From positions 1 through 64,000 of the forward strand of contig CAJXTB010000020.1 in assembly GCA_913061235.1 (NCBI GenBank): DNA of 64,000 bases. Direction: 5' to 3'. Positions within the stretch are counted from its first letter, which is position 1. Every line of letters starts with the position of its first letter. Of the stretch, positions 1-64,000 are shown piece after piece. The position numbers and the translations under genes are program-made. This stretch comes from an uncultured Pseudomonadota bacterium. Its GTDB lineage: Bacteria; Myxococcota_A; UBA796; GCA-2862545. The notes beneath the pieces were generated by a model. The model worked only from the letters and a program-made list of their open reading frames with translations. It ran no database searches and was not told where the DNA came from.

Positions 1-47
1 GAGATCATGCCTAGTCTCGTGGGCTCGGAGATGTGTATAAGAGACAG
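1..47 (+). other. Illumina Nextera P7 adapter with i7 index (artefact)
   Basis: Bases 29-47 read AGATGTGTATAAGAGACAG, the Tn5 mosaic end used in Nextera libraries. They are preceded at 14-28 by GTCTCGTGGGCTCGG, the read-2 tail. Bases 6-13 (CATGCCTA) match the adapter-strand form of Nextera index N706, and bases 1-5 (GAGAT) match the end of the P7 primer. This is library sequence left at the contig edge, not genome. Genomic sequence starts at 48, and any open frame crossing this junction is false. Confidence 0.97.
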
Positions 48-722
48 CGCCCGGAACCGTGTCTCAAAGCGCTCCGTTGCCGTACGCAGCGCCGTCTCAG
101 GACCGACCGGTAGGAAGCGGCCCATGTTGACCACGCTCAACAACAGGTCTCCGTACTCATGGGCGATAGCGGCTTCGTCACCGCTCTCAAGTGCTTCATC
201 GAGCTCCTCGAGCTCCTCGGCGACCTTTGCGCGAACGCCAGTCCGGTCTGGCCAGTCAAAGCCGACGGCTCCGGCCTTTTCACCAATGCGATGCGCCTTG
301 AGCAGGGCTGGAAGGCTCTTCGGCACACCGTCTAGAGCGCTGCTGTCCGCTGTGCGCTCTTTGGCCTTGTTGGCCTCCCACAGCGCCATGTTGCCGTCGT
401 CTGTGGGGCCGTCGTAGTCGGGGTCGAACACGTGGGGGTGGCGACGAATCATCTTCTTGGCAACGGACGTCAGCGCGTCGTTGATTGTGAAGTCGCCGGC
501 CTCTTCATGCATGCGCGCCAACAGCACCAGCAGGAACAACAGGTCGCCTAGCTCTTTACGTAGCTCAGCGGGGTCTCCGCGGTCGAGTGCGTCGAGCACC
601 TCGTAGGCCTCTTCGAGGAGGTACGGACGCATCGTCTTTGGCGTTTGAGCCCGATCCCAGGAACAGCCGTCGTCCCCACGCAACCGGGCAACAATCTCAA
701 CGAGTTCATCGAAGCTCTGCAC
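48..722 (-). CDS. mazG: MazG nucleoside triphosphate pyrophosphohydrolase, 3' end missing
   Basis: Translating the minus strand gives RLRGDDGCSWDRAQTP near the N-terminus, then EEAYEVLDAL and RKELGDLLFLLVLLARMHEE, then RRHPHVF. These are MazG hallmarks: the helical EExxE/ExxD Mg2+-binding motif and the RHPHVF segment. A second MazG-like repeat follows (EELEELDEAL and HEYGDLLLSVVN). MazG proteins hydrolyse (d)NTPs to the monophosphate and pyrophosphate, for housecleaning or ppGpp-linked stress control in the cytoplasm. I chose the GTG at 722, which is preceded by GAGG and gives the usual short N-terminus; a TTG at 743 is also in frame. About 225 codons are present against about 263 in E. coli, so roughly the last 30-40 are lost at the adapter junction. 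It is divergent from the kinase gene at 779, with 56 bp between them. Confidence 0.85.
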
Positions 723-778
723 GTGCCCTCGCAGTCGATACAAATCGGGGTAGAGTGGGATGGAATGGAGGCATAGCC

Positions 779-2245
779 GTGGCTGATGCCGCGCCGCAAC
801 AGTTCGGCAACTATCACCTACTCGAGAAAATCGCGACCGGCGGAATGGCCGAGGTCTGGCGTGCCCGTGCGTATGGCATGGCCGGATTTGAAAAGATTCT
901 CGTGATTAAGAAGGTGTTGGATTCACTCGTCAAAGACGAGGAATTTGTTCGGTTGTTCATCGACGAAGCGCGGATTGGCGTTCAGCTTCACCACGTCAAT
1001 ATCGTCCAGGTCTTCGACCTTGGACAGGTAGACGGCACCTACTACATGGCCATGGAGTACGTGCACGGATTGGACCTGTCGCGGCTTCTCAACCGGGCCA
1101 AACGAACTGGCGTCTTTCCGGTTGGACTCGCCCTGTTTGTTATCGCTGAGGTGCTGAAAGCTCTGCAGTTCGCGCATACCCGCACGAACGACCAGGGCGA
1201 GCCCATGCGGATTGTCCACTGCGACATTTCTCCGCAGAACGTGCTTGTTAGCTACGCAGGTGAAGTAAAGATCACCGACTTCGGCATCAGTCGGGCGTCT
1301 TTTCAGGCCACTACCCAGCCAGACGTCATTCGCGGCAAGTACGCGTACATGAGCCCCGAGCAGGTCGACGGTAAGGACCTGGACGGTCGCAGTGATGTGT
1401 TCTCGCTAGGCATCGTGTTGTACGAGCTGCTGACCGGTCGGCGGTTGTTTAAGGCGAAGACTCGCGACGAGACCTTGGCCCGCGTTCGCCGCGGCGAAGT
1501 GCCGAGTCCGCGCGCGTATCGTCCGGAAATATCGGAAGACCTCGAAGCCATCTTGCTGCACTCGCTCGCGCCGCGTCGGAAGGATCGCTACGCATCTGCG
1601 GCGGAGATGCTTGATGCCATCAACCGGTTGATGGTGTCCGAGAATCATCGGGCTACCAACAACGACCTCGCCGCTTTCATGACGGATGTCGTCGACAAAG
1701 CGGGTGGTAGCGACAACACTCGCCGGGTCGATGACACCGTTGCACCTCCCACCACAGTGGTTGTACTCGCCGCCGAGGCCTCACCACCTCCGCGCTCGCT
1801 GGCAACCCCGCGCGATTCGCTCGAGCAGTTGACGCAAGAGTGGGCGGGCATCATCACCGCAGCCGGTGGCGAAGTCTGGGAAGACTGCGAGGGCGGCGTC
1901 TTGGCTGTCTGGACAGACGGCGAAGTGGTAGCGGAGACCATCGGCATGGTGGTGGACATTGCCTTGGACCTGAAAGAGCGCACCGAGGCCGCTGGCTACC
2001 GTATGAGTGCGGGTGTGGCCCCTGGAGTTGCCCGACTGCACGTGGACGACGGAAGACCTCCAGAAGGTTGGGAGCTGTCCGGTCCATTCTACTTGGTTCG
2101 TTGGATGATGAATCTCTCGGCACACCGCGGACGCCTGCTGCTCACAGAGGTGGGTGCCAAGCGCGTAGGCGAGTCACGCAATGCGCTGCTCGGTCGCGTG
2201 TCCATCCAGGGCAATCGCTACATCAATCTGTACGAGCTCATCTAG
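779..2245 (+). CDS. Ser/Thr protein kinase fused to a C-terminal cyclase-homology domain
   Basis: A 488-aa cytoplasmic kinase. The GTG start at 779 is set by GGAGG at 767-771 with 7-nt spacing; the open frame continues upstream but has no better start. The kinase domain covers about residues 10-285, with a Gly-rich loop (IATGGMAEVW), the lysine in VIKKV, a catalytic loop HCDISPQN (Cys in place of the HRD Arg, so a non-RD kinase), DFG and SPEQ. This looks catalytically competent. After a linker, about residues 355-488 resemble a class III nucleotide cyclase homology domain (GGEVWEDCEGGVLAVW, then AGVAPGVARLH, then SGPFYLV). The metal-binding Asp pair is not evident, so this part is probably a sensor or dimerisation module. 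There is no transmembrane segment. The DUF2058 gene follows 16 bp downstream. The kinase call is firm; the cyclase homology is my inference. Confidence 0.88.
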   Translation: MADAAPQQFGNYHLLEKIATGGMAEVWRARAYGMAGFEKILVIKKVLDSLVKDEEFVRLFIDEARIGVQLHHVNIVQVFDLGQVDGTYYMAMEYVHGLDLSRLLNRAKRTGVFPVGLALFVIAEVLKALQFAHTRTNDQGEPMRIVHCDISPQNVLVSYAGEVKITDFGISRASFQATTQPDVIRGKYAYMSPEQVDGKDLDGRSDVFSLGIVLYELLTGRRLFKAKTRDETLARVRRGEVPSPRAYRPEISEDLEAILLHSLAPRRKDRYASAAEMLDAINRLMVSENHRATNNDLAAFMTDVVDKAGGSDNTRRVDDTVAPPTTVVVLAAEASPPPRSLATPRDSLEQLTQEWAGIITAAGGEVWEDCEGGVLAVWTDGEVVAETIGMVVDIALDLKERTEAAGYRMSAGVAPGVARLHVDDGRPPEGWELSGPFYLVRWMMNLSAHRGRLLLTEVGAKRVGESRNALLGRVSIQGNRYINLYELI

Positions 2246-2261
2246 ACGCACGGGCGGTGAC

Positions 2262-2831
2262 ATGAGTCTTCGCGACCAGCTGTTGAAGGCGGGAGTGGCG
2301 TCCAAGAAGGATGCAGCCCGCGTTGATCGGCAGAAAAAGCATGAACAGCGCAAGAAGCAGGGCAACCGTAAGCGCAAGTCTGTCGCCGAGCGCGAGCAGC
2401 AAGCGGCGGAGACTGCGGCTCGGGAAGCGGCAGTGCACGCCAAGCTGGTCGCCCGCAAGCAGCGGGAAGCTGAACGTGAAGCGGCTGAGGCGGGCCTTCG
2501 GGTGCGCAACCTCATCACCGGAAACGCCGTTCGTGGACGGGGAAAGCAGCCGTTCTGGGTCAAGCGTCCTTCCGGCCGACTGTGTCGCATGGCGGTCAGT
2601 CCGGGCATTGCGTTCAAGCTACGGTGCGGAGAGCTCGGAATTGCAGCTCAGCCCGACTCTGACGAACCCGTGGTCATCGCGCGCAAGGCCATCGACCGGT
2701 TGCTCGAGCTGGCGCCAGAGACGGTGTGGTTCTACGTTGCCGACACCAGCGGCCTCTCAGCACCTGAAGAGGCGTTTATGGACGCCGACTGGGACATCTC
2801 CCTCATTCCGCACCGTCAGACCTTCGAGTAG
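2262..2831 (+). CDS. DUF2058 (YaiL-like) protein
   Basis: A 189-aa soluble protein starting MSLRDQLLKAGVASKKDAAR, the standard N-terminus of the DUF2058/YaiL family of small, highly charged, probably nucleic-acid-associated proteins. Residues 20-85 are a long Lys/Arg/Gln/Glu-rich helix, likely coiled coil. The C-terminal half (from about LITGNAVRGRG) is the conserved globular part, ending near DWDISLIPHRQTFE. The ATG at 2262 is preceded by GGCGGTG. It probably shares a transcript with the kinase at 779. The molecular function of the family is not established. A longer upstream in-frame extension overlaps the kinase gene and is not used. Confidence 0.85.
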   Translation: MSLRDQLLKAGVASKKDAARVDRQKKHEQRKKQGNRKRKSVAEREQQAAETAAREAAVHAKLVARKQREAEREAAEAGLRVRNLITGNAVRGRGKQPFWVKRPSGRLCRMAVSPGIAFKLRCGELGIAAQPDSDEPVVIARKAIDRLLELAPETVWFYVADTSGLSAPEEAFMDADWDISLIPHRQTFE

Positions 2832-2907
2832 CGCACAGTTGCATTGCGCGCGGGTCGCGGAGACTGTAGCGGTTCCGTTGTCGCGTGGCGGAGGATTCGT
2901 CGGTTTG
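2832..2907. other. Intergenic spacer before the repeat element
   Basis: A GC-rich spacer after the DUF2058 stop with no ORF, hairpin-plus-T-tract or other recognisable signal. It leads into the repeat element at 2908-3090; the remaining bases to 3119 separate that element from the TolB-like gene, which ends at 3120 on the other strand. Confidence 0.5.
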
Positions 2908-3090
2908 GATGTCAGATGTCAGAGGTCAGAGCGTGCGCCCTTCGGCGCCAGCGCTATTGACCTCGGTACGGAAGCCGTCTCTGCGCTTCGAATTGGCTCT
3001 CTTGACGACACAAAACTCTCTGGCGACTCGTGGATTTCAGAGCTGCAAGTCAACTTGTTGGCTTGTTCTGACCTCTGACCTCTGACCTCT
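2908..3090. repeat. Intergenic element with inverted terminal arrays of a TCAGAGG-type heptamer (copy 1)
   Basis: The left arm at 2911-2931 is built from GTCAGAT/GTCAGAG units. The right arm at 3067-3090 carries three CTGACCT units, the reverse complement of TCAGAGG. Next to the right arm, 3051-3065 reads CAACTTGTTGGCTTG. A second copy lies at 51001-51230 with the same arms and the reverse complement of that 15-mer next to its left arm. The interior (about 135 bp) has no convincing ORF. Both copies sit between genes beside gene 3' ends. This resembles a small non-autonomous palindromic or MITE-like element; I recognise no named family. Confidence 0.65.
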
Positions 3091-3119
3091 CGACCTCCCG
3101 AGGTTCTCGCAACGGGAAG

Positions 3120-4199
3120 CTAAGGAAGCGGTGGCAGCTCCGAGAGGTACAGCCGTCGGAACGTTCGACGCGAGTCGGTCATCAATCCTTGAGCAGACCA
3201 CACCATGCGCGTCACTCCGTCGGACCCGGTAGCGATGTCGAGGTCTGTGTTGCCGACGGTACCCTGGTCGAGGACGTGGGTATTTGCAGGAAAGGCGTGA
3301 TTGACCGCAACGATAGGGTCGAACAAGTCGTCGTCGTCCAGCACGGCCACCACGTATTTTCCGTCTGGCGTCCAGGTGGGGCCTGCGCTGTTGGGCAGGA
3401 CATCACGCAAGAGTAGCTTTGGGCCCTGGATGTGCTGCGGACGGACCACGTACAGGTCGAAGCGGTCCGGGTCTTCGTGGTTGGCGTAGAACGCGAGCGT
3501 CGTTCCGTCTGGACTGAACGTCGGACGGGTCTGGATGCGTGGCCAGTGGGTCAGCTGGACCTCGCCTGGTGTTCCGGGAGTCACCATCCACAGGTTGTCG
3601 CCGCTCGCACTGTGCGCCACGTATACAATGCGGTCCGCGCTGGGGCTCCAGGTGGCGTAGACCTCGCTGCTGCCGTCGCGCGAGGTGAGCTGCTCGGGCT
3701 CACCCAGCAGGTTGGCGAGGTCGAGCTTGTACAGGTCACCTTCACCGGTGCGTGCGCTGGTAAACACCACGCTGCGTCCGTCTGGTGACCACGCAGGGCC
3801 ACCGTCTGCTTCCGGCCCGACCACCGCTGCACGGCCGCCGCCAAAGAACAAGTCGTAGTCTTGGCCGTTCGCGCTCGATGCGTAGATGTAGGTGCCGATG
3901 GCCGCTGGAGACCATGACAGCTCGTGAACAACGGCGGGTCCGGCACTCTGTGTTGCAAACCCTTGGGTCAACCCGCTCGCTCGGCTTGCACCGTGTACAG
4001 GTGCAAAGGCGGAACCGTCGACCGGACCCACATAGGCTGTGATGCGCTTGGTCTCGTGGTCGTTGGCTTCGTAGGCAATGCGGTCGCCATCTGGGCTGAA
4101 CGACGGAACTTGAATGTGTGCGCCGTCGTGCTCTGCAAGCTGGACAGGTGCCGCATGGGCCAATCCCATCCACCACACACACCATGCCAACGTCATCAT
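3120..4199 (-). CDS. Exported TolB-like WD40/PD40 beta-propeller protein
   Basis: A 359-aa protein with an N-terminal signal peptide (hydrophobic residues 2-15, cut after AHA). At least five PD40 blades are readable, each with a SPDG-type core: PSFSPDGDRIAY, PAWSPDGRSVVF, ATWSPSADRIVY, PTFSPDGTTLAF and PTWTPDGKYVVAV. This is the TolB C-terminal propeller fold; TolB itself also has an N-terminal domain that is missing here, so it is a TolB-like sensor or scaffold rather than true TolB. The ATG at 4199 is preceded by GGGAG at 5-nt spacing. It is the last gene of the long minus-strand operon that includes a peptide/nickel-type ABC importer, so a periplasmic partner role is plausible but inferred. 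Confidence 0.8.
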   Translation of the reverse strand: MMTLAWCVWWMGLAHAAPVQLAEHDGAHIQVPSFSPDGDRIAYEANDHETKRITAYVGPVDGSAFAPVHGASRASGLTQGFATQSAGPAVVHELSWSPAAIGTYIYASSANGQDYDLFFGGGRAAVVGPEADGGPAWSPDGRSVVFTSARTGEGDLYKLDLANLLGEPEQLTSRDGSSEVYATWSPSADRIVYVAHSASGDNLWMVTPGTPGEVQLTHWPRIQTRPTFSPDGTTLAFYANHEDPDRFDLYVVRPQHIQGPKLLLRDVLPNSAGPTWTPDGKYVVAVLDDDDLFDPIVAVNHAFPANTHVLDQGTVGNTDLDIATGSDGVTRMVWSAQGLMTDSRRTFRRLYLSELPPLP

Positions 4200-4223
4200 C
4201 CGTACTCCCGAAGCGTCGTGTCT

Positions 4224-5417
4224 CTACAGCGCCAGCAACACCAGTGTGGACACTGACCATCCCGTCGCGGTGAAGCGACGGTCGTCTGGGTCGGTGGTGT
4301 ACCGCACGTCGGTACCATCCGACAATGGCTGGGCTAGCCCGCCGCCCGGAACCACACCGAAGGCGCGCTCTGCACTCGCTCGAAGGCCGAATCCTACCGA
4401 GAAGGTCCGACGTCGCTCAATGCGCGCAAGGGCCAACTCAATTCCGGGCACATGCGCGCGACCGACCCCGTACAGCAACAAGTCGGCCGGGCCGCCCTGG
4501 GAACACGAGAAGGCGTCTGCCTGGCGCAGGCACGACAGCTCCATACCTGGAATCCACGCCATTCTGTAGGTCAGGGCGGGGCGGAAAATCCAGGGCTCGG
4601 CGTTGGAGAGGGGCACACCCAGGCGAACCCCTGCGCCGCCGCCGAGGGCTGACCCTTCGAGCTGGTCGTCTCTACGTAGGTAGGTCTGCGGCTGCCACGT
4701 GGCGGTGACGGCGAACTCAATGGGACCGAGAGGCCAAGACATGGCGACGGTGAGCTGGGGAGCGGGGAACAGGGCTTCGGTCGTCTTTCCTTGCCAGCCG
4801 GCGATACCCAGGCCCAGCTCAATCTCGGATTGGTCGAACGCGGTCACCACACCGCTGGGTCCGCCTCCATCCGGTACGCGCATTGTCAGGGATTCACCCG
4901 CGACAATGTCGACGGGGACGTCGTTGACCAGCCAACTACCGGCTGGCAGACCGATTGTTCGGGGAAGCAATCCCTTAGCGCGTCCAACGTCGCGAACGAC
5001 GAGGGCGGTCTCTTGGGCCTGGGCGTCGAACAACATGCTTGTGAGCACCAGATCGACCCGCGCGCTTGTGCCTTCGGGACCGGTCAATACCAGCTCACCG
5101 TAGGTGGTCTGGAGGTACTGTACAAGGTCGCTGGCCTGCTCAGCTTGCTCAATGGTTCTCGCGTTGGTCTGTGCGCGTCCCGCGGCGATTCGCGCGCCAG
5201 TCACGTCACCCAGGGCGATTCGTGTGGTCGACAACAGGTACCAGGCCAGCGGGTCGTGTTGCCCGTCTGGATGCTCGGTGGCAAAGACCAGCTGTTCTTC
5301 GGCGTCGTCGTACCAGTCCTTGCGTAGGAAGAACTCGGCTTGGTCCAAGTAGCTGCGAAAGTCCGTTTCGGCTGCTGGGGCAGCAAGGACGCTGGCGACG
5401 ACAAACAGCAGACTCAT
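4224..5417 (-). CDS. Exported TPR-containing protein with beta-rich C-terminus, function unknown
   Basis: A 397-aa protein with a short signal peptide (MSLLFVVASVLAAPAAE). Residues about 20-110 contain helix pairs like TPR units (AEFFLRKDWYDDAEEQLVFA, then AWYLLSTTRIALGDVTGARIAA). The remaining part alternates short polar and hydrophobic stretches (AVTATWQPQTYL, GAGVRLGVPL, FSVGFGLRASAE) and ends in LVLLAL, suggesting an outer-membrane-like beta structure. Its start overlaps the stop of the ABC ATPase gene by 4 nt, and the TolB-like gene follows after 24 nt. I do not recognise a named family. Confidence 0.7.
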   Translation of the reverse strand: MSLLFVVASVLAAPAAETDFRSYLDQAEFFLRKDWYDDAEEQLVFATEHPDGQHDPLAWYLLSTTRIALGDVTGARIAAGRAQTNARTIEQAEQASDLVQYLQTTYGELVLTGPEGTSARVDLVLTSMLFDAQAQETALVVRDVGRAKGLLPRTIGLPAGSWLVNDVPVDIVAGESLTMRVPDGGGPSGVVTAFDQSEIELGLGIAGWQGKTTEALFPAPQLTVAMSWPLGPIEFAVTATWQPQTYLRRDDQLEGSALGGGAGVRLGVPLSNAEPWIFRPALTYRMAWIPGMELSCLRQADAFSCSQGGPADLLLYGVGRAHVPGIELALARIERRRTFSVGFGLRASAERAFGVVPGGGLAQPLSDGTDVRYTTDPDDRRFTATGWSVSTLVLLAL

Positions 5418-6118
5418 TGGGGCAACCCGGAGGCGCGTACGAGGGCCAATGCGTGCGGATGCGACAGGTCGCCAAGCGATGGCGCGTCGTCAATGAGCCG
5501 TCCCTGGTGGAGAACGACGATGCGGTCGGTGTGGTCGGCGGCTACGCCAATGTCGTGAGTGACCAGGACTGTTGTTCGGTTGGGCGCCATCAGCAAGGCT
5601 ACGATGTCCGGCTTGACTGCCGCATCTAGGCCGGTGGTCGGCTCGTCCGCTACGAGCAGGTCGGGCTCGGCAAGAAGGACCCGTGCGATTCCAGCTCGCC
5701 GTAGTTGTCCACCGCTAAGCTCGCTAGGTAGGGCATCAGCGCGGTGGGCAAGCTGCACTTGGTCCAGAACAGCATTCACAGCCGCAAGTGGGCGGGCATG
5801 GAGACGTGCGGACTCGCTCAGCTGCTGGCGAATGGTCATGGCGGGATGAAGCATGGCGCGGGGGTGCTGAAACAGGAGTTGGGCGCGAGCGCCAGGGGTG
5901 GTCTGTGCTCGACCGGTGGGGGGCTTCCCGAATACCCGAATCGACCCAGTAACGCCGCCCACAATGCCAAATAAAGCGCGCGCGAGGGTGGTCTTGCCGC
6001 TTCCCGAGCCGCCCACCAAGGCCACCCGACTACCGGCCTCAATGGACAAGCTGACGTCCGACAGGGCACGGGTGCCGCTGCCAAAGGTGACGCTCACGTT
6101 CTGTAGTTCAATGCTCAT
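5414..6118 (-). CDS. ABC transporter ATP-binding protein (DppF/NikE-like)
   Basis: A 234-aa ABC ATPase. Walker A is GGSGSGKTT (residues about 36-44), the signature is LSGGQLRRAGIARVLL, Walker B is LLVADEP, and the switch is LVTHD. It is the second of two adjacent ATPases and, with the neighbouring permeases and family-5 binding protein, completes a peptide/nickel/oligopeptide importer. It is short: Dpp/Opp ATPases are usually about 320 aa with a C-terminal extension, while NikE is about 268 aa; the extension is missing here. It overlaps both neighbours by 4-5 nt, indicating translational coupling. Confidence 0.9.
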   Translation of the reverse strand: MSIELQNVSVTFGSGTRALSDVSLSIEAGSRVALVGGSGSGKTTLARALFGIVGGVTGSIRVFGKPPTGRAQTTPGARAQLLFQHPRAMLHPAMTIRQQLSESARLHARPLAAVNAVLDQVQLAHRADALPSELSGGQLRRAGIARVLLAEPDLLVADEPTTGLDAAVKPDIVALLMAPNRTTVLVTHDIGVAADHTDRIVVLHQGRLIDDAPSLGDLSHPHALALVRASGLPQ

Positions 6119-6810
6119 GCTGGCTTGAGGCCTGGCGTGTGGTGCAACAGGGCACGGGCGACGTCGCTGCGTAGGGTGTCGACACTGTCTGTGGTCTCGA
6201 CGACAGCACCTCCCTCCATGACCCAGATACGGTCTGCACGTCCGCGGACGTGACGGAGGTCGTGGCTGACCCAGATCACGCCGAGTCGTGGGCCGGTGTG
6301 GGCGACGATGAGGTCCAAGATCTGTTGTGTCAGCAACGGGTCCAGGCCGGAGGTGGGCTCGTCTACGAGAAGGGTGTGTACCTGCATTGCAAGGGCTTGC
6401 GCGAGTACGACGCGCTGGGCCATGCCGCCGGACAGCTGGGCTGGAAAACGAGCGGCGTCTGTTGCGCTCAGGCCCACGCGCTCTAAGGTCTGCGACACGG
6501 TGTCGGGGGAGCCACTAGTAGCCAAGGTCTGAGCAAGCTGTTCGCCAACCGTGCGCAAGGGGTCGAGGGCAGCCATGCAGTCTTGGGGCATCCATGCGAC
6601 GCGTGCACTCTCCGGCGTCGTCTGCACAGTGTGGCTCAGACCCGAGGGCAGCACGCGTGCGAGTGCCCGGAGGAGAAGCGTCTTGCCGGAACCGGAGGGG
6701 CCGACGACAGCAGTCATCTTGCCGGGGTGGATGGTGAGGTCGTGGACATCTACCAGCAGGGTTGCGCCTGCTCGAACCTCTACACAGTCGATAGTGAGGG
6801 CGTCAGACAT
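6115..6810 (-). CDS. ABC transporter ATP-binding protein (DppD/NikD-like)
   Basis: A 231-aa ABC ATPase starting MSDALTID at 6810. A 56-residue upstream extension in the same frame runs through the permease gene and is rejected. Walker A is GPSGSGKTL, the signature LSGGMAQRVVLAQAL, Walker B TLLVDEP and the switch WVSHDLRH. It is the first ATPase of the peptide/nickel-type importer. Its start overlaps the permease stop by 8 nt and its end overlaps the next ATPase by 4 nt. Like its partner it is shorter than Opp/Dpp ATPases. The substrate cannot be read from this gene. Confidence 0.9.
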   Translation of the reverse strand: MSDALTIDCVEVRAGATLLVDVHDLTIHPGKMTAVVGPSGSGKTLLLRALARVLPSGLSHTVQTTPESARVAWMPQDCMAALDPLRTVGEQLAQTLATSGSPDTVSQTLERVGLSATDAARFPAQLSGGMAQRVVLAQALAMQVHTLLVDEPTSGLDPLLTQQILDLIVAHTGPRLGVIWVSHDLRHVRGRADRIWVMEGGAVVETTDSVDTLRSDVARALLHHTPGLKPA

Positions 6811-7594
6811 CGGCGGGCTCCACGAGCTGATGAGCAAGCGCGCGCGTGGCCGCCACGATGAACAGAAGGACCGCTGCGGGTACCCAGAAGCGGGGGTCAC
6901 TCCACGCTCCGCGTCCCCACTGCATGGCCAGGAGGTTTCCAATGGACGGGGTGGGCTCTCGAATGCCGAGTCCACCAATGTATGCCAGGCTTGCTTCCAG
7001 AACTAAGAAGGCGGAGAAGAGCCCCAAGAGCTGCCTAGTCACGGTCTTTCGACAGCCGAACCACACCGTGTGGACGAGGAGGAGCCGCCATGTTGGAACA
7101 CCGTGCAGGCGGCTTGCCAAGATGGTCTCGCTGTGACGCAGTCGTTCGACTCGAGCGCTGACGGCCTCGGTGACGGAGGGGGTCCATGCGAGTCCCGCGG
7201 CAAGAGCGAGCCACAGTGCGCTGTCTCCCCAGATGGTCAGGACCACCAACACCAAGACGTAGCGGGGCATGGTGGCCAGGACGGTGGTCAGAAACCCGAG
7301 CACCGTGTTGGTCAGGCCGCCGAGCCAGCCGCGTGCTGTGCCAGCGACGAGTCCCAGCACACCAGCGACCGTACAGGCTCCGACGGCAGGCCAGACGCCG
7401 TTCGACAGTCCGATGACTAGGCGTGTGGCGATGGCTCTGCCGTGGCGGTCGGTTCCGAGCCAGAAGGCCCAGCTCATGCCGAGGTTTGCCTGATCAGGGC
7501 GGGTCTCAGTGGCCGCCATATCGGGCATGAGCGTGCCGATGAGTGCCACGAGCAGGACAACGACGAGACTGGCGATTGCGGCGCGTCGTTTCAT
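6803..7594 (-). CDS. ABC transporter permease (DppC/NikC-like)
   Basis: A 263-aa inner-membrane permease of the BPD_transp_1 family. It has an N-terminal transmembrane helix (about residues 5-22), then the DppC-type segment LGTDRHGRAIATRLVIG, several further hydrophobic helices, and the coupling region around EAVSARVERLRHSETILASRLHG, which corresponds to the EAA loop that docks on the ATPase. It overlaps the DppB-like gene by 4 nt and the ATPase gene by 8 nt. It forms the channel with the 7591-8505 product. Confidence 0.9.
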   Translation of the reverse strand: MKRRAAIASLVVVLLVALIGTLMPDMAATETRPDQANLGMSWAFWLGTDRHGRAIATRLVIGLSNGVWPAVGACTVAGVLGLVAGTARGWLGGLTNTVLGFLTTVLATMPRYVLVLVVLTIWGDSALWLALAAGLAWTPSVTEAVSARVERLRHSETILASRLHGVPTWRLLLVHTVWFGCRKTVTRQLLGLFSAFLVLEASLAYIGGLGIREPTPSIGNLLAMQWGRGAWSDPRFWVPAAVLLFIVAATRALAHQLVEPADV

Positions 7595-8505
7595 GCCGTC
7601 TGGCCTCTACGCCAGTGGTCCCGCAGCGTGTACAGCACCGCGCGTAGCCCAGCGACCCACAGAGCAAACACCGCTGTAAGGGCGAGTGCGACCGGGTAGT
7701 CACGGCCGACTGCGGCGTCCCACAGCACGGTCCCGGCACCGCCCAGCAGCAACACCTTCTCGACGATGACAAGGCCCCCGAGCAAGGCTGGGGCTCGTCC
7801 TGCCAACAGCTCACACACGGCAATGGCGAGGTGACGCCACAGCCAGCTGCGCTCCGGTTCCCCACGGCTGTGTGCAGCAATGGCGAACGGACGGGAGCGA
7901 AGGGCGTGGACCTGTGTAGAGAGCTCTGTGTACGCGTCGAGCAGGCTTGCGGAGCCGATAGCCAAGATGCCGACGGCCACTACAAAGCGGAGCGTGGAGG
8001 CGTCGAGAGGCAGAGGAAACCAGCTGGGACGGCTAATGAGTCCGGCGTCTGTTGCGGCGACTACGCCCTCGTTGGCGCCATTCACAATGAGGTGCGCGAG
8101 CAGGAAGGTGGGGACGATGGACACCACCATCAGTACTGCCCTCGGCACACGAATGGACCGGCGCTGGACCACCGCACCGACTGCGGCCAGCCCAGTGAGC
8201 AACGCACTTCCGGCAAGCCACCAGCTCGCCGTCTTTAGCAGCGGCTGTGCAATGACCTCGCGGACGGGGGCACCTGGGCGCAACGACAGCGACTGTCCGA
8301 AGTCACCGATGAGGGTGCGACCAATGCGCTCCCATAGCGGTACATCGAGGCCCCACTGGGCTTCGAGTGTGGCACGCACAGCTTCCGCATTGGGAAGCAG
8401 GTCAATGGGGTCGCCCGGAGCGAGGGCCAACAACACCTGCATTCCCGCAACAGCGACAACGACCGTGAGTGCTGCCACGGCCCCGTGTTTCAGGGCCGCA
8501 AGCAT
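7591..8505 (-). CDS. ABC transporter permease (DppB/NikB-like)
   Basis: A 304-aa permease with about six hydrophobic helices. I start it at the ATG at 8505 (MLAALKHGAVAALTVV), where the start overlaps the stop of the binding-protein gene as TGATG; an earlier in-frame start would run well into that gene. DppB-type features are the N-terminal helix followed by a large periplasmic loop with LAPGDPIDLLPNAEAV, and the coupling region near LDAYTELSTQVHALRSRPFA. It pairs with the 6803-7594 permease to form the membrane channel of the importer. Confidence 0.88.
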   Translation of the reverse strand: MLAALKHGAVAALTVVVAVAGMQVLLALAPGDPIDLLPNAEAVRATLEAQWGLDVPLWERIGRTLIGDFGQSLSLRPGAPVREVIAQPLLKTASWWLAGSALLTGLAAVGAVVQRRSIRVPRAVLMVVSIVPTFLLAHLIVNGANEGVVAATDAGLISRPSWFPLPLDASTLRFVVAVGILAIGSASLLDAYTELSTQVHALRSRPFAIAAHSRGEPERSWLWRHLAIAVCELLAGRAPALLGGLVIVEKVLLLGGAGTVLWDAAVGRDYPVALALTAVFALWVAGLRAVLYTLRDHWRRGQTA

Positions 8506-10016
8506 CACTCGACGGACCAATCCTGTGCCCACGTGAAGAAGTAGAAGGGATGGACTTCTGCATTCTGTACGCGGGTAGAGACGGCGGCGTAGCTGTTGAG
8601 CGTCCACAAGAAGACCATGGGCTGGTCAGCGCTGATGCTGCCGTGTGCTTGTTGAAGCAGTGAGCGCTTGGCCTGCGGGTCCACCGTGGTGCGGGCTTGG
8701 TCGAGCAGCGCGTCGGTCGTCTCTGAGGCGTACCCGGTAAAGTTCCGGCTGCCTTGGCTGTGGAACTGCTCATGGATGTCTTCGTTGCGGTCGAACGTCC
8801 ACTGCGACAGGACCAGGTCAAAGTCGCGCGACTGCCACACGCGGGACTTCCACGCGGCTTCGTCGATGAACTCAGGCTCGAGCGTCACGCCGTACCGCTG
8901 TAGTTGCCCTTGAATGGCAATGACGACGTCCTGACCGACTTCCTGGTCGTCTTGCACGAGCAGGCGGAAGGTGAGGGGTTGGCCGTCTTTCACCCAGTGC
9001 GTGCCGTCGAAGGTGTAGCCCTTGGTGGCAATGAGGGTGCGTGCAGTGTCGGGGTCGTGAGCGACCTTACGGACATCATGGTTGTAGAACGGTGAGCTGC
9101 GTACGAAGGGCCCAGTGACGGTGTCTCCGGTGCCAATCGGGCGGAGCAGCTCGTCTACATTGATCATCATGGTCAGGGCAGAGCGCATGTCGGGGTCGGC
9201 CCACACGCCCTGGTGGTTCATGCCGATGTACCACCAGGAGTTGGTCTGGTACGGGTACAGCTCAATGCCGCGGTCCGCTTCCAGGGTTGCCAGGTCCCTG
9301 GGCACAACGCGGACAAGGGCTTCGAGCGATTGGTACACAAGAAGCTTGGCTTGGTAGCTCTTGTCGGCCACTTCGCGCAGGGTGGCTCCGTTGAGGTCTA
9401 CTTCTGCGAAGTACTCAACGTTGCGCTCAAGCACGATGGACCCGTCCGCACTGAAGGATGCGAGCTTGAACGGACCGGTACCGATGGGGTTGGTTCGGAA
9501 GGCGTCGTTGCGCTGGATGGCCGTGCCGGAAAAGCGATGCTTTGGCAAGATCTTGAACGACAGCTTGTCTTCGGGGGACAGCTCGGGACCGGCGAAGGTG
9601 AGTCGTAGCGAGCGTGGACCGGTGGCTTCAGCAGTGGTGATGAACGACACTCGAGCGGCTTCCGTCGATGCTGTGGTCGGGTCTTTCATGGCGTTGATGG
9701 TGAAGACAACGTCGTCTGCGGACAGCGCCTGTCCATCGTGCCAGGTCACGCCGCTGCGCAGGTCGATGGTCATGGACTGGCGGTCTTCGGCGATTTGGTA
9801 GCTCTGAACCAGCTCAGGCGTGGCAACGAGGGACCGACTGTCGGTGAACAGACCGTCGAACAGCAGCTCTTGTACCCGCGCTTCCGTCATGTTCGTAGTG
9901 AACAGTGGATTGATGGTGCCCGGAGCGCCGTCTTCGGCGTAGCGCAGCGGTGAAGCGATGGCGCTTGCCGCAAGGGCCAGAGCCCCGAAGACGAAAGGTA
10001 GTGTGAGACGGGGCAT
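8505..10016 (-). CDS. Family 5 extracellular solute-binding protein (peptide/nickel type)
   Basis: A 503-aa periplasmic binding protein with signal peptide MPRLTLPFVFGALALAASAIA. The ATG at 10016 has GAGGAG 5-7 nt upstream, which rules out a 22-residue upstream extension. SBP_bac_5 features are GTINPLFTTNMTEARVQELLFDGLF near the N-terminus, VTWHDGQALSADDVVFTI, the NPIGTGPFKLASF motif and MRSALTMMINVDEL. It delivers substrate to the permease pair encoded immediately downstream. The family covers peptides, nickel and other ligands, so the ligand is unknown. No lipobox is present, so the protein is probably free in the periplasm. Confidence 0.92.
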   Translation of the reverse strand: MPRLTLPFVFGALALAASAIASPLRYAEDGAPGTINPLFTTNMTEARVQELLFDGLFTDSRSLVATPELVQSYQIAEDRQSMTIDLRSGVTWHDGQALSADDVVFTINAMKDPTTASTEAARVSFITTAEATGPRSLRLTFAGPELSPEDKLSFKILPKHRFSGTAIQRNDAFRTNPIGTGPFKLASFSADGSIVLERNVEYFAEVDLNGATLREVADKSYQAKLLVYQSLEALVRVVPRDLATLEADRGIELYPYQTNSWWYIGMNHQGVWADPDMRSALTMMINVDELLRPIGTGDTVTGPFVRSSPFYNHDVRKVAHDPDTARTLIATKGYTFDGTHWVKDGQPLTFRLLVQDDQEVGQDVVIAIQGQLQRYGVTLEPEFIDEAAWKSRVWQSRDFDLVLSQWTFDRNEDIHEQFHSQGSRNFTGYASETTDALLDQARTTVDPQAKRSLLQQAHGSISADQPMVFLWTLNSYAAVSTRVQNAEVHPFYFFTWAQDWSVE

Positions 10017-10018
10017 AT

Positions 10019-11203
10019 TTACTCCTCTTTGCTGTCGCCAGCACGGTCTAGGCCTTCTAGCACGGAGAGGTCTGCAACCCACTCCCGTGCTGCGGCGGAC
10101 TCGGGCATAGCAGTCAACAGGGGTTCTAAAGCGTCCAGGGCTTCACGTGTTCGGCCTTGCTGGAGCAGGGCGCGAGCACGGGCTGAAGCGGCTCCGGCGG
10201 TATTTCTTGGGCCAATCGCGCGGTCGGTCGCGTCCCAAGCAATGTCTGCGAGGGCGCCGGCGAGGGCGGGGTGGTCATCCATCAGCGTACGGCTGCGGGC
10301 CACGAGGACTTCTTGGCGCAAGCGCTCTGCCAAGGAAAGCTCGCTGAGCAGGGAAACACCATCGAGTGGGGCCTGCTGAACAATGCGTAGGCGCTCGCTC
10401 TCAATGACCGCGTCGAGGGCGACGACACTCGCGTGAAGACTCGGCAGGTCAGTCGCCTCAAATGCCGGTAATGACGGGCTTGTAGCACCCATTATCCCTG
10501 GCAGGGCCGTGGCAGCACTCTGATGGACGAGGTCGTCAGCGGTCGGCATGGCAGACAGGAAGCGCGATGCGAGCCCTTCGGCCTGGGAGACGGTGTCAAT
10601 CAGTGCGGCGGGGTCGTCGCTTGCGAGCAGGAAGGCATAGCCACAAGGGTCGCGGATGATGCGGGTCTCGTTCTGCATGACGGGGACGGCCACGAGTGCT
10701 CGCAGGGCCTCAACGTCAGCTCCGTAGGCGTCAATGCGGTCGTTCGCCCACTCGGGCACCGCGGTTCCGTCGAACGGAATGGTGGCACTGTCTGTCAACG
10801 CGGATGGCAGCCGTTGGGGACCTCCGCAGCGACGCCACAACGGGACGACACCCAGGATGCCATCGTCTGTGGGCAGGCCGCGTGATTGCCAAACCTTCAG
10901 CGTTCGCCAGATGGCGAGGTCCGTGATGGCTGCGAGGTCCGCGTACACCGTCTGGCGTGCAAGGCGTGCGCGAAATTGGCCTGTCGAGTCGCTCGCGAAT
11001 GCCCCAACGGCCGTGTTGAGGTCAGAGGCGTGTAGAGCCACCCAGCCATCGCGATTGGCGGCGGTGAGCGCTTCGAAGGCGCTCGGCGTGATGATGGCCT
11101 CAGCGAGCCAAGACGACGTGTCTAGCGGCATGTCCGGTGTGCTGGGAGTCTCGGAACAGCCCGAGAAAAACACGAGCGCCAGTGCCGGGAGCTGTCGCCT
11201 CAC
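10019..11203 (-). CDS. Lipoprotein with TPR-like C-terminus, function unknown
   Basis: A 394-aa lipoprotein: MRRQLPALALVFFSGC, with lipidation at Cys16. Residues 30-250 are helical and not recognised. The C-terminus has TPR-like helices (ALLQQGRTREALDALEPLLTAMPESAAAREWVADLSVLEGL). It is followed after 2 nt by the binding-protein gene and overlaps the small lipoprotein gene by 4 nt, so it is made with the ABC importer. It could be an accessory envelope protein for uptake; that is inferred from position only. Confidence 0.78.
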   Translation of the reverse strand: MRRQLPALALVFFSGCSETPSTPDMPLDTSSWLAEAIITPSAFEALTAANRDGWVALHASDLNTAVGAFASDSTGQFRARLARQTVYADLAAITDLAIWRTLKVWQSRGLPTDDGILGVVPLWRRCGGPQRLPSALTDSATIPFDGTAVPEWANDRIDAYGADVEALRALVAVPVMQNETRIIRDPCGYAFLLASDDPAALIDTVSQAEGLASRFLSAMPTADDLVHQSAATALPGIMGATSPSLPAFEATDLPSLHASVVALDAVIESERLRIVQQAPLDGVSLLSELSLAERLRQEVLVARSRTLMDDHPALAGALADIAWDATDRAIGPRNTAGAASARARALLQQGRTREALDALEPLLTAMPESAAAREWVADLSVLEGLDRAGDSKEE

Positions 11204-11628
11204 TGGCCCTCGTACGCAGCACCACCGGTAAGGGTCGGTTCGGCCTGCATAGACGGAACCAGATTCTCACCGTCATCTTGGACCCGAAGCACTTCTTCGG
11301 TCAGCTCAATGGGGCCCACCGAGTGCTCACCGCTCTTGTAGTAGAACTCGAGCTGCTCAATCGAAAAGCCTGGCTTGAACACGTCGAGTAGGTAGGTCTG
11401 GCGCTTGCCGATACCGGTTCGCGAAGCGTCATCTGTTCGCAGGTAGTCAATGGTGAACTGACCCTGACGGTCGGTCACCAGCTCTACATTGCCGGGCTCT
11501 AGGCTGACAATGGCGTTGTCGAGCGGCTGGCCAGCGGCGTCTGTCACCATGCCGGTGATCATGCGCTTGCTTCCGCACGCGGACAGGGCCAGACAGCCGG
11601 CCAACACAAGGGGAGTCATGAGGCGCAT
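11200..11628 (-). CDS. Small lipoprotein with carboxypeptidase-regulatory-like domain
   Basis: A 142-aa lipoprotein: MRLMTPLVLAGCLALSAC with the lipobox Cys at residue 18. The mature part begins ITGMVTDAAGQPLDNAIVSL and continues with TDRQGQFTIDYL, the typical carboxypeptidase D regulatory-like (transthyretin-type) beta-sandwich. Such domains are found in surface and TonB-linked proteins. The gene overlaps the pseudokinase gene by 1 nt and the next lipoprotein by 4 nt. Its exact role is not known. Confidence 0.8.
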   Translation of the reverse strand: MRLMTPLVLAGCLALSACGSKRMITGMVTDAAGQPLDNAIVSLEPGNVELVTDRQGQFTIDYLRTDDASRTGIGKRQTYLLDVFKPGFSIEQLEFYYKSGEHSVGPIELTEEVLRVQDDGENLVPSMQAEPTLTGGAAYEGQ

Positions 11629-14600
11629 TATTCGATCCGCTGCTGCATATCGGTGAGTCGAGCGAGCTGTGTGTCGGCCCGGCTAGCAAGGTCGGAGCGG
11701 TCCGCAGACTGCACGTGGGTCTTGTACCGTTCCCACGCCCGGATGCTCTTGTACAGATTGTCCGGTTCACTGTTTTCGTAGAAGAGGCCTTGAAGAGCCA
11801 GAGCTTCGGTCTCATAAATCATCGCTTTACGCGAGAACAGAATGTCAGACGGTAGACGTGCCCAGTTCCGTTCGGCGGTCTGCGCTCGGGCAAGGGCGGT
11901 CTCGTAGTCGCCTTGACGCAGGTACAGCTCGGCCTGTTCGACAAGGTACTGCGGGTTGTACTCGTTGCGTGGAATCGACAGGATAGCGTCGAGATGTTGT
12001 TCACGGTCGAACACGTCATCGCGCGCTTTGGCGTCTTCGTACAGAATGCCGCGGGCTTCTTCGAAAGTGGGGTTGGTGCGCTCGACCATGGTGAGCGTCA
12101 TGCGCTCGTCGTCAGTCAGAGCGCCGCGCAGAGCCGGGGTCATGTACGACGCCAAATCGCTCTCGGGCTCTGGCGTGCGGACCGCTACGATGGGTGCGGG
12201 AGCGGTCACTGGAGCGGGACGGGTGACGACGGGAGCTGGACGCGGAGCGGGTGCTGGGCGCGGGGTCGGCGCGGGTCGGGCAACCGGTGCTGGACGTGGC
12301 GCGGGAGCGGGTGCCGGGCGAACGACGGGCGTGGGTGCTGGGCGAACGACGGGTGCGGGAGCGGGTGCTGGGCGAACGACAGGCGCAGGTGCTGGGCGAA
12401 CGACGGGCGCAGGTGCTGGGCGAACGACGGGCGCTGGCCGGACAACAGGAGCGGGCGTTGGGGCAACGACGGGCGCTGGCCGGACAACTGGTGCTGGAGT
12501 TGGGGCAACGACGGGCGCTGGCCGGACAACAGGAGCGGGCGCAGGTGCTGGGCGAACGACAGGAGCTGGCTCTTCAGCGGGTTCTGGTGCCACAATAGGG
12601 GCGGTCGCTTCTACCGGTCCGGGAGCTTCAACATCCACTGGGGCAACGGAAGGGGGAGCGACTGCGAGCTGCGTGCCCGTGGTGCTTCCGCCGTATTGCC
12701 AGTAAAAGAGTCCGCCGCCACCCACGCAAGTGAGCAGTAGGAGGGCGACCACTAAGCCTGCGCCAATGCCGGCAAACACTGCGGCACCACCGGCGTCTTC
12801 TTCGTCATCTTCCCACTCGGCTGTGGGAGGGGAAGCGGCTGGGGGCTCGACTGGCGGCGGCACGACCGCAGGAGCCGCGTTGTCGACGCCTTGGGCCACA
12901 GGGTCCCACTCGGTGGCGTCTTCAACAGGCCGCTGAATCCAGCCGGTCTCGGAGGGGTCTTCGGGCGGTGCTGGGAAGGTCGACAGCGCTGGAGACGGTG
13001 CCACGCGGCGCTCAAACACGGGCTGCGAGTTGTTGTCCACGAACGCAATCGGCGACATGGCTTCTTCAATACCGCTGGGAGACGGGTCATCGGAAGCCGG
13101 CAGCTCGGAGCGAGTTCCGTCCGCAGTCATGTCCATAGCGGCGACGACATTTGTGGGTTCGTCTAGCGGAATGGGAAGTGGAACTTCTTCAGACTCGTCA
13201 TCGAGCTCAACGGCAACGATGGCGATGTTCTCGTCTGGCTGGAATGCGGCGACAACAGGGGCCGGTGTGGGCTCGGGCTGCACCTCAAGGAGCTCGTCTT
13301 CGAGCTCAATCTCGACTTCCGCTACAGCGGGTTCGTCCTCAAGGGGCTCGGGGGCGATCTCTGCAACGGCAGGCTCAAGGAGACCGTCTTCCAACAGGCC
13401 GTCGTCGTCTTCCAACAGGCCGTCGTCGTCCAACAGCTCGGCGTCGAGCAGAGCATCACCGAGCATCAGGTCGGGCTCGGGCGGTGTCAGCGTCACATTT
13501 GCCGAACGTCTGGGGGGAGGAGGTAACGGGGTCTCAGCATCGTCGACTGCGAGGGCTGCGAAGTAGGCATCGGGCGACGACAGCAGCAGGTCATCATCGT
13601 CACCGAGGGTGCCGTCACCGAAGGCGTCGTTGAGGGCGGAGTCGTCGATTCGTGGCGGTGCAGGAGGTGCGGTGGAGACCGGTAGTCCAGGGCTCGCCGC
13701 GCTCTCGGCACGCGCGCGGTCTTCTTCCAAGGCGAACTGGACGTCTGTTGGAGCGTCGTCCTCTTCGGGGTCAGGCACGAAGGGCTGCATGGGGCTCAGT
13801 GTTGGCCGGCGCAGCGCTTGCGTCTCATCCGTGTAGTGGCCAGCCGGCACTGGGGTACCTGCATCGCGCGGGTCGGTCTCGCGCAGTGGAGCCAAGAACG
13901 CGTCCATCTCAGCATCAATCTCGGTGAAGGTGAATCCAGCCATCAGGCCTCGGATGTCTTCGCGTAGGACGAACGCACGCTGGAACCGGTGACGGCCATT
14001 GAGTGCCAGTGCGCGATACAGCACCTTGTCGATTCCAGGCATCTCGTCTTTCGCGCGGAGAAGCTGGGCTGAGACTTCCGCGCGACGGATGGCGTGAATT
14101 GTCTGTAAGTTGGACCCGGCCTTGAACAGCGGCGTGAGGGTCAGCGCTTCGTAGAACAAGGCACCAAGAGCGAAGATGTCCGACTCCGGTCCCAGAGGCC
14201 GGTCCGGGTAGGTCTGCTCCGGAGCCAAGTACTCCATGCGCGGCATGACCGGACTGGTCGCGCCACCCAAGGGAAGCATGGTCGGGGAGCGAATCAGGCC
14301 GAAGTCGGCCAGGCGCACCTTGTTGTCTGCGGTGATTCGAACGGCACGCGGTGTGAGGCCCTGGTGCAGAACATGCTCACGCCCAGAGAACGTTGCCGGG
14401 TGGCTGTGAAGGACTTCAAGAGCGCTGCACAGCTGACTGGCAATCTGCAGAAAGATGGTGCGCGGAAGTTCGACACCCGTCTCGCGGCAGTGGTCGAGAA
14501 TGGCTTGCAGCGAGATGCTGTCGGTCCACTCAGTGATGACGAAGACATCGTCACCGGCGTCTACCAGTTCGTGTACGCGAGCGATGGTCGGATGAGAGAC

Positions 14601-14798
14601 CGAACCGAGGTCCTGAACCCGGGCGCGAATCGACGGCATCATGGCCGAAGAGGCGGCCAGTGCCGGCACTAAGCGATGCACACGAACCTGCATTCCTGCC
14701 GGCTCATCGAGCATACCGACGAATGTCTCGGCGACCCCTGTGGACCGCAAACGTCTCATCAGAGTGAAAGGGCCGATCTTTGCTGGCAAGAGGAACAT
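11628..14798 (-). CDS. Membrane-anchored pseudokinase with Pro-Ala-Val repeat and C-terminal TPR region
   Basis: About 1056 aa, first gene of the minus-strand operon. I start it at the ATG at 14798 (GGGG upstream); a 22-residue extension is possible. Residues 6-290 have a Ser/Thr kinase fold: VHELVDAGDDVFVITEW, DFGLIRSP, YLAPEQ and DIFALGALFYEAL. The ATP lysine is not evident (MQVRVHRLV), and the catalytic loop reads HQGLTPRAV, without the HRD Asp or following Asn, so it is a predicted pseudokinase. An acidic, low-complexity linker follows, then one transmembrane helix at about 672-700 (AGIGAGLVVALLLLTCVGGG), then about 120 residues of PAPVVRPAP-type repeats likely in the periplasm, and a helical TPR-like C-terminus (YLRQGDYETALARAQTAERNW). 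It could link cytoplasmic regulation to the envelope. Confidence 0.85.
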   Translation of the reverse strand: MFLLPAKIGPFTLMRRLRSTGVAETFVGMLDEPAGMQVRVHRLVPALAASSAMMPSIRARVQDLGSVSHPTIARVHELVDAGDDVFVITEWTDSISLQAILDHCRETGVELPRTIFLQIASQLCSALEVLHSHPATFSGREHVLHQGLTPRAVRITADNKVRLADFGLIRSPTMLPLGGATSPVMPRMEYLAPEQTYPDRPLGPESDIFALGALFYEALTLTPLFKAGSNLQTIHAIRRAEVSAQLLRAKDEMPGIDKVLYRALALNGRHRFQRAFVLREDIRGLMAGFTFTEIDAEMDAFLAPLRETDPRDAGTPVPAGHYTDETQALRRPTLSPMQPFVPDPEEDDAPTDVQFALEEDRARAESAASPGLPVSTAPPAPPRIDDSALNDAFGDGTLGDDDDLLLSSPDAYFAALAVDDAETPLPPPPRRSANVTLTPPEPDLMLGDALLDAELLDDDGLLEDDDGLLEDGLLEPAVAEIAPEPLEDEPAVAEVEIELEDELLEVQPEPTPAPVVAAFQPDENIAIVAVELDDESEEVPLPIPLDEPTNVVAAMDMTADGTRSELPASDDPSPSGIEEAMSPIAFVDNNSQPVFERRVAPSPALSTFPAPPEDPSETGWIQRPVEDATEWDPVAQGVDNAAPAVVPPPVEPPAASPPTAEWEDDEEDAGGAAVFAGIGAGLVVALLLLTCVGGGGLFYWQYGGSTTGTQLAVAPPSVAPVDVEAPGPVEATAPIVAPEPAEEPAPVVRPAPAPAPVVRPAPVVAPTPAPVVRPAPVVAPTPAPVVRPAPVVRPAPAPVVRPAPAPVVRPAPAPAPVVRPAPTPVVRPAPAPAPRPAPVARPAPTPRPAPAPRPAPVVTRPAPVTAPAPIVAVRTPEPESDLASYMTPALRGALTDDERMTLTMVERTNPTFEEARGILYEDAKARDDVFDREQHLDAILSIPRNEYNPQYLVEQAELYLRQGDYETALARAQTAERNWARLPSDILFSRKAMIYETEALALQGLFYENSEPDNLYKSIRAWERYKTHVQSADRSDLASRADTQLARLTDMQQRIE
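12190..12580 (-). repeat. Coding tandem repeat encoding PAPVVRPAP-type units
   Basis: Degenerate tandem repeats within the pseudokinase gene, with units such as GGTGCTGGGCGAACGACGGG on the plus strand. They encode alternating Pro-Ala and Val-Val-Arg-Pro blocks, as expected for an extended, stiff periplasmic spacer. Near-identical DNA units suggest expansion by slippage or recombination, so length may vary between strains or be misassembled. Confidence 0.85.
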
Positions 14799-14898
14799 CA
14801 AGACCCCGACGTCACATGCTTGTAGAACTGGGGCGGAATAGCGCTTTGGGGCCCATTCTGTCAATGCTTGTGCGGTGCCAACACGCTAACTCTCGGAC

Positions 14899-15351
14899 AT
14901 GAAGTGGTTGTTGCTGGTCTGTTTTTCCGCTGGATGCGCGGTCTCCGTGCGCGGCGCCGTTGTGCCTAGTGGCGACAACGTCGTGTTGCGGGAGCTTACG
15001 GGCGACCAGACCCCCCTGCGATTGCGAGGGGATGCGCGCGTCCTCCGTTTCTTGGACGGCGAGCTTCTCGAGCTGTCTGGTGTGCAGTCTTGGGGGCGGC
15101 TTCGCGTGGTCGAGTGGCGCTTGATTGAAGGCGTTAGCGGAATTCCCGCGTACATCGGGATTGTAGAGCGGTATGGCCAGCAGCTGTCGCTGCGCGAGTA
15201 CAACTCGGGAGCGCAGGTGTTGCTCGAGCCTGACGTCACACAAGAGTTGCTGGCGTTCATTGGCAAGCCGGTGATGGTCGAGGGATACATCGACGCGAGC
15301 AACCAGCTGGCGGTCGTGCACTATCAGATCCTCGTAGAAGGCGAGGAATAG
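14899..15351 (+). CDS. Small lipoprotein, function unknown
   Basis: A 150-aa predicted lipoprotein, MKWLLLVCFSAGC with Cys13 as lipidation site. The mature domain is beta-rich (VVLRELTGDQTPLRLRGDARVL, RFLDGELLELSGVQSWGRLRVVEWRLIEG) and may be an OB-like barrel, but I recognise no family. It is divergent from the pseudokinase operon with a 100-bp gap that must hold both promoters; purH starts 12 bp after its stop. Confidence 0.72.
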   Translation: MKWLLLVCFSAGCAVSVRGAVVPSGDNVVLRELTGDQTPLRLRGDARVLRFLDGELLELSGVQSWGRLRVVEWRLIEGVSGIPAYIGIVERYGQQLSLREYNSGAQVLLEPDVTQELLAFIGKPVMVEGYIDASNQLAVVHYQILVEGEE

Positions 15352-15362
15352 CGAGGTCTTCT

Positions 15363-16892
15363 TTGCCTAATGCCTTGATTTCAGTGTCGGACAAGACGGG
15401 TGTCGTCGCCTTCGCCACAACCTTGGTCTCGGCGGGCTTCCAAGTGCTGTCGACCGGCGGAACCGCGCGAGTGCTTCGGGAAGCAGGGCTGGACATCACG
15501 GAGGTTCAGGATTTCACTGGGGCGCCAGAGCGCATGAACGGTCGCGTCAAGACCCTGCATCCACGCGTTCATGCTGCCATTCTCGGTGACCGCGTGCGCC
15601 ATGCGCAAGAAGCGTCTGACGCCGACATTCCGTGGATTGATGTAGTCGTGGTCAATCTGTACCCCTTCGAGCAGACCGTTGCGTCTGGCGCCGACGCCGA
15701 TACTGTTGTCGAGAACATTGATATCGGCGGCCCAACAATGGTCAGGGCGGCGGCAAAGAACCACCAATACGTCTCGGTTGTTGTGGACCCTGCGGACTAC
15801 GACCGTGTGGGGACCGCGATTGCTAAAGACTCTGTGACGTTGGACCTACGCCGTGAATTGGCGGCGAAAGCATTCCGGCACACCGCCCGGTACGACGCTC
15901 TAATTGCCGACCACTTCACCAACACTGCCTTTCCCGAGACCAAGTCCGTTCCGCTACGCAAGATGCAGGACTGCCGCTACGGGGAGAATCCTCATCAGGC
16001 AGCCGCTTTGTACGCGGATGCATCGGCAACGGGCCGCAGCTTGGCTCGCCTGGTCCAGCACCAAGGCAAGACCTTGTCGTTCAACAACCTTGCGGACCTG
16101 GACGGTGCAGTCCGGGCCGTGTTTGAGCACGAAGATGCTGCATGCGTTGTCGTCAAGCACATGAACCCGTGCGGAGCGGCGATTGCAGCGACCCCCGCAG
16201 CTGCCTTCACCACTGCCTTGGCCGGTGACCCGACCAGTGCGTATGGTGGGATTGTGGCTTTCAATCGGCCTGTAGATGTCGACGCCGTCATCGCCATCCG
16301 CAAGTCCCGCACCTTCTTCGAAGTGGTGGCTGCGCCCGGTTTTTCACCGGAAGCCCTTGAGAAGCTGTCCGCTCGTGCCAAGCTCCGCGTCATTGAGTTG
16401 CCGGCAGACTGGGCCGACAGCCGCCCATCCGGTCACGACGCTCGCCGGGTTCAAGGCGGCTGGTTGCTGCAGGATTGGGATGTTGGCGCGGTTCCCGAGT
16501 GGAATGTGGTCACCGAACGCGTCCCGACTGGGCAGGAGGAACGGGCGCTTCGGTTTGCTTGGGCGAACGTGCGCAGCGTGAAGTCTAACGCCATCGTCCT
16601 TGCTGCCGCGGACGGTGAACATGCGTGGCTCAATGGCGTGGGGGCCGGACAGATGAGTCGGGTGGACGCGGTGAACTTTGCGGTTCAGAAGGCGACCGGT
16701 CCGACTCAAGGAACGGTCCTTGCGTCAGATGCGTTCTTCCCCTTTGCTGACGGCGTCGAGCGTGCAGCCGAAGCGGGAGTGATGGCGATTGTCCAGCCGG
16801 GTGGCTCTATTCGCGACGATGACGTGATTGCCGCCGCCAATGCCGCGGGAATCGCGATGGTGTTCACCGGAATGCGGCACTTCCGCCACTAA
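15363..16892 (+). CDS. purH: Bifunctional AICAR formyltransferase / IMP cyclohydrolase
   Basis: A 509-aa protein performing the last two steps of purine synthesis: AICAR to FAICAR with 10-formyl-THF, then cyclisation to IMP. The N-terminal cyclohydrolase reads [42 protein letters not shown] and [14 protein letters not shown]. The transferase domain has [19 protein letters not shown] and ending [17 protein letters not shown]. The start is TTG at 15363, supported by GAGG at 15353-15356 and the family N-terminus; no in-frame ATG precedes it. It converges on purD with only 6 bp between the stops. Confidence 0.97.
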
Positions 16893-16898
16893 ACACAC

Positions 16899-18110
16899 CT
16901 ACAGGCCAATGTCAGACCGTATGTGGGCCCCGTCGAAACGTACGCTCTCAGCGGCGCTGTAGGCGTGTGTTCGCGCTTGTGTGAGGGTTGCACCCCAACC
17001 GGTCGCGCCGAGTACCCGTCCGCCCGCCGCGGTCAGTGCGCCAGCTTGCAGTGCGACGCCTGCCTGAAACACAGTGGATGACGGTGTTTCCTGTGGGGTA
17101 GGGATGAGCGCTCCGCGGATTGGTTTGGTGGGGTAGCCGGGTGCCGCCAGCACAACACAGCACGCGGCACCGTCGGCAATGTCCGGCTGTCCCTCGGGTA
17201 GGCAGCCGGTAGCGGCGCCGTACAGCCAGCGAAGCGGGTCGGTCCACAGTGCCATCAAGGCTTGGCACTCCGGGTCTCCAAAGCGAATGTTGAACTCCAG
17301 CACGCGCGGGCCGCTCGGCGTCAGCATCAGTCCTGCGTATAGAACGCCTCGGTACGACAGTCCGCGCTTGCGAAGCTCTGCCAAGACCGGTTCATGCACT
17401 TGTCGCAGCACGGTCTCGACGCCTTCGGCGGTCATGTTTGGGTCTGGTGCAATGGCTCCCATACCTCCCGTATTCGGCCCCAGTGCGCCATCGAACAAGC
17501 GCTTGTGGTCTCGCGAGCTCGGCAGTCCCACTATACGTGTTCCGTCTGTGATGCCGAAGACGCTCGTCTCGGGGCCCGTGAGGCGCTCTTCCACAACAAT
17601 CTGCTTGGCGGCACTGCCAGGATGTGCGCGCAATGCGACGAGAGCGCGCCGGACGTCATCTGCCTCGTCGCACACAAACACGCCTTTGCCGCCAGCGAGA
17701 CCGTCTGCCTTGAGCACCACTCCGTCAGCGGCCATGTGCAGTGCAATGCGGTCGAGCTCGGGGTCCGACAGGGCCACGGTGTGGTGGGCGGCTGTGGATA
17801 CGCCAGCTGCCAGCATGACTTCTTTGGCCCAGCTCTTGGAGGCTTCGAGCTGTGCGGCTGCGGCGGTCGGGCCAAAACAGGGGATGCCTTGTGCAGCGCA
17901 AGTATCTGCCAGACCGTCCACCAGCGGTGCTTCGGGGCCCACAATGACCAGGTCGGTCTGCTCCGCGTTGAGCGTGTCCACCACAACGGTCCGAGACGGC
18001 CATCCAGGGTGAGGGCGGGCCACCTGGAGTTGGGTGACGTTTGGGTCCTTGGCAAGTCGCCATGCCAACGCCATCTCTCGTCCACCGACACCGACAATCC
18101 GAACGCGCAT
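16899..18110 (-). CDS. purD: Phosphoribosylamine-glycine ligase
   Basis: A 403-aa ATP-grasp enzyme forming glycinamide ribonucleotide from phosphoribosylamine, glycine and ATP. The start MRVRIVGVGGREMALAWRL at 18110 has GGGAG 5 nt upstream. PurD signatures are DLVIVGPEAPLVDGLAD, FGPTAAAAQLEASKSWAK, VVLKADGLAGGKGVFV, VEERLTGPETSVFG and EFNIRFGDPECQALM. The GGREH motif reads GGREM here, and the N-terminal domain is slightly shorter than E. coli PurD (429 aa). Convergent with purH. Confidence 0.96.
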   Translation of the reverse strand: MRVRIVGVGGREMALAWRLAKDPNVTQLQVARPHPGWPSRTVVVDTLNAEQTDLVIVGPEAPLVDGLADTCAAQGIPCFGPTAAAAQLEASKSWAKEVMLAAGVSTAAHHTVALSDPELDRIALHMAADGVVLKADGLAGGKGVFVCDEADDVRRALVALRAHPGSAAKQIVVEERLTGPETSVFGITDGTRIVGLPSSRDHKRLFDGALGPNTGGMGAIAPDPNMTAEGVETVLRQVHEPVLAELRKRGLSYRGVLYAGLMLTPSGPRVLEFNIRFGDPECQALMALWTDPLRWLYGAATGCLPEGQPDIADGAACCVVLAAPGYPTKPIRGALIPTPQETPSSTVFQAGVALQAGALTAAGGRVLGATGWGATLTQARTHAYSAAESVRFDGAHIRSDIGL

Positions 18111-18147
18111 CGCATCTCCCAAGCACGCCGTGGGATACCCGGTCGCT

Positions 18148-18696
18148 ATGGCTGAAGGCACCCTCAAATTTCGAACCTTTTTAGACCCTGCACCTGCGGA
18201 AGACGAAGACCTGGGAAAGTTCCTCGTCGGACGAGTCCGTGACGCGATTCCACAGCGGCAAGCCGGATCAGCGATTGTTGTCGTGCGCGGCAAGCGTATT
18301 GATATTGTGGGCCTTCGCGAGCTTCAGTCGCCCAGCCTACCGGCTCCGAGAGACGCCATGGCCATGTTCACGCGTGCTCAGTTCCATGACAGTGTCGATG
18401 CGCGCGCTGTCGGCCTAATCGGAACCTTCGGATACCGTCGCCAGCCAACCGATACGCCGGTTCCAACCGCTCTGGTGTTCCTAGAGTGGGGCGATGGCCG
18501 GTGGTGGCAGTGGCGTGGGCTTATCGACCCTGCGGACAAGGCACTCCGCGTAGACACAGAGACGATTCGACGCGCTGTCGACGGGATGTCCCGACCCAAC
18601 GGCCTCGGCGGCTGGTGGACGCGTGGTCGTCGCTTCAAGGGGCGAGCCACCTTTACGCCGCATTTTCCTATCGTAGAAGACGACGTCGTTCACTGA
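18148..18696 (+). CDS. Conserved-looking soluble protein, function unknown
   Basis: A 182-aa protein, MAEGTLKFRTFLDPAPAEDED onwards, with no signal peptide or transmembrane segment. It alternates beta-type stretches (SAIVVVRGKRIDIVGL, TALVFLEWGDGRWWQWRGLIDP) and is rich in Arg and Trp near the C-terminus (GGWWTRGRRFKGRATF). I recognise no family. It is divergent from purD, with a 37-bp gap, so an upstream in-frame extension overlapping purD is unlikely. Confidence 0.6.
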   Translation: MAEGTLKFRTFLDPAPAEDEDLGKFLVGRVRDAIPQRQAGSAIVVVRGKRIDIVGLRELQSPSLPAPRDAMAMFTRAQFHDSVDARAVGLIGTFGYRRQPTDTPVPTALVFLEWGDGRWWQWRGLIDPADKALRVDTETIRRAVDGMSRPNGLGGWWTRGRRFKGRATFTPHFPIVEDDVVH

Positions 18697-18739
18697 GCAC
18701 TAGGTCCGTACGTTAGAGTGGGCGCATTGGGGGAGTACA

Positions 18740-20323
18740 ATGCGCTACACGATTCTGGCGACGATGTGCGGACTACTGGCGGCCTGCGGCGTTGCCCAAG
18801 ACCCGGTTCTGAACGTGGTCTTAGACACCGATTCTGTCGACTTGGGCACGGTTGTTCCCCCAACAATTGCGGTGGTGCTTCCTTCCGCCGTCGTCACCGT
18901 GAGCAATCTGGGCTCCGGTCCGGCCTGTCTGACGTCTGCCGTTCTGAACGGACCCATGGGACGATACGTCGACCTGGTGGATGTTGAGGTTCCCGTGCGA
19001 CTAGAGCCCGGCGCCTCCGCACTCGTCGGCGTGCGCTTGCTGAGCCTCCCTAATATCCTCGACACCGACCTCGGCTTGGCCTTGGACCTCGGCGTTGTAG
19101 GCGTCGCAGCGGACAGTACGGGCTGCGACCGCACAGTCGATGGCCTGAGCGACACCCTGTCGATTCCCGTGTATGTGCTCGGAGATGCCCGCTGCGATGC
19201 AGACGGAGACGGCCAATATGACGTGGCCTGTGGCGGTGTGGACTGCGATGACGCCGATGCTGACGTGTTCCCAGGAGCTGAGGAGCGCTGCAATAACCTC
19301 GACGACAACTGCAACGGCGCGGTGGACGAGCAAGCGGTCGACGCCCAGCCCTTCTTCACCGACCGCGACGGTGACGGCTTTGGAGCGCCTGGCGTAGCCC
19401 TTCAAGACTGCGCGCTTCCCGATGGATTCGCAGAGCGTGCTGGCGACTGCGATGATGGCCGTGCCGATACCTTCCCGAGTGCCGAAGAAGTGTGCGACGG
19501 CTTGGACAACGACTGTGATGGCCGGATTGACGAAGGCACGCGTCTTCCGTTTTGGACAGACGCAGATGGTGACGGCTTTGGCGCACCGAACACCCGTCAG
19601 TGGGCCTGTGGAGCACCTGCGGGCACTACCGACAACCGCGATGACTGCGACGACACCAACAACATGCGATTCCCCGGTGCCGTCGAACTGTGCGACGACA
19701 TTGATGAAAACTGTGATGGCTTGGTAGATGACGTCGACGACGTGTACCTAGACGCCGACAACGACGGCTTCGGTGACGCCACCAGTCCCATTGACGGGTG
19801 TGACGCAGGTCCGTTCACGTCCCCCAACGCGGACGACTGCGATGACACCGACGAGACGGTCAATCCGGGCGCCGAAGAAGTGTGCAACGCGCAGGACGAT
19901 ACCTGCGACGGCGAGATCGATGAGGGTGGCGCTTGTCCCTGTCCAGTTGAGACCTTCGAAGGCCGTGCATTCGCCTTCTGTACAGAGGTCGGTCTGCCCT
20001 TCGACGCGACCTGGAACATCGCAAACCAAGCGTGTGGTGCGGCTGGGTACAGCTTGGCGAGCATTCACAGCGAAGCCGAAGATGACTTCGTCACTGAGAC
20101 CGCCGCCAGCTACAGCTCGGGCACGTGGTGGATTGGCCTGAACGACCGTCGAAGCGAAGGCAACTACCAGTGGAGTGACGGTTCGCCGTTCGACTACGAA
20201 GGCTGGGATACCGGCGAACCTAACAACGCCGGCAACGAAGATTGCGGCGAGCTTCGGACCACCGGCGGCTGGAATGACGTGAGCTGCTTTGCGGGACGCC
20301 CATTCATCTGCGCCACACCGTAG
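18740..20323 (+). CDS. Lipoprotein with MopE-type metal-binding repeats and a C-type lectin domain
   Basis: A 527-aa lipoprotein (MRYTILATMCGLLAAC, Cys16; GGGGGAG upstream of the ATG). The order is: an Ig-like domain of choice-of-anchor D/ASPM-SPD2 type (about 25-140), then four MopE-like metal-binding motifs (PF11617 type; ERCNNLDDNCNGAVDE, EVCDGLDNDCDGRIDEG and two more) interleaved with DxDGDGFG calcium-loop-like stretches, then a C-type lectin domain (about 400-527). The lectin has the mannose-type EPN motif (GEPNNAGNEDC) and a WND motif (GGWNDVSC), both normally Ca2+ and sugar ligands. It is likely anchored at the outer membrane and may bind glycans, but the ligand is unknown. Confidence 0.88.
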   Translation: MRYTILATMCGLLAACGVAQDPVLNVVLDTDSVDLGTVVPPTIAVVLPSAVVTVSNLGSGPACLTSAVLNGPMGRYVDLVDVEVPVRLEPGASALVGVRLLSLPNILDTDLGLALDLGVVGVAADSTGCDRTVDGLSDTLSIPVYVLGDARCDADGDGQYDVACGGVDCDDADADVFPGAEERCNNLDDNCNGAVDEQAVDAQPFFTDRDGDGFGAPGVALQDCALPDGFAERAGDCDDGRADTFPSAEEVCDGLDNDCDGRIDEGTRLPFWTDADGDGFGAPNTRQWACGAPAGTTDNRDDCDDTNNMRFPGAVELCDDIDENCDGLVDDVDDVYLDADNDGFGDATSPIDGCDAGPFTSPNADDCDDTDETVNPGAEEVCNAQDDTCDGEIDEGGACPCPVETFEGRAFAFCTEVGLPFDATWNIANQACGAAGYSLASIHSEAEDDFVTETAASYSSGTWWIGLNDRRSEGNYQWSDGSPFDYEGWDTGEPNNAGNEDCGELRTTGGWNDVSCFAGRPFICATP

Positions 20324-20330
20324 GCCACAC

Positions 20331-21119
20331 ATGACTCGATGGTTGTTGGTTGCCGTTCTTGTGGGTTCAGGGTGTCAGGCCGAAGTGGTAGACCCGTCGC
20401 CGGATGCTTCTAGTGAGGGCATGTTTGGCGAGCCGTCTTCCAGCACTGGCCTGTCTGCCGACGAGTGCATGCCGGTCGTCGACAGCACCGGCTGGGTGCC
20501 CACAGAGTGGTCAGACGAGCGAGTCTCCGCTGCTCAAGGCTGGACGCTCATTGGCGACGTACCCATTCCGACGTCCAACCCCTACGATGAGCCACCGCTG
20601 GCGCAGTCCGGTGGCGTCTGCACGGTGGATGTCGTGTCTCGTCGCAACCAGACCTACCGACTGGTGACGGCGGCATCGGCGGCAGAGGGGCCTGGGCCTG
20701 TCACTCATGGTGGTGCCTGTGGGGCCTGTTCGTCTCTGCAAGACCTGGCGGTGTATGCAGCGAACCCTGATCTCACTGAGCCCGTTCGTAGCTGTAGCTT
20801 GCAGGGCTTCACAGGTGGGCTTGAGGCCGTTGAAGCCTGCCTGATGGACATTGGTTTTTCGGCACCCTGTTCGCGGATCTGGGCGTGGAACGCGGAACAC
20901 ACACGGGAAGAGTGCCTGGACGTGTGTCTGGGTGCCTTGGAAGACCCGTACCATCTGCCAGACGGCACGTTGAACCCGTGCCTGCAGTGTGACGAAGACG
21001 AGAGTGGGCCGGTCTTCAAACAAATCGCCGGCAGGACCCGACGGAACTCGGGTCTTGCCAGCGCATTGTGTCGGCCGTGTTCGACAGTGTGGCAAGTCGA
21101 CCACACCTACGTGGACTAG
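20331..21119 (+). CDS. Cys-rich lipoprotein, function unknown
   Basis: A 262-aa lipoprotein starting MTRWLLVAVLVGSGC (Cys15), 7 bp after the lectin lipoprotein gene and probably in its operon. The mature protein has many cysteines, with paired patterns such as GGACGACSSLQ, PCLQCDED and ALCRPCSTVW, suggesting several disulfides or a metal site. No known domain was recognised. The gene overlaps the convergent gene at 21116 by 4 nt. An in-frame 14-residue N-terminal extension is rejected because it destroys the signal peptide position. Confidence 0.72.
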   Translation: MTRWLLVAVLVGSGCQAEVVDPSPDASSEGMFGEPSSSTGLSADECMPVVDSTGWVPTEWSDERVSAAQGWTLIGDVPIPTSNPYDEPPLAQSGGVCTVDVVSRRNQTYRLVTAASAAEGPGPVTHGGACGACSSLQDLAVYAANPDLTEPVRSCSLQGFTGGLEAVEACLMDIGFSAPCSRIWAWNAEHTREECLDVCLGALEDPYHLPDGTLNPCLQCDEDESGPVFKQIAGRTRRNSGLASALCRPCSTVWQVDHTYVD

Positions 21120-22165
21120 CTGGGCGGGTCGACCAAGTCTGGCCACAGCGCTTCTGCGCGCTTGCGGCCGGCACGGGCCTGACGGCTGAACCACTGCCAG
21201 CGACCAATGGTGTCTTCTGGACCGGGTGGTGGCTCATCAATGACTGCGACGGCGTGGGGGTCGTCATCTACGTAGGTTCCACCCAGGAACTTGAAGGTCT
21301 GGATGAGCTGTTGGTTGGCATCGCCTTCGCCGGTAGCGCTGAGCGCCATCTTCAGGCCAACGGCCACGGAGTCTTCGGCTGCACCGAGCGGCGGTAGAAT
21401 GCAGTGCTTGGGCAGTCCAGCCAGGTGGCCGGCCATCTCAGCGAGTCGGTAGAGTAGCGCGGTGTCTCGTCCGTCGTCTTCTTCAGCGAGCTTAATGGCT
21501 TCGTCAGCCCATTCTTCGGCACGGTCGCGAACGGCCGTGGACAGCCCATCGAGAACCCAGGTGATGTCGTCTTTGGTGATGGGGTGCTCGTCGGCTGTGA
21601 GCGGCTGCTCATCTCCGGCACGCCCAGTCAGGTAGCGAGTGATGGGCTCACCGCGTCCGCCAGACAGTGCGCGTCCGGCACGTAGGGCCAGTGACAAGCG
21701 GGTGAGGGGGGAAACGCTCGCTCCAAAGAGGATGTCCAAGACTGCGGGCTCTGGGGACATGCCGAGCGCAGACAGAGCGCGACGAACTTCCTTGCCAAGG
21801 TGGCGAGCTGGAACGCGCGCGTCGTTGGACATGCGAACAAACGCTTGGGTGCCTGGGTGGCAGCCGCTACCGGAGCGGTCGACCTCGAACCAGCCATCCA
21901 CACCATGTGGCGTCGCCGACATCAGAAGCGGTGAGCTTGGCGGGCCGGGAACAATGACCAGGGCGCCATGCCCGTGTTCACGTCCCACGCCGCAGGATGC
22001 CAGGACCGGGGCGTAGAGCATTGCCGGTCCCTTGACGAAAGCGGCATCGTCTGGCTGACCGACTACTGAGACACGAATGGGCAGGCCGAGCTGACGGGCT
22101 TTGGTGAGCAGAAAGATACCGGCTGTCGTAGCGCCAGCGCTGCTGCCGCGTAGTGCAATGTTCAT
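21116..22165 (-). CDS. Soluble protein of unknown function
   Basis: A 349-aa protein beginning MNIALRGSSAGATTAGIFLL, preceded by GGAGG 4-5 nt upstream. The N-terminal half has GxSAGA/GxG-like turns and alternating strands (IRVSVVGQPDD, GALVIVPGPPSSPLLMSATPHG) that could be an alpha/beta fold. The C-terminal half is helical (DDITWVLDGLSTAVRDRAEEWADEAIKLAEEDDGRDT). There is no signal peptide. I do not recognise the family. It lies 32 bp downstream of the KptA-Nudix gene on the same strand, so the two are probably co-transcribed. Confidence 0.7.
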   Translation of the reverse strand: MNIALRGSSAGATTAGIFLLTKARQLGLPIRVSVVGQPDDAAFVKGPAMLYAPVLASCGVGREHGHGALVIVPGPPSSPLLMSATPHGVDGWFEVDRSGSGCHPGTQAFVRMSNDARVPARHLGKEVRRALSALGMSPEPAVLDILFGASVSPLTRLSLALRAGRALSGGRGEPITRYLTGRAGDEQPLTADEHPITKDDITWVLDGLSTAVRDRAEEWADEAIKLAEEDDGRDTALLYRLAEMAGHLAGLPKHCILPPLGAAEDSVAVGLKMALSATGEGDANQQLIQTFKFLGGTYVDDDPHAVAVIDEPPPGPEDTIGRWQWFSRQARAGRKRAEALWPDLVDPPS

Positions 22166-22197
22166 GTGGCCTCCAGAGGGTGCATTGGGTGAGGGGG

Positions 22198-23229
22198 TTA
22201 TCGCCCTTGGAACATCGCGTGTACTTGCGATGGGTCTGACAAGATACGTCGGGCCCGATGGACCTGCGGAATCAGGCTGCTGTGGGTGACAGCATCTACC
22301 GCTTCATCGGGGGTAAACCACGCAACTTGGCTAATACCTTCACGGGTGGCCGGATTGAAGGTGTGCATGGGGCCGGTCGGAATCATTAGGTACAGAAAGA
22401 CGGTCTTGAGTCGTACCAAGCTTCCGGGCGCCACGAAGCCGTAGCGAATGTCACCCAAGTGGTGAACCACGCGCATGTCGAGGGTCACGCCCATCTCTTC
22501 TTGCACTTCGCGGACGGCCGTGCGCTCGGGGACCTCGCCAGTCTCCAGTTTTCCCTTGGCCACTTCCCAGGTCACACCACTGCGCCTACCCACTCGGACT
22601 AGGGCCATACGTACGTGGCCGTCCGGGAACATAGCGATTGGCATGCCACCCGCGGCGAACTGATGCGCGAAGTTCTTGGAGAGATTCAGGATGTGCTCAA
22701 GCGCCACCGTTGGTGTTGCAAAGAGGCCGTTGCGTCTGTGCTTGTGGAACCGTGCTCCACGTCTCCGGGCACGGCTCGCATCGATGTACAGGACCATGGG
22801 GGTTCCCGAGCGGAACCGGTGCGCGGCGCGCCATGCTTGCGCCTCTGTTGCAGAGAAGAACACCGGTCGGTCACCGCCGTGGCGAAGCCAGCCGGTCTCA
22901 TGGATGGCTGCCAGCCGCTCGTGGGTGGTCGCGTGGAACAAGATGTCTGGCACTGGCGGGATTCGCGGACGCCGTGCTCTGTGAATCGAGCGAATACGGG
23001 TGTCTGTGATCTCGAAGCGCTGGACAGACGCACTCTGAACGAACTGGTGAACGTCGGCGACCACTAGGTCCAACCCGAGAAGGTCGGCCAGCGCAACGGT
23101 CAGCATCCGCAGTTCTACCCAACCATCCGCGTCCGGCCGAAGTGGTGTGCCGGGGGTCGGTTGGTGCAGCAGGAACGTCATCGCCTTCGAGAGGCGGACA
23201 GGGTCGAATCGACTCAACAGGGCTGCCAA
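22198..23229 (-). CDS. KptA/Tpt1-like RNA 2'-phosphotransferase fused to a Nudix hydrolase
   Basis: About 343 aa. Residues 8-180 resemble KptA/Tpt1, which moves an RNA 2'-phosphate to NAD+: RLSKAMTFLLHQP, DADGWVEL, RFEITDTRIRS, ILFHATT, ending EHIL. In the canonical LRHxP motif the Arg is replaced by Leu21, while His22 and Arg80 are kept; LFHATT replaces LYHGT. Residues 195-330 are a Nudix domain, with a complete Nudix box at G226-V248 (GX5EX7REUXEEXGU). Since Tpt1 produces an ADP-ribose phosphate, the Nudix part could hydrolyse that product, but this is inference. The start is TTG at 23229 without a clear SD and could be off by a few codons; a downstream ATG would remove the R-x-SK motif. 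Confidence 0.82.
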   Translation of the reverse strand: MAALLSRFDPVRLSKAMTFLLHQPTPGTPLRPDADGWVELRMLTVALADLLGLDLVVADVHQFVQSASVQRFEITDTRIRSIHRARRPRIPPVPDILFHATTHERLAAIHETGWLRHGGDRPVFFSATEAQAWRAAHRFRSGTPMVLYIDASRARRRGARFHKHRRNGLFATPTVALEHILNLSKNFAHQFAAGGMPIAMFPDGHVRMALVRVGRRSGVTWEVAKGKLETGEVPERTAVREVQEEMGVTLDMRVVHHLGDIRYGFVAPGSLVRLKTVFLYLMIPTGPMHTFNPATREGISQVAWFTPDEAVDAVTHSSLIPQVHRARRILSDPSQVHAMFQGR

Positions 23230-23308
23230 GGGAACTAGATGCCACAGTCTTTGTCGACTGCCCTCAACTTGTCAAGGCGCCCCCGTGGTTTAGCCGGGTT
23301 TGCCTATA

Positions 23309-24118
23309 TTATCGGGACCTGACTTCGTGGTCCCGAGCATCCAGGACGGTGCCGAAACGGTCTACAATGACCGCGCGGTCACGGCTGTTGTCCCACACGG
23401 GAACGCTGCTACCCAGGAAGATTTCGAGCTGCTGGGAGGGATTGGTCTGGTGCTGACCCTGGCCCGAATGGATTTCGACAGTGTGGCCATTGGGGATGGT
23501 CAGAGCCGGGAAAATGTACTCTTGACCGCCGGCATTGCGGATTCGATAGCCGTCTACGTTGAGGTCCCCATTCGAGACGTTGGCTACGCGTAGGTACTCA
23601 CCGTTGACGTTCTCGTTGTCGTCACCGGCGGCGTTGGCATGAAACGACGTCATGTGAAGCGTTCCTTGGTAGCGGTCGGTAGACCAGATGCCCCGTCCTG
23701 CCGCCCGGGCCCGGTCTTGAGCTGCAATCATCTCGCTAAGGTCAGTGTCATCGGGGGGGATGACAAACACATGTCCCAGGCCAAGCTCCAATAGGTGAAG
23801 TGACAGGCTGCCTTCGTCTGTGTCGAGGCCGGCAAGCACTCGGCCGTAGCCATCGCGTGGGTTTTCGCCGCTCATCACCAACCGGACTCGCTTGCCCGAA
23901 AGGAAACGTTCGGCGGCTTCCCGCGCCTCTACGCCGTAGGCTTCTGGTGGCCGAAGCTCTGGGGTATTTACCCAGCGAAGGCGGATTTTGTCGCCGGTAG
24001 TCAGGGTGATGGTGTCGCCGTCGTACACGCTTGCGACCGTGCTCTCCTGCGGTGGAATGGGCCAACCGCCGGGTGGTGGTGCTGCGGCGGTAGCGAGCAA
24101 CGAGAGAAATAGCAGCAT
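23309..24118 (-). CDS. Exported thermonuclease (SNase) with C-terminal lamin-tail domain
   Basis: A 269-aa protein. The ATG at 24118 has GGAGG 4 nt upstream and opens a signal peptide (MLLFLSLLATAAAPPP). The SNase domain (about 25-145) has SVYDGDTITL, RLRWVNTPELRP and RDGYGRVLA, so the catalytic Arg, Glu and Arg appear retained. Residues about 155-269 form a lamin-tail domain (NGEYLRVANVSNGDLNVDGYRIRN, then FPALTIPNGHTVEIHSGQG). The likely role is extracellular DNA/RNA degradation with the LTD acting in adhesion or stabilisation. It is followed by 176 bp before the repeat lipoprotein cluster. Confidence 0.88.
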   Translation of the reverse strand: MLLFLSLLATAAAPPPGGWPIPPQESTVASVYDGDTITLTTGDKIRLRWVNTPELRPPEAYGVEAREAAERFLSGKRVRLVMSGENPRDGYGRVLAGLDTDEGSLSLHLLELGLGHVFVIPPDDTDLSEMIAAQDRARAAGRGIWSTDRYQGTLHMTSFHANAAGDDNENVNGEYLRVANVSNGDLNVDGYRIRNAGGQEYIFPALTIPNGHTVEIHSGQGQHQTNPSQQLEIFLGSSVPVWDNSRDRAVIVDRFGTVLDARDHEVRSR

Positions 24119-24242
24119 GAGCCCTCCAAGGCGTTGGTCATAGCCCATTGAGAAATGTCCGAACACGCGGGGACTTCGTTGCATACCGTGACCGCTCGTG
24201 GACACTAGTCAAATTCTTGTGGTACGCAGTCCCCGTGCGCGA

Positions 24243-24272
24243 TTGGGTCACCCCCCCCCTTTGACGACCCAA
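24243..24272 (+). promoter_or_regulatory. Inverted repeat flanking a nine-C tract upstream of the first repeat lipoprotein gene
   Basis: TTGGGTC (24243-24249) and GACCCAA (24266-24272) are perfect inverted repeats around a loop containing C9 at 24251-24259. This sits about 22-50 bp before the ATG at 24295. Homopolymer tracts of this length can slip, so a phase-variable leader is possible; it could also be a transcription or mRNA structural element. Confidence 0.4.
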
Positions 24273-24294
24273 CGCACCCTTACAGGAGGCAAGA

Positions 24295-27066
24295 ATGAGA
24301 AACTTAGCGTGGACGCCAGTGCTACTGGCGCTTGCTCTGACTGGTTGTCCAGACAAGGACACCGGCGAGACCGACCCCGGAACAGATACCGAGGGAACTG
24401 AAGAACCGGATACCGATACCGATCCCGGAACGGACCCGGACACGGACCCGGACACCGAGCCTGATACCGAACCAGACACCGAGACCCCGCTTCCGGATGC
24501 TCTGTGCCTGAGCAGCGAAGTCATCGCAGTGCCGTTCATCATTGCTGGAGACGACTTCAGCGTCGACTTCACAACGAACGAAGACTACAGCACCGGAACG
24601 GACTGTGGCTCGGGCAACGGCAACGAAGCCCGCTTCGAAGTGCCCGCCCTGGCTGGACAAATCATCCGAATCCGTGAGTTCGGTGGCATGGACGCCGTCA
24701 GCTACGTTGTAGACGGCTGCTTGGCTGGAGATGCCTGTCTGGCTTCCGTAGATGGCCCCGAGCACATCAACGACTTTGTCGTTCCTGCAGACGGTCAGTA
24801 CTTGGTCGTCATTGGCGCTTGGTCCGGAACGTCCACCACACTCGACTACGACATCGAAATCGACGTTGTGGACCAAGAAGTCTGCGACGACGGCATCGAC
24901 AATGACCGCAGCGGATACACCGACTGTGGCGATCCCGCATGCTTCGAAGACCTTCTGTGCGAGGACGTCTGCTTGGCCTTGCCAGTGGTACTCCCCGAGT
25001 ACGGAGCGGATTCTTCGACGGACGGCGGCTTCACCTCCAACTACGACTTCTCCGAGTGCTCCGTTCGCAACAGCGGCTCGGGCGGCGAGCTTCAGCTGTC
25101 GTTCGAAGCGACCGAAGGACAGGAAATCACCCTGGCCGAGTTCAGCTCGGACTTTGATGCTGTCGTCCGAATCATGGACGGCTGTGGGTCGGATTCCTTG
25201 TGCTTGGCAGAGTCGGACACACCGGACTCTACGGTCTGGACCGCACCTGCTGATGGCACCTACTACGCCGTCATCGAAGCCTACTTCGCTTCGGAAGACG
25301 ACGACTTTGACTACGGTCTTGGCGTTTCTGGCACACAGGACTGTCTGAGTGACATTGACGCGGACTTCGACGGATTCGCAGGTTGCGATGACTTCGATGA
25401 CTGCTTCAACACTACCGAGTGCCCATTCGAGTGTCCGGCAGACGCTAACTTGGTCTTCCCGGCATCTGGCGTAGACGACCAATCAACGCTCAACCTGCCG
25501 TACGACACCGGAACTGGCTGTATTGCTGGCTCAAGCTTTAGCGGTACTGGTGAAGAGGTTGTCTTCAGCATTGCTGCCGAAGCCGACGATGTCATCGTTG
25601 CCCAGAGCTTCGCTCGCGACACCATCATCCACATCTTGGCTGACTGTCTGCCAGGTAGCGAGTGCTTGGACTCGGTTGACGATGGCTTTGCCACTGAACG
25701 GCTTGAGTACACGGTCGTTGACGCCGGAACCTACACCGTCGTCATCGAAGGCTACTCTGCTGGTTCGAGTACACCTATCGAGTACGCCGTCGGCATTCTA
25801 GCCGACGAAATCTGCGATTCGGGCGTTGATGAAGACATCGACGGTGACGTGGACTGCGCCGACTCCGACTGTGCGGACCTTGATGCGTGCCAAGAAGTGT
25901 GCGACTCCACATTGGACGAAGACGCCGATGGCGACGTTGACTGTGATGACAGTGACTGCTCCGACAGTCCACTGTGCTTCGATACCGTCTGCGACGATGG
26001 CATCGACTCCGACAACGACGGTCTCACCGACTGTCTAGATGATGACTGTGCTGCTGACCCAGCGTGTGTCGAGCTCATCTGTGATGACGGCGAAGACAAC
26101 GAGCTTGATGGTGACATCGACTGCGACGACACCGACTGTGCCGACGCCGAAGTCTGCTACGAGTGCCCAGTGGCTGAGGCGGCACTGCCGTTGACTGTCT
26201 CTGGTGACAGCTGGGACGCTGACAACCGTGACATCTTCGCGTACGCCGAAACAGACGGCTGCGAAGGTGGCTCGTCGTCCGGTGGTGGAGACGCTGTCTA
26301 CGCTGTTCAAGCGAACATGGGCGACATCATCAGTGTGACCGAAATCTCTGGCGGCGTTGACTTCATTGTCAACATCACCGCAGATACCGGCTGTACGCCA
26401 GCCACCAACGCTAACGAGTGCCTCTACGGCGCGGACTTGAGCGGCTCTTCAGAGTCCTTCTCGTACACCGCTGAAACCACAGGGCTCCACTACGTGCACG
26501 TTGGCTCTTGGTTCGCAACCGAGACGGACGCTTACGAGTTCGTTCTCAACGTCACGCCGCCCGAGCAGTGTGACTCTTTGGTTGACGAAGATGGCGACGG
26601 CAACATCAGCTGTGACGACAGCGATTGCTTCGATGACGAAGTCAACTGTCCTTTCGAGTGTCCTGCCGCCTCCATCGCAGCGGATTTCCCAATCCAGCTT
26701 GTGGGAGACGCCTGGGGCGACGAGAACCCAGACAGCGTTGACTTTGTCGAAGAGAATGGTTGCGAAGGCGGAAGCGGCGGCGGCGGCGGCGACTACATCG
26801 TTGCTGTCGACATGCAGATTGGCGACACGATTTCTACCGTTGAGAACTCCGGTAGTGTCGACTTCATCGCCAATGTGACCCTGGCGTCGTGTCTGCCTGA
26901 TGAGGTATCGAACACCTGTGTCTACGGCTCGGATGACTCTCCAAGCGACGGCGACTACAGCTACACAGCTGCCGAAGCAGGGGTTCACTACCTGCAAATC
27001 TCGTCTTACGGCAATACCGAGAATGACGCGTACGACATGACCATCAACTTCACCCCGGCTCCCTAG
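24295..27066 (+). CDS. Giant Asp/Cys-rich repeat lipoprotein (paralogue 1, five units)
   Basis: A 923-aa lipoprotein: MRNLAWTPVLLALALTGC (Cys18), strong AGGAGG SD. A TDPDTD-type Asp/Thr/Pro linker (about 20-65) is followed by five units of about 150 residues. Each has a beta-sandwich-like module (entering at LPxxxSGxxF and closing with TYxVVIEGxS; like bacterial pre-peptidase C-terminal domains) capped by Asp/Cys-rich motifs such as VCDDGIDNDRSGYTDC. Unit 3 carries four such motifs in a row. The motif resembles MopE or thrombospondin type-3 calcium loops. It ends in an unmatched beta stretch and lacks the C-terminal domain of paralogues 2 and 3. It is probably a rigid Ca2+-bound surface fibre; the PPC assignment is by pattern only. 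Confidence 0.88.
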   Translation: MRNLAWTPVLLALALTGCPDKDTGETDPGTDTEGTEEPDTDTDPGTDPDTDPDTEPDTEPDTETPLPDALCLSSEVIAVPFIIAGDDFSVDFTTNEDYSTGTDCGSGNGNEARFEVPALAGQIIRIREFGGMDAVSYVVDGCLAGDACLASVDGPEHINDFVVPADGQYLVVIGAWSGTSTTLDYDIEIDVVDQEVCDDGIDNDRSGYTDCGDPACFEDLLCEDVCLALPVVLPEYGADSSTDGGFTSNYDFSECSVRNSGSGGELQLSFEATEGQEITLAEFSSDFDAVVRIMDGCGSDSLCLAESDTPDSTVWTAPADGTYYAVIEAYFASEDDDFDYGLGVSGTQDCLSDIDADFDGFAGCDDFDDCFNTTECPFECPADANLVFPASGVDDQSTLNLPYDTGTGCIAGSSFSGTGEEVVFSIAAEADDVIVAQSFARDTIIHILADCLPGSECLDSVDDGFATERLEYTVVDAGTYTVVIEGYSAGSSTPIEYAVGILADEICDSGVDEDIDGDVDCADSDCADLDACQEVCDSTLDEDADGDVDCDDSDCSDSPLCFDTVCDDGIDSDNDGLTDCLDDDCAADPACVELICDDGEDNELDGDIDCDDTDCADAEVCYECPVAEAALPLTVSGDSWDADNRDIFAYAETDGCEGGSSSGGGDAVYAVQANMGDIISVTEISGGVDFIVNITADTGCTPATNANECLYGADLSGSSESFSYTAETTGLHYVHVGSWFATETDAYEFVLNVTPPEQCDSLVDEDGDGNISCDDSDCFDDEVNCPFECPAASIAADFPIQLVGDAWGDENPDSVDFVEENGCEGGSGGGGGDYIVAVDMQIGDTISTVENSGSVDFIANVTLASCLPDEVSNTCVYGSDDSPSDGDYSYTAAEAGVHYLQISSYGNTENDAYDMTINFTPAP

Positions 27067-27089
27067 CCACTCGGTGATGATGTGATTTC

Positions 27090-27120
27090 GCGGCGCGGAG
27101 GGTACCCCCCTCCGCGCCGC
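27090..27120 (+). terminator. Strong hairpin after the first repeat lipoprotein gene
   Basis: A perfect 13-bp stem, GCGGCGCGGAGGG (27090-27102) paired with CCCTCCGCGCCGC (27108-27120), and a 5-nt loop, 24 bp after the stop at 27066. There is no T-run, so it could end transcription weakly, stabilise the mRNA end, or act with Rho. Confidence 0.6.
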
Positions 27121-27178
27121 TTCTGCGTTTGGGGCCCCCTAGCTTGACGGGGTCGACGGTCCCCCCAACCCCATGCTA

Positions 27179-27204
27179 CTCCGGCCCTTCTGCCGGAGTT
27201 CCCC
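27179..27204 (+). promoter_or_regulatory. Hairpin hiding the Shine-Dalgarno sequence of the second repeat lipoprotein gene
   Basis: CTCCGGC (27179-27185) pairs with GCCGGAG (27192-27198) around loop CCTTCT. The GGAG SD (27195-27198) lies in the 3' arm, and the predicted start ATC is at 27205. The structure would limit ribosome access until melted, remodelled or bound by a factor. No polyT follows, so it is not a simple terminator. Confidence 0.55.
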
Positions 27205-29802
27205 ATCAAGCACTTTGCCCCACTTGTCGTCGTTGCCTTGTTCGCGTGCACCGACAAGGACCCCGTAGACACAACAGAGCCCGATACCTCTGTCGACTCA
27301 GAGGCGGACACAGACACCGCCGGTGGCACAGAGGTGGACACCGACTCTGAGGCCACAGGTACCTGCGTGGCGTCCGCCGTCACCCTGCCGCACCGTCTCA
27401 CCGGCAACTCGTGGTTTGCCGACTTCGCCAACATTGGCGACTTCTCGGCAGGTGAGGGGTGTACCGCTGCCGCTGGTACCGAGGTGGCCTTTGAGGTCGA
27501 CCTCGTTGCTGGGACCACCTTCACCGTTGTCGAGGCCGGAGGCGCGGACGTCGTCATACACATCAAAGAGGCATGCACCACGACGGACAGCTGCTTTGTC
27601 AGTGCAGACGACAATACCCGGGACCGCTTGGACTGGGCCGTCACCGAGACCGGAACCTACACCGTCATTGTGGAAGGCTGGTCGGACAACGCCAACGGCG
27701 ACTACGACATCACGCTGGCGAGCACCGGCATCGAAGACTGCGAAGACGACGAGGACAACGACCTCGACGGACTCGCAGACTGTGACGACCCGGAGTGTAT
27801 TGGCACGCCTGCCTGCCCGTTCGAGTGTCCAGCCATCGAAGCGACCCTGCCCATTCTGCTGTCAGGAGACGACTTCACTGCCGACTACACCAACGATGTT
27901 CGCTACGCAGACGGCGATGGATGCCTGTTCGCCGAGGGCGTCGAGGTGGCGTTTGACCTTGCGCTCACAGCCGGCGAGACCATCCAGATTGTAGAGCTTG
28001 GTGGGCTAGACGCCACCATCCATGTCCTTGAAGAATGCGCCTTCGAAGCTGCCTGTCTGCAATCGGTCGACTTCGGAGACCGGCTGACCTTCACCGCGCC
28101 GGACACCGGAAACTACACGGTCGTGGTCGAAGGACGCTCGTCCAACCCAAGTAGCTTTTCCCGCGCGTACAACATTGCGATTGAGACCATCACGGATGAG
28201 ATTTGTGACGACAGCATCGACAATGACCGCGACGGTGACCCGGACTGTGACGACATCGACTGCTTCAACACGGCCGCCTGTCCGTTTGAGTGTCCCGCTG
28301 AGCCCATCGAGCTTCCTGGTGGCCTGTTCTCGGTCTTGGGTCAGAACTTCAACAACGATGCCAGTCCCTTTGAGCCGTACTCGGCCGGCGACGGGTGTGT
28401 GAACGCCAGCGGTGGTGTCTTGGCTTGGGACATCGACCTTGTTGCTGGCGAGTCGCTCCGATTGTCGGAAGTCGACCGCATGAACGCCAACTGGCACGTG
28501 CTTCGCAGCTGTGTGCCTGGGAACGAGTGCGTATTCAGCTCGTCCAACGACTCTGCGACCGCCTTCCAAGCCCTAGAGTCGGACACCTACACCGTGGTCT
28601 TGCAGGCGAGCAGCTCCACCGACATCAACCCGTACGAAGTGTTCCTTCGCAAGGTCCCCGCAGAGGACTGTGCCGTTGACGGGGATGAAGACCTCGATGG
28701 TGCGGCGGACTGCGCCGATTCCGACTGCTTGGACACCGTTGAGTGCCCCTTCGTGTGTGACGCAACGGTCGTGACCGGCCGACTAGTGACCGCGGGCACC
28801 GACTTCAACGCCGACTTTGCCGACCAGTGGAACTATGGCGCGGGCCCTGAGTGTGACGTCGCGGACGGCGGTGAGGCCATCTACCAGATTGACCTGCTCG
28901 CCGGGCAGTCCGTTCGAGTGACCGAGTCCGGTCCAATCGACGTGACCATTCACGTCTCCGACACCTGCCTGCCCGAGCGCCCCTGTGTGTTCAGCCAGTC
29001 TACGCCCGAGACCGTCGAGTTCACCGCTGATGCCAATGGAACCTACACCGTTGTCGTCGAAGCGCGCTCAGCGACTGCGGTTGGCGCTTATGACCTGTCC
29101 ATCGAGTTCCTAGAGCCTGAGCTGTGTGCGGACGGCCTGGACAACGACCTAGATGGAACGGCAGATTGTGATGACCCCGACTGTTTCGGAGATGTCTCCG
29201 ACTGCTCAACGGAGACCACTTGTTTCGACGGCGGCGACAATGACGCGGATGGGGATGTCGACTGTGACGACTCGGACTGCACGGGCCAGCTGGGCTGCGG
29301 AGGCGGTGCGGTTGTGTTGAGTGAAGACTTCTCGGTGTGGCCGCCGACGGGCTGGACCATTGACGACGGCGGAACGGCAGGGGAGACGTGGACCTCTTGT
29401 CTGGCACCCGGCTGCACGGATATCTTGACCCAGTGGACGAGCTTCCAGGGCGCATCGGGGCTGTTCGCCTACATCAACAGTGACGACCCCGGGTTCGGCA
29501 CGGTGTCGGATGACAGCTTGGTCTCCCCAGTCTTTGACCTGTCGGGTGTCTCCAGCGCGCTGCTGACCTTTGAGCACCTGTTCGATGCGGGTGGTGGTGA
29601 CTCAGCGTCCGTCGAGATCAGTACCGACGGCACAAACTGGACGCCCATTGCGTCATGGACCCTGGACACCACCAACGGTGAGGCGGCGTCGGTGTCTCTA
29701 AACGGACTTGTAGGTGCGGCATCCGCGCAACTCCGCTTCCGCTATCAGAGCCAACGTGACTGGTTTTGGGCGATTGACACCGTTGAGGTCACCGGCCTTT
29801 AG
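27205..29802 (+). CDS. Giant Asp/Cys-rich repeat lipoprotein (paralogue 2, four units), non-ATG start
   Basis: About 865 aa. The frame has no ATG or GTG start before a stop near 27144; a TTG at 27238 would remove most of the signal sequence. The best start is ATC at 27205, six nt after GGAG, giving (M)IKHFAPLVVVALFAC with a lipobox Cys at residue 16. An upstream CTG is another option. A short Asp/Thr linker is followed by four PPC-like plus Asp/Cys motif units, as in paralogue 1, for example EICDDSIDNDRDGDPDC and DGLDNDLDGTADCDDPDC. The C-terminal 165 residues (FSVWPPTGWTI, FAYINSDDPG, DLSGVSSALLTFEHLF, RFRYQSQRDWFWAIDTVEV) match the choice-of-anchor J/cleaved-adhesin jelly-roll. Predicted surface-exposed. 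Confidence 0.82.
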   Translation: MKHFAPLVVVALFACTDKDPVDTTEPDTSVDSEADTDTAGGTEVDTDSEATGTCVASAVTLPHRLTGNSWFADFANIGDFSAGEGCTAAAGTEVAFEVDLVAGTTFTVVEAGGADVVIHIKEACTTTDSCFVSADDNTRDRLDWAVTETGTYTVIVEGWSDNANGDYDITLASTGIEDCEDDEDNDLDGLADCDDPECIGTPACPFECPAIEATLPILLSGDDFTADYTNDVRYADGDGCLFAEGVEVAFDLALTAGETIQIVELGGLDATIHVLEECAFEAACLQSVDFGDRLTFTAPDTGNYTVVVEGRSSNPSSFSRAYNIAIETITDEICDDSIDNDRDGDPDCDDIDCFNTAACPFECPAEPIELPGGLFSVLGQNFNNDASPFEPYSAGDGCVNASGGVLAWDIDLVAGESLRLSEVDRMNANWHVLRSCVPGNECVFSSSNDSATAFQALESDTYTVVLQASSSTDINPYEVFLRKVPAEDCAVDGDEDLDGAADCADSDCLDTVECPFVCDATVVTGRLVTAGTDFNADFADQWNYGAGPECDVADGGEAIYQIDLLAGQSVRVTESGPIDVTIHVSDTCLPERPCVFSQSTPETVEFTADANGTYTVVVEARSATAVGAYDLSIEFLEPELCADGLDNDLDGTADCDDPDCFGDVSDCSTETTCFDGGDNDADGDVDCDDSDCTGQLGCGGGAVVLSEDFSVWPPTGWTIDDGGTAGETWTSCLAPGCTDILTQWTSFQGASGLFAYINSDDPGFGTVSDDSLVSPVFDLSGVSSALLTFEHLFDAGGGDSASVEISTDGTNWTPIASWTLDTTNGEAASVSLNGLVGAASAQLRFRYQSQRDWFWAIDTVEVTGL

Positions 29803-29918
29803 TAGATGTCAGCCACGCAATCGGTGGCCAGATGTGACAACTCTTACTCTGTGTTGACACGTCGTAGACACATCCTCGATGGTCATGGTACGTCATGGGC
29901 CCCCCTATCGAGGATTTC

Positions 29919-32900
29919 ATGCGACCTCTTCTCTCCTTAGCGCTCTTACTGGCGTTGACGGGCTGCCCCGAAAAGCCCGACGACTCCGACACTGACATGG
30001 GTTCAGACACCGATACTACCGGTGATACTGACCCTGGAACAGACCCCGACACCGACACGGACCCCGACACAGACACGGACGTTGACACCAACTTCGCGAC
30101 CTGTGCTCCAGAGGTTGTCACGACATTGCCGCACACCATCAGCGGCGACAACTTCCTCGAAGACTTCCCCAATGACGGTGACTTCTCGAACAACGGTGAA
30201 GACGGTTGTTCACTCGCCGCCGGCCCAGAAGCGGCCTTCCAGGTCTCCCTGGTTGCCAATGAGATTCTGGCGGTTGCCGTTGGCGGCGGAGAGCTCTCCG
30301 GCGTCATTCACATCAAGTCCGTCTGCGATACCTCGACCGAGTGTCTGGCATCCGTTGACCAGGACTTTGATGGGCGTATGGAGTTCACGGCTCCAGCTAC
30401 CGGCGACTACATCGTCATCGTGGAGTCCTTCAACGCAAACCCTGTTGATGCCTACACTATCAGCATGGGCATCGTGGAAGCGGAAGTCTGTGATGACGGC
30501 GCCGACAACGACGTAGACGGTCTTGTCGACTGTGCAGACCAGATCGATTGTGGGTCCTTCCCCGCATGTATCGAAGTCTGTGACGACGGTATCGACAACG
30601 ACGCCGACGGGTTCACCGACTGCGACGACAACAACAGCTGCTTCGGCGTTGGTGAGTGCGTAGCCGAGTGTCTCGATGACGTCGTTGCAGTCACACTGCC
30701 GTACGCCATTGCTGGAACGAACTTCAGCGCCGACTTTGACGACAACGCCGCATATGCGGACGGCGAAGGCTGTTCCTTCGGCGGCGGGCATGAGATTGTC
30801 ATGGCCGTTGAGATGACTGCAGGTACTCGCTACCTCATCACCGAGCTGGACGCCGCGGACATCACCCTTCGGGTCATGAGCACCTGTATCGAAAACGAGT
30901 CGTGTCTGGTCAGCCAAGATGCTGAGCGTCTTGAGTTCGAAGCGCCAGCAAACGGCACCTACTACGTCGCTGTAGAGGGCTGGTCGTCCACACCGACCGC
31001 TGCCGCGTACAACATCCAGATTGCCGAGCTCGCCCCAGAAGATTGTGGCGATGACGTCGACAATGACCTGGATGGGTTCACGGACTGTGAAGACCTCGAC
31101 GACTGCTTCGACACCGTCGAGTGTCCGTTCGAGTGCCCCGCAGTCGACATTGATGCTGCACTGGCCAGCGGCGGTTTCGCCCTGTCCGGCGCACGATTCG
31201 ACGACGTTGCAGCGCCAATCGGCTTCTACAATGAAGGCGAAGGCTGTTCTACAGGATCTGGCCAGGCACTGGTCTACGAAGTGAACCTGACCGCTGGTCA
31301 AGGCATTCGCGTCGCAGAGCGTTCCTCGGCGGATGTCACCTGGCGGGTCATGGATTCATGCCTTCCAGGAGACGCCTGTCTCGAGAGCACGGACACCGAA
31401 GCGCCTGCCATTCCGTTCTACGAAGCTGCCGGCGACGAGACCATCTTTGTAGTGGTTCAGGGATACTTCACCACCGAGTTGGACCCGTTCAGCCTGTACT
31501 TGCAGCTGTACGACGGTGACGAAGTCTGCGATGACGGCATTGACAATGACGCAAACGGCGCCATTGACTGCTTTGATTCCGCTTGCTTTGATGCCACGGC
31601 ATGCACCCCGATGTGTGGTGATGTCGTCACACTACCCCTTGAGCTTTCTGGCTCTGACTTCTACGGCGACTTCCCAGAAGTTGCGGACTACGCCAGCGGC
31701 ACGGACTGTTCTGCAGGAATCGGCGCTGACGCCGTCTTCCAGGTCGACCTCCTTGAAGCAGATGTTCTGCTGATTGAAGAGCTCGGCGGCATGGACGTCA
31801 CCATTCGCGTCCTTGAGGGATGTGCCGGTGGCGAGACCTGTCTTGAGTCGGTCGGTAGCCCAGAGCGTCTGGAGTTCACCGCACCCGCAGCGGGCGAGTA
31901 CACGGTTGTGATTGAGTCGGCGTCCGCGTCGCCCTTCAACTCCAACTACGTCATCCGCATGGGAATCGCAGAGCCTGAAATCTGTGACGACAGCATCGAC
32001 AATGACCTCGACGGCGCCGTGGATTGTGGCGACCTCGATTGCTACGACCCCATCACGTGCATCTACGAGTGCCCCGGCTCCGTTGTGACCTTGCCGTTCG
32101 CGGTCGCGGGTACCAACTTCAGCGCTGACTTCCCGAATGACGTCAACTACTCCTCCGGAGAAGACTGCACGACTGGCAACGGCCATGAAGCGGTCTTCCA
32201 GGTAGACATGCTTGCTGGCGAGTCGATTCGAGTCGAAGAGACCGGAACGGCGGATATGACGGTTCGTATGCTAGGTAGTAGCTGTATTGCCGGCGACACG
32301 TGCTTTGTCAGTCAGGATGGACCTGAGAACTTCAACTTCCAGGCGCCCGAAGATGGCATCTACACTGTCGTTATCGAAGGGTGGTCCTCCACCCCAACAA
32401 CCGGTAGCTACGACATCACCATTGCAGAGTTGCCACCTGAAGATTGTACAGACGGCGAAGACAACGACCTAGACGGTGCCATCGACTGCTTCGATTCGGA
32501 CTGTTTTGACCCCGTGACCTGCCCAGTCGATTGCATGGCTCTCGACACCACACCCTTGCCGTTCAACGTCTCGGGTACCGACATCACCGCTGACTACGAC
32601 GACCGCTTCGACTTCAGCAACAACGTGGATTGCGAGCAGACCGCTGGCGGCGAAGAGGCATTCTTTGATGTGACCATGACCGCTGGCGACACCATTCGCA
32701 TCACGCAGTCGGGTTCGCTCTTTGATGTCATCCGAGTCATCGACGAATGTGCGCCTGACGCTGCTTGCTTGGCCGATACAGCGGTTGGACAGCTCGACTT
32801 TACCGCTCCCGCGGACGGCGTGTACACCGTGGTTGTTGAAGCCGACTTCGCCAACCCCTTCTCGGTTGCCTACGACGTCGACATTCAGCTTCTGGCTCCA

Positions 32901-33584
32901 GAAGACTGCGCCTCAATAGAAGACGAAGACATCGACGGCCTCATCGGCTGTGAGGACCCCGACTGCTACGGCGAAGTGGGTCTGTGTGACGAAGAGCTTG
33001 ACTGCTTCGACGGCATTGACGAAGACGCAGACGGCCAGGTCGACTGTGACGACACCGAATGTGCTGGTGTGCTCGGTTGCGGCGGAGCTGGAACCGTGGT
33101 CTTCGAAGAAGACTTCGAAGTCTGGCCGCTCGCTGACTGGACCCTTACCCAGGACGGCGATGCCGCTTCGGGTTGGGGCGAGTGCGCTGACGTCGTGAAC
33201 GGCTGTGACGACTTCACCAACTTCGCCACGCCGTACCTCGGCGCCGCAGGCTCATTCGCGTACATCAACAGTGATGACGTCAGTGGTGAGCACGATGCCT
33301 CACTCACTACGCCAGAGTTTAGCCTCGATGGCTTCAGCAACGCACTGCTGACCTACGACCTGTTCTACAACTACTTCAGTGGTGATGTGGGCACGGTTGA
33401 GGTCTCCATTGATGGCGGAACTACATGGTCGGTCGAAGCGACCTACACGTCAGACGTCGTTGGACGCGAGCTCATCTCGCTCGACAGCGTTGCAGGTGAG
33501 CTCGCCGTTCAGGTGCGCTTCCGCTACGCCGCGAACTTCGACTGGTGGTTCGCCGTTGACAACGTCGCGGTCGAAGCCCTCTAA
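29919..33584 (+). CDS. Giant Asp/Cys-rich repeat lipoprotein (paralogue 3, six units)
   Basis: A 1221-aa lipoprotein. The ATG at 29919 (GAGG upstream) gives MRPLLSLALLLALTGC with Cys16; an earlier ATG at 29895 is less likely. A TDPDTD linker (about 20-65) precedes six PPC-like plus Asp/Cys units (first linker motif VCDDGADNDVDGLVDC; others VCDDGIDNDANGAIDC and ICDDSIDNDLDGAVDC), two of them with two adjacent motifs. The C-terminus is the same choice-of-anchor J jelly-roll as paralogue 2 (EDFEVWPLADWTL, FAYINSDDVSGEHD, RFRYAANFDWWFAVDNVAV). Same order and spacing as paralogue 2, so the pair arose by duplication with unit gain or loss. A rho-independent terminator follows at 33609. Confidence 0.88.
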   Translation: MRPLLSLALLLALTGCPEKPDDSDTDMGSDTDTTGDTDPGTDPDTDTDPDTDTDVDTNFATCAPEVVTTLPHTISGDNFLEDFPNDGDFSNNGEDGCSLAAGPEAAFQVSLVANEILAVAVGGGELSGVIHIKSVCDTSTECLASVDQDFDGRMEFTAPATGDYIVIVESFNANPVDAYTISMGIVEAEVCDDGADNDVDGLVDCADQIDCGSFPACIEVCDDGIDNDADGFTDCDDNNSCFGVGECVAECLDDVVAVTLPYAIAGTNFSADFDDNAAYADGEGCSFGGGHEIVMAVEMTAGTRYLITELDAADITLRVMSTCIENESCLVSQDAERLEFEAPANGTYYVAVEGWSSTPTAAAYNIQIAELAPEDCGDDVDNDLDGFTDCEDLDDCFDTVECPFECPAVDIDAALASGGFALSGARFDDVAAPIGFYNEGEGCSTGSGQALVYEVNLTAGQGIRVAERSSADVTWRVMDSCLPGDACLESTDTEAPAIPFYEAAGDETIFVVVQGYFTTELDPFSLYLQLYDGDEVCDDGIDNDANGAIDCFDSACFDATACTPMCGDVVTLPLELSGSDFYGDFPEVADYASGTDCSAGIGADAVFQVDLLEADVLLIEELGGMDVTIRVLEGCAGGETCLESVGSPERLEFTAPAAGEYTVVIESASASPFNSNYVIRMGIAEPEICDDSIDNDLDGAVDCGDLDCYDPITCIYECPGSVVTLPFAVAGTNFSADFPNDVNYSSGEDCTTGNGHEAVFQVDMLAGESIRVEETGTADMTVRMLGSSCIAGDTCFVSQDGPENFNFQAPEDGIYTVVIEGWSSTPTTGSYDITIAELPPEDCTDGEDNDLDGAIDCFDSDCFDPVTCPVDCMALDTTPLPFNVSGTDITADYDDRFDFSNNVDCEQTAGGEEAFFDVTMTAGDTIRITQSGSLFDVIRVIDECAPDAACLADTAVGQLDFTAPADGVYTVVVEADFANPFSVAYDVDIQLLAPEDCASIEDEDIDGLIGCEDPDCYGEVGLCDEELDCFDGIDEDADGQVDCDDTECAGVLGCGGAGTVVFEEDFEVWPLADWTLTQDGDAASGWGECADVVNGCDDFTNFATPYLGAAGSFAYINSDDVSGEHDASLTTPEFSLDGFSNALLTYDLFYNYFSGDVGTVEVSIDGGTTWSVEATYTSDVVGRELISLDSVAGELAVQVRFRYAANFDWWFAVDNVAVEAL

Positions 33585-33608
33585 GCACCCAGCCTCTGGC
33601 TGAGTGTT

Positions 33609-33640
33609 CGCCGCTCGGGTCACCCCGGGCGGCGTTTTTT
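33609..33640 (+). terminator. Rho-independent terminator after the third repeat lipoprotein gene
   Basis: An 11-bp stem with one G-U pair (33609-33619 with 33624-33634), loop TCAC, followed by six T at 33635-33640. It lies 25 bp after the stop at 33584 and before the convergent aspartic-protease gene. The palindrome could also work for the other strand, though without its own T-run. Confidence 0.88.
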
Positions 33641-33686
33641 CGTTTAGGCGGGGCGTATGGGAAGCGCCGCTTTGGACGTTGTTTGG

Positions 33687-35753
33687 CTACTGCTCGGACA
33701 GGGACGCAATGCGCTCGGCTTGCCACAGCATGTAGATGTCATCCGGAGCCAGACGAGCAGCCTTGACGGCCGCTTCTGCCGCCTGGGCGTACTCGCGTCG
33801 AGCCAAGTGCACCATGGCCTTGGTGTCTAGGTAGTCGCTGCGAGGGCCACTGGCTTCGAGTGCGTCGTCTACGCGCTGTAGGGCGCTGTCGGGGCTCACG
33901 TGTGCCAACGACCAATACCAAGCCATGCAGTTGCCCAAGGCACTGGTCTCGGTCTGTGGGGTGCAGTCACGCGCGATGCCTTGGTCCATGAGGCGCGCTG
34001 CATCGTCGTGGTTGCCCAGGGCCATGTGGGTGGCGACCAGAAAGTCGAAGGGCTGCTGCTGTGGGTGCAGGCGGCTCATCGCGTGGTCAATGTCTTGGCG
34101 CAGCGTTGGGGCTAGGACGTCGTCGGGACCGTCAAGCAGCAGCGTGTAGAACCATACAAACAGGCCGTCCGTCGGGTACAGTTCAATCATTCGACGCAGG
34201 TGAGCCATGGCGCCAATGCGGTCTCCGACGGCCATGCGAATCCGTGCTCGACGCACCAAGTGGGCGTCGGGGTTGCTCGCGAGTTTGGCCGCTGCGAGCA
34301 AGGCAGCATCGGCTTCTTCGTACCGGCCCACACCCACCCAGGCGTCCGCCAGGGCGATCTGTGCGCTGCCGTCGTCTGGGCGGGCGGTCACAGCGGACTG
34401 GGCCAGGGCCAGGGCGCCGTCGGCGAACCCGTCGAGCAACAGGCCATTAACGGTACTGACAATCTGGTCGTGTTCGATGAGCTCTGCTGGAGACAGGGGA
34501 GCGAGCGCCTGACTCGCACCGGTGAGGTTGCCGTTTGCGCGCCGGATGGCCGCGAGTAGAACGCGTGCCTCGCCTTCGGTCGTGGACATGGCGGCTTGGT
34601 CGTCGAGAAAGGCGACCAGCAGTGCTTCGGCGGCGTCACGCTCACCGAGTGCCGCGTGGAGCTCTGCCCGGTACACAGCGCGCTCGGGAGCGTCTGCGCC
34701 AAACCGGTCAATGTCCATACGAAGGGCGACCGAGTGGCCGTCGAGCAAGCGCGCATGACGGCGAGGGGACTTGCGTAGGGCGAAGAGGCCGTCTGAATAG
34801 TCGAAGATAGCCCGGTAGTCTGCGAGCAGTTCGTGACCAGCAAGGCCCTTAATCGTGGAGGGGCCGTTGTAGGTATTGGGCTCGAAACCAAGCCAGGCGG
34901 CGTCAAAGTCAACGTCAACTTGGCGGCCACCAATGCCCACGGACCGTAGCGGAATTCGCCGCGTCTGCTGTAGATATTGAGTGGGCGGCAAGACCTCAGA
35001 TGCGCCAATGCCGTAGACCGGCTCAATGCCCTGAGTCGCGGCCCGGGCAAAGGCACGACCAGTGTCTCGAATGAGCCACAGCTCGCCGGCACCCGTGTCC
35101 ACCTGAACAAAGACGTTGGATGTGATGCTCGGGTCGCTGTCGCTGACAATGTCGATGGGTGCCAGAACGTGGTTGCCATCAAAGAACATGGGCGTGCTCG
35201 TGCGCGGCATTCGGAAGGTTCCTGGCCGATGTAGCGCCAAGTGGTCGGCGGGGTAGTCGATGTCCAACACGAAGCGCGACCACACGTTGTTGCCCAGAAT
35301 ACCGTCGAGCACCATGGCTCCGGCGCGTTCGCCCACCCCTGGAACCCCAACGGCGAACTCCACGTCTTTCACCACAGCCTCGCCCAATCGAATCTCGGGC
35401 AGTGTTGTGGACGAGAACGGTGAGCGGCCGCTCAGCCCCTCCACAAATCCGCCAGTGTCTCGGACAACCACGCCGAGACGGTCGGCGGTCGTGGTGCTGA
35501 GCACCGAGATGCTTGCGCCGGTGTCGATCTGAAACAGCCCAGGCTCGCCGTCTGGAAGGGTGGCGTACACATAGATTCGAGACGCCCCCATCCCCGGTCG
35601 GATCAGGTCGAGATCGACAGTGTCTGGGCCCACAAACGTGGCGATGGGTGCAGCAAGCGGTGTGAATGGCGGTGTTGTCTTGGCACAACCTGCTGTCACC
35701 AGCGCGAGCGTCAGGAGCAGTGAGTGCGGGTTTGGGGCAGACAGGCGCGGCAA
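33687..35753 (-). CDS. Lipoprotein with two aspartic-protease (DTG) domains and TPR repeats
   Basis: About 688 aa. I use a TTG start at 35753, six nt after GGAG, giving a lipoprotein signal ending LVTAGC (Cys23); a longer form from 35816 is possible. Two retropepsin-like modules follow. The first has FQIDTGASISVLS (Asp about 77) and DGILGNNVW; the second has VQVDTGAGELWLI (Asp about 219) and IKGLAGHELLADY. Both have the Asp-Thr-Gly active-site triad and a later Gly-rich ILG/LAG turn. The remaining 350 residues are helical with TPR pairs (DAWVGVGRYEEADAALLAAAKLA). A tandem DTG arrangement resembles a pepsin-like bilobal enzyme built from one chain. It is divergent from the MopE/Gly-rich gene. 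Confidence 0.8.
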   Translation of the reverse strand: MPRLSAPNPHSLLLTLALVTAGCAKTTPPFTPLAAPIATFVGPDTVDLDLIRPGMGASRIYVYATLPDGEPGLFQIDTGASISVLSTTTADRLGVVVRDTGGFVEGLSGRSPFSSTTLPEIRLGEAVVKDVEFAVGVPGVGERAGAMVLDGILGNNVWSRFVLDIDYPADHLALHRPGTFRMPRTSTPMFFDGNHVLAPIDIVSDSDPSITSNVFVQVDTGAGELWLIRDTGRAFARAATQGIEPVYGIGASEVLPPTQYLQQTRRIPLRSVGIGGRQVDVDFDAAWLGFEPNTYNGPSTIKGLAGHELLADYRAIFDYSDGLFALRKSPRRHARLLDGHSVALRMDIDRFGADAPERAVYRAELHAALGERDAAEALLVAFLDDQAAMSTTEGEARVLLAAIRRANGNLTGASQALAPLSPAELIEHDQIVSTVNGLLLDGFADGALALAQSAVTARPDDGSAQIALADAWVGVGRYEEADAALLAAAKLASNPDAHLVRRARIRMAVGDRIGAMAHLRRMIELYPTDGLFVWFYTLLLDGPDDVLAPTLRQDIDHAMSRLHPQQQPFDFLVATHMALGNHDDAARLMDQGIARDCTPQTETSALGNCMAWYWSLAHVSPDSALQRVDDALEASGPRSDYLDTKAMVHLARREYAQAAEAAVKAARLAPDDIYMLWQAERIASLSEQ

Positions 35754-35861
35754 GCGGAGCTCCGGGACGAGGCCATCGAATGTAACGGAAACGCAAGGGG
35801 TGCGCGTCTTGCGCAATCAGAGGGTAGGTTGATGGCCTCTGGGTGCGTTGGGAGTGGACAT

Positions 35862-38800
35862 ATGTCACGTCGTTTGCTGTGGGGCTTGGCTTCGGCCTGC
35901 CTGTTCGCTTGTTTTCCGTCCACCTCCACGGTGGATTTGGTGGTTGACCCGGCGCAATCTGACCTGGGTGAGATCAGTGCCTCTCGCGCAGATGAGATTG
36001 AGCCGCTGGTCGTCACCCTCGCGAATGTCGGCACCGGTCCCGCTACGCTCACCGAGTTGACTCTCGACAGTGAGTTTGAGGAGTGGTTTGAGCTGTCCGG
36101 CGTCGACCTTCCGCTGACACTCGCTGCCGGAGATGTGGTCGACGTCACCCTCACCGTCGCAGAACTCCCTGTAGATTCGTCGTTTGACGGAACCTACTTC
36201 ATGGGCATTCAAGCGGTCACGGAAGGTGAAGCGGCCGCTGGCTGTGGCGGCGGCTTACCGGTTCTAGACGTCGAAGACATCACCATTACTTTTACATTGT
36301 CCCAGCGCTGCGAAGCCGACGAAGACGGTGATGGCGTGGGGCCTTGTGACGGCGACTGCGACGACCTCGACCCCACCGTCTTCGAAGGCGCGGAAGAGCT
36401 GTGCGATGGCGTCGACAACGACTGCGACGGTGAACTGTCAGAAGACGAAGTGGACGGCGACGGTGACGGATTTGCCGCATGCGACGGCGACTGTGACGAC
36501 AGCTCTGGCGACATCTTCCCAGATGCCCCTGAGCTGTGTGACACGCTGGACAACGACTGCGACGGCGATGTGGATGAAGGCGTCAACGAAGACGGCGACA
36601 ACGACGGCGTCAGCGCGTGCGAAGGCGACTGCGACAACGAAAATGCAGACGTCTTCCCTGGTGCTCCCGAGCTGTGCGACACCCTCGACAACGACTGTGA
36701 CGGCGAAGTCCTAGACAACGAGCTGGACCTAGACGGTGACGGCATTGCCGAGTGTGCAGGGGACTGTGACGACCTCGAAGACACCGTGTTCCCAGAAGCG
36801 CCCGAGCTGTGCGATGGCCTCGACAATGACTGCAACGGCGTAGTTGATGACAGCTCAGATGCAGATGGCGACGGCGTCGACAGCTGCTTGGACTGTGACG
36901 ACACCGACCCACTGGTGTTCCCAGGTGCGGACGAACGCTGCAACGCTGTAGATGACAACTGCGACGGAATCGTTGGCGCTAACGAGACTGACGCCGACGG
37001 CGATGCGTTCCTTGCCTGTGCCGAGTGTGATGACACCAACCCGGCCATCTTCCCCGGCGCTCCCGAAGCCTGCAATGGCCAAGATGACGACTGCGACGGC
37101 ATTATCCCCGTCGAAGAACTCACAGACGCGGACTCCGACCAGTTCGTTCAGTGCCTCGACTGTGTGGACACGGACCCGACCATCTTCCCGGGTGCAGATG
37201 AGGTGTGCAACGGCATTGATGATGATTGTGATGGCCTGATTCCAACTCCCGAGACCACAGACGCAGACGGTGACACCTTCGCCGAGTGTGCGGACTGTGA
37301 CGACAACGATGCAACCGTCACCCCTGGAGCCGTCGAGCTGTGCAACGGCATTGACGACGACTGTGACGGCATCATCCCCGACAACGAGCTCGACGACAAC
37401 GACGCCGATGGTGCGGTCGCTTGTGAAGACTGCGACGACAACGACCCCTTCAAGTTCCCGGATGCCGTTGAGCAGTGCAACAACGAAGACGACAACTGCA
37501 ACGGCGAGATTGACGAGAACACCGACCAAGACCAAGACCTTGACGGTGTGGCCGCATGTGATGGCGACTGCGACGACGGCAATCCCAACGTGTTCCCGGG
37601 CAATGAAGAGGTCTGCGACTTTGTCGACCAGGACTGTGATGGGCTGATTGACGAGACCTTCCAGACCCAAGGTCGCTACACCTTTGACGACAACTGCGGC
37701 TCGTGTGCCAACGACTGTGGCGATGGCCGGTTCATCAATGGGTCGGGATTCTGTGACCCCGGACCCGCGCTGCCCCAGTGTGACTACATCTGTGAGCCTG
37801 GCTTCTTTGACGTCAACGCCGACGCCATCGACGGCTGCGAGTGCGAGTTCATCAGCGATGATGACCCGCCCTTCGACGGTATCGATGCGAACTGCGACGG
37901 GGAAGACGGTCAGCCAGAAGGCGCTGTTCACGTCAGCATCCTCACCGGTACGGCCAACGGCTCTGGCAGTATTGATGACCCCGTCACCAGCATTCAGGTC
38001 GGTATCGACATTGCGGCGGGTCGTGGAAGCGACTTTGTGATTGTGGCGACCGGTGACTACGCCGAGTCGGTTGACCTCGCGAACGCGGTCACCGTGTTTG
38101 GCGGCTACGACCTGAACTTTGATGTGCGCGATGCTGTTGCCCTGCGCACAACCATCCAAGGTGTCGCCAGTGAGCCTGCGGTCGTCGCACAGAACATCGT
38201 GCAGCCCACCGTGTTCGACGGCTTCGTCATTGATGCCTCTGTCGCAAGTGCGCCGGGTAGCGCATCCTTTGGCCTGTGGATTGAAGATTCGCCGGGCCTG
38301 ACGGTGTCGAACAACCAGATCGCTGCGGATGTCGGTCGTGACGGTGACACGGGTACGCGCGGAGTTGCCGGTATTATTGGTGCGGACGGGATTGTCGGCT
38401 CGCTGGGTCGTTTGACTACCTGCAATGCTCTGCCCTTCGGCGGCGCTGGCGGCGTCACATCCTGCGGCGGCGTAGATGTCCGCGGTGGTGACGGTGGCGG
38501 CGCTCGCTGTCCGTCTGTTGGCAATCTCCAGCCAGACGGCCTCTCCGGTCTGCCGATTGGTGGCACCGGTGGCGCTGGTTCCTGTGATGCGGACATTGGC
38601 CTGGACTCTGACGGTAGCTGCGAGTGCACGATTGACCCGTCCTGCTGGAACGACGGCACCGACGGTACCCGAGGCAACAATGGCGGCGAAGGAATCGGCG
38701 CGTTTGGGGCGTCCAGCGCACTCTTCAACCGACTGGGTGAGGGGGGCTACATCCCCGGAACCGGCAGCACAGGTATCGGTGGTGGACTCGGCAATGGCGG

Positions 38801-39353
38801 CGGCGGCGGCGGCACGGGTAGTGGCGCTTCGGTCAGTGGTGCCTGCGGCGGAGATGAACACCTCGGCGGCACGGGCGGCGGCGGTGGCGCCGGTGGCTGT
38901 GGCGGCGGTGGTGGTATCGGCGGCGTCGGTGGCGGTGCCTCGATTGGCCTGATCGTCTTTGGCGAAGCGGGCTGGCCCACACTCTCCAACAACCTCATTG
39001 AGTCCTCGGACGCCGGCTCCGGTGGTCCTGGCGGTGCGGGTGGCCTCGGCGGCTTCGGCGGCTTCGGCGGCGAAGGCGGCGAGAATGACCGCAACACCGC
39101 ATGGTGTGGCGAAGGCGGCGGTGACGGCGGCAATGGTGGAAGCGGTGGTACTGGCGGCGGCGGCGGCGGTGGCGCCGGTGGTGCGTCATTCGCGGTCTAC
39201 GCGGTTGGCCCGGCACCAGCGGACCTCGCTGCGGGCAACATTCTACGCAGCGGAAGCGGCGGAGCGGGCGCCCCCGGCGGTGTCGGCGGTGTGACACCTT
39301 CGTCGGCGGGTCAGTCTGGCTCGGACGGCGGCGCAGGCGGCTCAAACTTCTAA
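35862..39353 (+). CDS. Giant lipoprotein: MopE-type repeats, beta-helix and Gly-rich domains
   Basis: A 1163-aa protein: MSRRLLWGLASACLFAC, lipidation at Cys13 or Cys17; GGAG 7 nt upstream. An Ig-like ASPM/SPD2 domain (about 20-145) shared with the 18740 protein is followed by ten MopE-like motifs, of types ELCDTLDNDCDGDVDEG and EVCNGIDDDCDGLIPTPE, in about 310 residues. After a Cys-rich bridge the protein becomes a right-handed beta-helix-like region (GAVHVSILTGTANGSGS, ADFVIVATGDYAE type turns, VFGGYDLNF). The last 340 residues are Gly-rich (GGTGGGGGAGGC-type), looking like loops in a glycine-rich beta-helix. Probable surface structural or adhesive protein binding Ca2+ or other metals. Confidence 0.88.
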   Translation: MSRRLLWGLASACLFACFPSTSTVDLVVDPAQSDLGEISASRADEIEPLVVTLANVGTGPATLTELTLDSEFEEWFELSGVDLPLTLAAGDVVDVTLTVAELPVDSSFDGTYFMGIQAVTEGEAAAGCGGGLPVLDVEDITITFTLSQRCEADEDGDGVGPCDGDCDDLDPTVFEGAEELCDGVDNDCDGELSEDEVDGDGDGFAACDGDCDDSSGDIFPDAPELCDTLDNDCDGDVDEGVNEDGDNDGVSACEGDCDNENADVFPGAPELCDTLDNDCDGEVLDNELDLDGDGIAECAGDCDDLEDTVFPEAPELCDGLDNDCNGVVDDSSDADGDGVDSCLDCDDTDPLVFPGADERCNAVDDNCDGIVGANETDADGDAFLACAECDDTNPAIFPGAPEACNGQDDDCDGIIPVEELTDADSDQFVQCLDCVDTDPTIFPGADEVCNGIDDDCDGLIPTPETTDADGDTFAECADCDDNDATVTPGAVELCNGIDDDCDGIIPDNELDDNDADGAVACEDCDDNDPFKFPDAVEQCNNEDDNCNGEIDENTDQDQDLDGVAACDGDCDDGNPNVFPGNEEVCDFVDQDCDGLIDETFQTQGRYTFDDNCGSCANDCGDGRFINGSGFCDPGPALPQCDYICEPGFFDVNADAIDGCECEFISDDDPPFDGIDANCDGEDGQPEGAVHVSILTGTANGSGSIDDPVTSIQVGIDIAAGRGSDFVIVATGDYAESVDLANAVTVFGGYDLNFDVRDAVALRTTIQGVASEPAVVAQNIVQPTVFDGFVIDASVASAPGSASFGLWIEDSPGLTVSNNQIAADVGRDGDTGTRGVAGIIGADGIVGSLGRLTTCNALPFGGAGGVTSCGGVDVRGGDGGGARCPSVGNLQPDGLSGLPIGGTGGAGSCDADIGLDSDGSCECTIDPSCWNDGTDGTRGNNGGEGIGAFGASSALFNRLGEGGYIPGTGSTGIGGGLGNGGGGGGTGSGASVSGACGGDEHLGGTGGGGGAGGCGGGGGIGGVGGGASIGLIVFGEAGWPTLSNNLIESSDAGSGGPGGAGGLGGFGGFGGEGGENDRNTAWCGEGGGDGGNGGSGGTGGGGGGGAGGASFAVYAVGPAPADLAAGNILRSGSGGAGAPGGVGGVTPSSAGQSGSDGGAGGSNF
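38470..39345 (+). repeat. Low-complexity GGC-rich coding region
   Basis: Dense runs of GGC/GGT codons encode the Gly-rich C-terminus of the 35862 protein. Both strands stay open over long distances here because of the biased codon use; the antisense frames are not real genes. The region is prone to slippage and to short-read misassembly. Confidence 0.8.
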
Positions 39354-39363
39354 GGGGAGTGCC

Positions 39364-40113
39364 ATGCTTCTCGCGATTTCGGTTGGAAATGCGACAACAA
39401 CCCTGGCAGTGCTGTCAGGGCAGTCCGTCGTGCATCGATTCGTTGTGCGCACACAGGACCGAACCGCAGACGAGACCAGTCTGCTGCTTACTCAGCTGCT
39501 TCCGGTAGACGTTCGGCCGTCATTCTGCATTGTCAGCTGTGTGGTGCCCAATGCGCTGTACGCCGTCACCAAGGGCGTGCGGCGGGCCTTTTCTATTGAG
39601 TGTATGGTCGTCGGAAAGGGCCTGAAAACTGGACTAAAGCTACGAACCGACAACCCGCGTGAGGTTGGAAGCGACCGCATTGTGAACGCGGTCGCTGCAA
39701 TCGACACCTATGGGGCACCGGTGGTTGTGGTGAACTTTGCCTCAGCGCTGACCGTCGACTGCGTCAACGCGCGCGGCGAGTACATCGGTGGAGCGATTGC
39801 TCCTGGATTCAAGACCACCGAGGATGCATTGTTTCACGCCACCGCCCAGCTGCCTCGCGTTGCGCTCGCAAAGCCAGCGTCTCCGATTGGCACGACTACG
39901 GTAACTGCGGTGCAGTCTGGACTGTACTGGGGCTACACGGGGCTGGTGGACCGGTTGGTCGAGCAGTGCTCGACCGCTGTCGATGGACCGGTCACCGTGG
40001 TGGGCACCGGAGGGTTTGTGACACTGCTTGGAGATGATTGCCGCACCCTGGACCACCAAGACCGGGACCTTGGCCTGCGAGGCCTCGCCCTCTTGCATGA
40101 GCGCAACGCATGA
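39364..40113 (+). CDS. coaX: Type III pantothenate kinase (CoaX) homologue with altered active-site motifs
   Basis: A 249-aa ASKHA-fold protein. The first motif reads LLAISVGNATTTLAV, where CoaX normally has DxGNT, so Asp is Ser and Thr is Ala. The GSDRIVNAVAA motif keeps the catalytic-type Asp. The later DxGTA motif reads VNFASALTVD (Asp to Asn, Gly to Ala, Thr to Ser), and GGAIAPGF is intact. A standard CoaX phosphorylates pantothenate at the start of coenzyme A synthesis. Loss of two conserved phosphate/metal-site acids suggests reduced or changed activity, but the family assignment is clear. It overlaps the next lipoprotein gene by 4 nt. Confidence 0.82.
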   Translation: MLLAISVGNATTTLAVLSGQSVVHRFVVRTQDRTADETSLLLTQLLPVDVRPSFCIVSCVVPNALYAVTKGVRRAFSIECMVVGKGLKTGLKLRTDNPREVGSDRIVNAVAAIDTYGAPVVVVNFASALTVDCVNARGEYIGGAIAPGFKTTEDALFHATAQLPRVALAKPASPIGTTTVTAVQSGLYWGYTGLVDRLVEQCSTAVDGPVTVVGTGGFVTLLGDDCRTLDHQDRDLGLRGLALLHERNA

Positions 40114-41123
40114 GGTGGCTGGCACTGCTGGCACTCATGGGGTGTGAACCCGAAGAGGTGGCGCCGGAAGGCCCATTGCCAGACGGTGCCTGCGAGTCAG
40201 ATGGCGGGCCAGCGGTTCCACTTCAGCTGCTGCCCGGAGATGCGGGAGGGGAAGGCCCAACGTCGCTGCTGCTTAGCGACGATGTGTGGACGCTGCTGAC
40301 CGAGCGCGCGACCGAGGACGGCACAGAGCTGGCCACCTGGGAGTCGTTCAACAAGGGGCAGACCTGGAGCGCCGGTTTACCCGTCACTTTGTTCGAAGAC
40401 GCGTTTGTGGGCAATCCCTCGACCGTCATGTTCGAAGGCGAGCAATGGCTGTATTTTCAGACCGCTCGAACCCGGGAAGAAGCGCCATCCATGTGGCGTG
40501 CAACCTACACAGATGGCGTCTTTGGACCCATCGAATCCGTTCGTCCATTGCTGGATATCGGTGGGTGGGACAGTCGGCCGACGGTGTGGAGCGACGGCGG
40601 AGCGGTGTGGGTCGCATACCTTGGCATCGGTCGTCGGCCGAAGCTCGCTGTGGCGGGGGACGGCCTCCTGTTTTCCCAGGTGGCCGCGCCGCTGACCGAC
40701 CCACAAGAGAGCTTTGTTGTCGGGAGCTTTGGGGACGGCACCATCATCGCTGTGTGGCAGGACGGTGAGAGCCCGGCGCTCGCCGCACAGCTGCGCGGAA
40801 CCGACTCCGGCTGGACCGCTCCGCGCAACGTCAGCTCGCAGTTTGCCGAGTCGAGCAACGTTCGCCTGGCCTTTGTTGAGCGTGGCCGAGTGGACATGTA
40901 CTACCAGACTGACGACGGGCTGATCCAGCGGCGTCCCGTGTTCTCGAACGGCGATGCCTCCCCACAAGAACGCGTAAATACGGGGTTCATAGCGGATGCT
41001 GCGCTGCCAATCCCACATCGGCTCCCCGATTGCCGTGTGCTGTTGACGGTGTTGAGTGACGCGGATGAGCCCGGCAGTCCCCTCGGCATCGCTATCTTGG
41101 ATAGGGACGCTCCAGCACGCTGA
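40110..41123 (+). CDS. Lipoprotein with sialidase-like/beta-propeller repeats, function unknown
   Basis: A 337-aa lipoprotein (MRWLALLALMGC, Cys12), overlapping coaX by 4 nt. The mature part contains repeated strand-turn blocks such as WESFNKGQTWSAGLP, SMWRATYTDGVFGP and SRPTVWSDGGAVWVAYLG. The SFNKGQTWS segment resembles a bacterial-neuraminidase Asp-box (SxDxGxTW), so a sialidase-like propeller is likely. The catalytic residues of sialidases were not seen. No enzymatic activity is claimed. Confidence 0.75.
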   Translation: MRWLALLALMGCEPEEVAPEGPLPDGACESDGGPAVPLQLLPGDAGGEGPTSLLLSDDVWTLLTERATEDGTELATWESFNKGQTWSAGLPVTLFEDAFVGNPSTVMFEGEQWLYFQTARTREEAPSMWRATYTDGVFGPIESVRPLLDIGGWDSRPTVWSDGGAVWVAYLGIGRRPKLAVAGDGLLFSQVAAPLTDPQESFVVGSFGDGTIIAVWQDGESPALAAQLRGTDSGWTAPRNVSSQFAESSNVRLAFVERGRVDMYYQTDDGLIQRRPVFSNGDASPQERVNTGFIADAALPIPHRLPDCRVLLTVLSDADEPGSPLGIAILDRDAPAR

Positions 41124-41157
41124 CCCACAACACGGGGTGGGCGCAGTTGGAGGGAAG

Positions 41158-42225
41158 ATGGCCGACGGAGCAACGAGCTTTTCGCAGTTTGCCAGGGAAG
41201 CTGTGCGCAAGCAGACCCTGTACACCCTGGGCGCACCGCCAGACGCAGACGTCAAGATCAACCAGAATGAAGCTCCTTTTGACCTTCCTGACGCGCTGAA
41301 GCAAGAGGTGTTTGAGCACCTGCTGACGCGTGAGTGGCACAAGTACCCGAGCATCGATGCCGCGGAGCTACGCGAGCGATTGTCCGCCCTGTGGCAGTGG
41401 CCTGCGGAGGGCATCATCATTGGAAACGGCAGCAACCACCTGTTGAGTGTGCTGTACCGGACCATGATCAATCCGGGCGACCGCGTAGTCATGCCGACCC
41501 CATGCTTCAGCACCTACACCATGCAGCTCGAGCACTGTGGTGCCCACATCGACACCGTTCGCGTGGACCGCCATGGCTTTGATACCGAGACGTTGGTCGC
41601 CAAAGCGAAGGGCGCCAAGCTCATCATGGTCGCCTCTCCCAACAACCCGACCGGCACCGTCCTCCCCATGGAGACCTTGGATGCACTGCTGCAGTCGGGT
41701 GCCATGGTCGCGCTGGACGAAGCGTATGCCGAGTACTTAGACGTCGATGGCCTGTCGCGCATGGGTCAGGACGTCCCTCTCATTATCCTGCGTACCTTCA
41801 GCAAAGCCTGGGGAATCGGTGGGGTCCGCTTTGGCGCTATGATGGGCCCAACATCCTTCATGAAAGAGGTGAAGAAGGTGATTCTGCCGTTCGCCGTTGG
41901 AACCATGACCCGTGCCGTCGCCCACGTCATGCTCAACCATGCAGACGAGCGCATGGCCATCCTAGACGAGGTCAAGTCGGAGCGGGAGCGCGTTCGTGGC
42001 GTACTTGAGGCTGCGGGATTGCGTCCCTGGCCGAGCGAGTCCAACTTCATTGTCTTTGAGCCGAAAGACCACACGCCTGCCGAGATGTTCAACGCGCTGC
42101 TCGCTCAAGGGGTCATGGTCCGCAACATCTCGGGCACGATTCCCGGCGCTCTACGCGTCAGCATCAGCAACGTCGCCCACAACGACCGCTTCGTTGAAGC
42201 CCTGCACGCCGTGTTGGGGGCGTGA
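41158..42225 (+). CDS. hisC: Histidinol-phosphate aminotransferase
   Basis: A 355-aa PLP-dependent aminotransferase (fold type I) for histidine biosynthesis. The ATG at 41158 follows GGAGGG. Features: INQNEAPFDLP near the start, GNGSNHLLSVLYRTM, ASPNNPTGTVLP, DEAYAEYLDVDG and the Schiff-base lysine in RTFSKAWGIGGVRFGAMMG. Near the end are NFIVFEPKD and VRNISGTIPGALRVSISN, matching the HisC substrate site. It is the only his gene in the window. The SDR gene starts at its stop codon (TGATG). Confidence 0.93.
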   Translation: MADGATSFSQFAREAVRKQTLYTLGAPPDADVKINQNEAPFDLPDALKQEVFEHLLTREWHKYPSIDAAELRERLSALWQWPAEGIIIGNGSNHLLSVLYRTMINPGDRVVMPTPCFSTYTMQLEHCGAHIDTVRVDRHGFDTETLVAKAKGAKLIMVASPNNPTGTVLPMETLDALLQSGAMVALDEAYAEYLDVDGLSRMGQDVPLIILRTFSKAWGIGGVRFGAMMGPTSFMKEVKKVILPFAVGTMTRAVAHVMLNHADERMAILDEVKSERERVRGVLEAAGLRPWPSESNFIVFEPKDHTPAEMFNALLAQGVMVRNISGTIPGALRVSISNVAHNDRFVEALHAVLGA

Positions 42226-42959
42226 TGCAGCGGGTTGTCGTCACTGGAGCGACCAGTGGGTTTGGGCGCGCAGCGGTGCGTCGCTTTCATGCCCTTGGGT
42301 ACGACGTTGTAGGCACCGGACGGCGTCAAGAACGCCTGGATGAGCTTGCTGCCGAGCTTGGTGAGCGCTTTACGGGTCTGTGTTTTGATGTGTCTGACCG
42401 AGCTGCCTGCGAACACGCGCTTGCGGACGTGGGCGATGTGGACATTCTCGTCAACAATGCTGGGCTCGCGTTGGGCTTGGAGCCGGCTTGGCAGGCCAAC
42501 CTCGACGACTGGCTCACGATGGTCAAAGTCAACATTGAAGGGGTGCTGTACCTGACCCGCACCTTGCTTCCAGGCATGGTCGCGCGCCAGACTGGACACA
42601 TCGTCAACGTCAGCTCCATGGCGGCATCGTGGCCGTACCCGGGCTCGAATGTATACGGTGCGAGCAAGGCTTTTGTGAGCCAATTTACCATGAACCTGCG
42701 CTGCGACCTGGTCGGAACGCGCGTGCGAATGACGAGTATTGAACCGGGTTTGTGCGAGACCGAGTTCAGTCTGGTACGGTTCAAGGGAGACGAATCAGCG
42801 GCAAAAAATCCCTACGCAGATGTGGAAGCTATGACTGCGGACGACATTGCTGAGTCCATCGTCTGGGCGACTCAGCAGCCGCGACATGTCAACATCAACC
42901 GCATTGAGCTGATGGCTACCGAACAAGCGTGGGGCCCGTTCAACATTCATCGGGAGTAG
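42225..42959 (+). CDS. Short-chain dehydrogenase (YdfG-like NADP-dependent 3-hydroxy acid dehydrogenase)
   Basis: A 244-aa Rossmann-fold SDR. It has VTGATSGFGRAAVRRF (cofactor loop), a GRRQERL motif favouring NADP, NNAGLALG, the catalytic Ser in NVSSMAASWPYPGSNVYGASKAF and the YxxxK pair. The C-terminus VNINRIELMATEQAWGPFN resembles YdfG, which oxidises L-allo-threonine and other 3-hydroxy acids. I start at the ATG at 42225, which overlaps the hisC stop; a GTG at 42222 is an alternative. A role in histidine synthesis is not implied. Confidence 0.9.
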   Translation: MQRVVVTGATSGFGRAAVRRFHALGYDVVGTGRRQERLDELAAELGERFTGLCFDVSDRAACEHALADVGDVDILVNNAGLALGLEPAWQANLDDWLTMVKVNIEGVLYLTRTLLPGMVARQTGHIVNVSSMAASWPYPGSNVYGASKAFVSQFTMNLRCDLVGTRVRMTSIEPGLCETEFSLVRFKGDESAAKNPYADVEAMTADDIAESIVWATQQPRHVNINRIELMATEQAWGPFNIHRE

Positions 42960-42962
42960 GAC

Positions 42963-44369
42963 ATGTCCAAGCCTTGGCTGCAGAGCGCCATTGTGACCAC
43001 CATCGCCGGCGTCAGCTTGGCTTGTTTTGGGGGTACGCCCGAGCACATAGAGGTCTTTGAGCCCGGCGCTCCACAGCCTGTTGTCGTGGAGCCAGCCCCA
43101 GATGTTGCACCGGTGCCTGTTCCCGTCGCCATCCCTGTCATTGATGACGAGCTGGAGTTCATCGGTCGGATGCCGGCAGCTGCGTACAGCAATGCGTGGC
43201 TGGTCATTGTAGCGAGCACCGCCACACCCGAACCCATCCCGCCGGCGGTATTCGAGATCGAAGAAAAGTCCGGCGGGCTTCTCGCTGCGGACCGACTCGA
43301 CAGTGGTCACTACAAAGGACTGATGCCGTGTTGGTCGATTGCGATTGCCGGAGCCGCAACCGAGCGAGCCGTGGCCACCGAGATGTTGGCGCTTCTCACT
43401 AGCCATGGGGTCGACGGATACATCAAGAACGCGGGCGAATACGTCGGCGATGACCCACGCGTACAAGCTGTCTGCGAAGACATGCGCTCGGACAGTGCCA
43501 ATCAGTGCCCGGCAGATGCGTACATGACCCAGGTCATTGATGGGCGCTGGCACCTTCAAGTGTCGGTCCCGCCCGAGGTGGCTGAGGCTGCCATGGCCGG
43601 TGCGCCATCTCCACGGCCAGTGACTCCCGACAAGCACGTTTGGACAGCCCCGCTCCGGGTTGAGACGCTGGGTGATGTGGGCGTTGGGGACACCTTCTTC
43701 ATTGACGAGCTGAGCGGCACCCACTCCGTGGGGCAGTGCACTGTGACTGGATTCTCAGCAGTCACTCAGGGCATGCCGCACTTCTCGTACGGGGAGTTTG
43801 GCGACGGTGACAAGCCAGGCTGTGGCACGCCTCAGCCGTGGGCCATTCTTGATTGTGGACTCGGGGACCGGTCTGGTTTTGGGGTTGCGACAACCCGTGT
43901 GGATACTGCCGAGTCGTGGCGTCCACGACCTGAGACGGGCGCCAACCGAGGCAGTGCCGCCGCCGCGATTGACACGGCGATGGCCCACCCAGAGTTCCGT
44001 TCGGCCAAAGCGGCTGCGCAGAGCACCGCAGATGAGCAGCAGGAAACGCTCAATGAAGAGATCATCGCACGCGCGTTTACAGGACCCTCTGGTGATGGCT
44101 TTGTCGTGACCATTAAATGGTGGACCCGCGATGGCTTCGCCTTCTGTGGTGGCGATGACGTGCTGGTTTCGCGGACTGCCGGCATTGTCGATGGCCGTGC
44201 CCGGACCGGCGTCGCGGATACCTCCTACGCCGACTTCCTGGGTGTGGTGGAGTTTGGCGCGGAACCCACAGCTCAGGTCGTCACCAGGCCCATGTTCGGT
44301 GGCGTGAACGTTGGGCATGAAGACACCCAATGCGGCATCACCATCGACTTCTGCGATTGTGGCTGCTAG
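42963..44369 (+). CDS. Lipoprotein of unknown function, possible SPOR-like segment
   Basis: A 468-aa lipoprotein (MSKPWLQSAIVTTIAGVSLAC, Cys21), starting 3 bp after the SDR stop. Residues 25-70 form a Pro-Val-rich spacer. A short alpha/beta segment (CWSIAIAGAATERAVATEMLALLTSHGVDGYIKN) resembles a SPOR domain, but without enough signal to be sure. The rest, including several paired cysteines at the end (DTQCGITIDFCDCGC), has no recognised domain. Likely an outer-membrane-attached periplasmic or surface protein. Confidence 0.7.
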   Translation: MSKPWLQSAIVTTIAGVSLACFGGTPEHIEVFEPGAPQPVVVEPAPDVAPVPVPVAIPVIDDELEFIGRMPAAAYSNAWLVIVASTATPEPIPPAVFEIEEKSGGLLAADRLDSGHYKGLMPCWSIAIAGAATERAVATEMLALLTSHGVDGYIKNAGEYVGDDPRVQAVCEDMRSDSANQCPADAYMTQVIDGRWHLQVSVPPEVAEAAMAGAPSPRPVTPDKHVWTAPLRVETLGDVGVGDTFFIDELSGTHSVGQCTVTGFSAVTQGMPHFSYGEFGDGDKPGCGTPQPWAILDCGLGDRSGFGVATTRVDTAESWRPRPETGANRGSAAAAIDTAMAHPEFRSAKAAAQSTADEQQETLNEEIIARAFTGPSGDGFVVTIKWWTRDGFAFCGGDDVLVSRTAGIVDGRARTGVADTSYADFLGVVEFGAEPTAQVVTRPMFGGVNVGHEDTQCGITIDFCDCGC

Positions 44370-44418
44370 CCCCATTTAGTGCGACTATCTGATACGGTAG
44401 TCCTACTAGGAGACCGTC

Positions 44419-44823
44419 ATGCTCGTACTCGTCGCTGCTCTCGCTTTGGCAGATATCCCGCCTCCTCCGGGCTACACAGAGACCTGTACAGTGGAGCTGT
44501 CCTGCCCAAGTGCGCAAGGCGTCACGTGCGGTGCGAGCTTCAACGACCGCGACGTTTGTGAGCAGGACTGGGGTAGCAAGGGCTACAGCAAGGCTTGTCA
44601 GACCCGCGGTGCGAGTACTTGGACCGAAGTGTGGTGCTCCAACGCGGCGCCTCCGGGACCGCCGGCAGATGGCCCTGTAGACCCGTCTACTGAGCCAACA
44701 ACGCCCAGTGACCCTCCGTCTCCAGATGTTCGAAAGACCAGCCGGTGCTCGTCGCTGACCGGCTCGGCGGCGTGGATGTTCGCGTTGGTTGGCCTGTTGG
44801 GCCTACGCCGTCGTCGACAGTAA
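44419..44823 (+). CDS. Small Cys-rich exported protein with MYXO-CTERM-like tail
   Basis: A 134-aa protein: short signal peptide (MLVLVAALALADIPPP), a Cys-rich segment (CTVELSCPSAQGVTCGASF), a Pro/Ser/Thr-rich spacer, then a C-terminus of Cys, hydrophobic helix and basic cluster (RCSSLTGSAAWMFALVGLLGLRRRRQ in parts). This matches the MYXO-CTERM sorting-signal layout known from Myxococcota surface proteins. The SD is GGAG before the ATG. The function of the small body is unknown. Confidence 0.8.
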   Translation: MLVLVAALALADIPPPPGYTETCTVELSCPSAQGVTCGASFNDRDVCEQDWGSKGYSKACQTRGASTWTEVWCSNAAPPGPPADGPVDPSTEPTTPSDPPSPDVRKTSRCSSLTGSAAWMFALVGLLGLRRRRQ

Positions 44824-44830
44824 GCCTGCG

Positions 44831-45208
44831 GTGGACACAGGGCTGTGGCGCCTGTGGTTCATCCACCTGGCCTTCGTTGGCTTGTACGTCGTGGTTGCGT
44901 GGTCTCGCGTCGGGACCGTGCGTGAAGGGCATGACTACTTCACGTCGATGGCGGTGGATCTGACGGTCACGCTGCCTGCTGTTGCCGTCGTCCTCCTCTT
45001 GCCGCGGTTTCTTGGCGGTCGTGTTCGCTACCGTGGCGAGCGTCTATTGGTCTGGACCTTTGTAGAGTTTCCCGTGCTGGTCGGGCTTGTTGGCTTCCTG
45101 TCGGGCGGCACGCTGCCGTCCTTCGCGTGGCACATCGGCGTCACGTTGTTGCTCATGGCGTGGACCGCTCCGCGGCCGCAGTTCCAGGCGGTTGACCCGG
45201 TAGGGTGA
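44831..45208 (+). CDS. Small integral membrane protein, function unknown
   Basis: A 125-aa protein from GTG at 44831 (8 bp after the previous stop). It has hydrophobic segments at [52 protein letters not shown] and [11 protein letters not shown], so about four transmembrane helices. No SD is evident and an upstream TTG at 44789 is possible. No family was recognised. glyQ follows after 47 bp. Confidence 0.6.
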
Positions 45209-45255
45209 ATCGCTTAGGTCGCCGTCTACAACCGCCTCATCGCTCGGACGGACCC

Positions 45256-46113
45256 ATGCATTTTCAGGACGTGATCCTCACTCTGCAACGCTACTGGGGG
45301 GAGCACGGTTGCGTGCTCTTGCAGCCCCACGATGCCTTCATGGGCGCGGGAACCTTTCACCCCGCGACCTTCATGCGCAGCCTGGGCGACAAGCCTTGGA
45401 GCTGTGCCTACGTTCAGCCGAGTCGACGTCCAAGTGACGCTCGCTACGGTGAGAACCCCAACCGCCTCGGGCACTTTTACCAGTACCAGGTCATCCTAAA
45501 GCCGTCGCCGCCGAACAGCCAGGAGCTGTACCTTGGCTCGCTCGAAGCGCTGGGAATCGACCTGCGCAAGCACGACATCCGCTTTGTCGAAGACGACTGG
45601 GAGAGCCCGACGCTCGGCGCCTGGGGACTCGGATGGGAAGTGTGGATGGACGGGATGGAAGTGACGCAGTTCACGTATTTCCAGCAAGTTGGCGGTGTCA
45701 CCACCAAGCCGTACCCAGTCGAGCTGACCTACGGCCTCGAGCGCCTAGCGATGTACCTTCAGGGCGTCGATGACGTGTACGACCTCACATGGGTGGAAGG
45801 CGTCTCGTACCGCGATGTGTTCCACCGCAACGAGGTCGAACAGAGCAAGTACAACTTCGAAGCGTCTGATGCTGACGTGCTCTTCAAGAACTTCCAGATG
45901 CATTTCGACGAGTGCAAGCGCTTGGCTGACCTGGGTCTTGCGCTTCCCGCCTACGACCACTGCATCCTCACTAGCCATGCCTTCAACATGCTCGACGCTC
46001 GCGGCGCGATTTCCGTAGCCGAGCGTCAGCAGTACATCCGGCAGATTCGAGAGCTTGCGTGCCAGTGCGCGGAAACTTGGGTCGGAATTCAGAAAAGCGA
46101 GGGGGTAGCATGA
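45256..46113 (+). CDS. glyQ: Glycyl-tRNA synthetase alpha subunit
   Basis: A 285-aa class II synthetase subunit. [19 protein letters not shown] is the typical N-terminus. Motifs include [51 protein letters not shown] and [18 protein letters not shown]. It forms an alpha2-beta2 enzyme with GlyS that attaches glycine to its tRNA. A 17-residue upstream extension in frame is not conserved. It overlaps glyS by 4 nt (ATGA). Confidence 0.98.
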
Positions 46114-48260
46114 GCGACCGCCATCAGTTGTTTGTGGAAGTGCTGTGCGAAGAACTGCCAGCAGGAATGATTGAGCCCGCACTCAAGGGACTTGAGTCAG
46201 GTCTTGTGGGCTTGCTGAAGGGCGTTGAGCACGGTGCCATCCGCACTTGGGCCACGCCGCGTCGCTTGGCGGTTGCCATTGAGGACGTTGTTGGAGCCAC
46301 CCCGAAGGTGGAAACGGTGGTCACAGGACCGGGTGCTGACCGTGCTTTTAAGGACGGCGTGCCTACAAAAATGGCCGAAGGCTTTGCTCGGGGAAAGGGT
46401 GTGCCGGTCAGTGAACTGACGATTGTGGACGGACCCCGTGGCAAGGTGATTGCGGCGACCGTCACACAGGGCGGCGTGCAGACGGCTGGTGTCGTTGCCG
46501 GCGCATTAGACGGCATCGTCCGTGGTCTTCCGTTTAAGAAGTCCATGGAGTGGGGCGCTGGTGGCGTACGCTTTGGCCGTCCACTGCACGCGGTCAACGC
46601 GCTGTTCGGTGGGACCGTCTTGGACGCAACTGCGGCTGGATGCGTCTGCGGGAACACCACCGTAGGGCACCGCTTGGCAGACGAGCCCGCGTTCACCTTC
46701 ACAGATGCGGACTCCTGGGAGGCCGGCCTACGCGAGCGCTCGGTCATCGCCTCCGCTCCTGAGCGTCGCCTGCGCATTCAAGCGGGCCTCGATGAACTGA
46801 CCGACGGCCTCGGCGCTGACCGCATCCTCGATGACGAGCTGATGGACGAAGTGCAGCACTTGGTGGAGTGCCCCGTCGTCATTGAAGGCGCGTTTGACGA
46901 AGAACTGATGGACTTGCCGAGCAAGCTGCTCATTGCGTCCATGAAGGTCAACCAGCGCTACTTCCCAATCTTCGAAGAGGGGGTGCTCACAAACCGCTTT
47001 GCGATTGTGTCGAACAACCCCTGGGGAGATGGGCCGCTGATTGCACAGGGCAATGCCCGCGTCCTTCGTGCGCGGTTCTACGACGCACGGTTCTTCTTGG
47101 CTGAAGACCAGAAGCACACGCTCGAGCACTTCTCTGCGGGTCTGCACAAGATGCGCTGGATCAATGGTCTGGGAACCATGGCCGACAAGCAGAGCCGTAT
47201 TGGCGCCTTGGCGGCGGCACTCGTTACGCACATCGCGTGTGAAAATGTCGAGGTTCAAGCCGGCTATGCCGGGCGTGCTGGCATGCTGTGCAAGTCGGAC
47301 CTGACCACACTGATGGTGAGCGAGTTCGCGAAGCTTCAGGGCCACATGGGCATGCTCTACGCTAGGCACCAAGGCGAGCCTGAAGGCGTGGCTATCGCTA
47401 TGGAAGAGCACTACCTGCCTGCGTTTAGCGGCGGACCGCTTCCCAGCACCATCGCCGGAACCGCCGTGGCACTGGCAGACCGTCTGGACACGTTGGTCGG
47501 CTGCTTTGGCATTGGTCTGATTCCGAAGGGCGGCGACCCACAGGGGCTTCGTCGCGCCGCTTCTGGCGTGTTGGCAATACTCGAAGGGTCGAACATTCGC
47601 ATGCAGCTCGACCAGCTGTTTCAGTTGGCGCTGTCAACCTTCCAGTTCACCCTGACCGACAGCATTTTGGGCCGCGACGGCGCAGAGATGGCCTACGACA
47701 AGTGGCTGAAGAAGAGGGGTCAAGCGGAAGACCCGAAAGACGGCGACGCGCTCATCGCGCAGCTCACTGAGTTCGCCATGGCGCGCTTTAAGGCAAGTGC
47801 AGTGGCGGACGGTGCGAGTGCCGACCGCGTAGACGCTGTGTTGGCGGTCACGCCAGCAGACCCTGTCCTTCTCCGCGCCAAGGTTGCGGCACTAGAAGCG
47901 AAGGCTGGCACCCCGTCGTTTGCCTCCATCATGGAAGTGTTCAAGCGCGTCTTGAACATCACCGATGGCCAAGAGGCTGCTGCTCCCGAGCGTAGCGCTC
48001 TGTCCGACGACGCTGAGCTGGTACTGTTCGATGCTATCGAGGCCGCTAGTGAGCAGGTTGCAGCGGCAAGCATGGCGCTGGACTTCGACACAGCGCTCAC
48101 CGCAGCCCTGTCGCTTCAGGACCCCGTAAAGACCTTCTTCGACGCCGTCATGGTCAACGACCCGGACCCCGCCAAGAAGGCCCTACGTGTTGGTCTCTTG
48201 CTTCAAACAGCCGGAGTTTTCCGGTCCTTCGCAGACTTCTCACGAGTGAGTACACGATGA
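46110..48260 (+). CDS. glyS: Glycyl-tRNA synthetase beta subunit
   Basis: A 716-aa subunit. The start [21 protein letters not shown] is at the overlapping ATGA with glyQ and has GAGGGGG upstream. GlyS features: [47 protein letters not shown], an HD-like region, and [19 protein letters not shown]. The C-terminal part holds the helical anticodon-binding domain, with [20 protein letters not shown] near the end. It ends at 48260, overlapping ppdK by 4 nt. Confidence 0.97.
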
Positions 48261-50884
48261 GCTACGTCCGTTCTTTTGGTGCATCGCGCGTTCCTGTCGG
48301 TGAAGTCAGCAAGCCCTTGTTGGGTGGAAAGGGAGCCGGTCTCGCGACGATGAGTCGCCTGGGATTGCCGGTACCTCCTGGCTTTACGATTACGACAGAC
48401 GCAAGCGGCTACTTCATGCTCAACGATGGCGCCTGGCCCAGCGGTCTCAAAGAGGAGGTCGCAGCTGCGGTCAGCTCTCTGGAAGCCGCCAGCGGCAAGA
48501 CGTTCGGCGACGTGAACGACCCGCTGCTGGTCAGTGTGCGCAGTGGTGCAGCGGTCTCGATGCCCGGAATGATGGACACGGTGCTCAACTTGGGGCTCAA
48601 CCGAGACACCGCGGCTGCGCTGGCCAAGGCCAGCGGTGACCCGCGCTTTGCATGGGACAGCTACCGACGCTTCGTGCAGATGTATGGCGACATTGTCTTG
48701 GGGATTCACTACACGCAGTTCGCCCGTGCCGAAGAAGCGTTTGTGGACGGCAGGACTGTAGAAGATCTCGACGCTGCCGAGCTCCAAGAGCTGTCTCGGA
48801 ACCTTGAGAAGGTGGTGGCGGATGCCGGTCGAGCATTCCCGGCGGACCCGCACGAGCAGCTTCACCACGCCATTGACGCGGTTTTCAGCAGCTACAATAG
48901 CCACAGAGCTCGCTACTACCGAAAGACGAACAACATCCCGGATGACGCGGGTACGGCGGTCAACATCCAGGCCATGGTCTTCGGCAACCATGGTCAATCC
49001 AGCGGCACGGGTGTGGCGTTCACGCGCAATCCGAAGAACGGTGCCCCGGGCCTCTTTGGTGAGTGGCTACGCAACGCCCAGGGCGAAGACGTCGTCGCCG
49101 GAACACGCACACCGAACCGAATCGGCTCCGACGGGTCGGGTGCTACGCTCGAAGAGGTGATGCCTGAACAGCACGCCGAGCTCGTTCGCGTTTCGGCTCT
49201 GCTCGAAGAGCACTTCACCGACATGCAGGACATCGAGTTCACCATCGAGTCAGGCACGCTGTACTTGCTTCAGACGCGTACTGGAAAGCGCTCTGCATCG
49301 GCCGCCGTTCGCATTGCGGTGGACCTCGCGAATGCCGGTTCCATCGACATTGACACCGCACTTGGCCGCATTCAGCCCGAAGAGCTTGAGCTGGTCATGC
49401 GTCCCGTCATCAACCCTGACGCGAAGCGCAAGGTCATTGCGAAGGGTCTCGACGCCTCGCCAGGTGCGGCCTGCGGTCGCGTTGTCTTCCACAGCTCGGA
49501 CGTTCAAGAGTACTTTGAGCGCGACGAACCCACGGTACTCGTACGCCTAGACACGTCGCCCGAAGACATTCAGGGCATGACCGTCGCTCAAGGTGTGCTG
49601 ACCTCTCGTGGCGGCCAGACATCGCACGCGGCCGTCGTCGCGCGCGGCATGGGCAAGCCTTGTGTCGTCGGGTGTACCGAGATTCAGGTCGACTACGGTC
49701 GCCAGCTGTTCTACGCCGGCGACACCGTCGTTCGCAAAGGCGACTGGATCACCATTGATGGTGGCACTGGCGATGTCATGGAGGGCAAGGTTGAGATGCT
49801 CGCCCCGGACACCGAGCAGGGTGCGATGACCGAACTGTTGGAGTGGGCCGACAAGAAGGCGCGCCTTGAAGTCCGTGCAAACGCGGACAACGGCGCTGAT
49901 GCCACGCGCGCCCGGGAGCTGGGTGCGGTGGGCATTGGCCTGTGTCGAACCGAGCATATGTTCTTCCAGCCAGATGCTCTGCGCGCCATGCGCCGCATGA
50001 TTCTGGCCGAAGACCCCCATGCTCGCCAGCGTGCGCTCACGGACATCTTGCCCGTGCAACGCGCGATGTTCATTGAGATCTTCGAGGCTATGGCTGACCT
50101 TCCCGTCACCATTCGCTTGCTCGATCCACCACTGCACGAGTTCTTGCCGAGCCGCGAAGACGACATTGCTGAGGTCGCACAAGACCTGGGTGTGCGTACA
50201 GATGCGCTGCGCAATCGCATTGAGCAGCTGGAAGAGGCGAACCCGATGCTCGGGCACCGTGGTGTTCGTGTGGGCATCACCTCACCGGAGGTCTACCGTA
50301 TGCAGGTTCGGGCCATCTTTGAGGCGGCCTGCGAGGTCAGCAAGCGCGGCATTGTCGTGCTTCCCGAGGTCATGATTCCGCTCGTGGCGTTGCCCGCTGA
50401 GCTGGAGAGAACCCGTGAAGAAGCGACAGAAGTGGCCGAGGCCGTGTTGGTCGAGTTTGACGTACGTCTGAAGTACACGATTGGCACCATGATTGAGATT
50501 CCCCGCGCAGCGCTGCTCGCAGAGCAGGTGGCCAAGCACGCGGACTTCTTCAGCTTTGGAACCAACGACCTGACCCAGCTGACCTATGGCTTCAGCCGCG
50601 ATGACATGAACAAGTTCTTCCCGGACTACCAGCGCTTGGGCTTGCTTCCTGACAGCCCGCTGTCCGTCTTCGATATCGAAGGGGTGGGGCAGTTGGTCAA
50701 GCTAGGCACGGAAGGCGGCAAGCGCGGCAATCCGCGGCTGAAGGTTGGTATCTGTGGTGAGCATGGCGGCGACCCGACGGGTGTGCGCTTCTTCCACAAG
50801 ACCGGTCTGGACTACGTCAGCTGCAGTCCGTACCGCGTTCCTGTGGCTCGCTTGGCTGCTGCACACGCTGCCCTCGGAATCTAG
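48257..50884 (+). CDS. ppdK: Pyruvate, phosphate dikinase
   Basis: An 875-aa enzyme interconverting pyruvate, ATP and Pi with PEP, AMP and PPi. The N-terminal ATP-grasp half starts LLGGKGAGLATM and has VSVRSGAAVSMPGMMDTVLNLG. The central swivelling domain has the phosphorylated His in GGQTSHAAVVARGMGKPCV; the adjacent Thr is the usual regulatory site. The C-terminal TIM-barrel has GIGLCRTEHMF, LDPPLHEFLP and GTNDLTQ. It overlaps glyS by 4 nt and so is translated with the glycine synthetase; no PDK regulatory protein gene is seen here. Confidence 0.97.
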   Translation: MSYVRSFGASRVPVGEVSKPLLGGKGAGLATMSRLGLPVPPGFTITTDASGYFMLNDGAWPSGLKEEVAAAVSSLEAASGKTFGDVNDPLLVSVRSGAAVSMPGMMDTVLNLGLNRDTAAALAKASGDPRFAWDSYRRFVQMYGDIVLGIHYTQFARAEEAFVDGRTVEDLDAAELQELSRNLEKVVADAGRAFPADPHEQLHHAIDAVFSSYNSHRARYYRKTNNIPDDAGTAVNIQAMVFGNHGQSSGTGVAFTRNPKNGAPGLFGEWLRNAQGEDVVAGTRTPNRIGSDGSGATLEEVMPEQHAELVRVSALLEEHFTDMQDIEFTIESGTLYLLQTRTGKRSASAAVRIAVDLANAGSIDIDTALGRIQPEELELVMRPVINPDAKRKVIAKGLDASPGAACGRVVFHSSDVQEYFERDEPTVLVRLDTSPEDIQGMTVAQGVLTSRGGQTSHAAVVARGMGKPCVVGCTEIQVDYGRQLFYAGDTVVRKGDWITIDGGTGDVMEGKVEMLAPDTEQGAMTELLEWADKKARLEVRANADNGADATRARELGAVGIGLCRTEHMFFQPDALRAMRRMILAEDPHARQRALTDILPVQRAMFIEIFEAMADLPVTIRLLDPPLHEFLPSREDDIAEVAQDLGVRTDALRNRIEQLEEANPMLGHRGVRVGITSPEVYRMQVRAIFEAACEVSKRGIVVLPEVMIPLVALPAELERTREEATEVAEAVLVEFDVRLKYTIGTMIEIPRAALLAEQVAKHADFFSFGTNDLTQLTYGFSRDDMNKFFPDYQRLGLLPDSPLSVFDIEGVGQLVKLGTEGGKRGNPRLKVGICGEHGGDPTGVRFFHKTGLDYVSCSPYRVPVARLAAAHAALGI

Positions 50885-51000
50885 GCGGTAGGCTGCTCTT
50901 CGCGAGTCGAACTCGGCTTGCGAAGAATACCTCGGCGCGGGTCCGTGCTCGCGACGATTGCCATGTGCTGAACTGGGCTGGCGAAGACTTCCGCGGCCCT

Positions 51001-51230
51001 GATGTCAGAGGTCAGTGGTCAGAGCAAGCCAACAAGTTGGCTGGCGAGCGAGCTGAATGCCGTGGCTGCAATGCCGACCAACGCGGTGCCCGATGGGTTG
51101 GGCGTAGGTTGAGAGTTCAGTACTGAAGGCTCGCATCCGCCAAACCCGGGGGCTGAGCGCTCAACGAAGCTGCACGTCCCTTGACTCGAAATGCAGGCGC
51201 GAAGCGTCTGTTCTGACTTCTGACTTCTGA
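51001..51230. repeat. Intergenic element with inverted heptamer arms (copy 2)
   Basis: Left arm 51001-51024, GATGTCAGAGGTCAGTGG-TCAGAG in two parts; right arm 51211-51230 with TTCTGACTTCTGACTTCTGA. Directly inside the left arm, CAAGCCAACAAGTTG (51025-51039) is the reverse complement of the 15-mer beside the right arm of copy 1 at 3051-3065. Both elements are followed on the plus strand by GTTCTCGCAACG (3103-3114 and 51280-51291). The interior is otherwise different and about 190 bp long. Confidence 0.65.
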
Positions 51231-51259
51231 ACGCCCGAATCACAGAGAGTTCCGCTAGG

Positions 51260-51299
51260 CGACCGTCGAATCGCAGTTGTTCTCGCAACGCGACGGTCG
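51260..51299. repeat. Perfect 9-bp inverted repeat (cruciform or terminator-like)
   Basis: CGACCGTCG (51260-51268) and CGACGGTCG (51291-51299) with a smaller internal stem GTTG/CAAC. It lies just after the end of the minus-strand fusion gene (51312) and could end its transcript, though no T-run follows on either strand. It may also belong to the neighbouring repeat element. Confidence 0.6.
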
Positions 51300-51311
51300 T
51301 TCAGGCGGGGC

Positions 51312-53624
51312 TTACAGCGCAGCTTCAATCTGTGCGCGTAGGTCTTCTACCCACGCGTCGCTGAAGCCGGCATGCTGCATGAGCACCGTGCCGTCGCGGT
51401 CTACGAGAATGCTGGTGGGCATTGCCATCACGTCGAACTGACCCATGATGGTGCTCTCGGGGTCGTAGATGACCGGGTAGTTGGGCTGAACTGAGCGCAG
51501 CAATCGTTGAGCGCGTGCGGACTGGCGGTCGACGTTGATGGCCAGAACGGTGAAGCCGCGGTCTGCGTAGTCGTCTTGAACAACCTTGAGGGCTGGCATC
51601 TCACGCTGACAGGGGGTGCACCAGCTCGCCCAGAAGTTGATCAGGGTGACCTGGCCGTCGATGTCGGCATTGGTGAAGAGGCTGCCGTCCGCATTGGCTC
51701 CACTGAAGGCGGGCAGAGGGGAGCCGACATCCGTGCCGACAACAGTGGGCTGGGCATCCGCAACGCCGCTGACCAGAATGTCCGACGCGACGGGCTGGTC
51801 GGAGCAACAACGGAAACCAGTGGCTCGATTGCTGTAGCCAGCTCCGAAGTTGTCATACGCCGCACCACAGTTGGCTTTGTCGCCGTAGAACCAGGCGCCG
51901 CCGGCAAGCAGTGCTTGATCGGGCGAACTGCCGACCCACTCCTGAAGGTTGCCGGCTTGGTCATACACGCCGCTGGGTGTGCGGCAGCCGGGCAAGGAGC
52001 CGGCCTGTCGTGGGCCGCCAGAATTCTGATTGCCGGAATCCCAGCACAGTCCCTCTTGGTGGTAGCGACCATAGGGGTACAAGCGGCCTTCTACGAAGTC
52101 CTTGAACACCGAGCCATCGCCGTCATCGTCTGTGGGGTCTTCTCCCTGACAGGCGGCGAGCCACTCGGCCTGCGAGCACATGCGCTTTCCAGCCGCCCGA
52201 CATGCCGAGTCGGCGTCGCTCCAGCTTACCGCTGACGGTGTTGCGCCAACGGTCGAGCGAGCGGCGCCCTGGGCGTCTACGGAGGCCTCTACAGCATCAA
52301 TGTAGAAGGTCTCTCCTTCGAGCTGCTGGACTGACATTGCAATGGGGCCAGCGGGTGGAGGCGCATCGGTCACTACGGTTCGCTGAACGTCGACCTGTCC
52401 GCTCGCATCGACCTCTGCTTCTCCGAGGGCTACGCGGATGGCGGCGTCCAAGATGGCTTCGCTGACAGCACCTCGCATCTCACGACCGGCAATGTAGATG
52501 CGTGGGGTGCCGCTGATCTCCAGTGCCTTGGCCGACTCAATGTCCGCGAGCAGCTCACGTCGCTTGTCGCCGTTGGTGGTACACGCGCGCCACCGCTCCA
52601 CATCGAGACCGAGACGTTCTGCGTAGAAGGCGAGGTCTTCGTCTTCCAGACGCTGTTGATTGGCGAACAACAGGTCATGGTATTCCCAGAACTGGCCCTG
52701 GTCCTCGGCGCAGTGAGCTGCCATGGCCGCTTCACAGGCGTGTTGGTGGTGAGTGCGACTCACGCCGTCATTGCACTGTAGGTCCATGGGGAAGTGGCGG
52801 AATGCGAAGGCTACGCGGTCCTTGTAGCGTTCCTTGATCGGAGCCAGATTGAACGAGAGCTGGCGGCAGTAGCCACACTCAAAGTCGGCGTACTCAATGA
52901 CCTGTACTTGTGCGTCTCGGGGGCCGTAGACAGGGTTGTGTGCGGCCAAGGAGACGGCTTTGATGTCTCCGGTCAAGCGCGCCCGTCCAGAGGCTTCTAG
53001 GGCCGTTCCGACCTCTTGGTCTCCAGTAGCGGGGGGCGGGTCGGTGAGCTGTGCAATGACCGCTTCATCGAGGGACGCTGCCCACCACAGGCTGCCGCCA
53101 ATAGCCATTGCCGCGACAGACAGCCCAATGCCGAGAGCTGCACCGAGGTCTTCCGCGGACGGGAGGGAGGGCATCCGATGGCGTGGCACAACAGCGAGAA
53201 CCAGTGACACGGTGTGCAGCGCATACATGGTCATGCAAAACTTGCACACGAATCCAAGGTCCACCAGGCTGATGTAGCCAAGAAACACGCTGACCAGGAC
53301 GTTCCACACCGCCAGCACAACCAAGGCGCCTTGTGCCTTCTCGCCTCGGGGGTTGGGGCGCAGAGCCCGCCACACCAAGTACGCCATGACCGCGTACATA
53401 GGAAGCGCGTAGGCACTGATTGGGGCGCCAAGGAGGGACGACCAGTCGCTTGTATTGACGGCGTCGCAGTTGGCCTTTCCGTCAGCAGCACACAGGCTCT
53501 CAAAGCCAGCAGCGCCGTGAGTGAGACGAACGTGTGCGTAGGCTAGGTACGTGGCTGGCACGGATGCTAGTGCGAGAACGAGCCATTGGGCCTTGAGTGC
53601 CCAGCTATTTTTGACGGTATCCAT
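51312..53624 (-). CDS. Four-domain fusion: VKOR - DsbA-like thioredoxin - FGE/sulfatase-modifying-like - TlpA-like thioredoxin
   Basis: 770 aa. (1) Residues 1-190: a VKOR-like membrane domain with about five helices, loop cysteines C45 and C53, and active CxxC at C127/C130 (GFVCKFCMT). (2) Residues 215-400: a DsbA-like domain with C250-G-Y-C253 and cis-Pro at about 374 (SGTPRIYI). (3) Residues 430-610: an FGE/SUMF1-like domain (RMCSQAEWLAACQGE, SGVYDQAGNLQEWVGSS, LAGGAWFYG, GYSNRATGFRCC). (4) Residues 630-770: a TlpA/ResA-like thioredoxin with WCTPC (C669/C672) and cis-Pro at about 736. VKOR and DsbA domains together form disulfide bonds in the periplasm; TlpA-type domains usually reduce. The FGE-like domain probably binds or modifies a partner. 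The start MDTVKNSW fits a membrane protein. Confidence 0.9.
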   Translation of the reverse strand: MDTVKNSWALKAQWLVLALASVPATYLAYAHVRLTHGAAGFESLCAADGKANCDAVNTSDWSSLLGAPISAYALPMYAVMAYLVWRALRPNPRGEKAQGALVVLAVWNVLVSVFLGYISLVDLGFVCKFCMTMYALHTVSLVLAVVPRHRMPSLPSAEDLGAALGIGLSVAAMAIGGSLWWAASLDEAVIAQLTDPPPATGDQEVGTALEASGRARLTGDIKAVSLAAHNPVYGPRDAQVQVIEYADFECGYCRQLSFNLAPIKERYKDRVAFAFRHFPMDLQCNDGVSRTHHQHACEAAMAAHCAEDQGQFWEYHDLLFANQQRLEDEDLAFYAERLGLDVERWRACTTNGDKRRELLADIESAKALEISGTPRIYIAGREMRGAVSEAILDAAIRVALGEAEVDASGQVDVQRTVVTDAPPPAGPIAMSVQQLEGETFYIDAVEASVDAQGAARSTVGATPSAVSWSDADSACRAAGKRMCSQAEWLAACQGEDPTDDDGDGSVFKDFVEGRLYPYGRYHQEGLCWDSGNQNSGGPRQAGSLPGCRTPSGVYDQAGNLQEWVGSSPDQALLAGGAWFYGDKANCGAAYDNFGAGYSNRATGFRCCSDQPVASDILVSGVADAQPTVVGTDVGSPLPAFSGANADGSLFTNADIDGQVTLINFWASWCTPCQREMPALKVVQDDYADRGFTVLAINVDRQSARAQRLLRSVQPNYPVIYDPESTIMGQFDVMAMPTSILVDRDGTVLMQHAGFSDAWVEDLRAQIEAAL

Positions 53625-53711
53625 CGTGCGCTCCGTGATGACATCGGATGGGGGAGCCGCCGAATTATCACGATGACGCCAGAGTGTGTGAATAGGCGAC
53701 GAAAGGGATGG

Positions 53712-53753
53712 CCGCTATCGTTGATAGCGGTCCTTCCGTTGAAGGAGGAACGT
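53712..53753 (+). promoter_or_regulatory. Two tandem hairpins before mutT, the second hiding the Shine-Dalgarno
   Basis: CCGCTATC (53712-53719) pairs perfectly with GATAGCGG (53723-53730) around a GTT loop. Immediately after, TCCTTC (53731-53736) pairs with GAAGGA (53741-53746), loop CGTT. The second stem occupies most of the SD, AAGGAGG at 53742-53748. The TTG start is at 53754. This could restrain translation until opened; RNA thermometer-like control is possible but untested. Confidence 0.55.
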
Positions 53754-54155
53754 TTGTCAGAACTTCGGGTGGTAGCAGGTGTGGTCGTGCGCGACAGGAC
53801 GGTGCTTGTGGCACGTCGCGGACCAACAATGTCGAATGCAGGGCGCTGGGAGTGTCCTGGCGGCAAGGTAGAGGCAGGCGAGACCGACGCCATTGCTCTT
53901 GCACGGGAGCTTCACGAAGAGCTCACCATCGCGGTCTGTGTGGGGGAGCACCTGATGGACGTTGTGGTACCGCACAATGGGGGCACGCTGCGTCTGGTGT
54001 TCTACGTGTGCGCGCTACCACACGGCGAGCCGGCTCTGACCGAACACGACGCGGTTCGGTGGTGCACGGCAGACGAACTACTGACCCTGAAATGGCAAAC
54101 GGCGGATGAGCCCGCTGTGGAGCCCATCCGCCGTTTATTGTCCGTAGACGACTAG
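53754..54155 (+). CDS. mutT: MutT-type Nudix hydrolase
   Basis: A 133-aa Nudix protein. The Nudix box lies in the segment RWECPGGKVEAGETDAIALA and continues RELHEELTI, a full GX5EX7REUXEE. The N-terminal AGVVVRDRTVLVARRG and C-terminal DAVRWCTADELL match MutT, which removes 8-oxo-dGTP. The TTG start at 53754 has AAGGAGG with 5-nt spacing, strongly favouring it over longer upstream frames. The stop is 3 bp from the end of the convergent OmpA-like gene. The substrate is inferred from family only. Confidence 0.88.
   Translation: MSELRVVAGVVVRDRTVLVARRGPTMSNAGRWECPGGKVEAGETDAIALARELHEELTIAVCVGEHLMDVVVPHNGGTLRLVFYVCALPHGEPALTEHDAVRWCTADELLTLKWQTADEPAVEPIRRLLSVDD
54101..54140 (+). terminator. Terminator-like hairpin inside the 3' end of mutT
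   Basis: GGCGGATG (54101-54108) pairs with CATCCGCC (54125-54132), extended by one more G-C step, and is followed by GTTTATTG. The hairpin lies inside the last codons of mutT. With convergent genes 3 bp apart, this may be where mutT transcripts end. Confidence 0.4.
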
Positions 54156-54158
54156 TCG

Positions 54159-55907
54159 CTACTGGGGAGTATTGAGTAGTCCCTCAACGGCATCGATAGC
54201 GCCTTCAACGGTCTCGGATGCGCCTTCGATAGCGCCCTCAACGGTCTCGGATGCGCCTTCGACAGCACCTTCGACGGATTCGACGGCACCCTCAACAGGT
54301 GTGCTCTCAACACCCTCCGGCACCTCGTCTTCGCGCATGATTTGGACCTGCTGGGCCTCTTCAAGAATCTTGAACTCGACGCGACGGTTGTTGGCACGGC
54401 CCGAGCGGGTATCGTTGGTGTCTTTGGGCTGGGCTTCGCCGTAGCCGACGGCAACGAGGCGTTCCGTGTCGACGCCATGTCCGGCGAGGTACGTAACCAC
54501 GGCGGCTGCGCGGTTCTGCGACAGCGTCTGGTTGCTGGCTTCGGCGCCTTGGCTGTCCGTGTGACCCTGGATTTCAATCTTGGTGATTCCGGGGTACGCG
54601 TTCAAGACTGCTGCGACGTCATCCAGCAGGCCGTTTGAACGGGTCTGGATGGTTGCGCGGCCACTGTCGAAGAAGACCTTCTCGGTGATCTTGATGCCGT
54701 CAACAGCGACGAACACGCGGCTTGGACAACCGTCGCTGCGCTTCGGGTTGATACCGGCGTTGGCCTTCTCGTCGGGGCAGTCGTCACGGTAGTCAGGCAC
54801 GAGGTCTTCGTCGCCGTCAACACAGCCGAAGGAGGCTTCGGGACCGACGTCCTGTGGGCACTCGTCATCGGGGTCGAGAATGCCGTCACCGTCAGAGTCG
54901 GGACAGCCGTTGAACTCGGCCGGACCTGCGAGGGTCGGACAATCATCGGCGCTGTCGCGGATGCCGTCTTCGTCGCGGTCAGGGCAGCCCTGGGTGTCAG
55001 CGGTGCCAGCGTCAACCGGGCACTCGTCGTCACCGTCGAGAACACCGTCTTCGTCATTGTCTGGATCGGGACAGCCGTCTTCGTCTTGGAAGTTGTCCGA
55101 TTCGCCTTCGGCGTCATCTGGACATTCGTCTGCGAGGTCGAGAATGCCGTCTTGGTCGTTGTCTTCGTCAACGCAGCCGTCGTCGTCCTGGAAGCCGTCG
55201 AGGTCTTCGGCAACCGCTGGACAGGCGTCGCGTGAGTCGCTGATGCCGTCACCGTCGGTGTCTTTGCCGCCGCCAATGAGGAAGTCGAGACCAGCGGTCC
55301 ACTCCCACTGGATGAGCGTGTCACCGTGGTTGTTGAATCGTTCGCTACCGAAGTTCGCAACGATCTTGTAGTCGGTGCGAAGCATCAGGTGGTTGCCAAC
55401 GGGGAACTGCACACCGGGACCGGCCTTGACCACAAAGTCAATGTCCGGGTTGGGGATGGCGTAGGCGAGCAACTCGGGATCGCTGACGTTCTTGTACAGA
55501 ACACCAAGGCCGACCGAGAGGAACGGCTGGATCGGGCTGACCCGGGTGCCAGCAACGACGGGATTGCCGTCTTCCATGACGCGGTCGCCGTTTTCGTCAC
55601 GTTCGTAACGGGGCAGTTGGTCGATAAGAATGCCGCGGAAGCCCAGAGTGGGGGTCAGCGCCGTGTATGGGACGGCCTGCGTGCGCGTCTCACCCATGGA
55701 AATACCGAGGTCGAACTCGGCGATGCCGTTTTCGGTGAACTCGTAGCCAATGCGTGGGTTCACAGTCCACGTGGTGCCGAGGGCCTCCAGTGGGTCAGTG
55801 ATAAAGACGCCGCCACCAACTCCGATGAGGAGTGCTCCTTCGTCAGCGTGGGCGAAGGAAGGGGCGATAGCGAGGGAGAGCGTTGCGGCGGTGAGCAGCA
55901 GTCTCAT
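54159..55907 (-). CDS. OmpA-family outer-membrane protein with thrombospondin type-3 repeats
   Basis: A 582-aa protein. Signal peptide MRLLLTAATLSLAIAPSFAHA with GGAGG upstream. Residues 25-230 form a beta-barrel-like domain. Residues about 235-395 hold TSP3 calcium-loop repeats (DTDGDGISDSRDACP, DNDEDGVLDGDDECP, DSDGDGILDPDDECP and others). Residues 415-530 are an OmpA-like peptidoglycan-binding domain (VFFDSGRATIQ, IEIQGHTDSQGAEASNQTLSQ, NRRVEFKI). The tail has an unusual VEGAxEGASETVEGA repeat. It probably links the outer membrane to peptidoglycan through Ca2+-stiffened repeats. Confidence 0.93.
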   Translation of the reverse strand: MRLLLTAATLSLAIAPSFAHADEGALLIGVGGGVFITDPLEALGTTWTVNPRIGYEFTENGIAEFDLGISMGETRTQAVPYTALTPTLGFRGILIDQLPRYERDENGDRVMEDGNPVVAGTRVSPIQPFLSVGLGVLYKNVSDPELLAYAIPNPDIDFVVKAGPGVQFPVGNHLMLRTDYKIVANFGSERFNNHGDTLIQWEWTAGLDFLIGGGKDTDGDGISDSRDACPAVAEDLDGFQDDDGCVDEDNDQDGILDLADECPDDAEGESDNFQDEDGCPDPDNDEDGVLDGDDECPVDAGTADTQGCPDRDEDGIRDSADDCPTLAGPAEFNGCPDSDGDGILDPDDECPQDVGPEASFGCVDGDEDLVPDYRDDCPDEKANAGINPKRSDGCPSRVFVAVDGIKITEKVFFDSGRATIQTRSNGLLDDVAAVLNAYPGITKIEIQGHTDSQGAEASNQTLSQNRAAAVVTYLAGHGVDTERLVAVGYGEAQPKDTNDTRSGRANNRRVEFKILEEAQQVQIMREDEVPEGVESTPVEGAVESVEGAVEGASETVEGAIEGASETVEGAIDAVEGLLNTPQ

Positions 55908-55928
55908 AGGGGGACCTCCGAAAAGGCG

Positions 55929-55948
55929 GCTCATTAACCCGAATGAGC
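55929..55948. promoter_or_regulatory. Palindrome in the divergent OmpA-like/FHA promoter region
   Basis: GCTCATT (55929-55935) and AATGAGC (55942-55948) form a perfect 7-bp inverted repeat with a 6-bp centre, 22 bp upstream of the OmpA-like start. It could be an operator or a 5'-UTR hairpin. The 201-bp gap must contain promoters for both divergent genes. Confidence 0.35.
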
Positions 55949-56108
55949 GTTGAGGCCCGTTTCAGGTCGCCGCTAAGTGAAACCCATGCAGTGGGATGGG
56001 TTGGATGACGTCTGTGCCAGCGCTGATGGGTGCCCCAATCCAGGGGATTGTTTAGTCGGCGTGACATTCAGGTGAGAGAGTGCGATAGAGTCCCAGCGGA
56101 GGCCTCCG

Positions 56109-57068
56109 GTGTACGAGCTTCATTTGCAGAGAAAGGGCGGAACTGTCTACGTCCATCGTGTCGGGGTCATGCCCGTACAGATCGGCCGCGCGCCCAACAA
56201 CGACTTGGTGCTGTCCGATCCTATGGTGTCGCAGCAGCACGCCGTAGTTTGGGTACAAGACGACAAGCTTCACGTGCGTGACCTGGCGAGCAGGAACGGC
56301 GTGTTCATTGGAGATGACCGTGTTGTCGGCACCAGCTCTGTGGTGGACAACGCGTCCCTGAAGATCGGTCCGGACATCAGCATTCGTGCCGTGCGGACTG
56401 GCCCAACGTGTACCCAGCAGACCGTTGGGTTTGTTGTGGAAGACGAGACCACGGGCATCGCCGTTACCGTCGCCTTTGACCGCTTCTATGTGGGCAGCGC
56501 AGACGAATCCGACATTCTGATCGAAGGCGCCGCCGAACGTGCTGCAACCTTGCTCGTTCACGAAAACGGTGAAGTCTGGCTCGGAACAGATGAAGACGAA
56601 CGTCAGATCTCGGTGGGCGAGAGCTTCAAGGTAGGCGGCCATACGCTGACCCTGCGTGCCGGTGACGCCCTTCAGGCGCCCACAGCCCAGCCGCGCAACG
56701 ACCGCTACCCCTACGCGATTGTGGCCACGCTCTCAGGGGCGACCGGACCAGAGGCTACGGTCCGCAATGTCGCATCTGGCCATGAGTACAAGGTAGACGC
56801 CGAGAACCGCGCAATCTTGCTGTATCTGCTCGCTCGACAGGTCAAGCGAGACCGCACGGAAGGTCTACCGCCTGGCGACATTGGCTGGGCCACAGATGAC
56901 GACGTTCGCTTGGGCGTTTGGGGTCGTGGAGCCGGGGAGGACAATAAGCTGCATGTCCTCGTGTACCGGCTGCGAAATGAGCTGAAGAAAGCTGGTTTTG
57001 ACCCATGGTTCATCGAAAAACGCCGCAAGTACATCCGCGCTCGAATCGCTGGCGCCGAAATCGGCTAG
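56109..57068 (+). CDS. FHA-FHA-winged-helix regulator
   Basis: A 319-aa cytoplasmic protein. The GTG start at 56109 has GGAGG upstream. Residues 15-95 are an FHA phosphothreonine-binding domain (IGRAPNNDLVLSDPMVSQQHA, RNGVFIGDD). Residues about 105-195 look like a second, degenerate FHA domain (DRFYVGSADESDILIEG). Residues about 225-315 resemble an OmpR/PhoB-type winged helix (ILLYLLARQ, DIGWATDDDVRLGVWGRG, LHVLVYRLRNELKKAGF, FIEKRRKYIRA). It may read Ser/Thr kinase phosphorylation directly into gene expression. It is divergent from the OmpA-like gene. Confidence 0.82.
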   Translation: MYELHLQRKGGTVYVHRVGVMPVQIGRAPNNDLVLSDPMVSQQHAVVWVQDDKLHVRDLASRNGVFIGDDRVVGTSSVVDNASLKIGPDISIRAVRTGPTCTQQTVGFVVEDETTGIAVTVAFDRFYVGSADESDILIEGAAERAATLLVHENGEVWLGTDEDERQISVGESFKVGGHTLTLRAGDALQAPTAQPRNDRYPYAIVATLSGATGPEATVRNVASGHEYKVDAENRAILLYLLARQVKRDRTEGLPPGDIGWATDDDVRLGVWGRGAGEDNKLHVLVYRLRNELKKAGFDPWFIEKRRKYIRARIAGAEIG

Positions 57069-57136
57069 CTCGGAACAACGCTGGACGGTGCGCATTTACG
57101 AAGACCCGTTAGTGGGCGCGTCTCTCGGAGTGTGCC

Positions 57137-57448
57137 ATGTCGTATATCGTTACCGACAACTGTCAGAAGTGTCGTTTCACCGACTGTGTTGAAGTCTGCC
57201 CGGTGGATTGCTTCTACGCAGACGACAAGATGTTGTACATCCATCCGGACGAATGCATTGACTGTGGTGCGTGTGAGCCGGCCTGCCCGGTCGAAGCCAT
57301 CCTGCCAGACGACTCCATGTCGGCCGACCAGGAAAAGTGGTTCGAGATCAACCGCATCAAGAGCGAGTCGGACGACACCTACAACATCACTGAGACCGAG
57401 ACTCCGTTGCCGACTGCTGAAGCGCGCAAGAAAGAGCTCGGCCTGTAG
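57137..57448 (+). CDS. fdxA: Seven-iron ferredoxin (FdxA-like)
   Basis: A 103-aa ferredoxin. [21 protein letters not shown] supplies cysteines for a [3Fe-4S]/[4Fe-4S] pair, and [18 protein letters not shown] is the classic second cluster motif. The C-terminal tail (KKELGL) matches the 7Fe FdxA type. A soluble cytoplasmic electron carrier. The stop is 12 bp from the convergent dikinase-like gene. Confidence 0.95.
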
Positions 57449-57460
57449 AGTGCGCCGCGT

Positions 57461-59542
57461 CTAGCGCAAGAAGGGTCGGATCTGCTTGATGATGAGCCGA
57501 CCGTCTTCGAGCACTTTCCACTCGGTGTCGAGCAACACGGTGCGTCCGTCGGGTACGGGCTCATCGATCGGCCACTGCTGTTCAATACGGTGCAGGGCGA
57601 GGGCGAGGTCCGTCAGCTGCTGGCTTGTGAGCACGATGCCGGAGCCGACAGTACTCTGCCGAATGCGTTGAATGTCTGTCACCTCGCCACTGGTCGAGAC
57701 GGTGACGAAGGTCTTTTCGGGCGCCACGCCGGGCTCGGCACTGACCACGTCCCACTCACCGAACTGGGCGTTGACCAGTGTTCGGTCGTCATCGGCGGTC
57801 GGATTTCCGGTGAAGGCAACGATGTTGGCCTGTTCGTCTTTGCTGCGCGTGTTGACGAGCACGCCCATGGCTACGTTTTCATGACTGATGCCGTACCAGT
57901 CCCGTTCTTCCCAGGCCTCTACGTTCCACGTTGAAGCCCACACCTTGCGCAGTCCGCGCGCGATGGTGCGTTCGTTGTCTTGGTCGGGGTCACACAGGCT
58001 CGGTCCGTCGCTGTCGGTGTCGAGGGTATCGGCAAGGCAGACGCTCGTTGAGTCGTACAGGCCGGCGCCGTTGAATGTGAGTGCGTCTTCGGCATTGCTG
58101 CTGCTGCGAAAGCGAACCATCACCTCATCGCTGTCCCAGACATCCGTGATGGCCGTGGCGAGAATCTCCTCCAGAACAGGGTCGACGGGGGCGTCTCGCA
58201 TGGCGTCGCGTAGGTCGTCTAGGCGGTCGCGTCGTACAGTCGCGTCGGTCAGGAACAGGTCGTCCACATGCCAGGCATCGAGGGTCTCTTGGAACGTGTA
58301 CTCGGCCGCGCCGTCGCCTAGGTCCACCGTCCAAGATGTGGTCTCAACAAACCGGATGTACCAGTAGAAGGGCACAACGAAGCCAGTCAACTGAATGCTC
58401 GGGTCGGTCAGCTGGTACAGCTGCGCAAGATTTGTTCCCTTGGAGCCGAAGGTCGACACGGCACCACGGCGGTCGGTTGCTGAGCGCACTGAGACGTCTA
58501 AGAGCTCGACGGTATCGGCAAAAGCGGCGTTTGGTGACGGCAGGATGATGGGGTCAGGACGTAGCTCGATCCAGAAGATCTCAGCTTCCTCCGGTGTTGC
58601 TGGGCGCACGGTGTAGCCACGTGGGCCGCATGTGAGGGCGACCAGCTGACCTTCCCACTCCGAGAACGCGTCGAGTGGCTCACGAACGTAGCAGTTCGGG
58701 GTTCCGCGTCCGGCGGAGCGCACGTTGAGGTGCGACAGTTCCCCTTGGCGTGTGCCGGTGACTGCGCCTGCGATGGGGCGCTCCACGTCGAACGGGGCTT
58801 CGTCCAAGATTAGCAGGTCTTGGTAGCTGAACGAGGCGTCTTCGGTGGCCTGGGCGAACTGCTGGGCGTCGTACAAGCGCACGGTGCCGATGCCGGTCCC
58901 TTGGGTGTAGGCCTCGTAGGGCAGGCTGTCGTCGAGGGTGTGAATCGGAAAGTCTGTTTCGCCCCAGGAATCTGCGGCGTCACGCTGTAGCCTGGAGTTG
59001 GGCACCCAGAACAGGGGACGAATGCCCATGCGCGAGGCGATGTCGTCGTACAGAGCGTGCACCTGTTCTTCGGTCAGCACGGCGTCGACATCGCTGGGGT
59101 CGTCCCAGATGGTGAACCCAAAGTAGCTGGCATCGCGGTCAACAAACTCGACAAGGTCGCCGCTGAAGTACTCGCGGTCGACGGGATCGAGAACCATGCG
59201 GGAGTATTCGGTGTGGGTCAGCCCGGGAAACGCGTCTGGAAAGGCAGCGGCAAGCATCTCCCAGTGCAGCGTGTACGTGTTCATGTCCAAGAACAGGGTG
59301 TCTTGAATGTACGAGTCAGGATTCGCGGGGGCAAGCCACTTGGTATTGCCGCGCCGATCAATGATGGTACTGGGTCGACTTAGCGAGTCCCAGTCTTCGA
59401 TATCCGCGATGTTGTGAACGCACGCACGGGCACCGACCCGCTCATTCGCGACGTCGCAGGGCAAGTCTTCCAGCGGCGGGACCGGGGGTGTCTTGCACCC
59501 AACGAAGAGCACGGCGAGAGCGATGATGTGTTGGACCGACAC
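57461..59542 (-). CDS. Exported lipoprotein with swivelling-His and ATP-grasp (dikinase-like) domains
   Basis: A 693-aa lipoprotein. GTG start at 59542 with GGAG; MSVQHIIALAVLFVGC gives Cys16. Residues 20-240 are unassigned. A phosphohistidine-type segment at residues 255-290 reads TRQGELSHLNVRSAGRG TPNCYV, with H271 as the candidate phospho-His; it resembles the LSHVSVRARN motif of plant glucan water dikinase. It is followed by an ATP-grasp half: FGSKGTNLAQLYQL (368), VRFRSSSNAEDAL (477), FNGAGLYDS, and WKVLEDGRLIIKQIRPFLR. In PPDK/PEP synthase the ATP-grasp precedes the His domain; here the order is reversed, as in glucan water dikinases. Export is odd because ATP is scarce outside the cytoplasm. 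Function unknown. Confidence 0.82.
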   Translation of the reverse strand: MSVQHIIALAVLFVGCKTPPVPPLEDLPCDVANERVGARACVHNIADIEDWDSLSRPSTIIDRRGNTKWLAPANPDSYIQDTLFLDMNTYTLHWEMLAAAFPDAFPGLTHTEYSRMVLDPVDREYFSGDLVEFVDRDASYFGFTIWDDPSDVDAVLTEEQVHALYDDIASRMGIRPLFWVPNSRLQRDAADSWGETDFPIHTLDDSLPYEAYTQGTGIGTVRLYDAQQFAQATEDASFSYQDLLILDEAPFDVERPIAGAVTGTRQGELSHLNVRSAGRGTPNCYVREPLDAFSEWEGQLVALTCGPRGYTVRPATPEEAEIFWIELRPDPIILPSPNAAFADTVELLDVSVRSATDRRGAVSTFGSKGTNLAQLYQLTDPSIQLTGFVVPFYWYIRFVETTSWTVDLGDGAAEYTFQETLDAWHVDDLFLTDATVRRDRLDDLRDAMRDAPVDPVLEEILATAITDVWDSDEVMVRFRSSSNAEDALTFNGAGLYDSTSVCLADTLDTDSDGPSLCDPDQDNERTIARGLRKVWASTWNVEAWEERDWYGISHENVAMGVLVNTRSKDEQANIVAFTGNPTADDDRTLVNAQFGEWDVVSAEPGVAPEKTFVTVSTSGEVTDIQRIRQSTVGSGIVLTSQQLTDLALALHRIEQQWPIDEPVPDGRTVLLDTEWKVLEDGRLIIKQIRPFLR

Positions 59543-59676
59543 GAGGACTCCGGGGAACGCTCACCTAGTGTGCACGCTCTATGCCAAGGGCTCAGAGCAC
59601 GAGTGGGACGGTACCTTAGAGGGTACGGACTCGCCGGACTCGCGACAATCGTGACACCGCTGTCCGGCCGCCTGGA

Positions 59677-61188
59677 CTACTCGTCGTCTGAACCACGCTT
59701 GCGACGTCGAGGACGCTTACCCGCCGAATCGCTGCTTGAACGACGCTTGGGACGCTTTGTGGGAGCCTCTGCTTTGGCGTCGTCTGCGGGGGCATCCTCC
59801 ACCTGGGCGTCCTCGACCTTGGCGTCGTCGTCGCTCGCTGCTCCACGTCTACGTGGACGCTTGGGCGTGTCTCCGTCGTCATCACTGCTCGGCCGGCGCC
59901 GGGGACGCTTGGGTGCTTCAGTGGAGTCTTCAGCGTCGTCCTCCGTCTTTGCGGTTGGGCGACGCCGGGGGCGCTTGGGGGCTTCGTCTTCAGCGCTGTC
60001 GTCTGCACTCGGCCGACGCCGAGGGCGCTTGGGCTTGGCCTCTTCTTCGGTGGCCTTCGCATCCGTACGACGCCGGGGGCGCTTGGGCTTGTTGTCCTCG
60101 ACGACCTCTGCAATCGGCTCCACAGCTTCGGTGGCCTTGGCTTTGCCCTTACGACCCCGTCCGCCGCGGCTCTCCCACCGGTCGTCCGTCTCTGCGGCAC
60201 GCTCAATGGCCTCTTGTACAGCCTTTTGCCCGCGTGGCCGAATGGCACGACCCGCAACAGGAATGGCGCGGGTATCGTCCACTGATTTGAGTGCGGTGCC
60301 GCGCTTGCTGGTGTGCACTTTCTGCGCACACTCTGCCAATGTATCGCCGGGTAGACCGGCATCCAGCAGTCCTTCACAGGCGGCAACAAAGTCTTCTGGG
60401 CTGTCAAAGCGATTGCGTGGGTCGAAGTTGAGGGCGTAGGCCAGAACTTCTGCGACCGGCTTGCCCATCTTCTTGGCTTGCTTGTTGATGAGCTGGGGCA
60501 GGGCACCAGACTCAAGACTCTTGCGAATGTCAGTGACTGAGCCGTCCAAGAGCGGCACACCGAGAATCATCTCAGCGGCAATCAGCGCCAGTGAGCACAG
60601 GTCGGCTTGGGCGTCCTCTGGTGCACCCATGGCGCGTTCAGGCGGTGCGTAGCGCCAGGTATCGGCCTGTGTTGGGTAGCTGTCGTCTTCGCGGAACTTG
60701 AGTAGCTCTGGCGAGATCAGCCCATAGCCAATGATCTGCAGCTCACCGTCTGCGCGGACCAGCACTCGCCAAGGCGTCAGGTCGCCATGGGAAAACACGC
60801 CTTGGTCAGCGCCTGTCTCCGCGGCTTCTCCCAAGATCATACCGCCAAGAAAACACAGCTCGACTGCGGCGCGCACACCGGCGGCCTTCTTGGTCTTGCG
60901 AGACGTAGAGAGGATTTCAGCAACGGAGCGGGCATGTCCGGTTGGGTATAGAAGAATGCCTTCTTTCGGAAGGTAGGCACTCAGCTCCACCAGGCCCGTA
61001 ACCATGGGGAATTCCATGAAGCTGCGCGCAAGTTCGATACTCTGCGACAGAACTGGCATGTCCCGGTACGGTTCGTCTAGGCGAATCGCGGTGACGAGCG
61101 GACCGTCTTCTGGGTTGAGCTCAACAAGTTGAGCGGTAGGACCATCGACTGTACGACCAGTCACCATCATGTCTGCAAGAGTTTCCAT
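59677..61188 (-). CDS. Pseudokinase-like protein with C-terminal KRPRRR repeats
   Basis: A 503-aa soluble protein. About residues 90-290 follow a protein kinase fold (VFSHGDLTPWRVLVRADGELQIIGYGL, then WRYAPPERAMG, then ADLCSLALIAAEMILG). The catalytic loop is HGDLTPWRV (the Asn after HRD is absent) and the DFG position reads GYG, so it is probably inactive. The C-terminal 200 residues alternate acidic stretches with PKRPRRRP-type basic motifs, repeated about seven times, like nucleic-acid-binding tails. It might recruit nucleic acid or nucleoid partners. It is divergent from lvaA-like. Confidence 0.78.
   Translation of the reverse strand: METLADMMVTGRTVDGPTAQLVELNPEDGPLVTAIRLDEPYRDMPVLSQSIELARSFMEFPMVTGLVELSAYLPKEGILLYPTGHARSVAEILSTSRKTKKAAGVRAAVELCFLGGMILGEAAETGADQGVFSHGDLTPWRVLVRADGELQIIGYGLISPELLKFREDDSYPTQADTWRYAPPERAMGAPEDAQADLCSLALIAAEMILGVPLLDGSVTDIRKSLESGALPQLINKQAKKMGKPVAEVLAYALNFDPRNRFDSPEDFVAACEGLLDAGLPGDTLAECAQKVHTSKRGTALKSVDDTRAIPVAGRAIRPRGQKAVQEAIERAAETDDRWESRGGRGRKGKAKATEAVEPIAEVVEDNKPKRPRRRTDAKATEEEAKPKRPRRRPSADDSAEDEAPKRPRRRPTAKTEDDAEDSTEAPKRPRRRPSSDDDGDTPKRPRRRGAASDDDAKVEDAQVEDAPADDAKAEAPTKRPKRRSSSDSAGKRPRRRKRGSDDE
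59683..60120 (-). repeat. Tandem coding repeats for acidic-KRPRRR blocks
   Basis: Degenerate repeats of a unit reading CGCCGGGGGCGCTTGGG on the plus strand, encoding PKRPRRR blocks separated by acidic spacers in the pseudokinase-like protein. The repeats likely arose by duplication; copy number may vary or be misassembled. Confidence 0.75.
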
Positions 61189-61241
61189 CGCGCGTACACT
61201 ACCGCAGGTGAGCGGGTGAGGGGTGCGTTACGGCTCGGCGC

Positions 61242-62228
61242 ATGACTGTCTCCGAACGATTGACCGACAACCTTCGCCGCCAAGGGTGCGACGCGCGGGT
61301 CATCTCTACCGAACCTCTAGCCGGGGGCGCCTGCCAAGACTTGTTTCGCGTAGTCTTGGAGCGCGACGGTGTTGAGCAGACCTGGGTGTTGCGCAGTGAT
61401 GCGCGGACCTCGCTACCAGGCAGCATCTCGCGGGCTGATGAGTACCCTGTGGTGCACGCGGCGAATGCTGCGGGGGTTCCGACTCCAGCGGTGCGTTGGT
61501 TTGGCGAGGGCATCGTCCGCGAGGGGGCTGGCGCCTACATGATGGAGTGGCGCGAGGGCATTGCATTGGGGGGCAAGGTGACCCGGCACCCGTCTCTCGC
61601 TGCGGCGCGTGAGGTGCTACCCGAACAGCTCGCCCAGGCCTTGGCTATGATTCACAGTGTGACGCCGCCAGCTGGGTTGCAAGGGCCTGCAGATGGGCAG
61701 GGCTCGGCGGCGTGGTCGCTGTCGAAGCTTCGTGCGTCAATGGACCGCTTGCCGTCCGCTCGTCCAGACCTGGAGTTGGCGTTTTGTTGGCTGTCTGAGA
61801 ACGCTCCAGAGGACCCCGTTGGATTGGTTCATGGCGACTTTCGCGTCGGCAACTTCCTCGTCGACAACACCGGACTCACCGCGGTGCTCGACTGGGAGTT
61901 CGCCCACCGAGGCAGCCCCTTCGAAGACATGGGCTGGCTGTCGGTGCGTGACTGGCGATTCGGCGTGCTGGACAAGCCCGTTGGCGGCTTGTGTGACCGC
62001 GCCGAGTTTTACGCGGCCTACGAAGCGGCCGGCGGCATTGCGGTGAATCCACAGTCCGTCCACTTCTGGGAGGTCTTTGGAAACCTGAGCTGGGCCACGG
62101 GCGCACTCTGGCAGACCCAGCGCTACCTAGACGGGGACTACGACTTTGAGCTGTTGGCCATTGGCCGGCGCACCGCGGAAATGACCTTCGAGGCCCTTCG
62201 CCTCATTGAGCGTGGGGTGTGGCAATGA
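61242..62228 (+). CDS. lvaA: APH-family kinase, LvaA-like (4-hydroxyacyl-CoA kinase candidate)
   Basis: A 328-aa aminoglycoside phosphotransferase-fold kinase. Motifs: catalytic loop GLVHGDFRVGNFLVD and Mg2+-binding LDWEFAHRGSP. Such proteins occur beside acyl-CoA dehydrogenases and phosphorylate 4-hydroxyacyl-CoA (LvaA in levulinate catabolism; ACAD10/11 in animals carry the same two domains on one chain). The three-gene order kinase - small protein - acyl-CoA dehydrogenase matches lvaABC. The stop overlaps the next start by 4 nt. The substrate is inferred from gene order. Confidence 0.75.
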   Translation: MTVSERLTDNLRRQGCDARVISTEPLAGGACQDLFRVVLERDGVEQTWVLRSDARTSLPGSISRADEYPVVHAANAAGVPTPAVRWFGEGIVREGAGAYMMEWREGIALGGKVTRHPSLAAAREVLPEQLAQALAMIHSVTPPAGLQGPADGQGSAAWSLSKLRASMDRLPSARPDLELAFCWLSENAPEDPVGLVHGDFRVGNFLVDNTGLTAVLDWEFAHRGSPFEDMGWLSVRDWRFGVLDKPVGGLCDRAEFYAAYEAAGGIAVNPQSVHFWEVFGNLSWATGALWQTQRYLDGDYDFELLAIGRRTAEMTFEALRLIERGVWQ

Positions 62229-62617
62229 CCAGCGGAGCGGATGCCAACGTGTTGCTGCAAGGTCTAGCGGTCTTTCTTGGAGAGACCGTCCGTCCGGCGA
62301 TTTCCGACAAGGGCCTGGCCTTTCGTGTGCGTATTGCCCAGCACATGGCCATGTCGCTTGCCTTCGAGCAACAGTTTGCCGAAGGTCACGACCGAGCCGC
62401 CCTTCGGCGGTTGTCTGTGCTGCTGTTTGAGGACGTCACCGTGTCCACAGCCGCGCAAGCCAAAGTGCGGCGGGTGGAGCTAGAGGCTCAGCTTGCCGCT
62501 GCCATTCGCGACGGGACCATCAGCCCAGATGCCGCCCGCCCTCATATTGAGCAGAGTCTTCGCGACGAACTCTCGTTCACCAATCCCGCTTTTGACCTGC
62601 GTAAGGACCTTCCATGA
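62225..62617 (+). CDS. lvaB: LvaB-like small protein (DUF6285 type)
   Basis: A 130-aa helical protein, MTSGADANVLLQGLAVFLGE and beyond, overlapping the kinase gene by 4 nt and the dehydrogenase gene by 4 nt. It resembles the DUF6285 proteins often found between an APH-type kinase and an acyl-CoA dehydrogenase; in the levulinate pathway the matching small protein LvaB is required for LvaA activity. No catalytic motifs were seen. Confidence 0.68.
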   Translation: MTSGADANVLLQGLAVFLGETVRPAISDKGLAFRVRIAQHMAMSLAFEQQFAEGHDRAALRRLSVLLFEDVTVSTAAQAKVRRVELEAQLAAAIRDGTISPDAARPHIEQSLRDELSFTNPAFDLRKDLP

Positions 62618-63810
62618 ACGACTTTCTTCTGACGCCTGAGCTCACCGCACTCCGCCGCGAGGTTCGCACGTTCGTAGACGAACACGTCATCCCCAACGAG
62701 GACGCGGTGCTCGCGGAAGATGCCAAGGGCGAGCGCACAACGCTGGACCGGCTTCAGGCGATTGCCAAAGAGGGCGGCCTGTGGACGCCCCACTTGCCGG
62801 TGGACGTGGGTGGCAGAGGCCTCGGCCCCATGGGCATGTGTGCGGTCTTCCGCGAGCTCGGCCGGTCTCCTGCTGGCGCACGTGCGTGCAACTGTGACGC
62901 TCCCGACCAAGGCAACATGGACCTGCTGCTTCGCGTGGCCTCGGAGTCGATTCGCGAGCGCTGGCTCGGCCCGCTGATTGCGGATGAGTCGACCAGTGCC
63001 TTCTGCATGACGGAGCCGGCTCCGGGTGCGGGCTCGGACCCCAGCAACTTGGCGACCACAGCCGTGCGAGACGGCGACGACTGGGTCATCAACGGCCACA
63101 AGTGGTACTCCACGGGTGGTGGGAAAGCAGCTTTTCTCATTGTTATGGCCCGAACCAGTGAAGACAAGCGCAATGGCGCGAGCATGTTCGTGGTCGACCG
63201 CCACGCCGCAGGCATCGAGCACGTACGCGACATGAACACCATGAGCGAAGGCTTCTTGGCCCACCGCGAGGCTGAGTTCCTGTTCAAGGACGTGCGGGTG
63301 GGCGGAGACGCTATCCTGGGCCAGATCGGGGATGGTTTCTCACTGGCCCAGGCGCGCTTGGTGCCCGCCCGTCTGACCCACTGCATGCGCTGGCTCGGTC
63401 TGGCAGACCGCACGCTGGACATGTGTCGTGAGTACATCGGACGGCGGGTCAGTTTCGGCAAGCCACTGGCTCGTCATGGCGCCATTCAGCGCATGATTGC
63501 AGACAATGCCATGAAGATTCACCAGGGCAACCTGATGACCCTTCACTGTGCCACGCTTCTTGAGGCCGGCCTCGACAAGCAGGCGCGCCCGTACAGCTCC
63601 ATGGCCAAGAACCAAGTAGCCAAGCTGCTCTGCCAGGTGTTGGACGACGCCATTCAGATGCACGGTGGACTCGGGTACAGCGACGACTTGCCCTTCGGTC
63701 GGTGGTACCGCAGCTCCCGTGCCGCGCGCATTGCGGACGGCCCCGATGAAGTCCACGAGATGGTCGTGGCCCGTGATTGGCTTGCCGGCAGGCTAAACTT
63801 GTTGGTGTGA
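62614..63810 (+). CDS. lvaC: Acyl-CoA dehydrogenase, LvaC-like
   Basis: A 398-aa flavoprotein. N-terminal LTALRREVRTFVDEHVIPNE; FAD and substrate motifs FCMTEPAPGAGSDPSNL and HKWYSTGGGKAAFLIVM; C-terminal IQMHGGLGYSDDLPF and RIADGPDEVHEMVVARDW. In lva/ACAD11 pathways this enzyme helps remove the 4-phospho group after LvaA acts, letting 4-hydroxyacyl-CoA enter beta-oxidation. Overlaps lvaB-like by 4 nt. Confidence 0.85.
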   Translation: MNDFLLTPELTALRREVRTFVDEHVIPNEDAVLAEDAKGERTTLDRLQAIAKEGGLWTPHLPVDVGGRGLGPMGMCAVFRELGRSPAGARACNCDAPDQGNMDLLLRVASESIRERWLGPLIADESTSAFCMTEPAPGAGSDPSNLATTAVRDGDDWVINGHKWYSTGGGKAAFLIVMARTSEDKRNGASMFVVDRHAAGIEHVRDMNTMSEGFLAHREAEFLFKDVRVGGDAILGQIGDGFSLAQARLVPARLTHCMRWLGLADRTLDMCREYIGRRVSFGKPLARHGAIQRMIADNAMKIHQGNLMTLHCATLLEAGLDKQARPYSSMAKNQVAKLLCQVLDDAIQMHGGLGYSDDLPFGRWYRSSRAARIADGPDEVHEMVVARDWLAGRLNLLV

Positions 63811-63903
63811 GCCGACACTTATGGAGGGAACGCCGCCGGGCTCTTCCATCACCGGCGTCGGCCACGTCCGTTGGGTGGGGCCGTCAATCGACCGGGAGTC
63901 TGC
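63811..63903. other. Intergenic spacer after the lvaABC-like operon
   Basis: 93 bp with no ORF. GGGAG lies 5 nt before the ATG of the last partial gene and is its likely SD. No clear terminator was seen. Confidence 0.6.
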
Positions 63904-64000
63904 ATGTTGACCGCCTTGCTTGTAGTGTTTGCGCTAGCGAATCCAGCGGCAGACAACCTGCCGCGCTTTCGAACATCCACAGCCATTGTGGAGGTCACAC
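63904..64000 (+). CDS. Start of a secreted protein, cut by window end
   Basis: Thirty-two codons are visible: MLTALLVVFALANPAADN, a signal peptide with likely cleavage near Ala12-Ala16, then LPRFRTSTAIVEVT. The latter resembles the opening strand of VWFA-related secreted proteins, but too little is present to assign. GGGAG upstream supports the start. Confidence 0.55.
   Translation, partial: MLTALLVVFALANPAADNLPRFRTSTAIVEVT

Follow-up and report, generated by a model that had tools for sequence, protein, structure and literature searches.

A fusion gene and the question it raises

Can disulfide formation, thiol reduction and the modification of a partner protein be combined in one polypeptide chain, as the domains encoded at this locus appear to imply, and if not, what does such a chain do? 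The gene in question lies in a stretch of 64,000 nucleotides, which is called the window below. It is an open reading frame of 770 amino acids on the minus strand, with an ATG start and GGAG a few bases upstream. Pfam recognizes four domains in the predicted protein: VKOR (PF07884, E 3.7e-17), Thioredoxin_4 (PF13462, DsbA, E 5.5e-24), FGE-sulfatase (PF03781, E 1e-9; 38.9 bits against a cut-off of 23.3) and Redoxin/AhpC-TSA (TlpA, E 3e-23). All four exceed the curated Pfam cut-offs, and they stand in the order VKOR-DsbA-FGE-TlpA that a sequence-only reading of the locus had proposed; the FGE region, on whose match to PF03781 that reading had staked its case beforehand, is among them. The features are as follows.

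51312..53624, minus strand: VKOR-DsbA-FGE-like-TlpA fusion (ORF, Pfam, homologs)
53193..53570, minus strand: VKOR domain, residues 19-144; Cys45/Cys53, Ser59, CxxC Cys127/Cys130 (Pfam, alignment)
52437..52937, minus strand: DsbA/Thioredoxin_4 domain, residues 230-396; CxxC Cys250/Cys253; invariant Cys 284, 297, 305, 348 (Pfam, alignment)
51807..52232, minus strand: FGE-like domain, residues 465-606, core 425-612; eight invariant Cys (Pfam, alignment, fold match)
51357..51728, minus strand: TlpA/ResA-like thioredoxin, residues 633-756; WCTPC Cys669/Cys672 (Pfam, alignment, tree)
53625..53753, no strand: short intergenic gap separating the fusion gene from a divergent Nudix gene

Hydrophobic segments were found at residues of about 14-32, 96-147 and 157-183, and the strong ones all fall within the first 183 residues. 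This fits a predicted topology in which the VKOR membrane bundle is followed by extracytoplasmic domains.

The fusion is conserved and is not a misassembly

A search of 94 genomes revealed full-length homologs with 44-48% identity across residues 3-769. We also ran a profile of the DsbA-FGE stretch against 284 genomes of the phylum, and its matches formed two well-separated groups, one with both domains (complete ones at E of about 1e-92 or lower) and one with DsbA only (E 7e-65 and weaker). The DsbA-FGE core occurs in 73 proteins from 57 genomes that represent 16 or more families in the phylum, with more than one member in 13 genomes, and the majority of the 73 members are four-domain fusions. 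Thus, it can be concluded that the fusion is neither a chance event nor a misassembly, as the identical order is present in many genomes and on many contigs. The four-part order had been described as unfamiliar, and we indeed found no account of it, or of a DsbA-FGE fusion, in open-licence papers; it is not, however, unique to this genome but common in the clade. A scan of genome contigs gave a sole match, which was DsbA-like and came from an Acidobacteria MAG. A five-domain variant, VKOR-DsbA-DsbA-FGE-TlpA, was observed at L156:4049-6985 (plus strand).

The genome of the window encodes, in addition, a two-domain VKOR-DsbA protein (L168, 453 aa) with neither FGE nor TlpA, and such a protein is found in most genomes of the order. 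General disulfide formation can thus proceed without the four-domain fusion.

The redox sites of VKOR, DsbA and TlpA are intact

In the VKOR domain, the four redox cysteines and the conserved serine in a helical bundle are present with the spacing Cys45-x7-Cys53, Ser59 and Cys127-x2-Cys130, and the Cys columns are kept in 36-38 of 38 alignment rows. We take the loop spacing to be that of human VKORC1 (Cys43, Cys51 and Ser57), with the CxxC presumably corresponding to VKORC1 Cys132/135. The region is similar to solved VKOR and VKOR/thioredoxin proteins. The second domain matches the DsbA-like families (PF13462/PF01323), its CxxC being present in 70 of the 73 members and Pro374, the cis-Pro, in all alignment rows. 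The C-terminal domain combines Redoxin/AhpC-TSA homology with a WCxxC site, and this CxxC was found in all 26 rows of the first alignment. The redox sites of all three parts are intact, and the notion of a disulfide machine in one protein is supported.

All 73 members also share twelve other cysteines, of which the DsbA domain holds four and the FGE-like domain eight. They are kept even in three paralogs of genus g21 (L064, L065 and L066) in which the DsbA CxxC is changed to D..S and the VKOR and TlpA sites are degenerate. Retention of these cysteines in redox-dead proteins suggests that redox chemistry is not the sole role of the FGE/DsbA scaffold.

TlpA is either fused or encoded by an overlapping upstream gene

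Thirteen members consist of VKOR-DsbA-FGE only and end after the FGE-like domain, with a separate TlpA gene located just upstream. Together with two fragments at contig edges they form one well-supported clade. The stop codon of the TlpA gene and the start codon of the fusion gene overlap by 4 nt (ATGA or GTGA) at each of the nine junctions inspected, and most of the separate TlpA proteins begin with a signal-peptide-like stretch. In a TlpA tree the fused domains make up one group with modest support (84/57), placed in the same region as the separate upstream proteins and apart from the CcmG-like proteins. TlpA is therefore interchangeable between a fused domain and an operon partner, which is a Rosetta-stone link between it and the remaining three domains.

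The FGE-like domain keeps the fold but not the catalytic cysteines

The domain is a short form, matching PF03781 only from position 95 to 253 of the 255 in the profile, and the same family was matched by 30 of 30 homologous domains. An AlphaFold2 model of the domain, built from the window sequence and the sequences of related loci only, reached a pLDDT of 71 and a pTM of 0.73. Its comparison with bacterial and human FGE gave Z of about 12-13 over about 163-166 residues (Foldseek/VIA), and the closest solved relative by sequence is SUMF2 (PDB, E 8e-12). Both the Pfam match and the structure match thus indicate FGE homology and an FGE fold.

Active human FGE uses the catalytic Cys336 and Cys341 and is held together by structural disulfides 346-235 and 365-218 (PMC4505483). 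In our alignment to SUMF1, Cys475, Cys492, Cys586 and Cys606 of the fusion align with 218, 235, 346 and 365, respectively. Equivalents of Cys336 and Cys341 were found in none of the 73 members, there being no cysteine between the conserved GG and Cys586, and the copper-binding catalytic pair expected of an FGE is thus absent. With both residues missing in 73 of 73 proteins, formylglycine formation is very unlikely, and we regard the domain as a catalytically dead FGE-fold module. The sequence-only reading had also offered that the chain might modify a partner at a specific cysteine; we rejected this formylglycine chemistry on the same grounds.

The eight invariant cysteines of the domain (475, 483, 492, 527, 547, 586, 606 and 607) fit a set of predicted structural disulfides. 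Among free-standing relatives, L113 and L114 have lost both Cys475 and Cys606, and all four of Cys475, Cys492, Cys586 and Cys606 have been lost jointly in others, L119, L126 and L129 for example. Such joint losses support the putative pairs 475/606 and 492/586, matching human 218-365 and 235-346. Cysteines 483, 527, 547 and 607 probably form two more disulfides, for which 483-607 and 527-547 would be our guess.

Free-standing FGE-like proteins of this kind are encoded on contigs labelled viral in IMG/VR (L090-L136), mostly with the same eight cysteines and without the catalytic pair. The genome of the window itself encodes, at about 99.5 kb of C5 (L087), a Ser/Thr-kinase-like protein with an eight-Cys FGE-like domain at its C-terminus.

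A probable self-contained thiol-disulfide exchange protein

We consider it probable that the fusion sits in the inner membrane as a self-contained unit for thiol-disulfide exchange on the extracytoplasmic side, linked to quinone, with its FGE-fold part serving for docking or as a scaffold. Judging from what is known of the families and from the anatomy of the chain, the VKOR bundle would re-oxidise the tethered DsbA domain, its loop and CxxC cysteines handing the electrons on to quinone, and DsbA would in turn oxidise client cysteines. TlpA may act as a second thioredoxin arm. Most TlpA-family proteins are reductases, so this arm may reduce or correct the disulfides of the same clients, with electrons supplied by DsbD/CcdA; a DsbD-like protein encoded in the genome of the window is a possible reductant. 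Alternatively, the TlpA arm could be oxidised by VKOR. The FGE-fold module probably either docks clients or spaces and orients the two thioredoxin arms, and the clients may be Cys-rich lipoproteins or, in some lineages, c-type cytochromes.

A bolder form of this proposal, which we put forward tentatively and as possible rather than probable, is a single-chain proofreading disulfide isomerase. In it, quinone, VKOR and DsbA would make up the arm that oxidises, and TlpA, supplied by DsbD/CcdA, the arm that reduces; between the two would sit a dead FGE-fold module which docks the clients, perhaps apocytochromes or the Cys-rich surface proteins of the clade.

Candidate clients and neighbouring genes

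Cys-rich surface proteins in the window had been named in the sequence-only reading as possible recipients of disulfides made by the fusion. Such proteins are present: six ORFs at 18.7-39.4 kb contain 4.6-5.4% Cys, most of them with a lipoprotein-like start, and two of the six contain MopE-type repeats. The two repeat proteins lie at 35724-39353 and 18740-20323, and one of them has a C-type lectin domain. That the fusion supplies them with disulfides is possible, but a specific link was not borne out. As at least 150 scored MopE-repeat matches are spread over the genome, the closeness of such proteins to the fusion gene means little, and we discarded it as evidence. Their abundance itself, a very large number of exported Cys-repeat proteins being encoded in the genome, is in keeping with an exchange protein.

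The main rival to a general exchange protein is that the fusion is a thiol chaperone devoted to cytochrome c maturation, in which VKOR-DsbA would oxidise, and a CcmG/ResA-like TlpA would reduce, the thiols of apocytochrome CXXCH motifs. The arguments for it come from gene neighbourhoods. In family f7 (G063, G066, G067 and G068) the fusion gene and a ccm System I cluster point away from each other, and the cluster contains CcmB, CcmE and CcmF by Pfam and an ABC ATPase in the place of ccmA; a TlpA/CcmG-like gene belongs to the cluster at three of the four loci, a ccmC-like Cytochrom_C_asm gene was seen at L035, and an additional TlpA-like gene follows directly downstream of the fusion. In G037, a gene for a multiheme cytochrome (5 CXXCH) is located about 25 bp upstream of the fusion on the same strand. 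Outside the phylum, unfused clusters of the order thioredoxin/DsbA-VKOR-TlpA-CcdA occur on plasmids of Rhodococcus and Streptomyces, with ResB/CcsB genes close by; these clusters speak for the general exchange protein as well. However, among the fusions the ccm linkage was seen in f7 only and the multiheme cytochrome linkage at a single locus. The window gene has no adjoining c-type cytochrome, and in its genome the Cytochrom_C_asm genes map to a different contig (C1:684-687 kb), where a TlpA-like gene adjoins them. Cytochrome c maturation is a credible client process in some lineages, from which its support comes, and as a dedicated function of the fusion it is rather unlikely.

In the window the fusion gene stands alone, between a convergent gene, presumably pyruvate phosphate dikinase-like, on one side and the divergent Nudix (MutT-like) gene on the other; the latter is on the plus strand and runs from about 53754, with an inferred TTG start. 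Further along the window, a predicted exported protein or lipoprotein (57461-59542, minus strand) contains a PPDK_N (PEP-synthase ATP-binding) domain, which is an odd place for it. In family f13 (L037, L040 and L049) an NAGPA phosphodiester glycosidase gene is directly downstream of the fusion and is followed by genes for PEGA and Kelch proteins in a conserved order. A sulfatase-family predicted lipoprotein is encoded immediately downstream of a fusion paralog (L044:4686-6029, minus strand). The C/S-x-P-S/A-R motif is absent from this protein and the arrangement was seen at this one locus only, and we therefore rejected a sulfatase link.

A further alternative is a redox sensor or scaffold, in which the thioredoxin arms, instead of serving client folding, would set the state of an FGE-like domain that binds a partner or a ligand. 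The C-terminal eight-Cys domain of the kinase-like protein in the same genome speaks for this reading, as do the redox-dead paralogs which retain the cysteines of the FGE-like domain and the extra ones of DsbA. However, all three redox motifs are kept in the large majority of members and no regulator is consistently linked to the fusion genes, and we find this explanation improbable. Least credible is a modification machine in which FGE would oxidise a specific partner cysteine to formylglycine with TlpA as the reductant that FGE turnover requires (PMC4505483): the PF03781 match, the fold and the sulfatase-family neighbour of L044 would suit it, but it is opposed by the loss of both catalytic cysteines in every member, by that sulfatase's lack of the motif and by the occurrence of the same eight-Cys domain elsewhere, both in free-standing genes and in a kinase-like protein.

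Comparison with known systems

Outside the cytoplasm, the pathways that oxidise thiols and those that reduce them normally use separate proteins, by which a short-circuit is avoided. A conserved chain with parts of both therefore allows a direct test of how the two activities are insulated from each other or combined. The FGE fold is here reused without its catalytic cysteines, which calls for caution in annotating such proteins as formylglycine-generating enzymes.

Fusions of VKOR with thioredoxin are already known (PMC4555120). Those of the Synechococcus type (PDB 4nv2/4nv5/4nv6; structures 4nv2-4nv6) share with our protein the N-terminal VKOR bundle, the four redox cysteines with the serine, and a thioredoxin fold that follows; here, in contrast, VKOR is joined to DsbA/Thioredoxin_4, which has four invariant cysteines in addition, and FGE-like and TlpA parts come after it. 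The two-domain VKOR-DsbA protein L168 has the first two parts, with extra DsbA cysteines at matching positions by eye, but stops after DsbA and has neither the FGE-like nor the TlpA part. SUMF1 and SUMF2 (pFGE, 1y4j) share the FGE fold and two structural disulfides at matching positions. The FGE-like domain of the fusion is shorter and lacks the Cys336/Cys341 pair; in this lack it resembles SUMF2, which is not known to have the catalytic pair either. The actinobacterial DsbA-VKOR-TlpA-CcdA clusters near ResB/CcsB contain the same three redox parts as neighbouring genes; they are unfused, have no annotated FGE-like domain and lie close to system II cytochrome c genes. Finally, the WCxPC thioredoxin-like domain is shared with the TlpA/ResA/CcmG oxidoreductases (E 9e-26 to the DsbE-type structure 3gl3), but in the fusion it is tethered to its own disulfide generator, while in the sister clade it is a separate gene.
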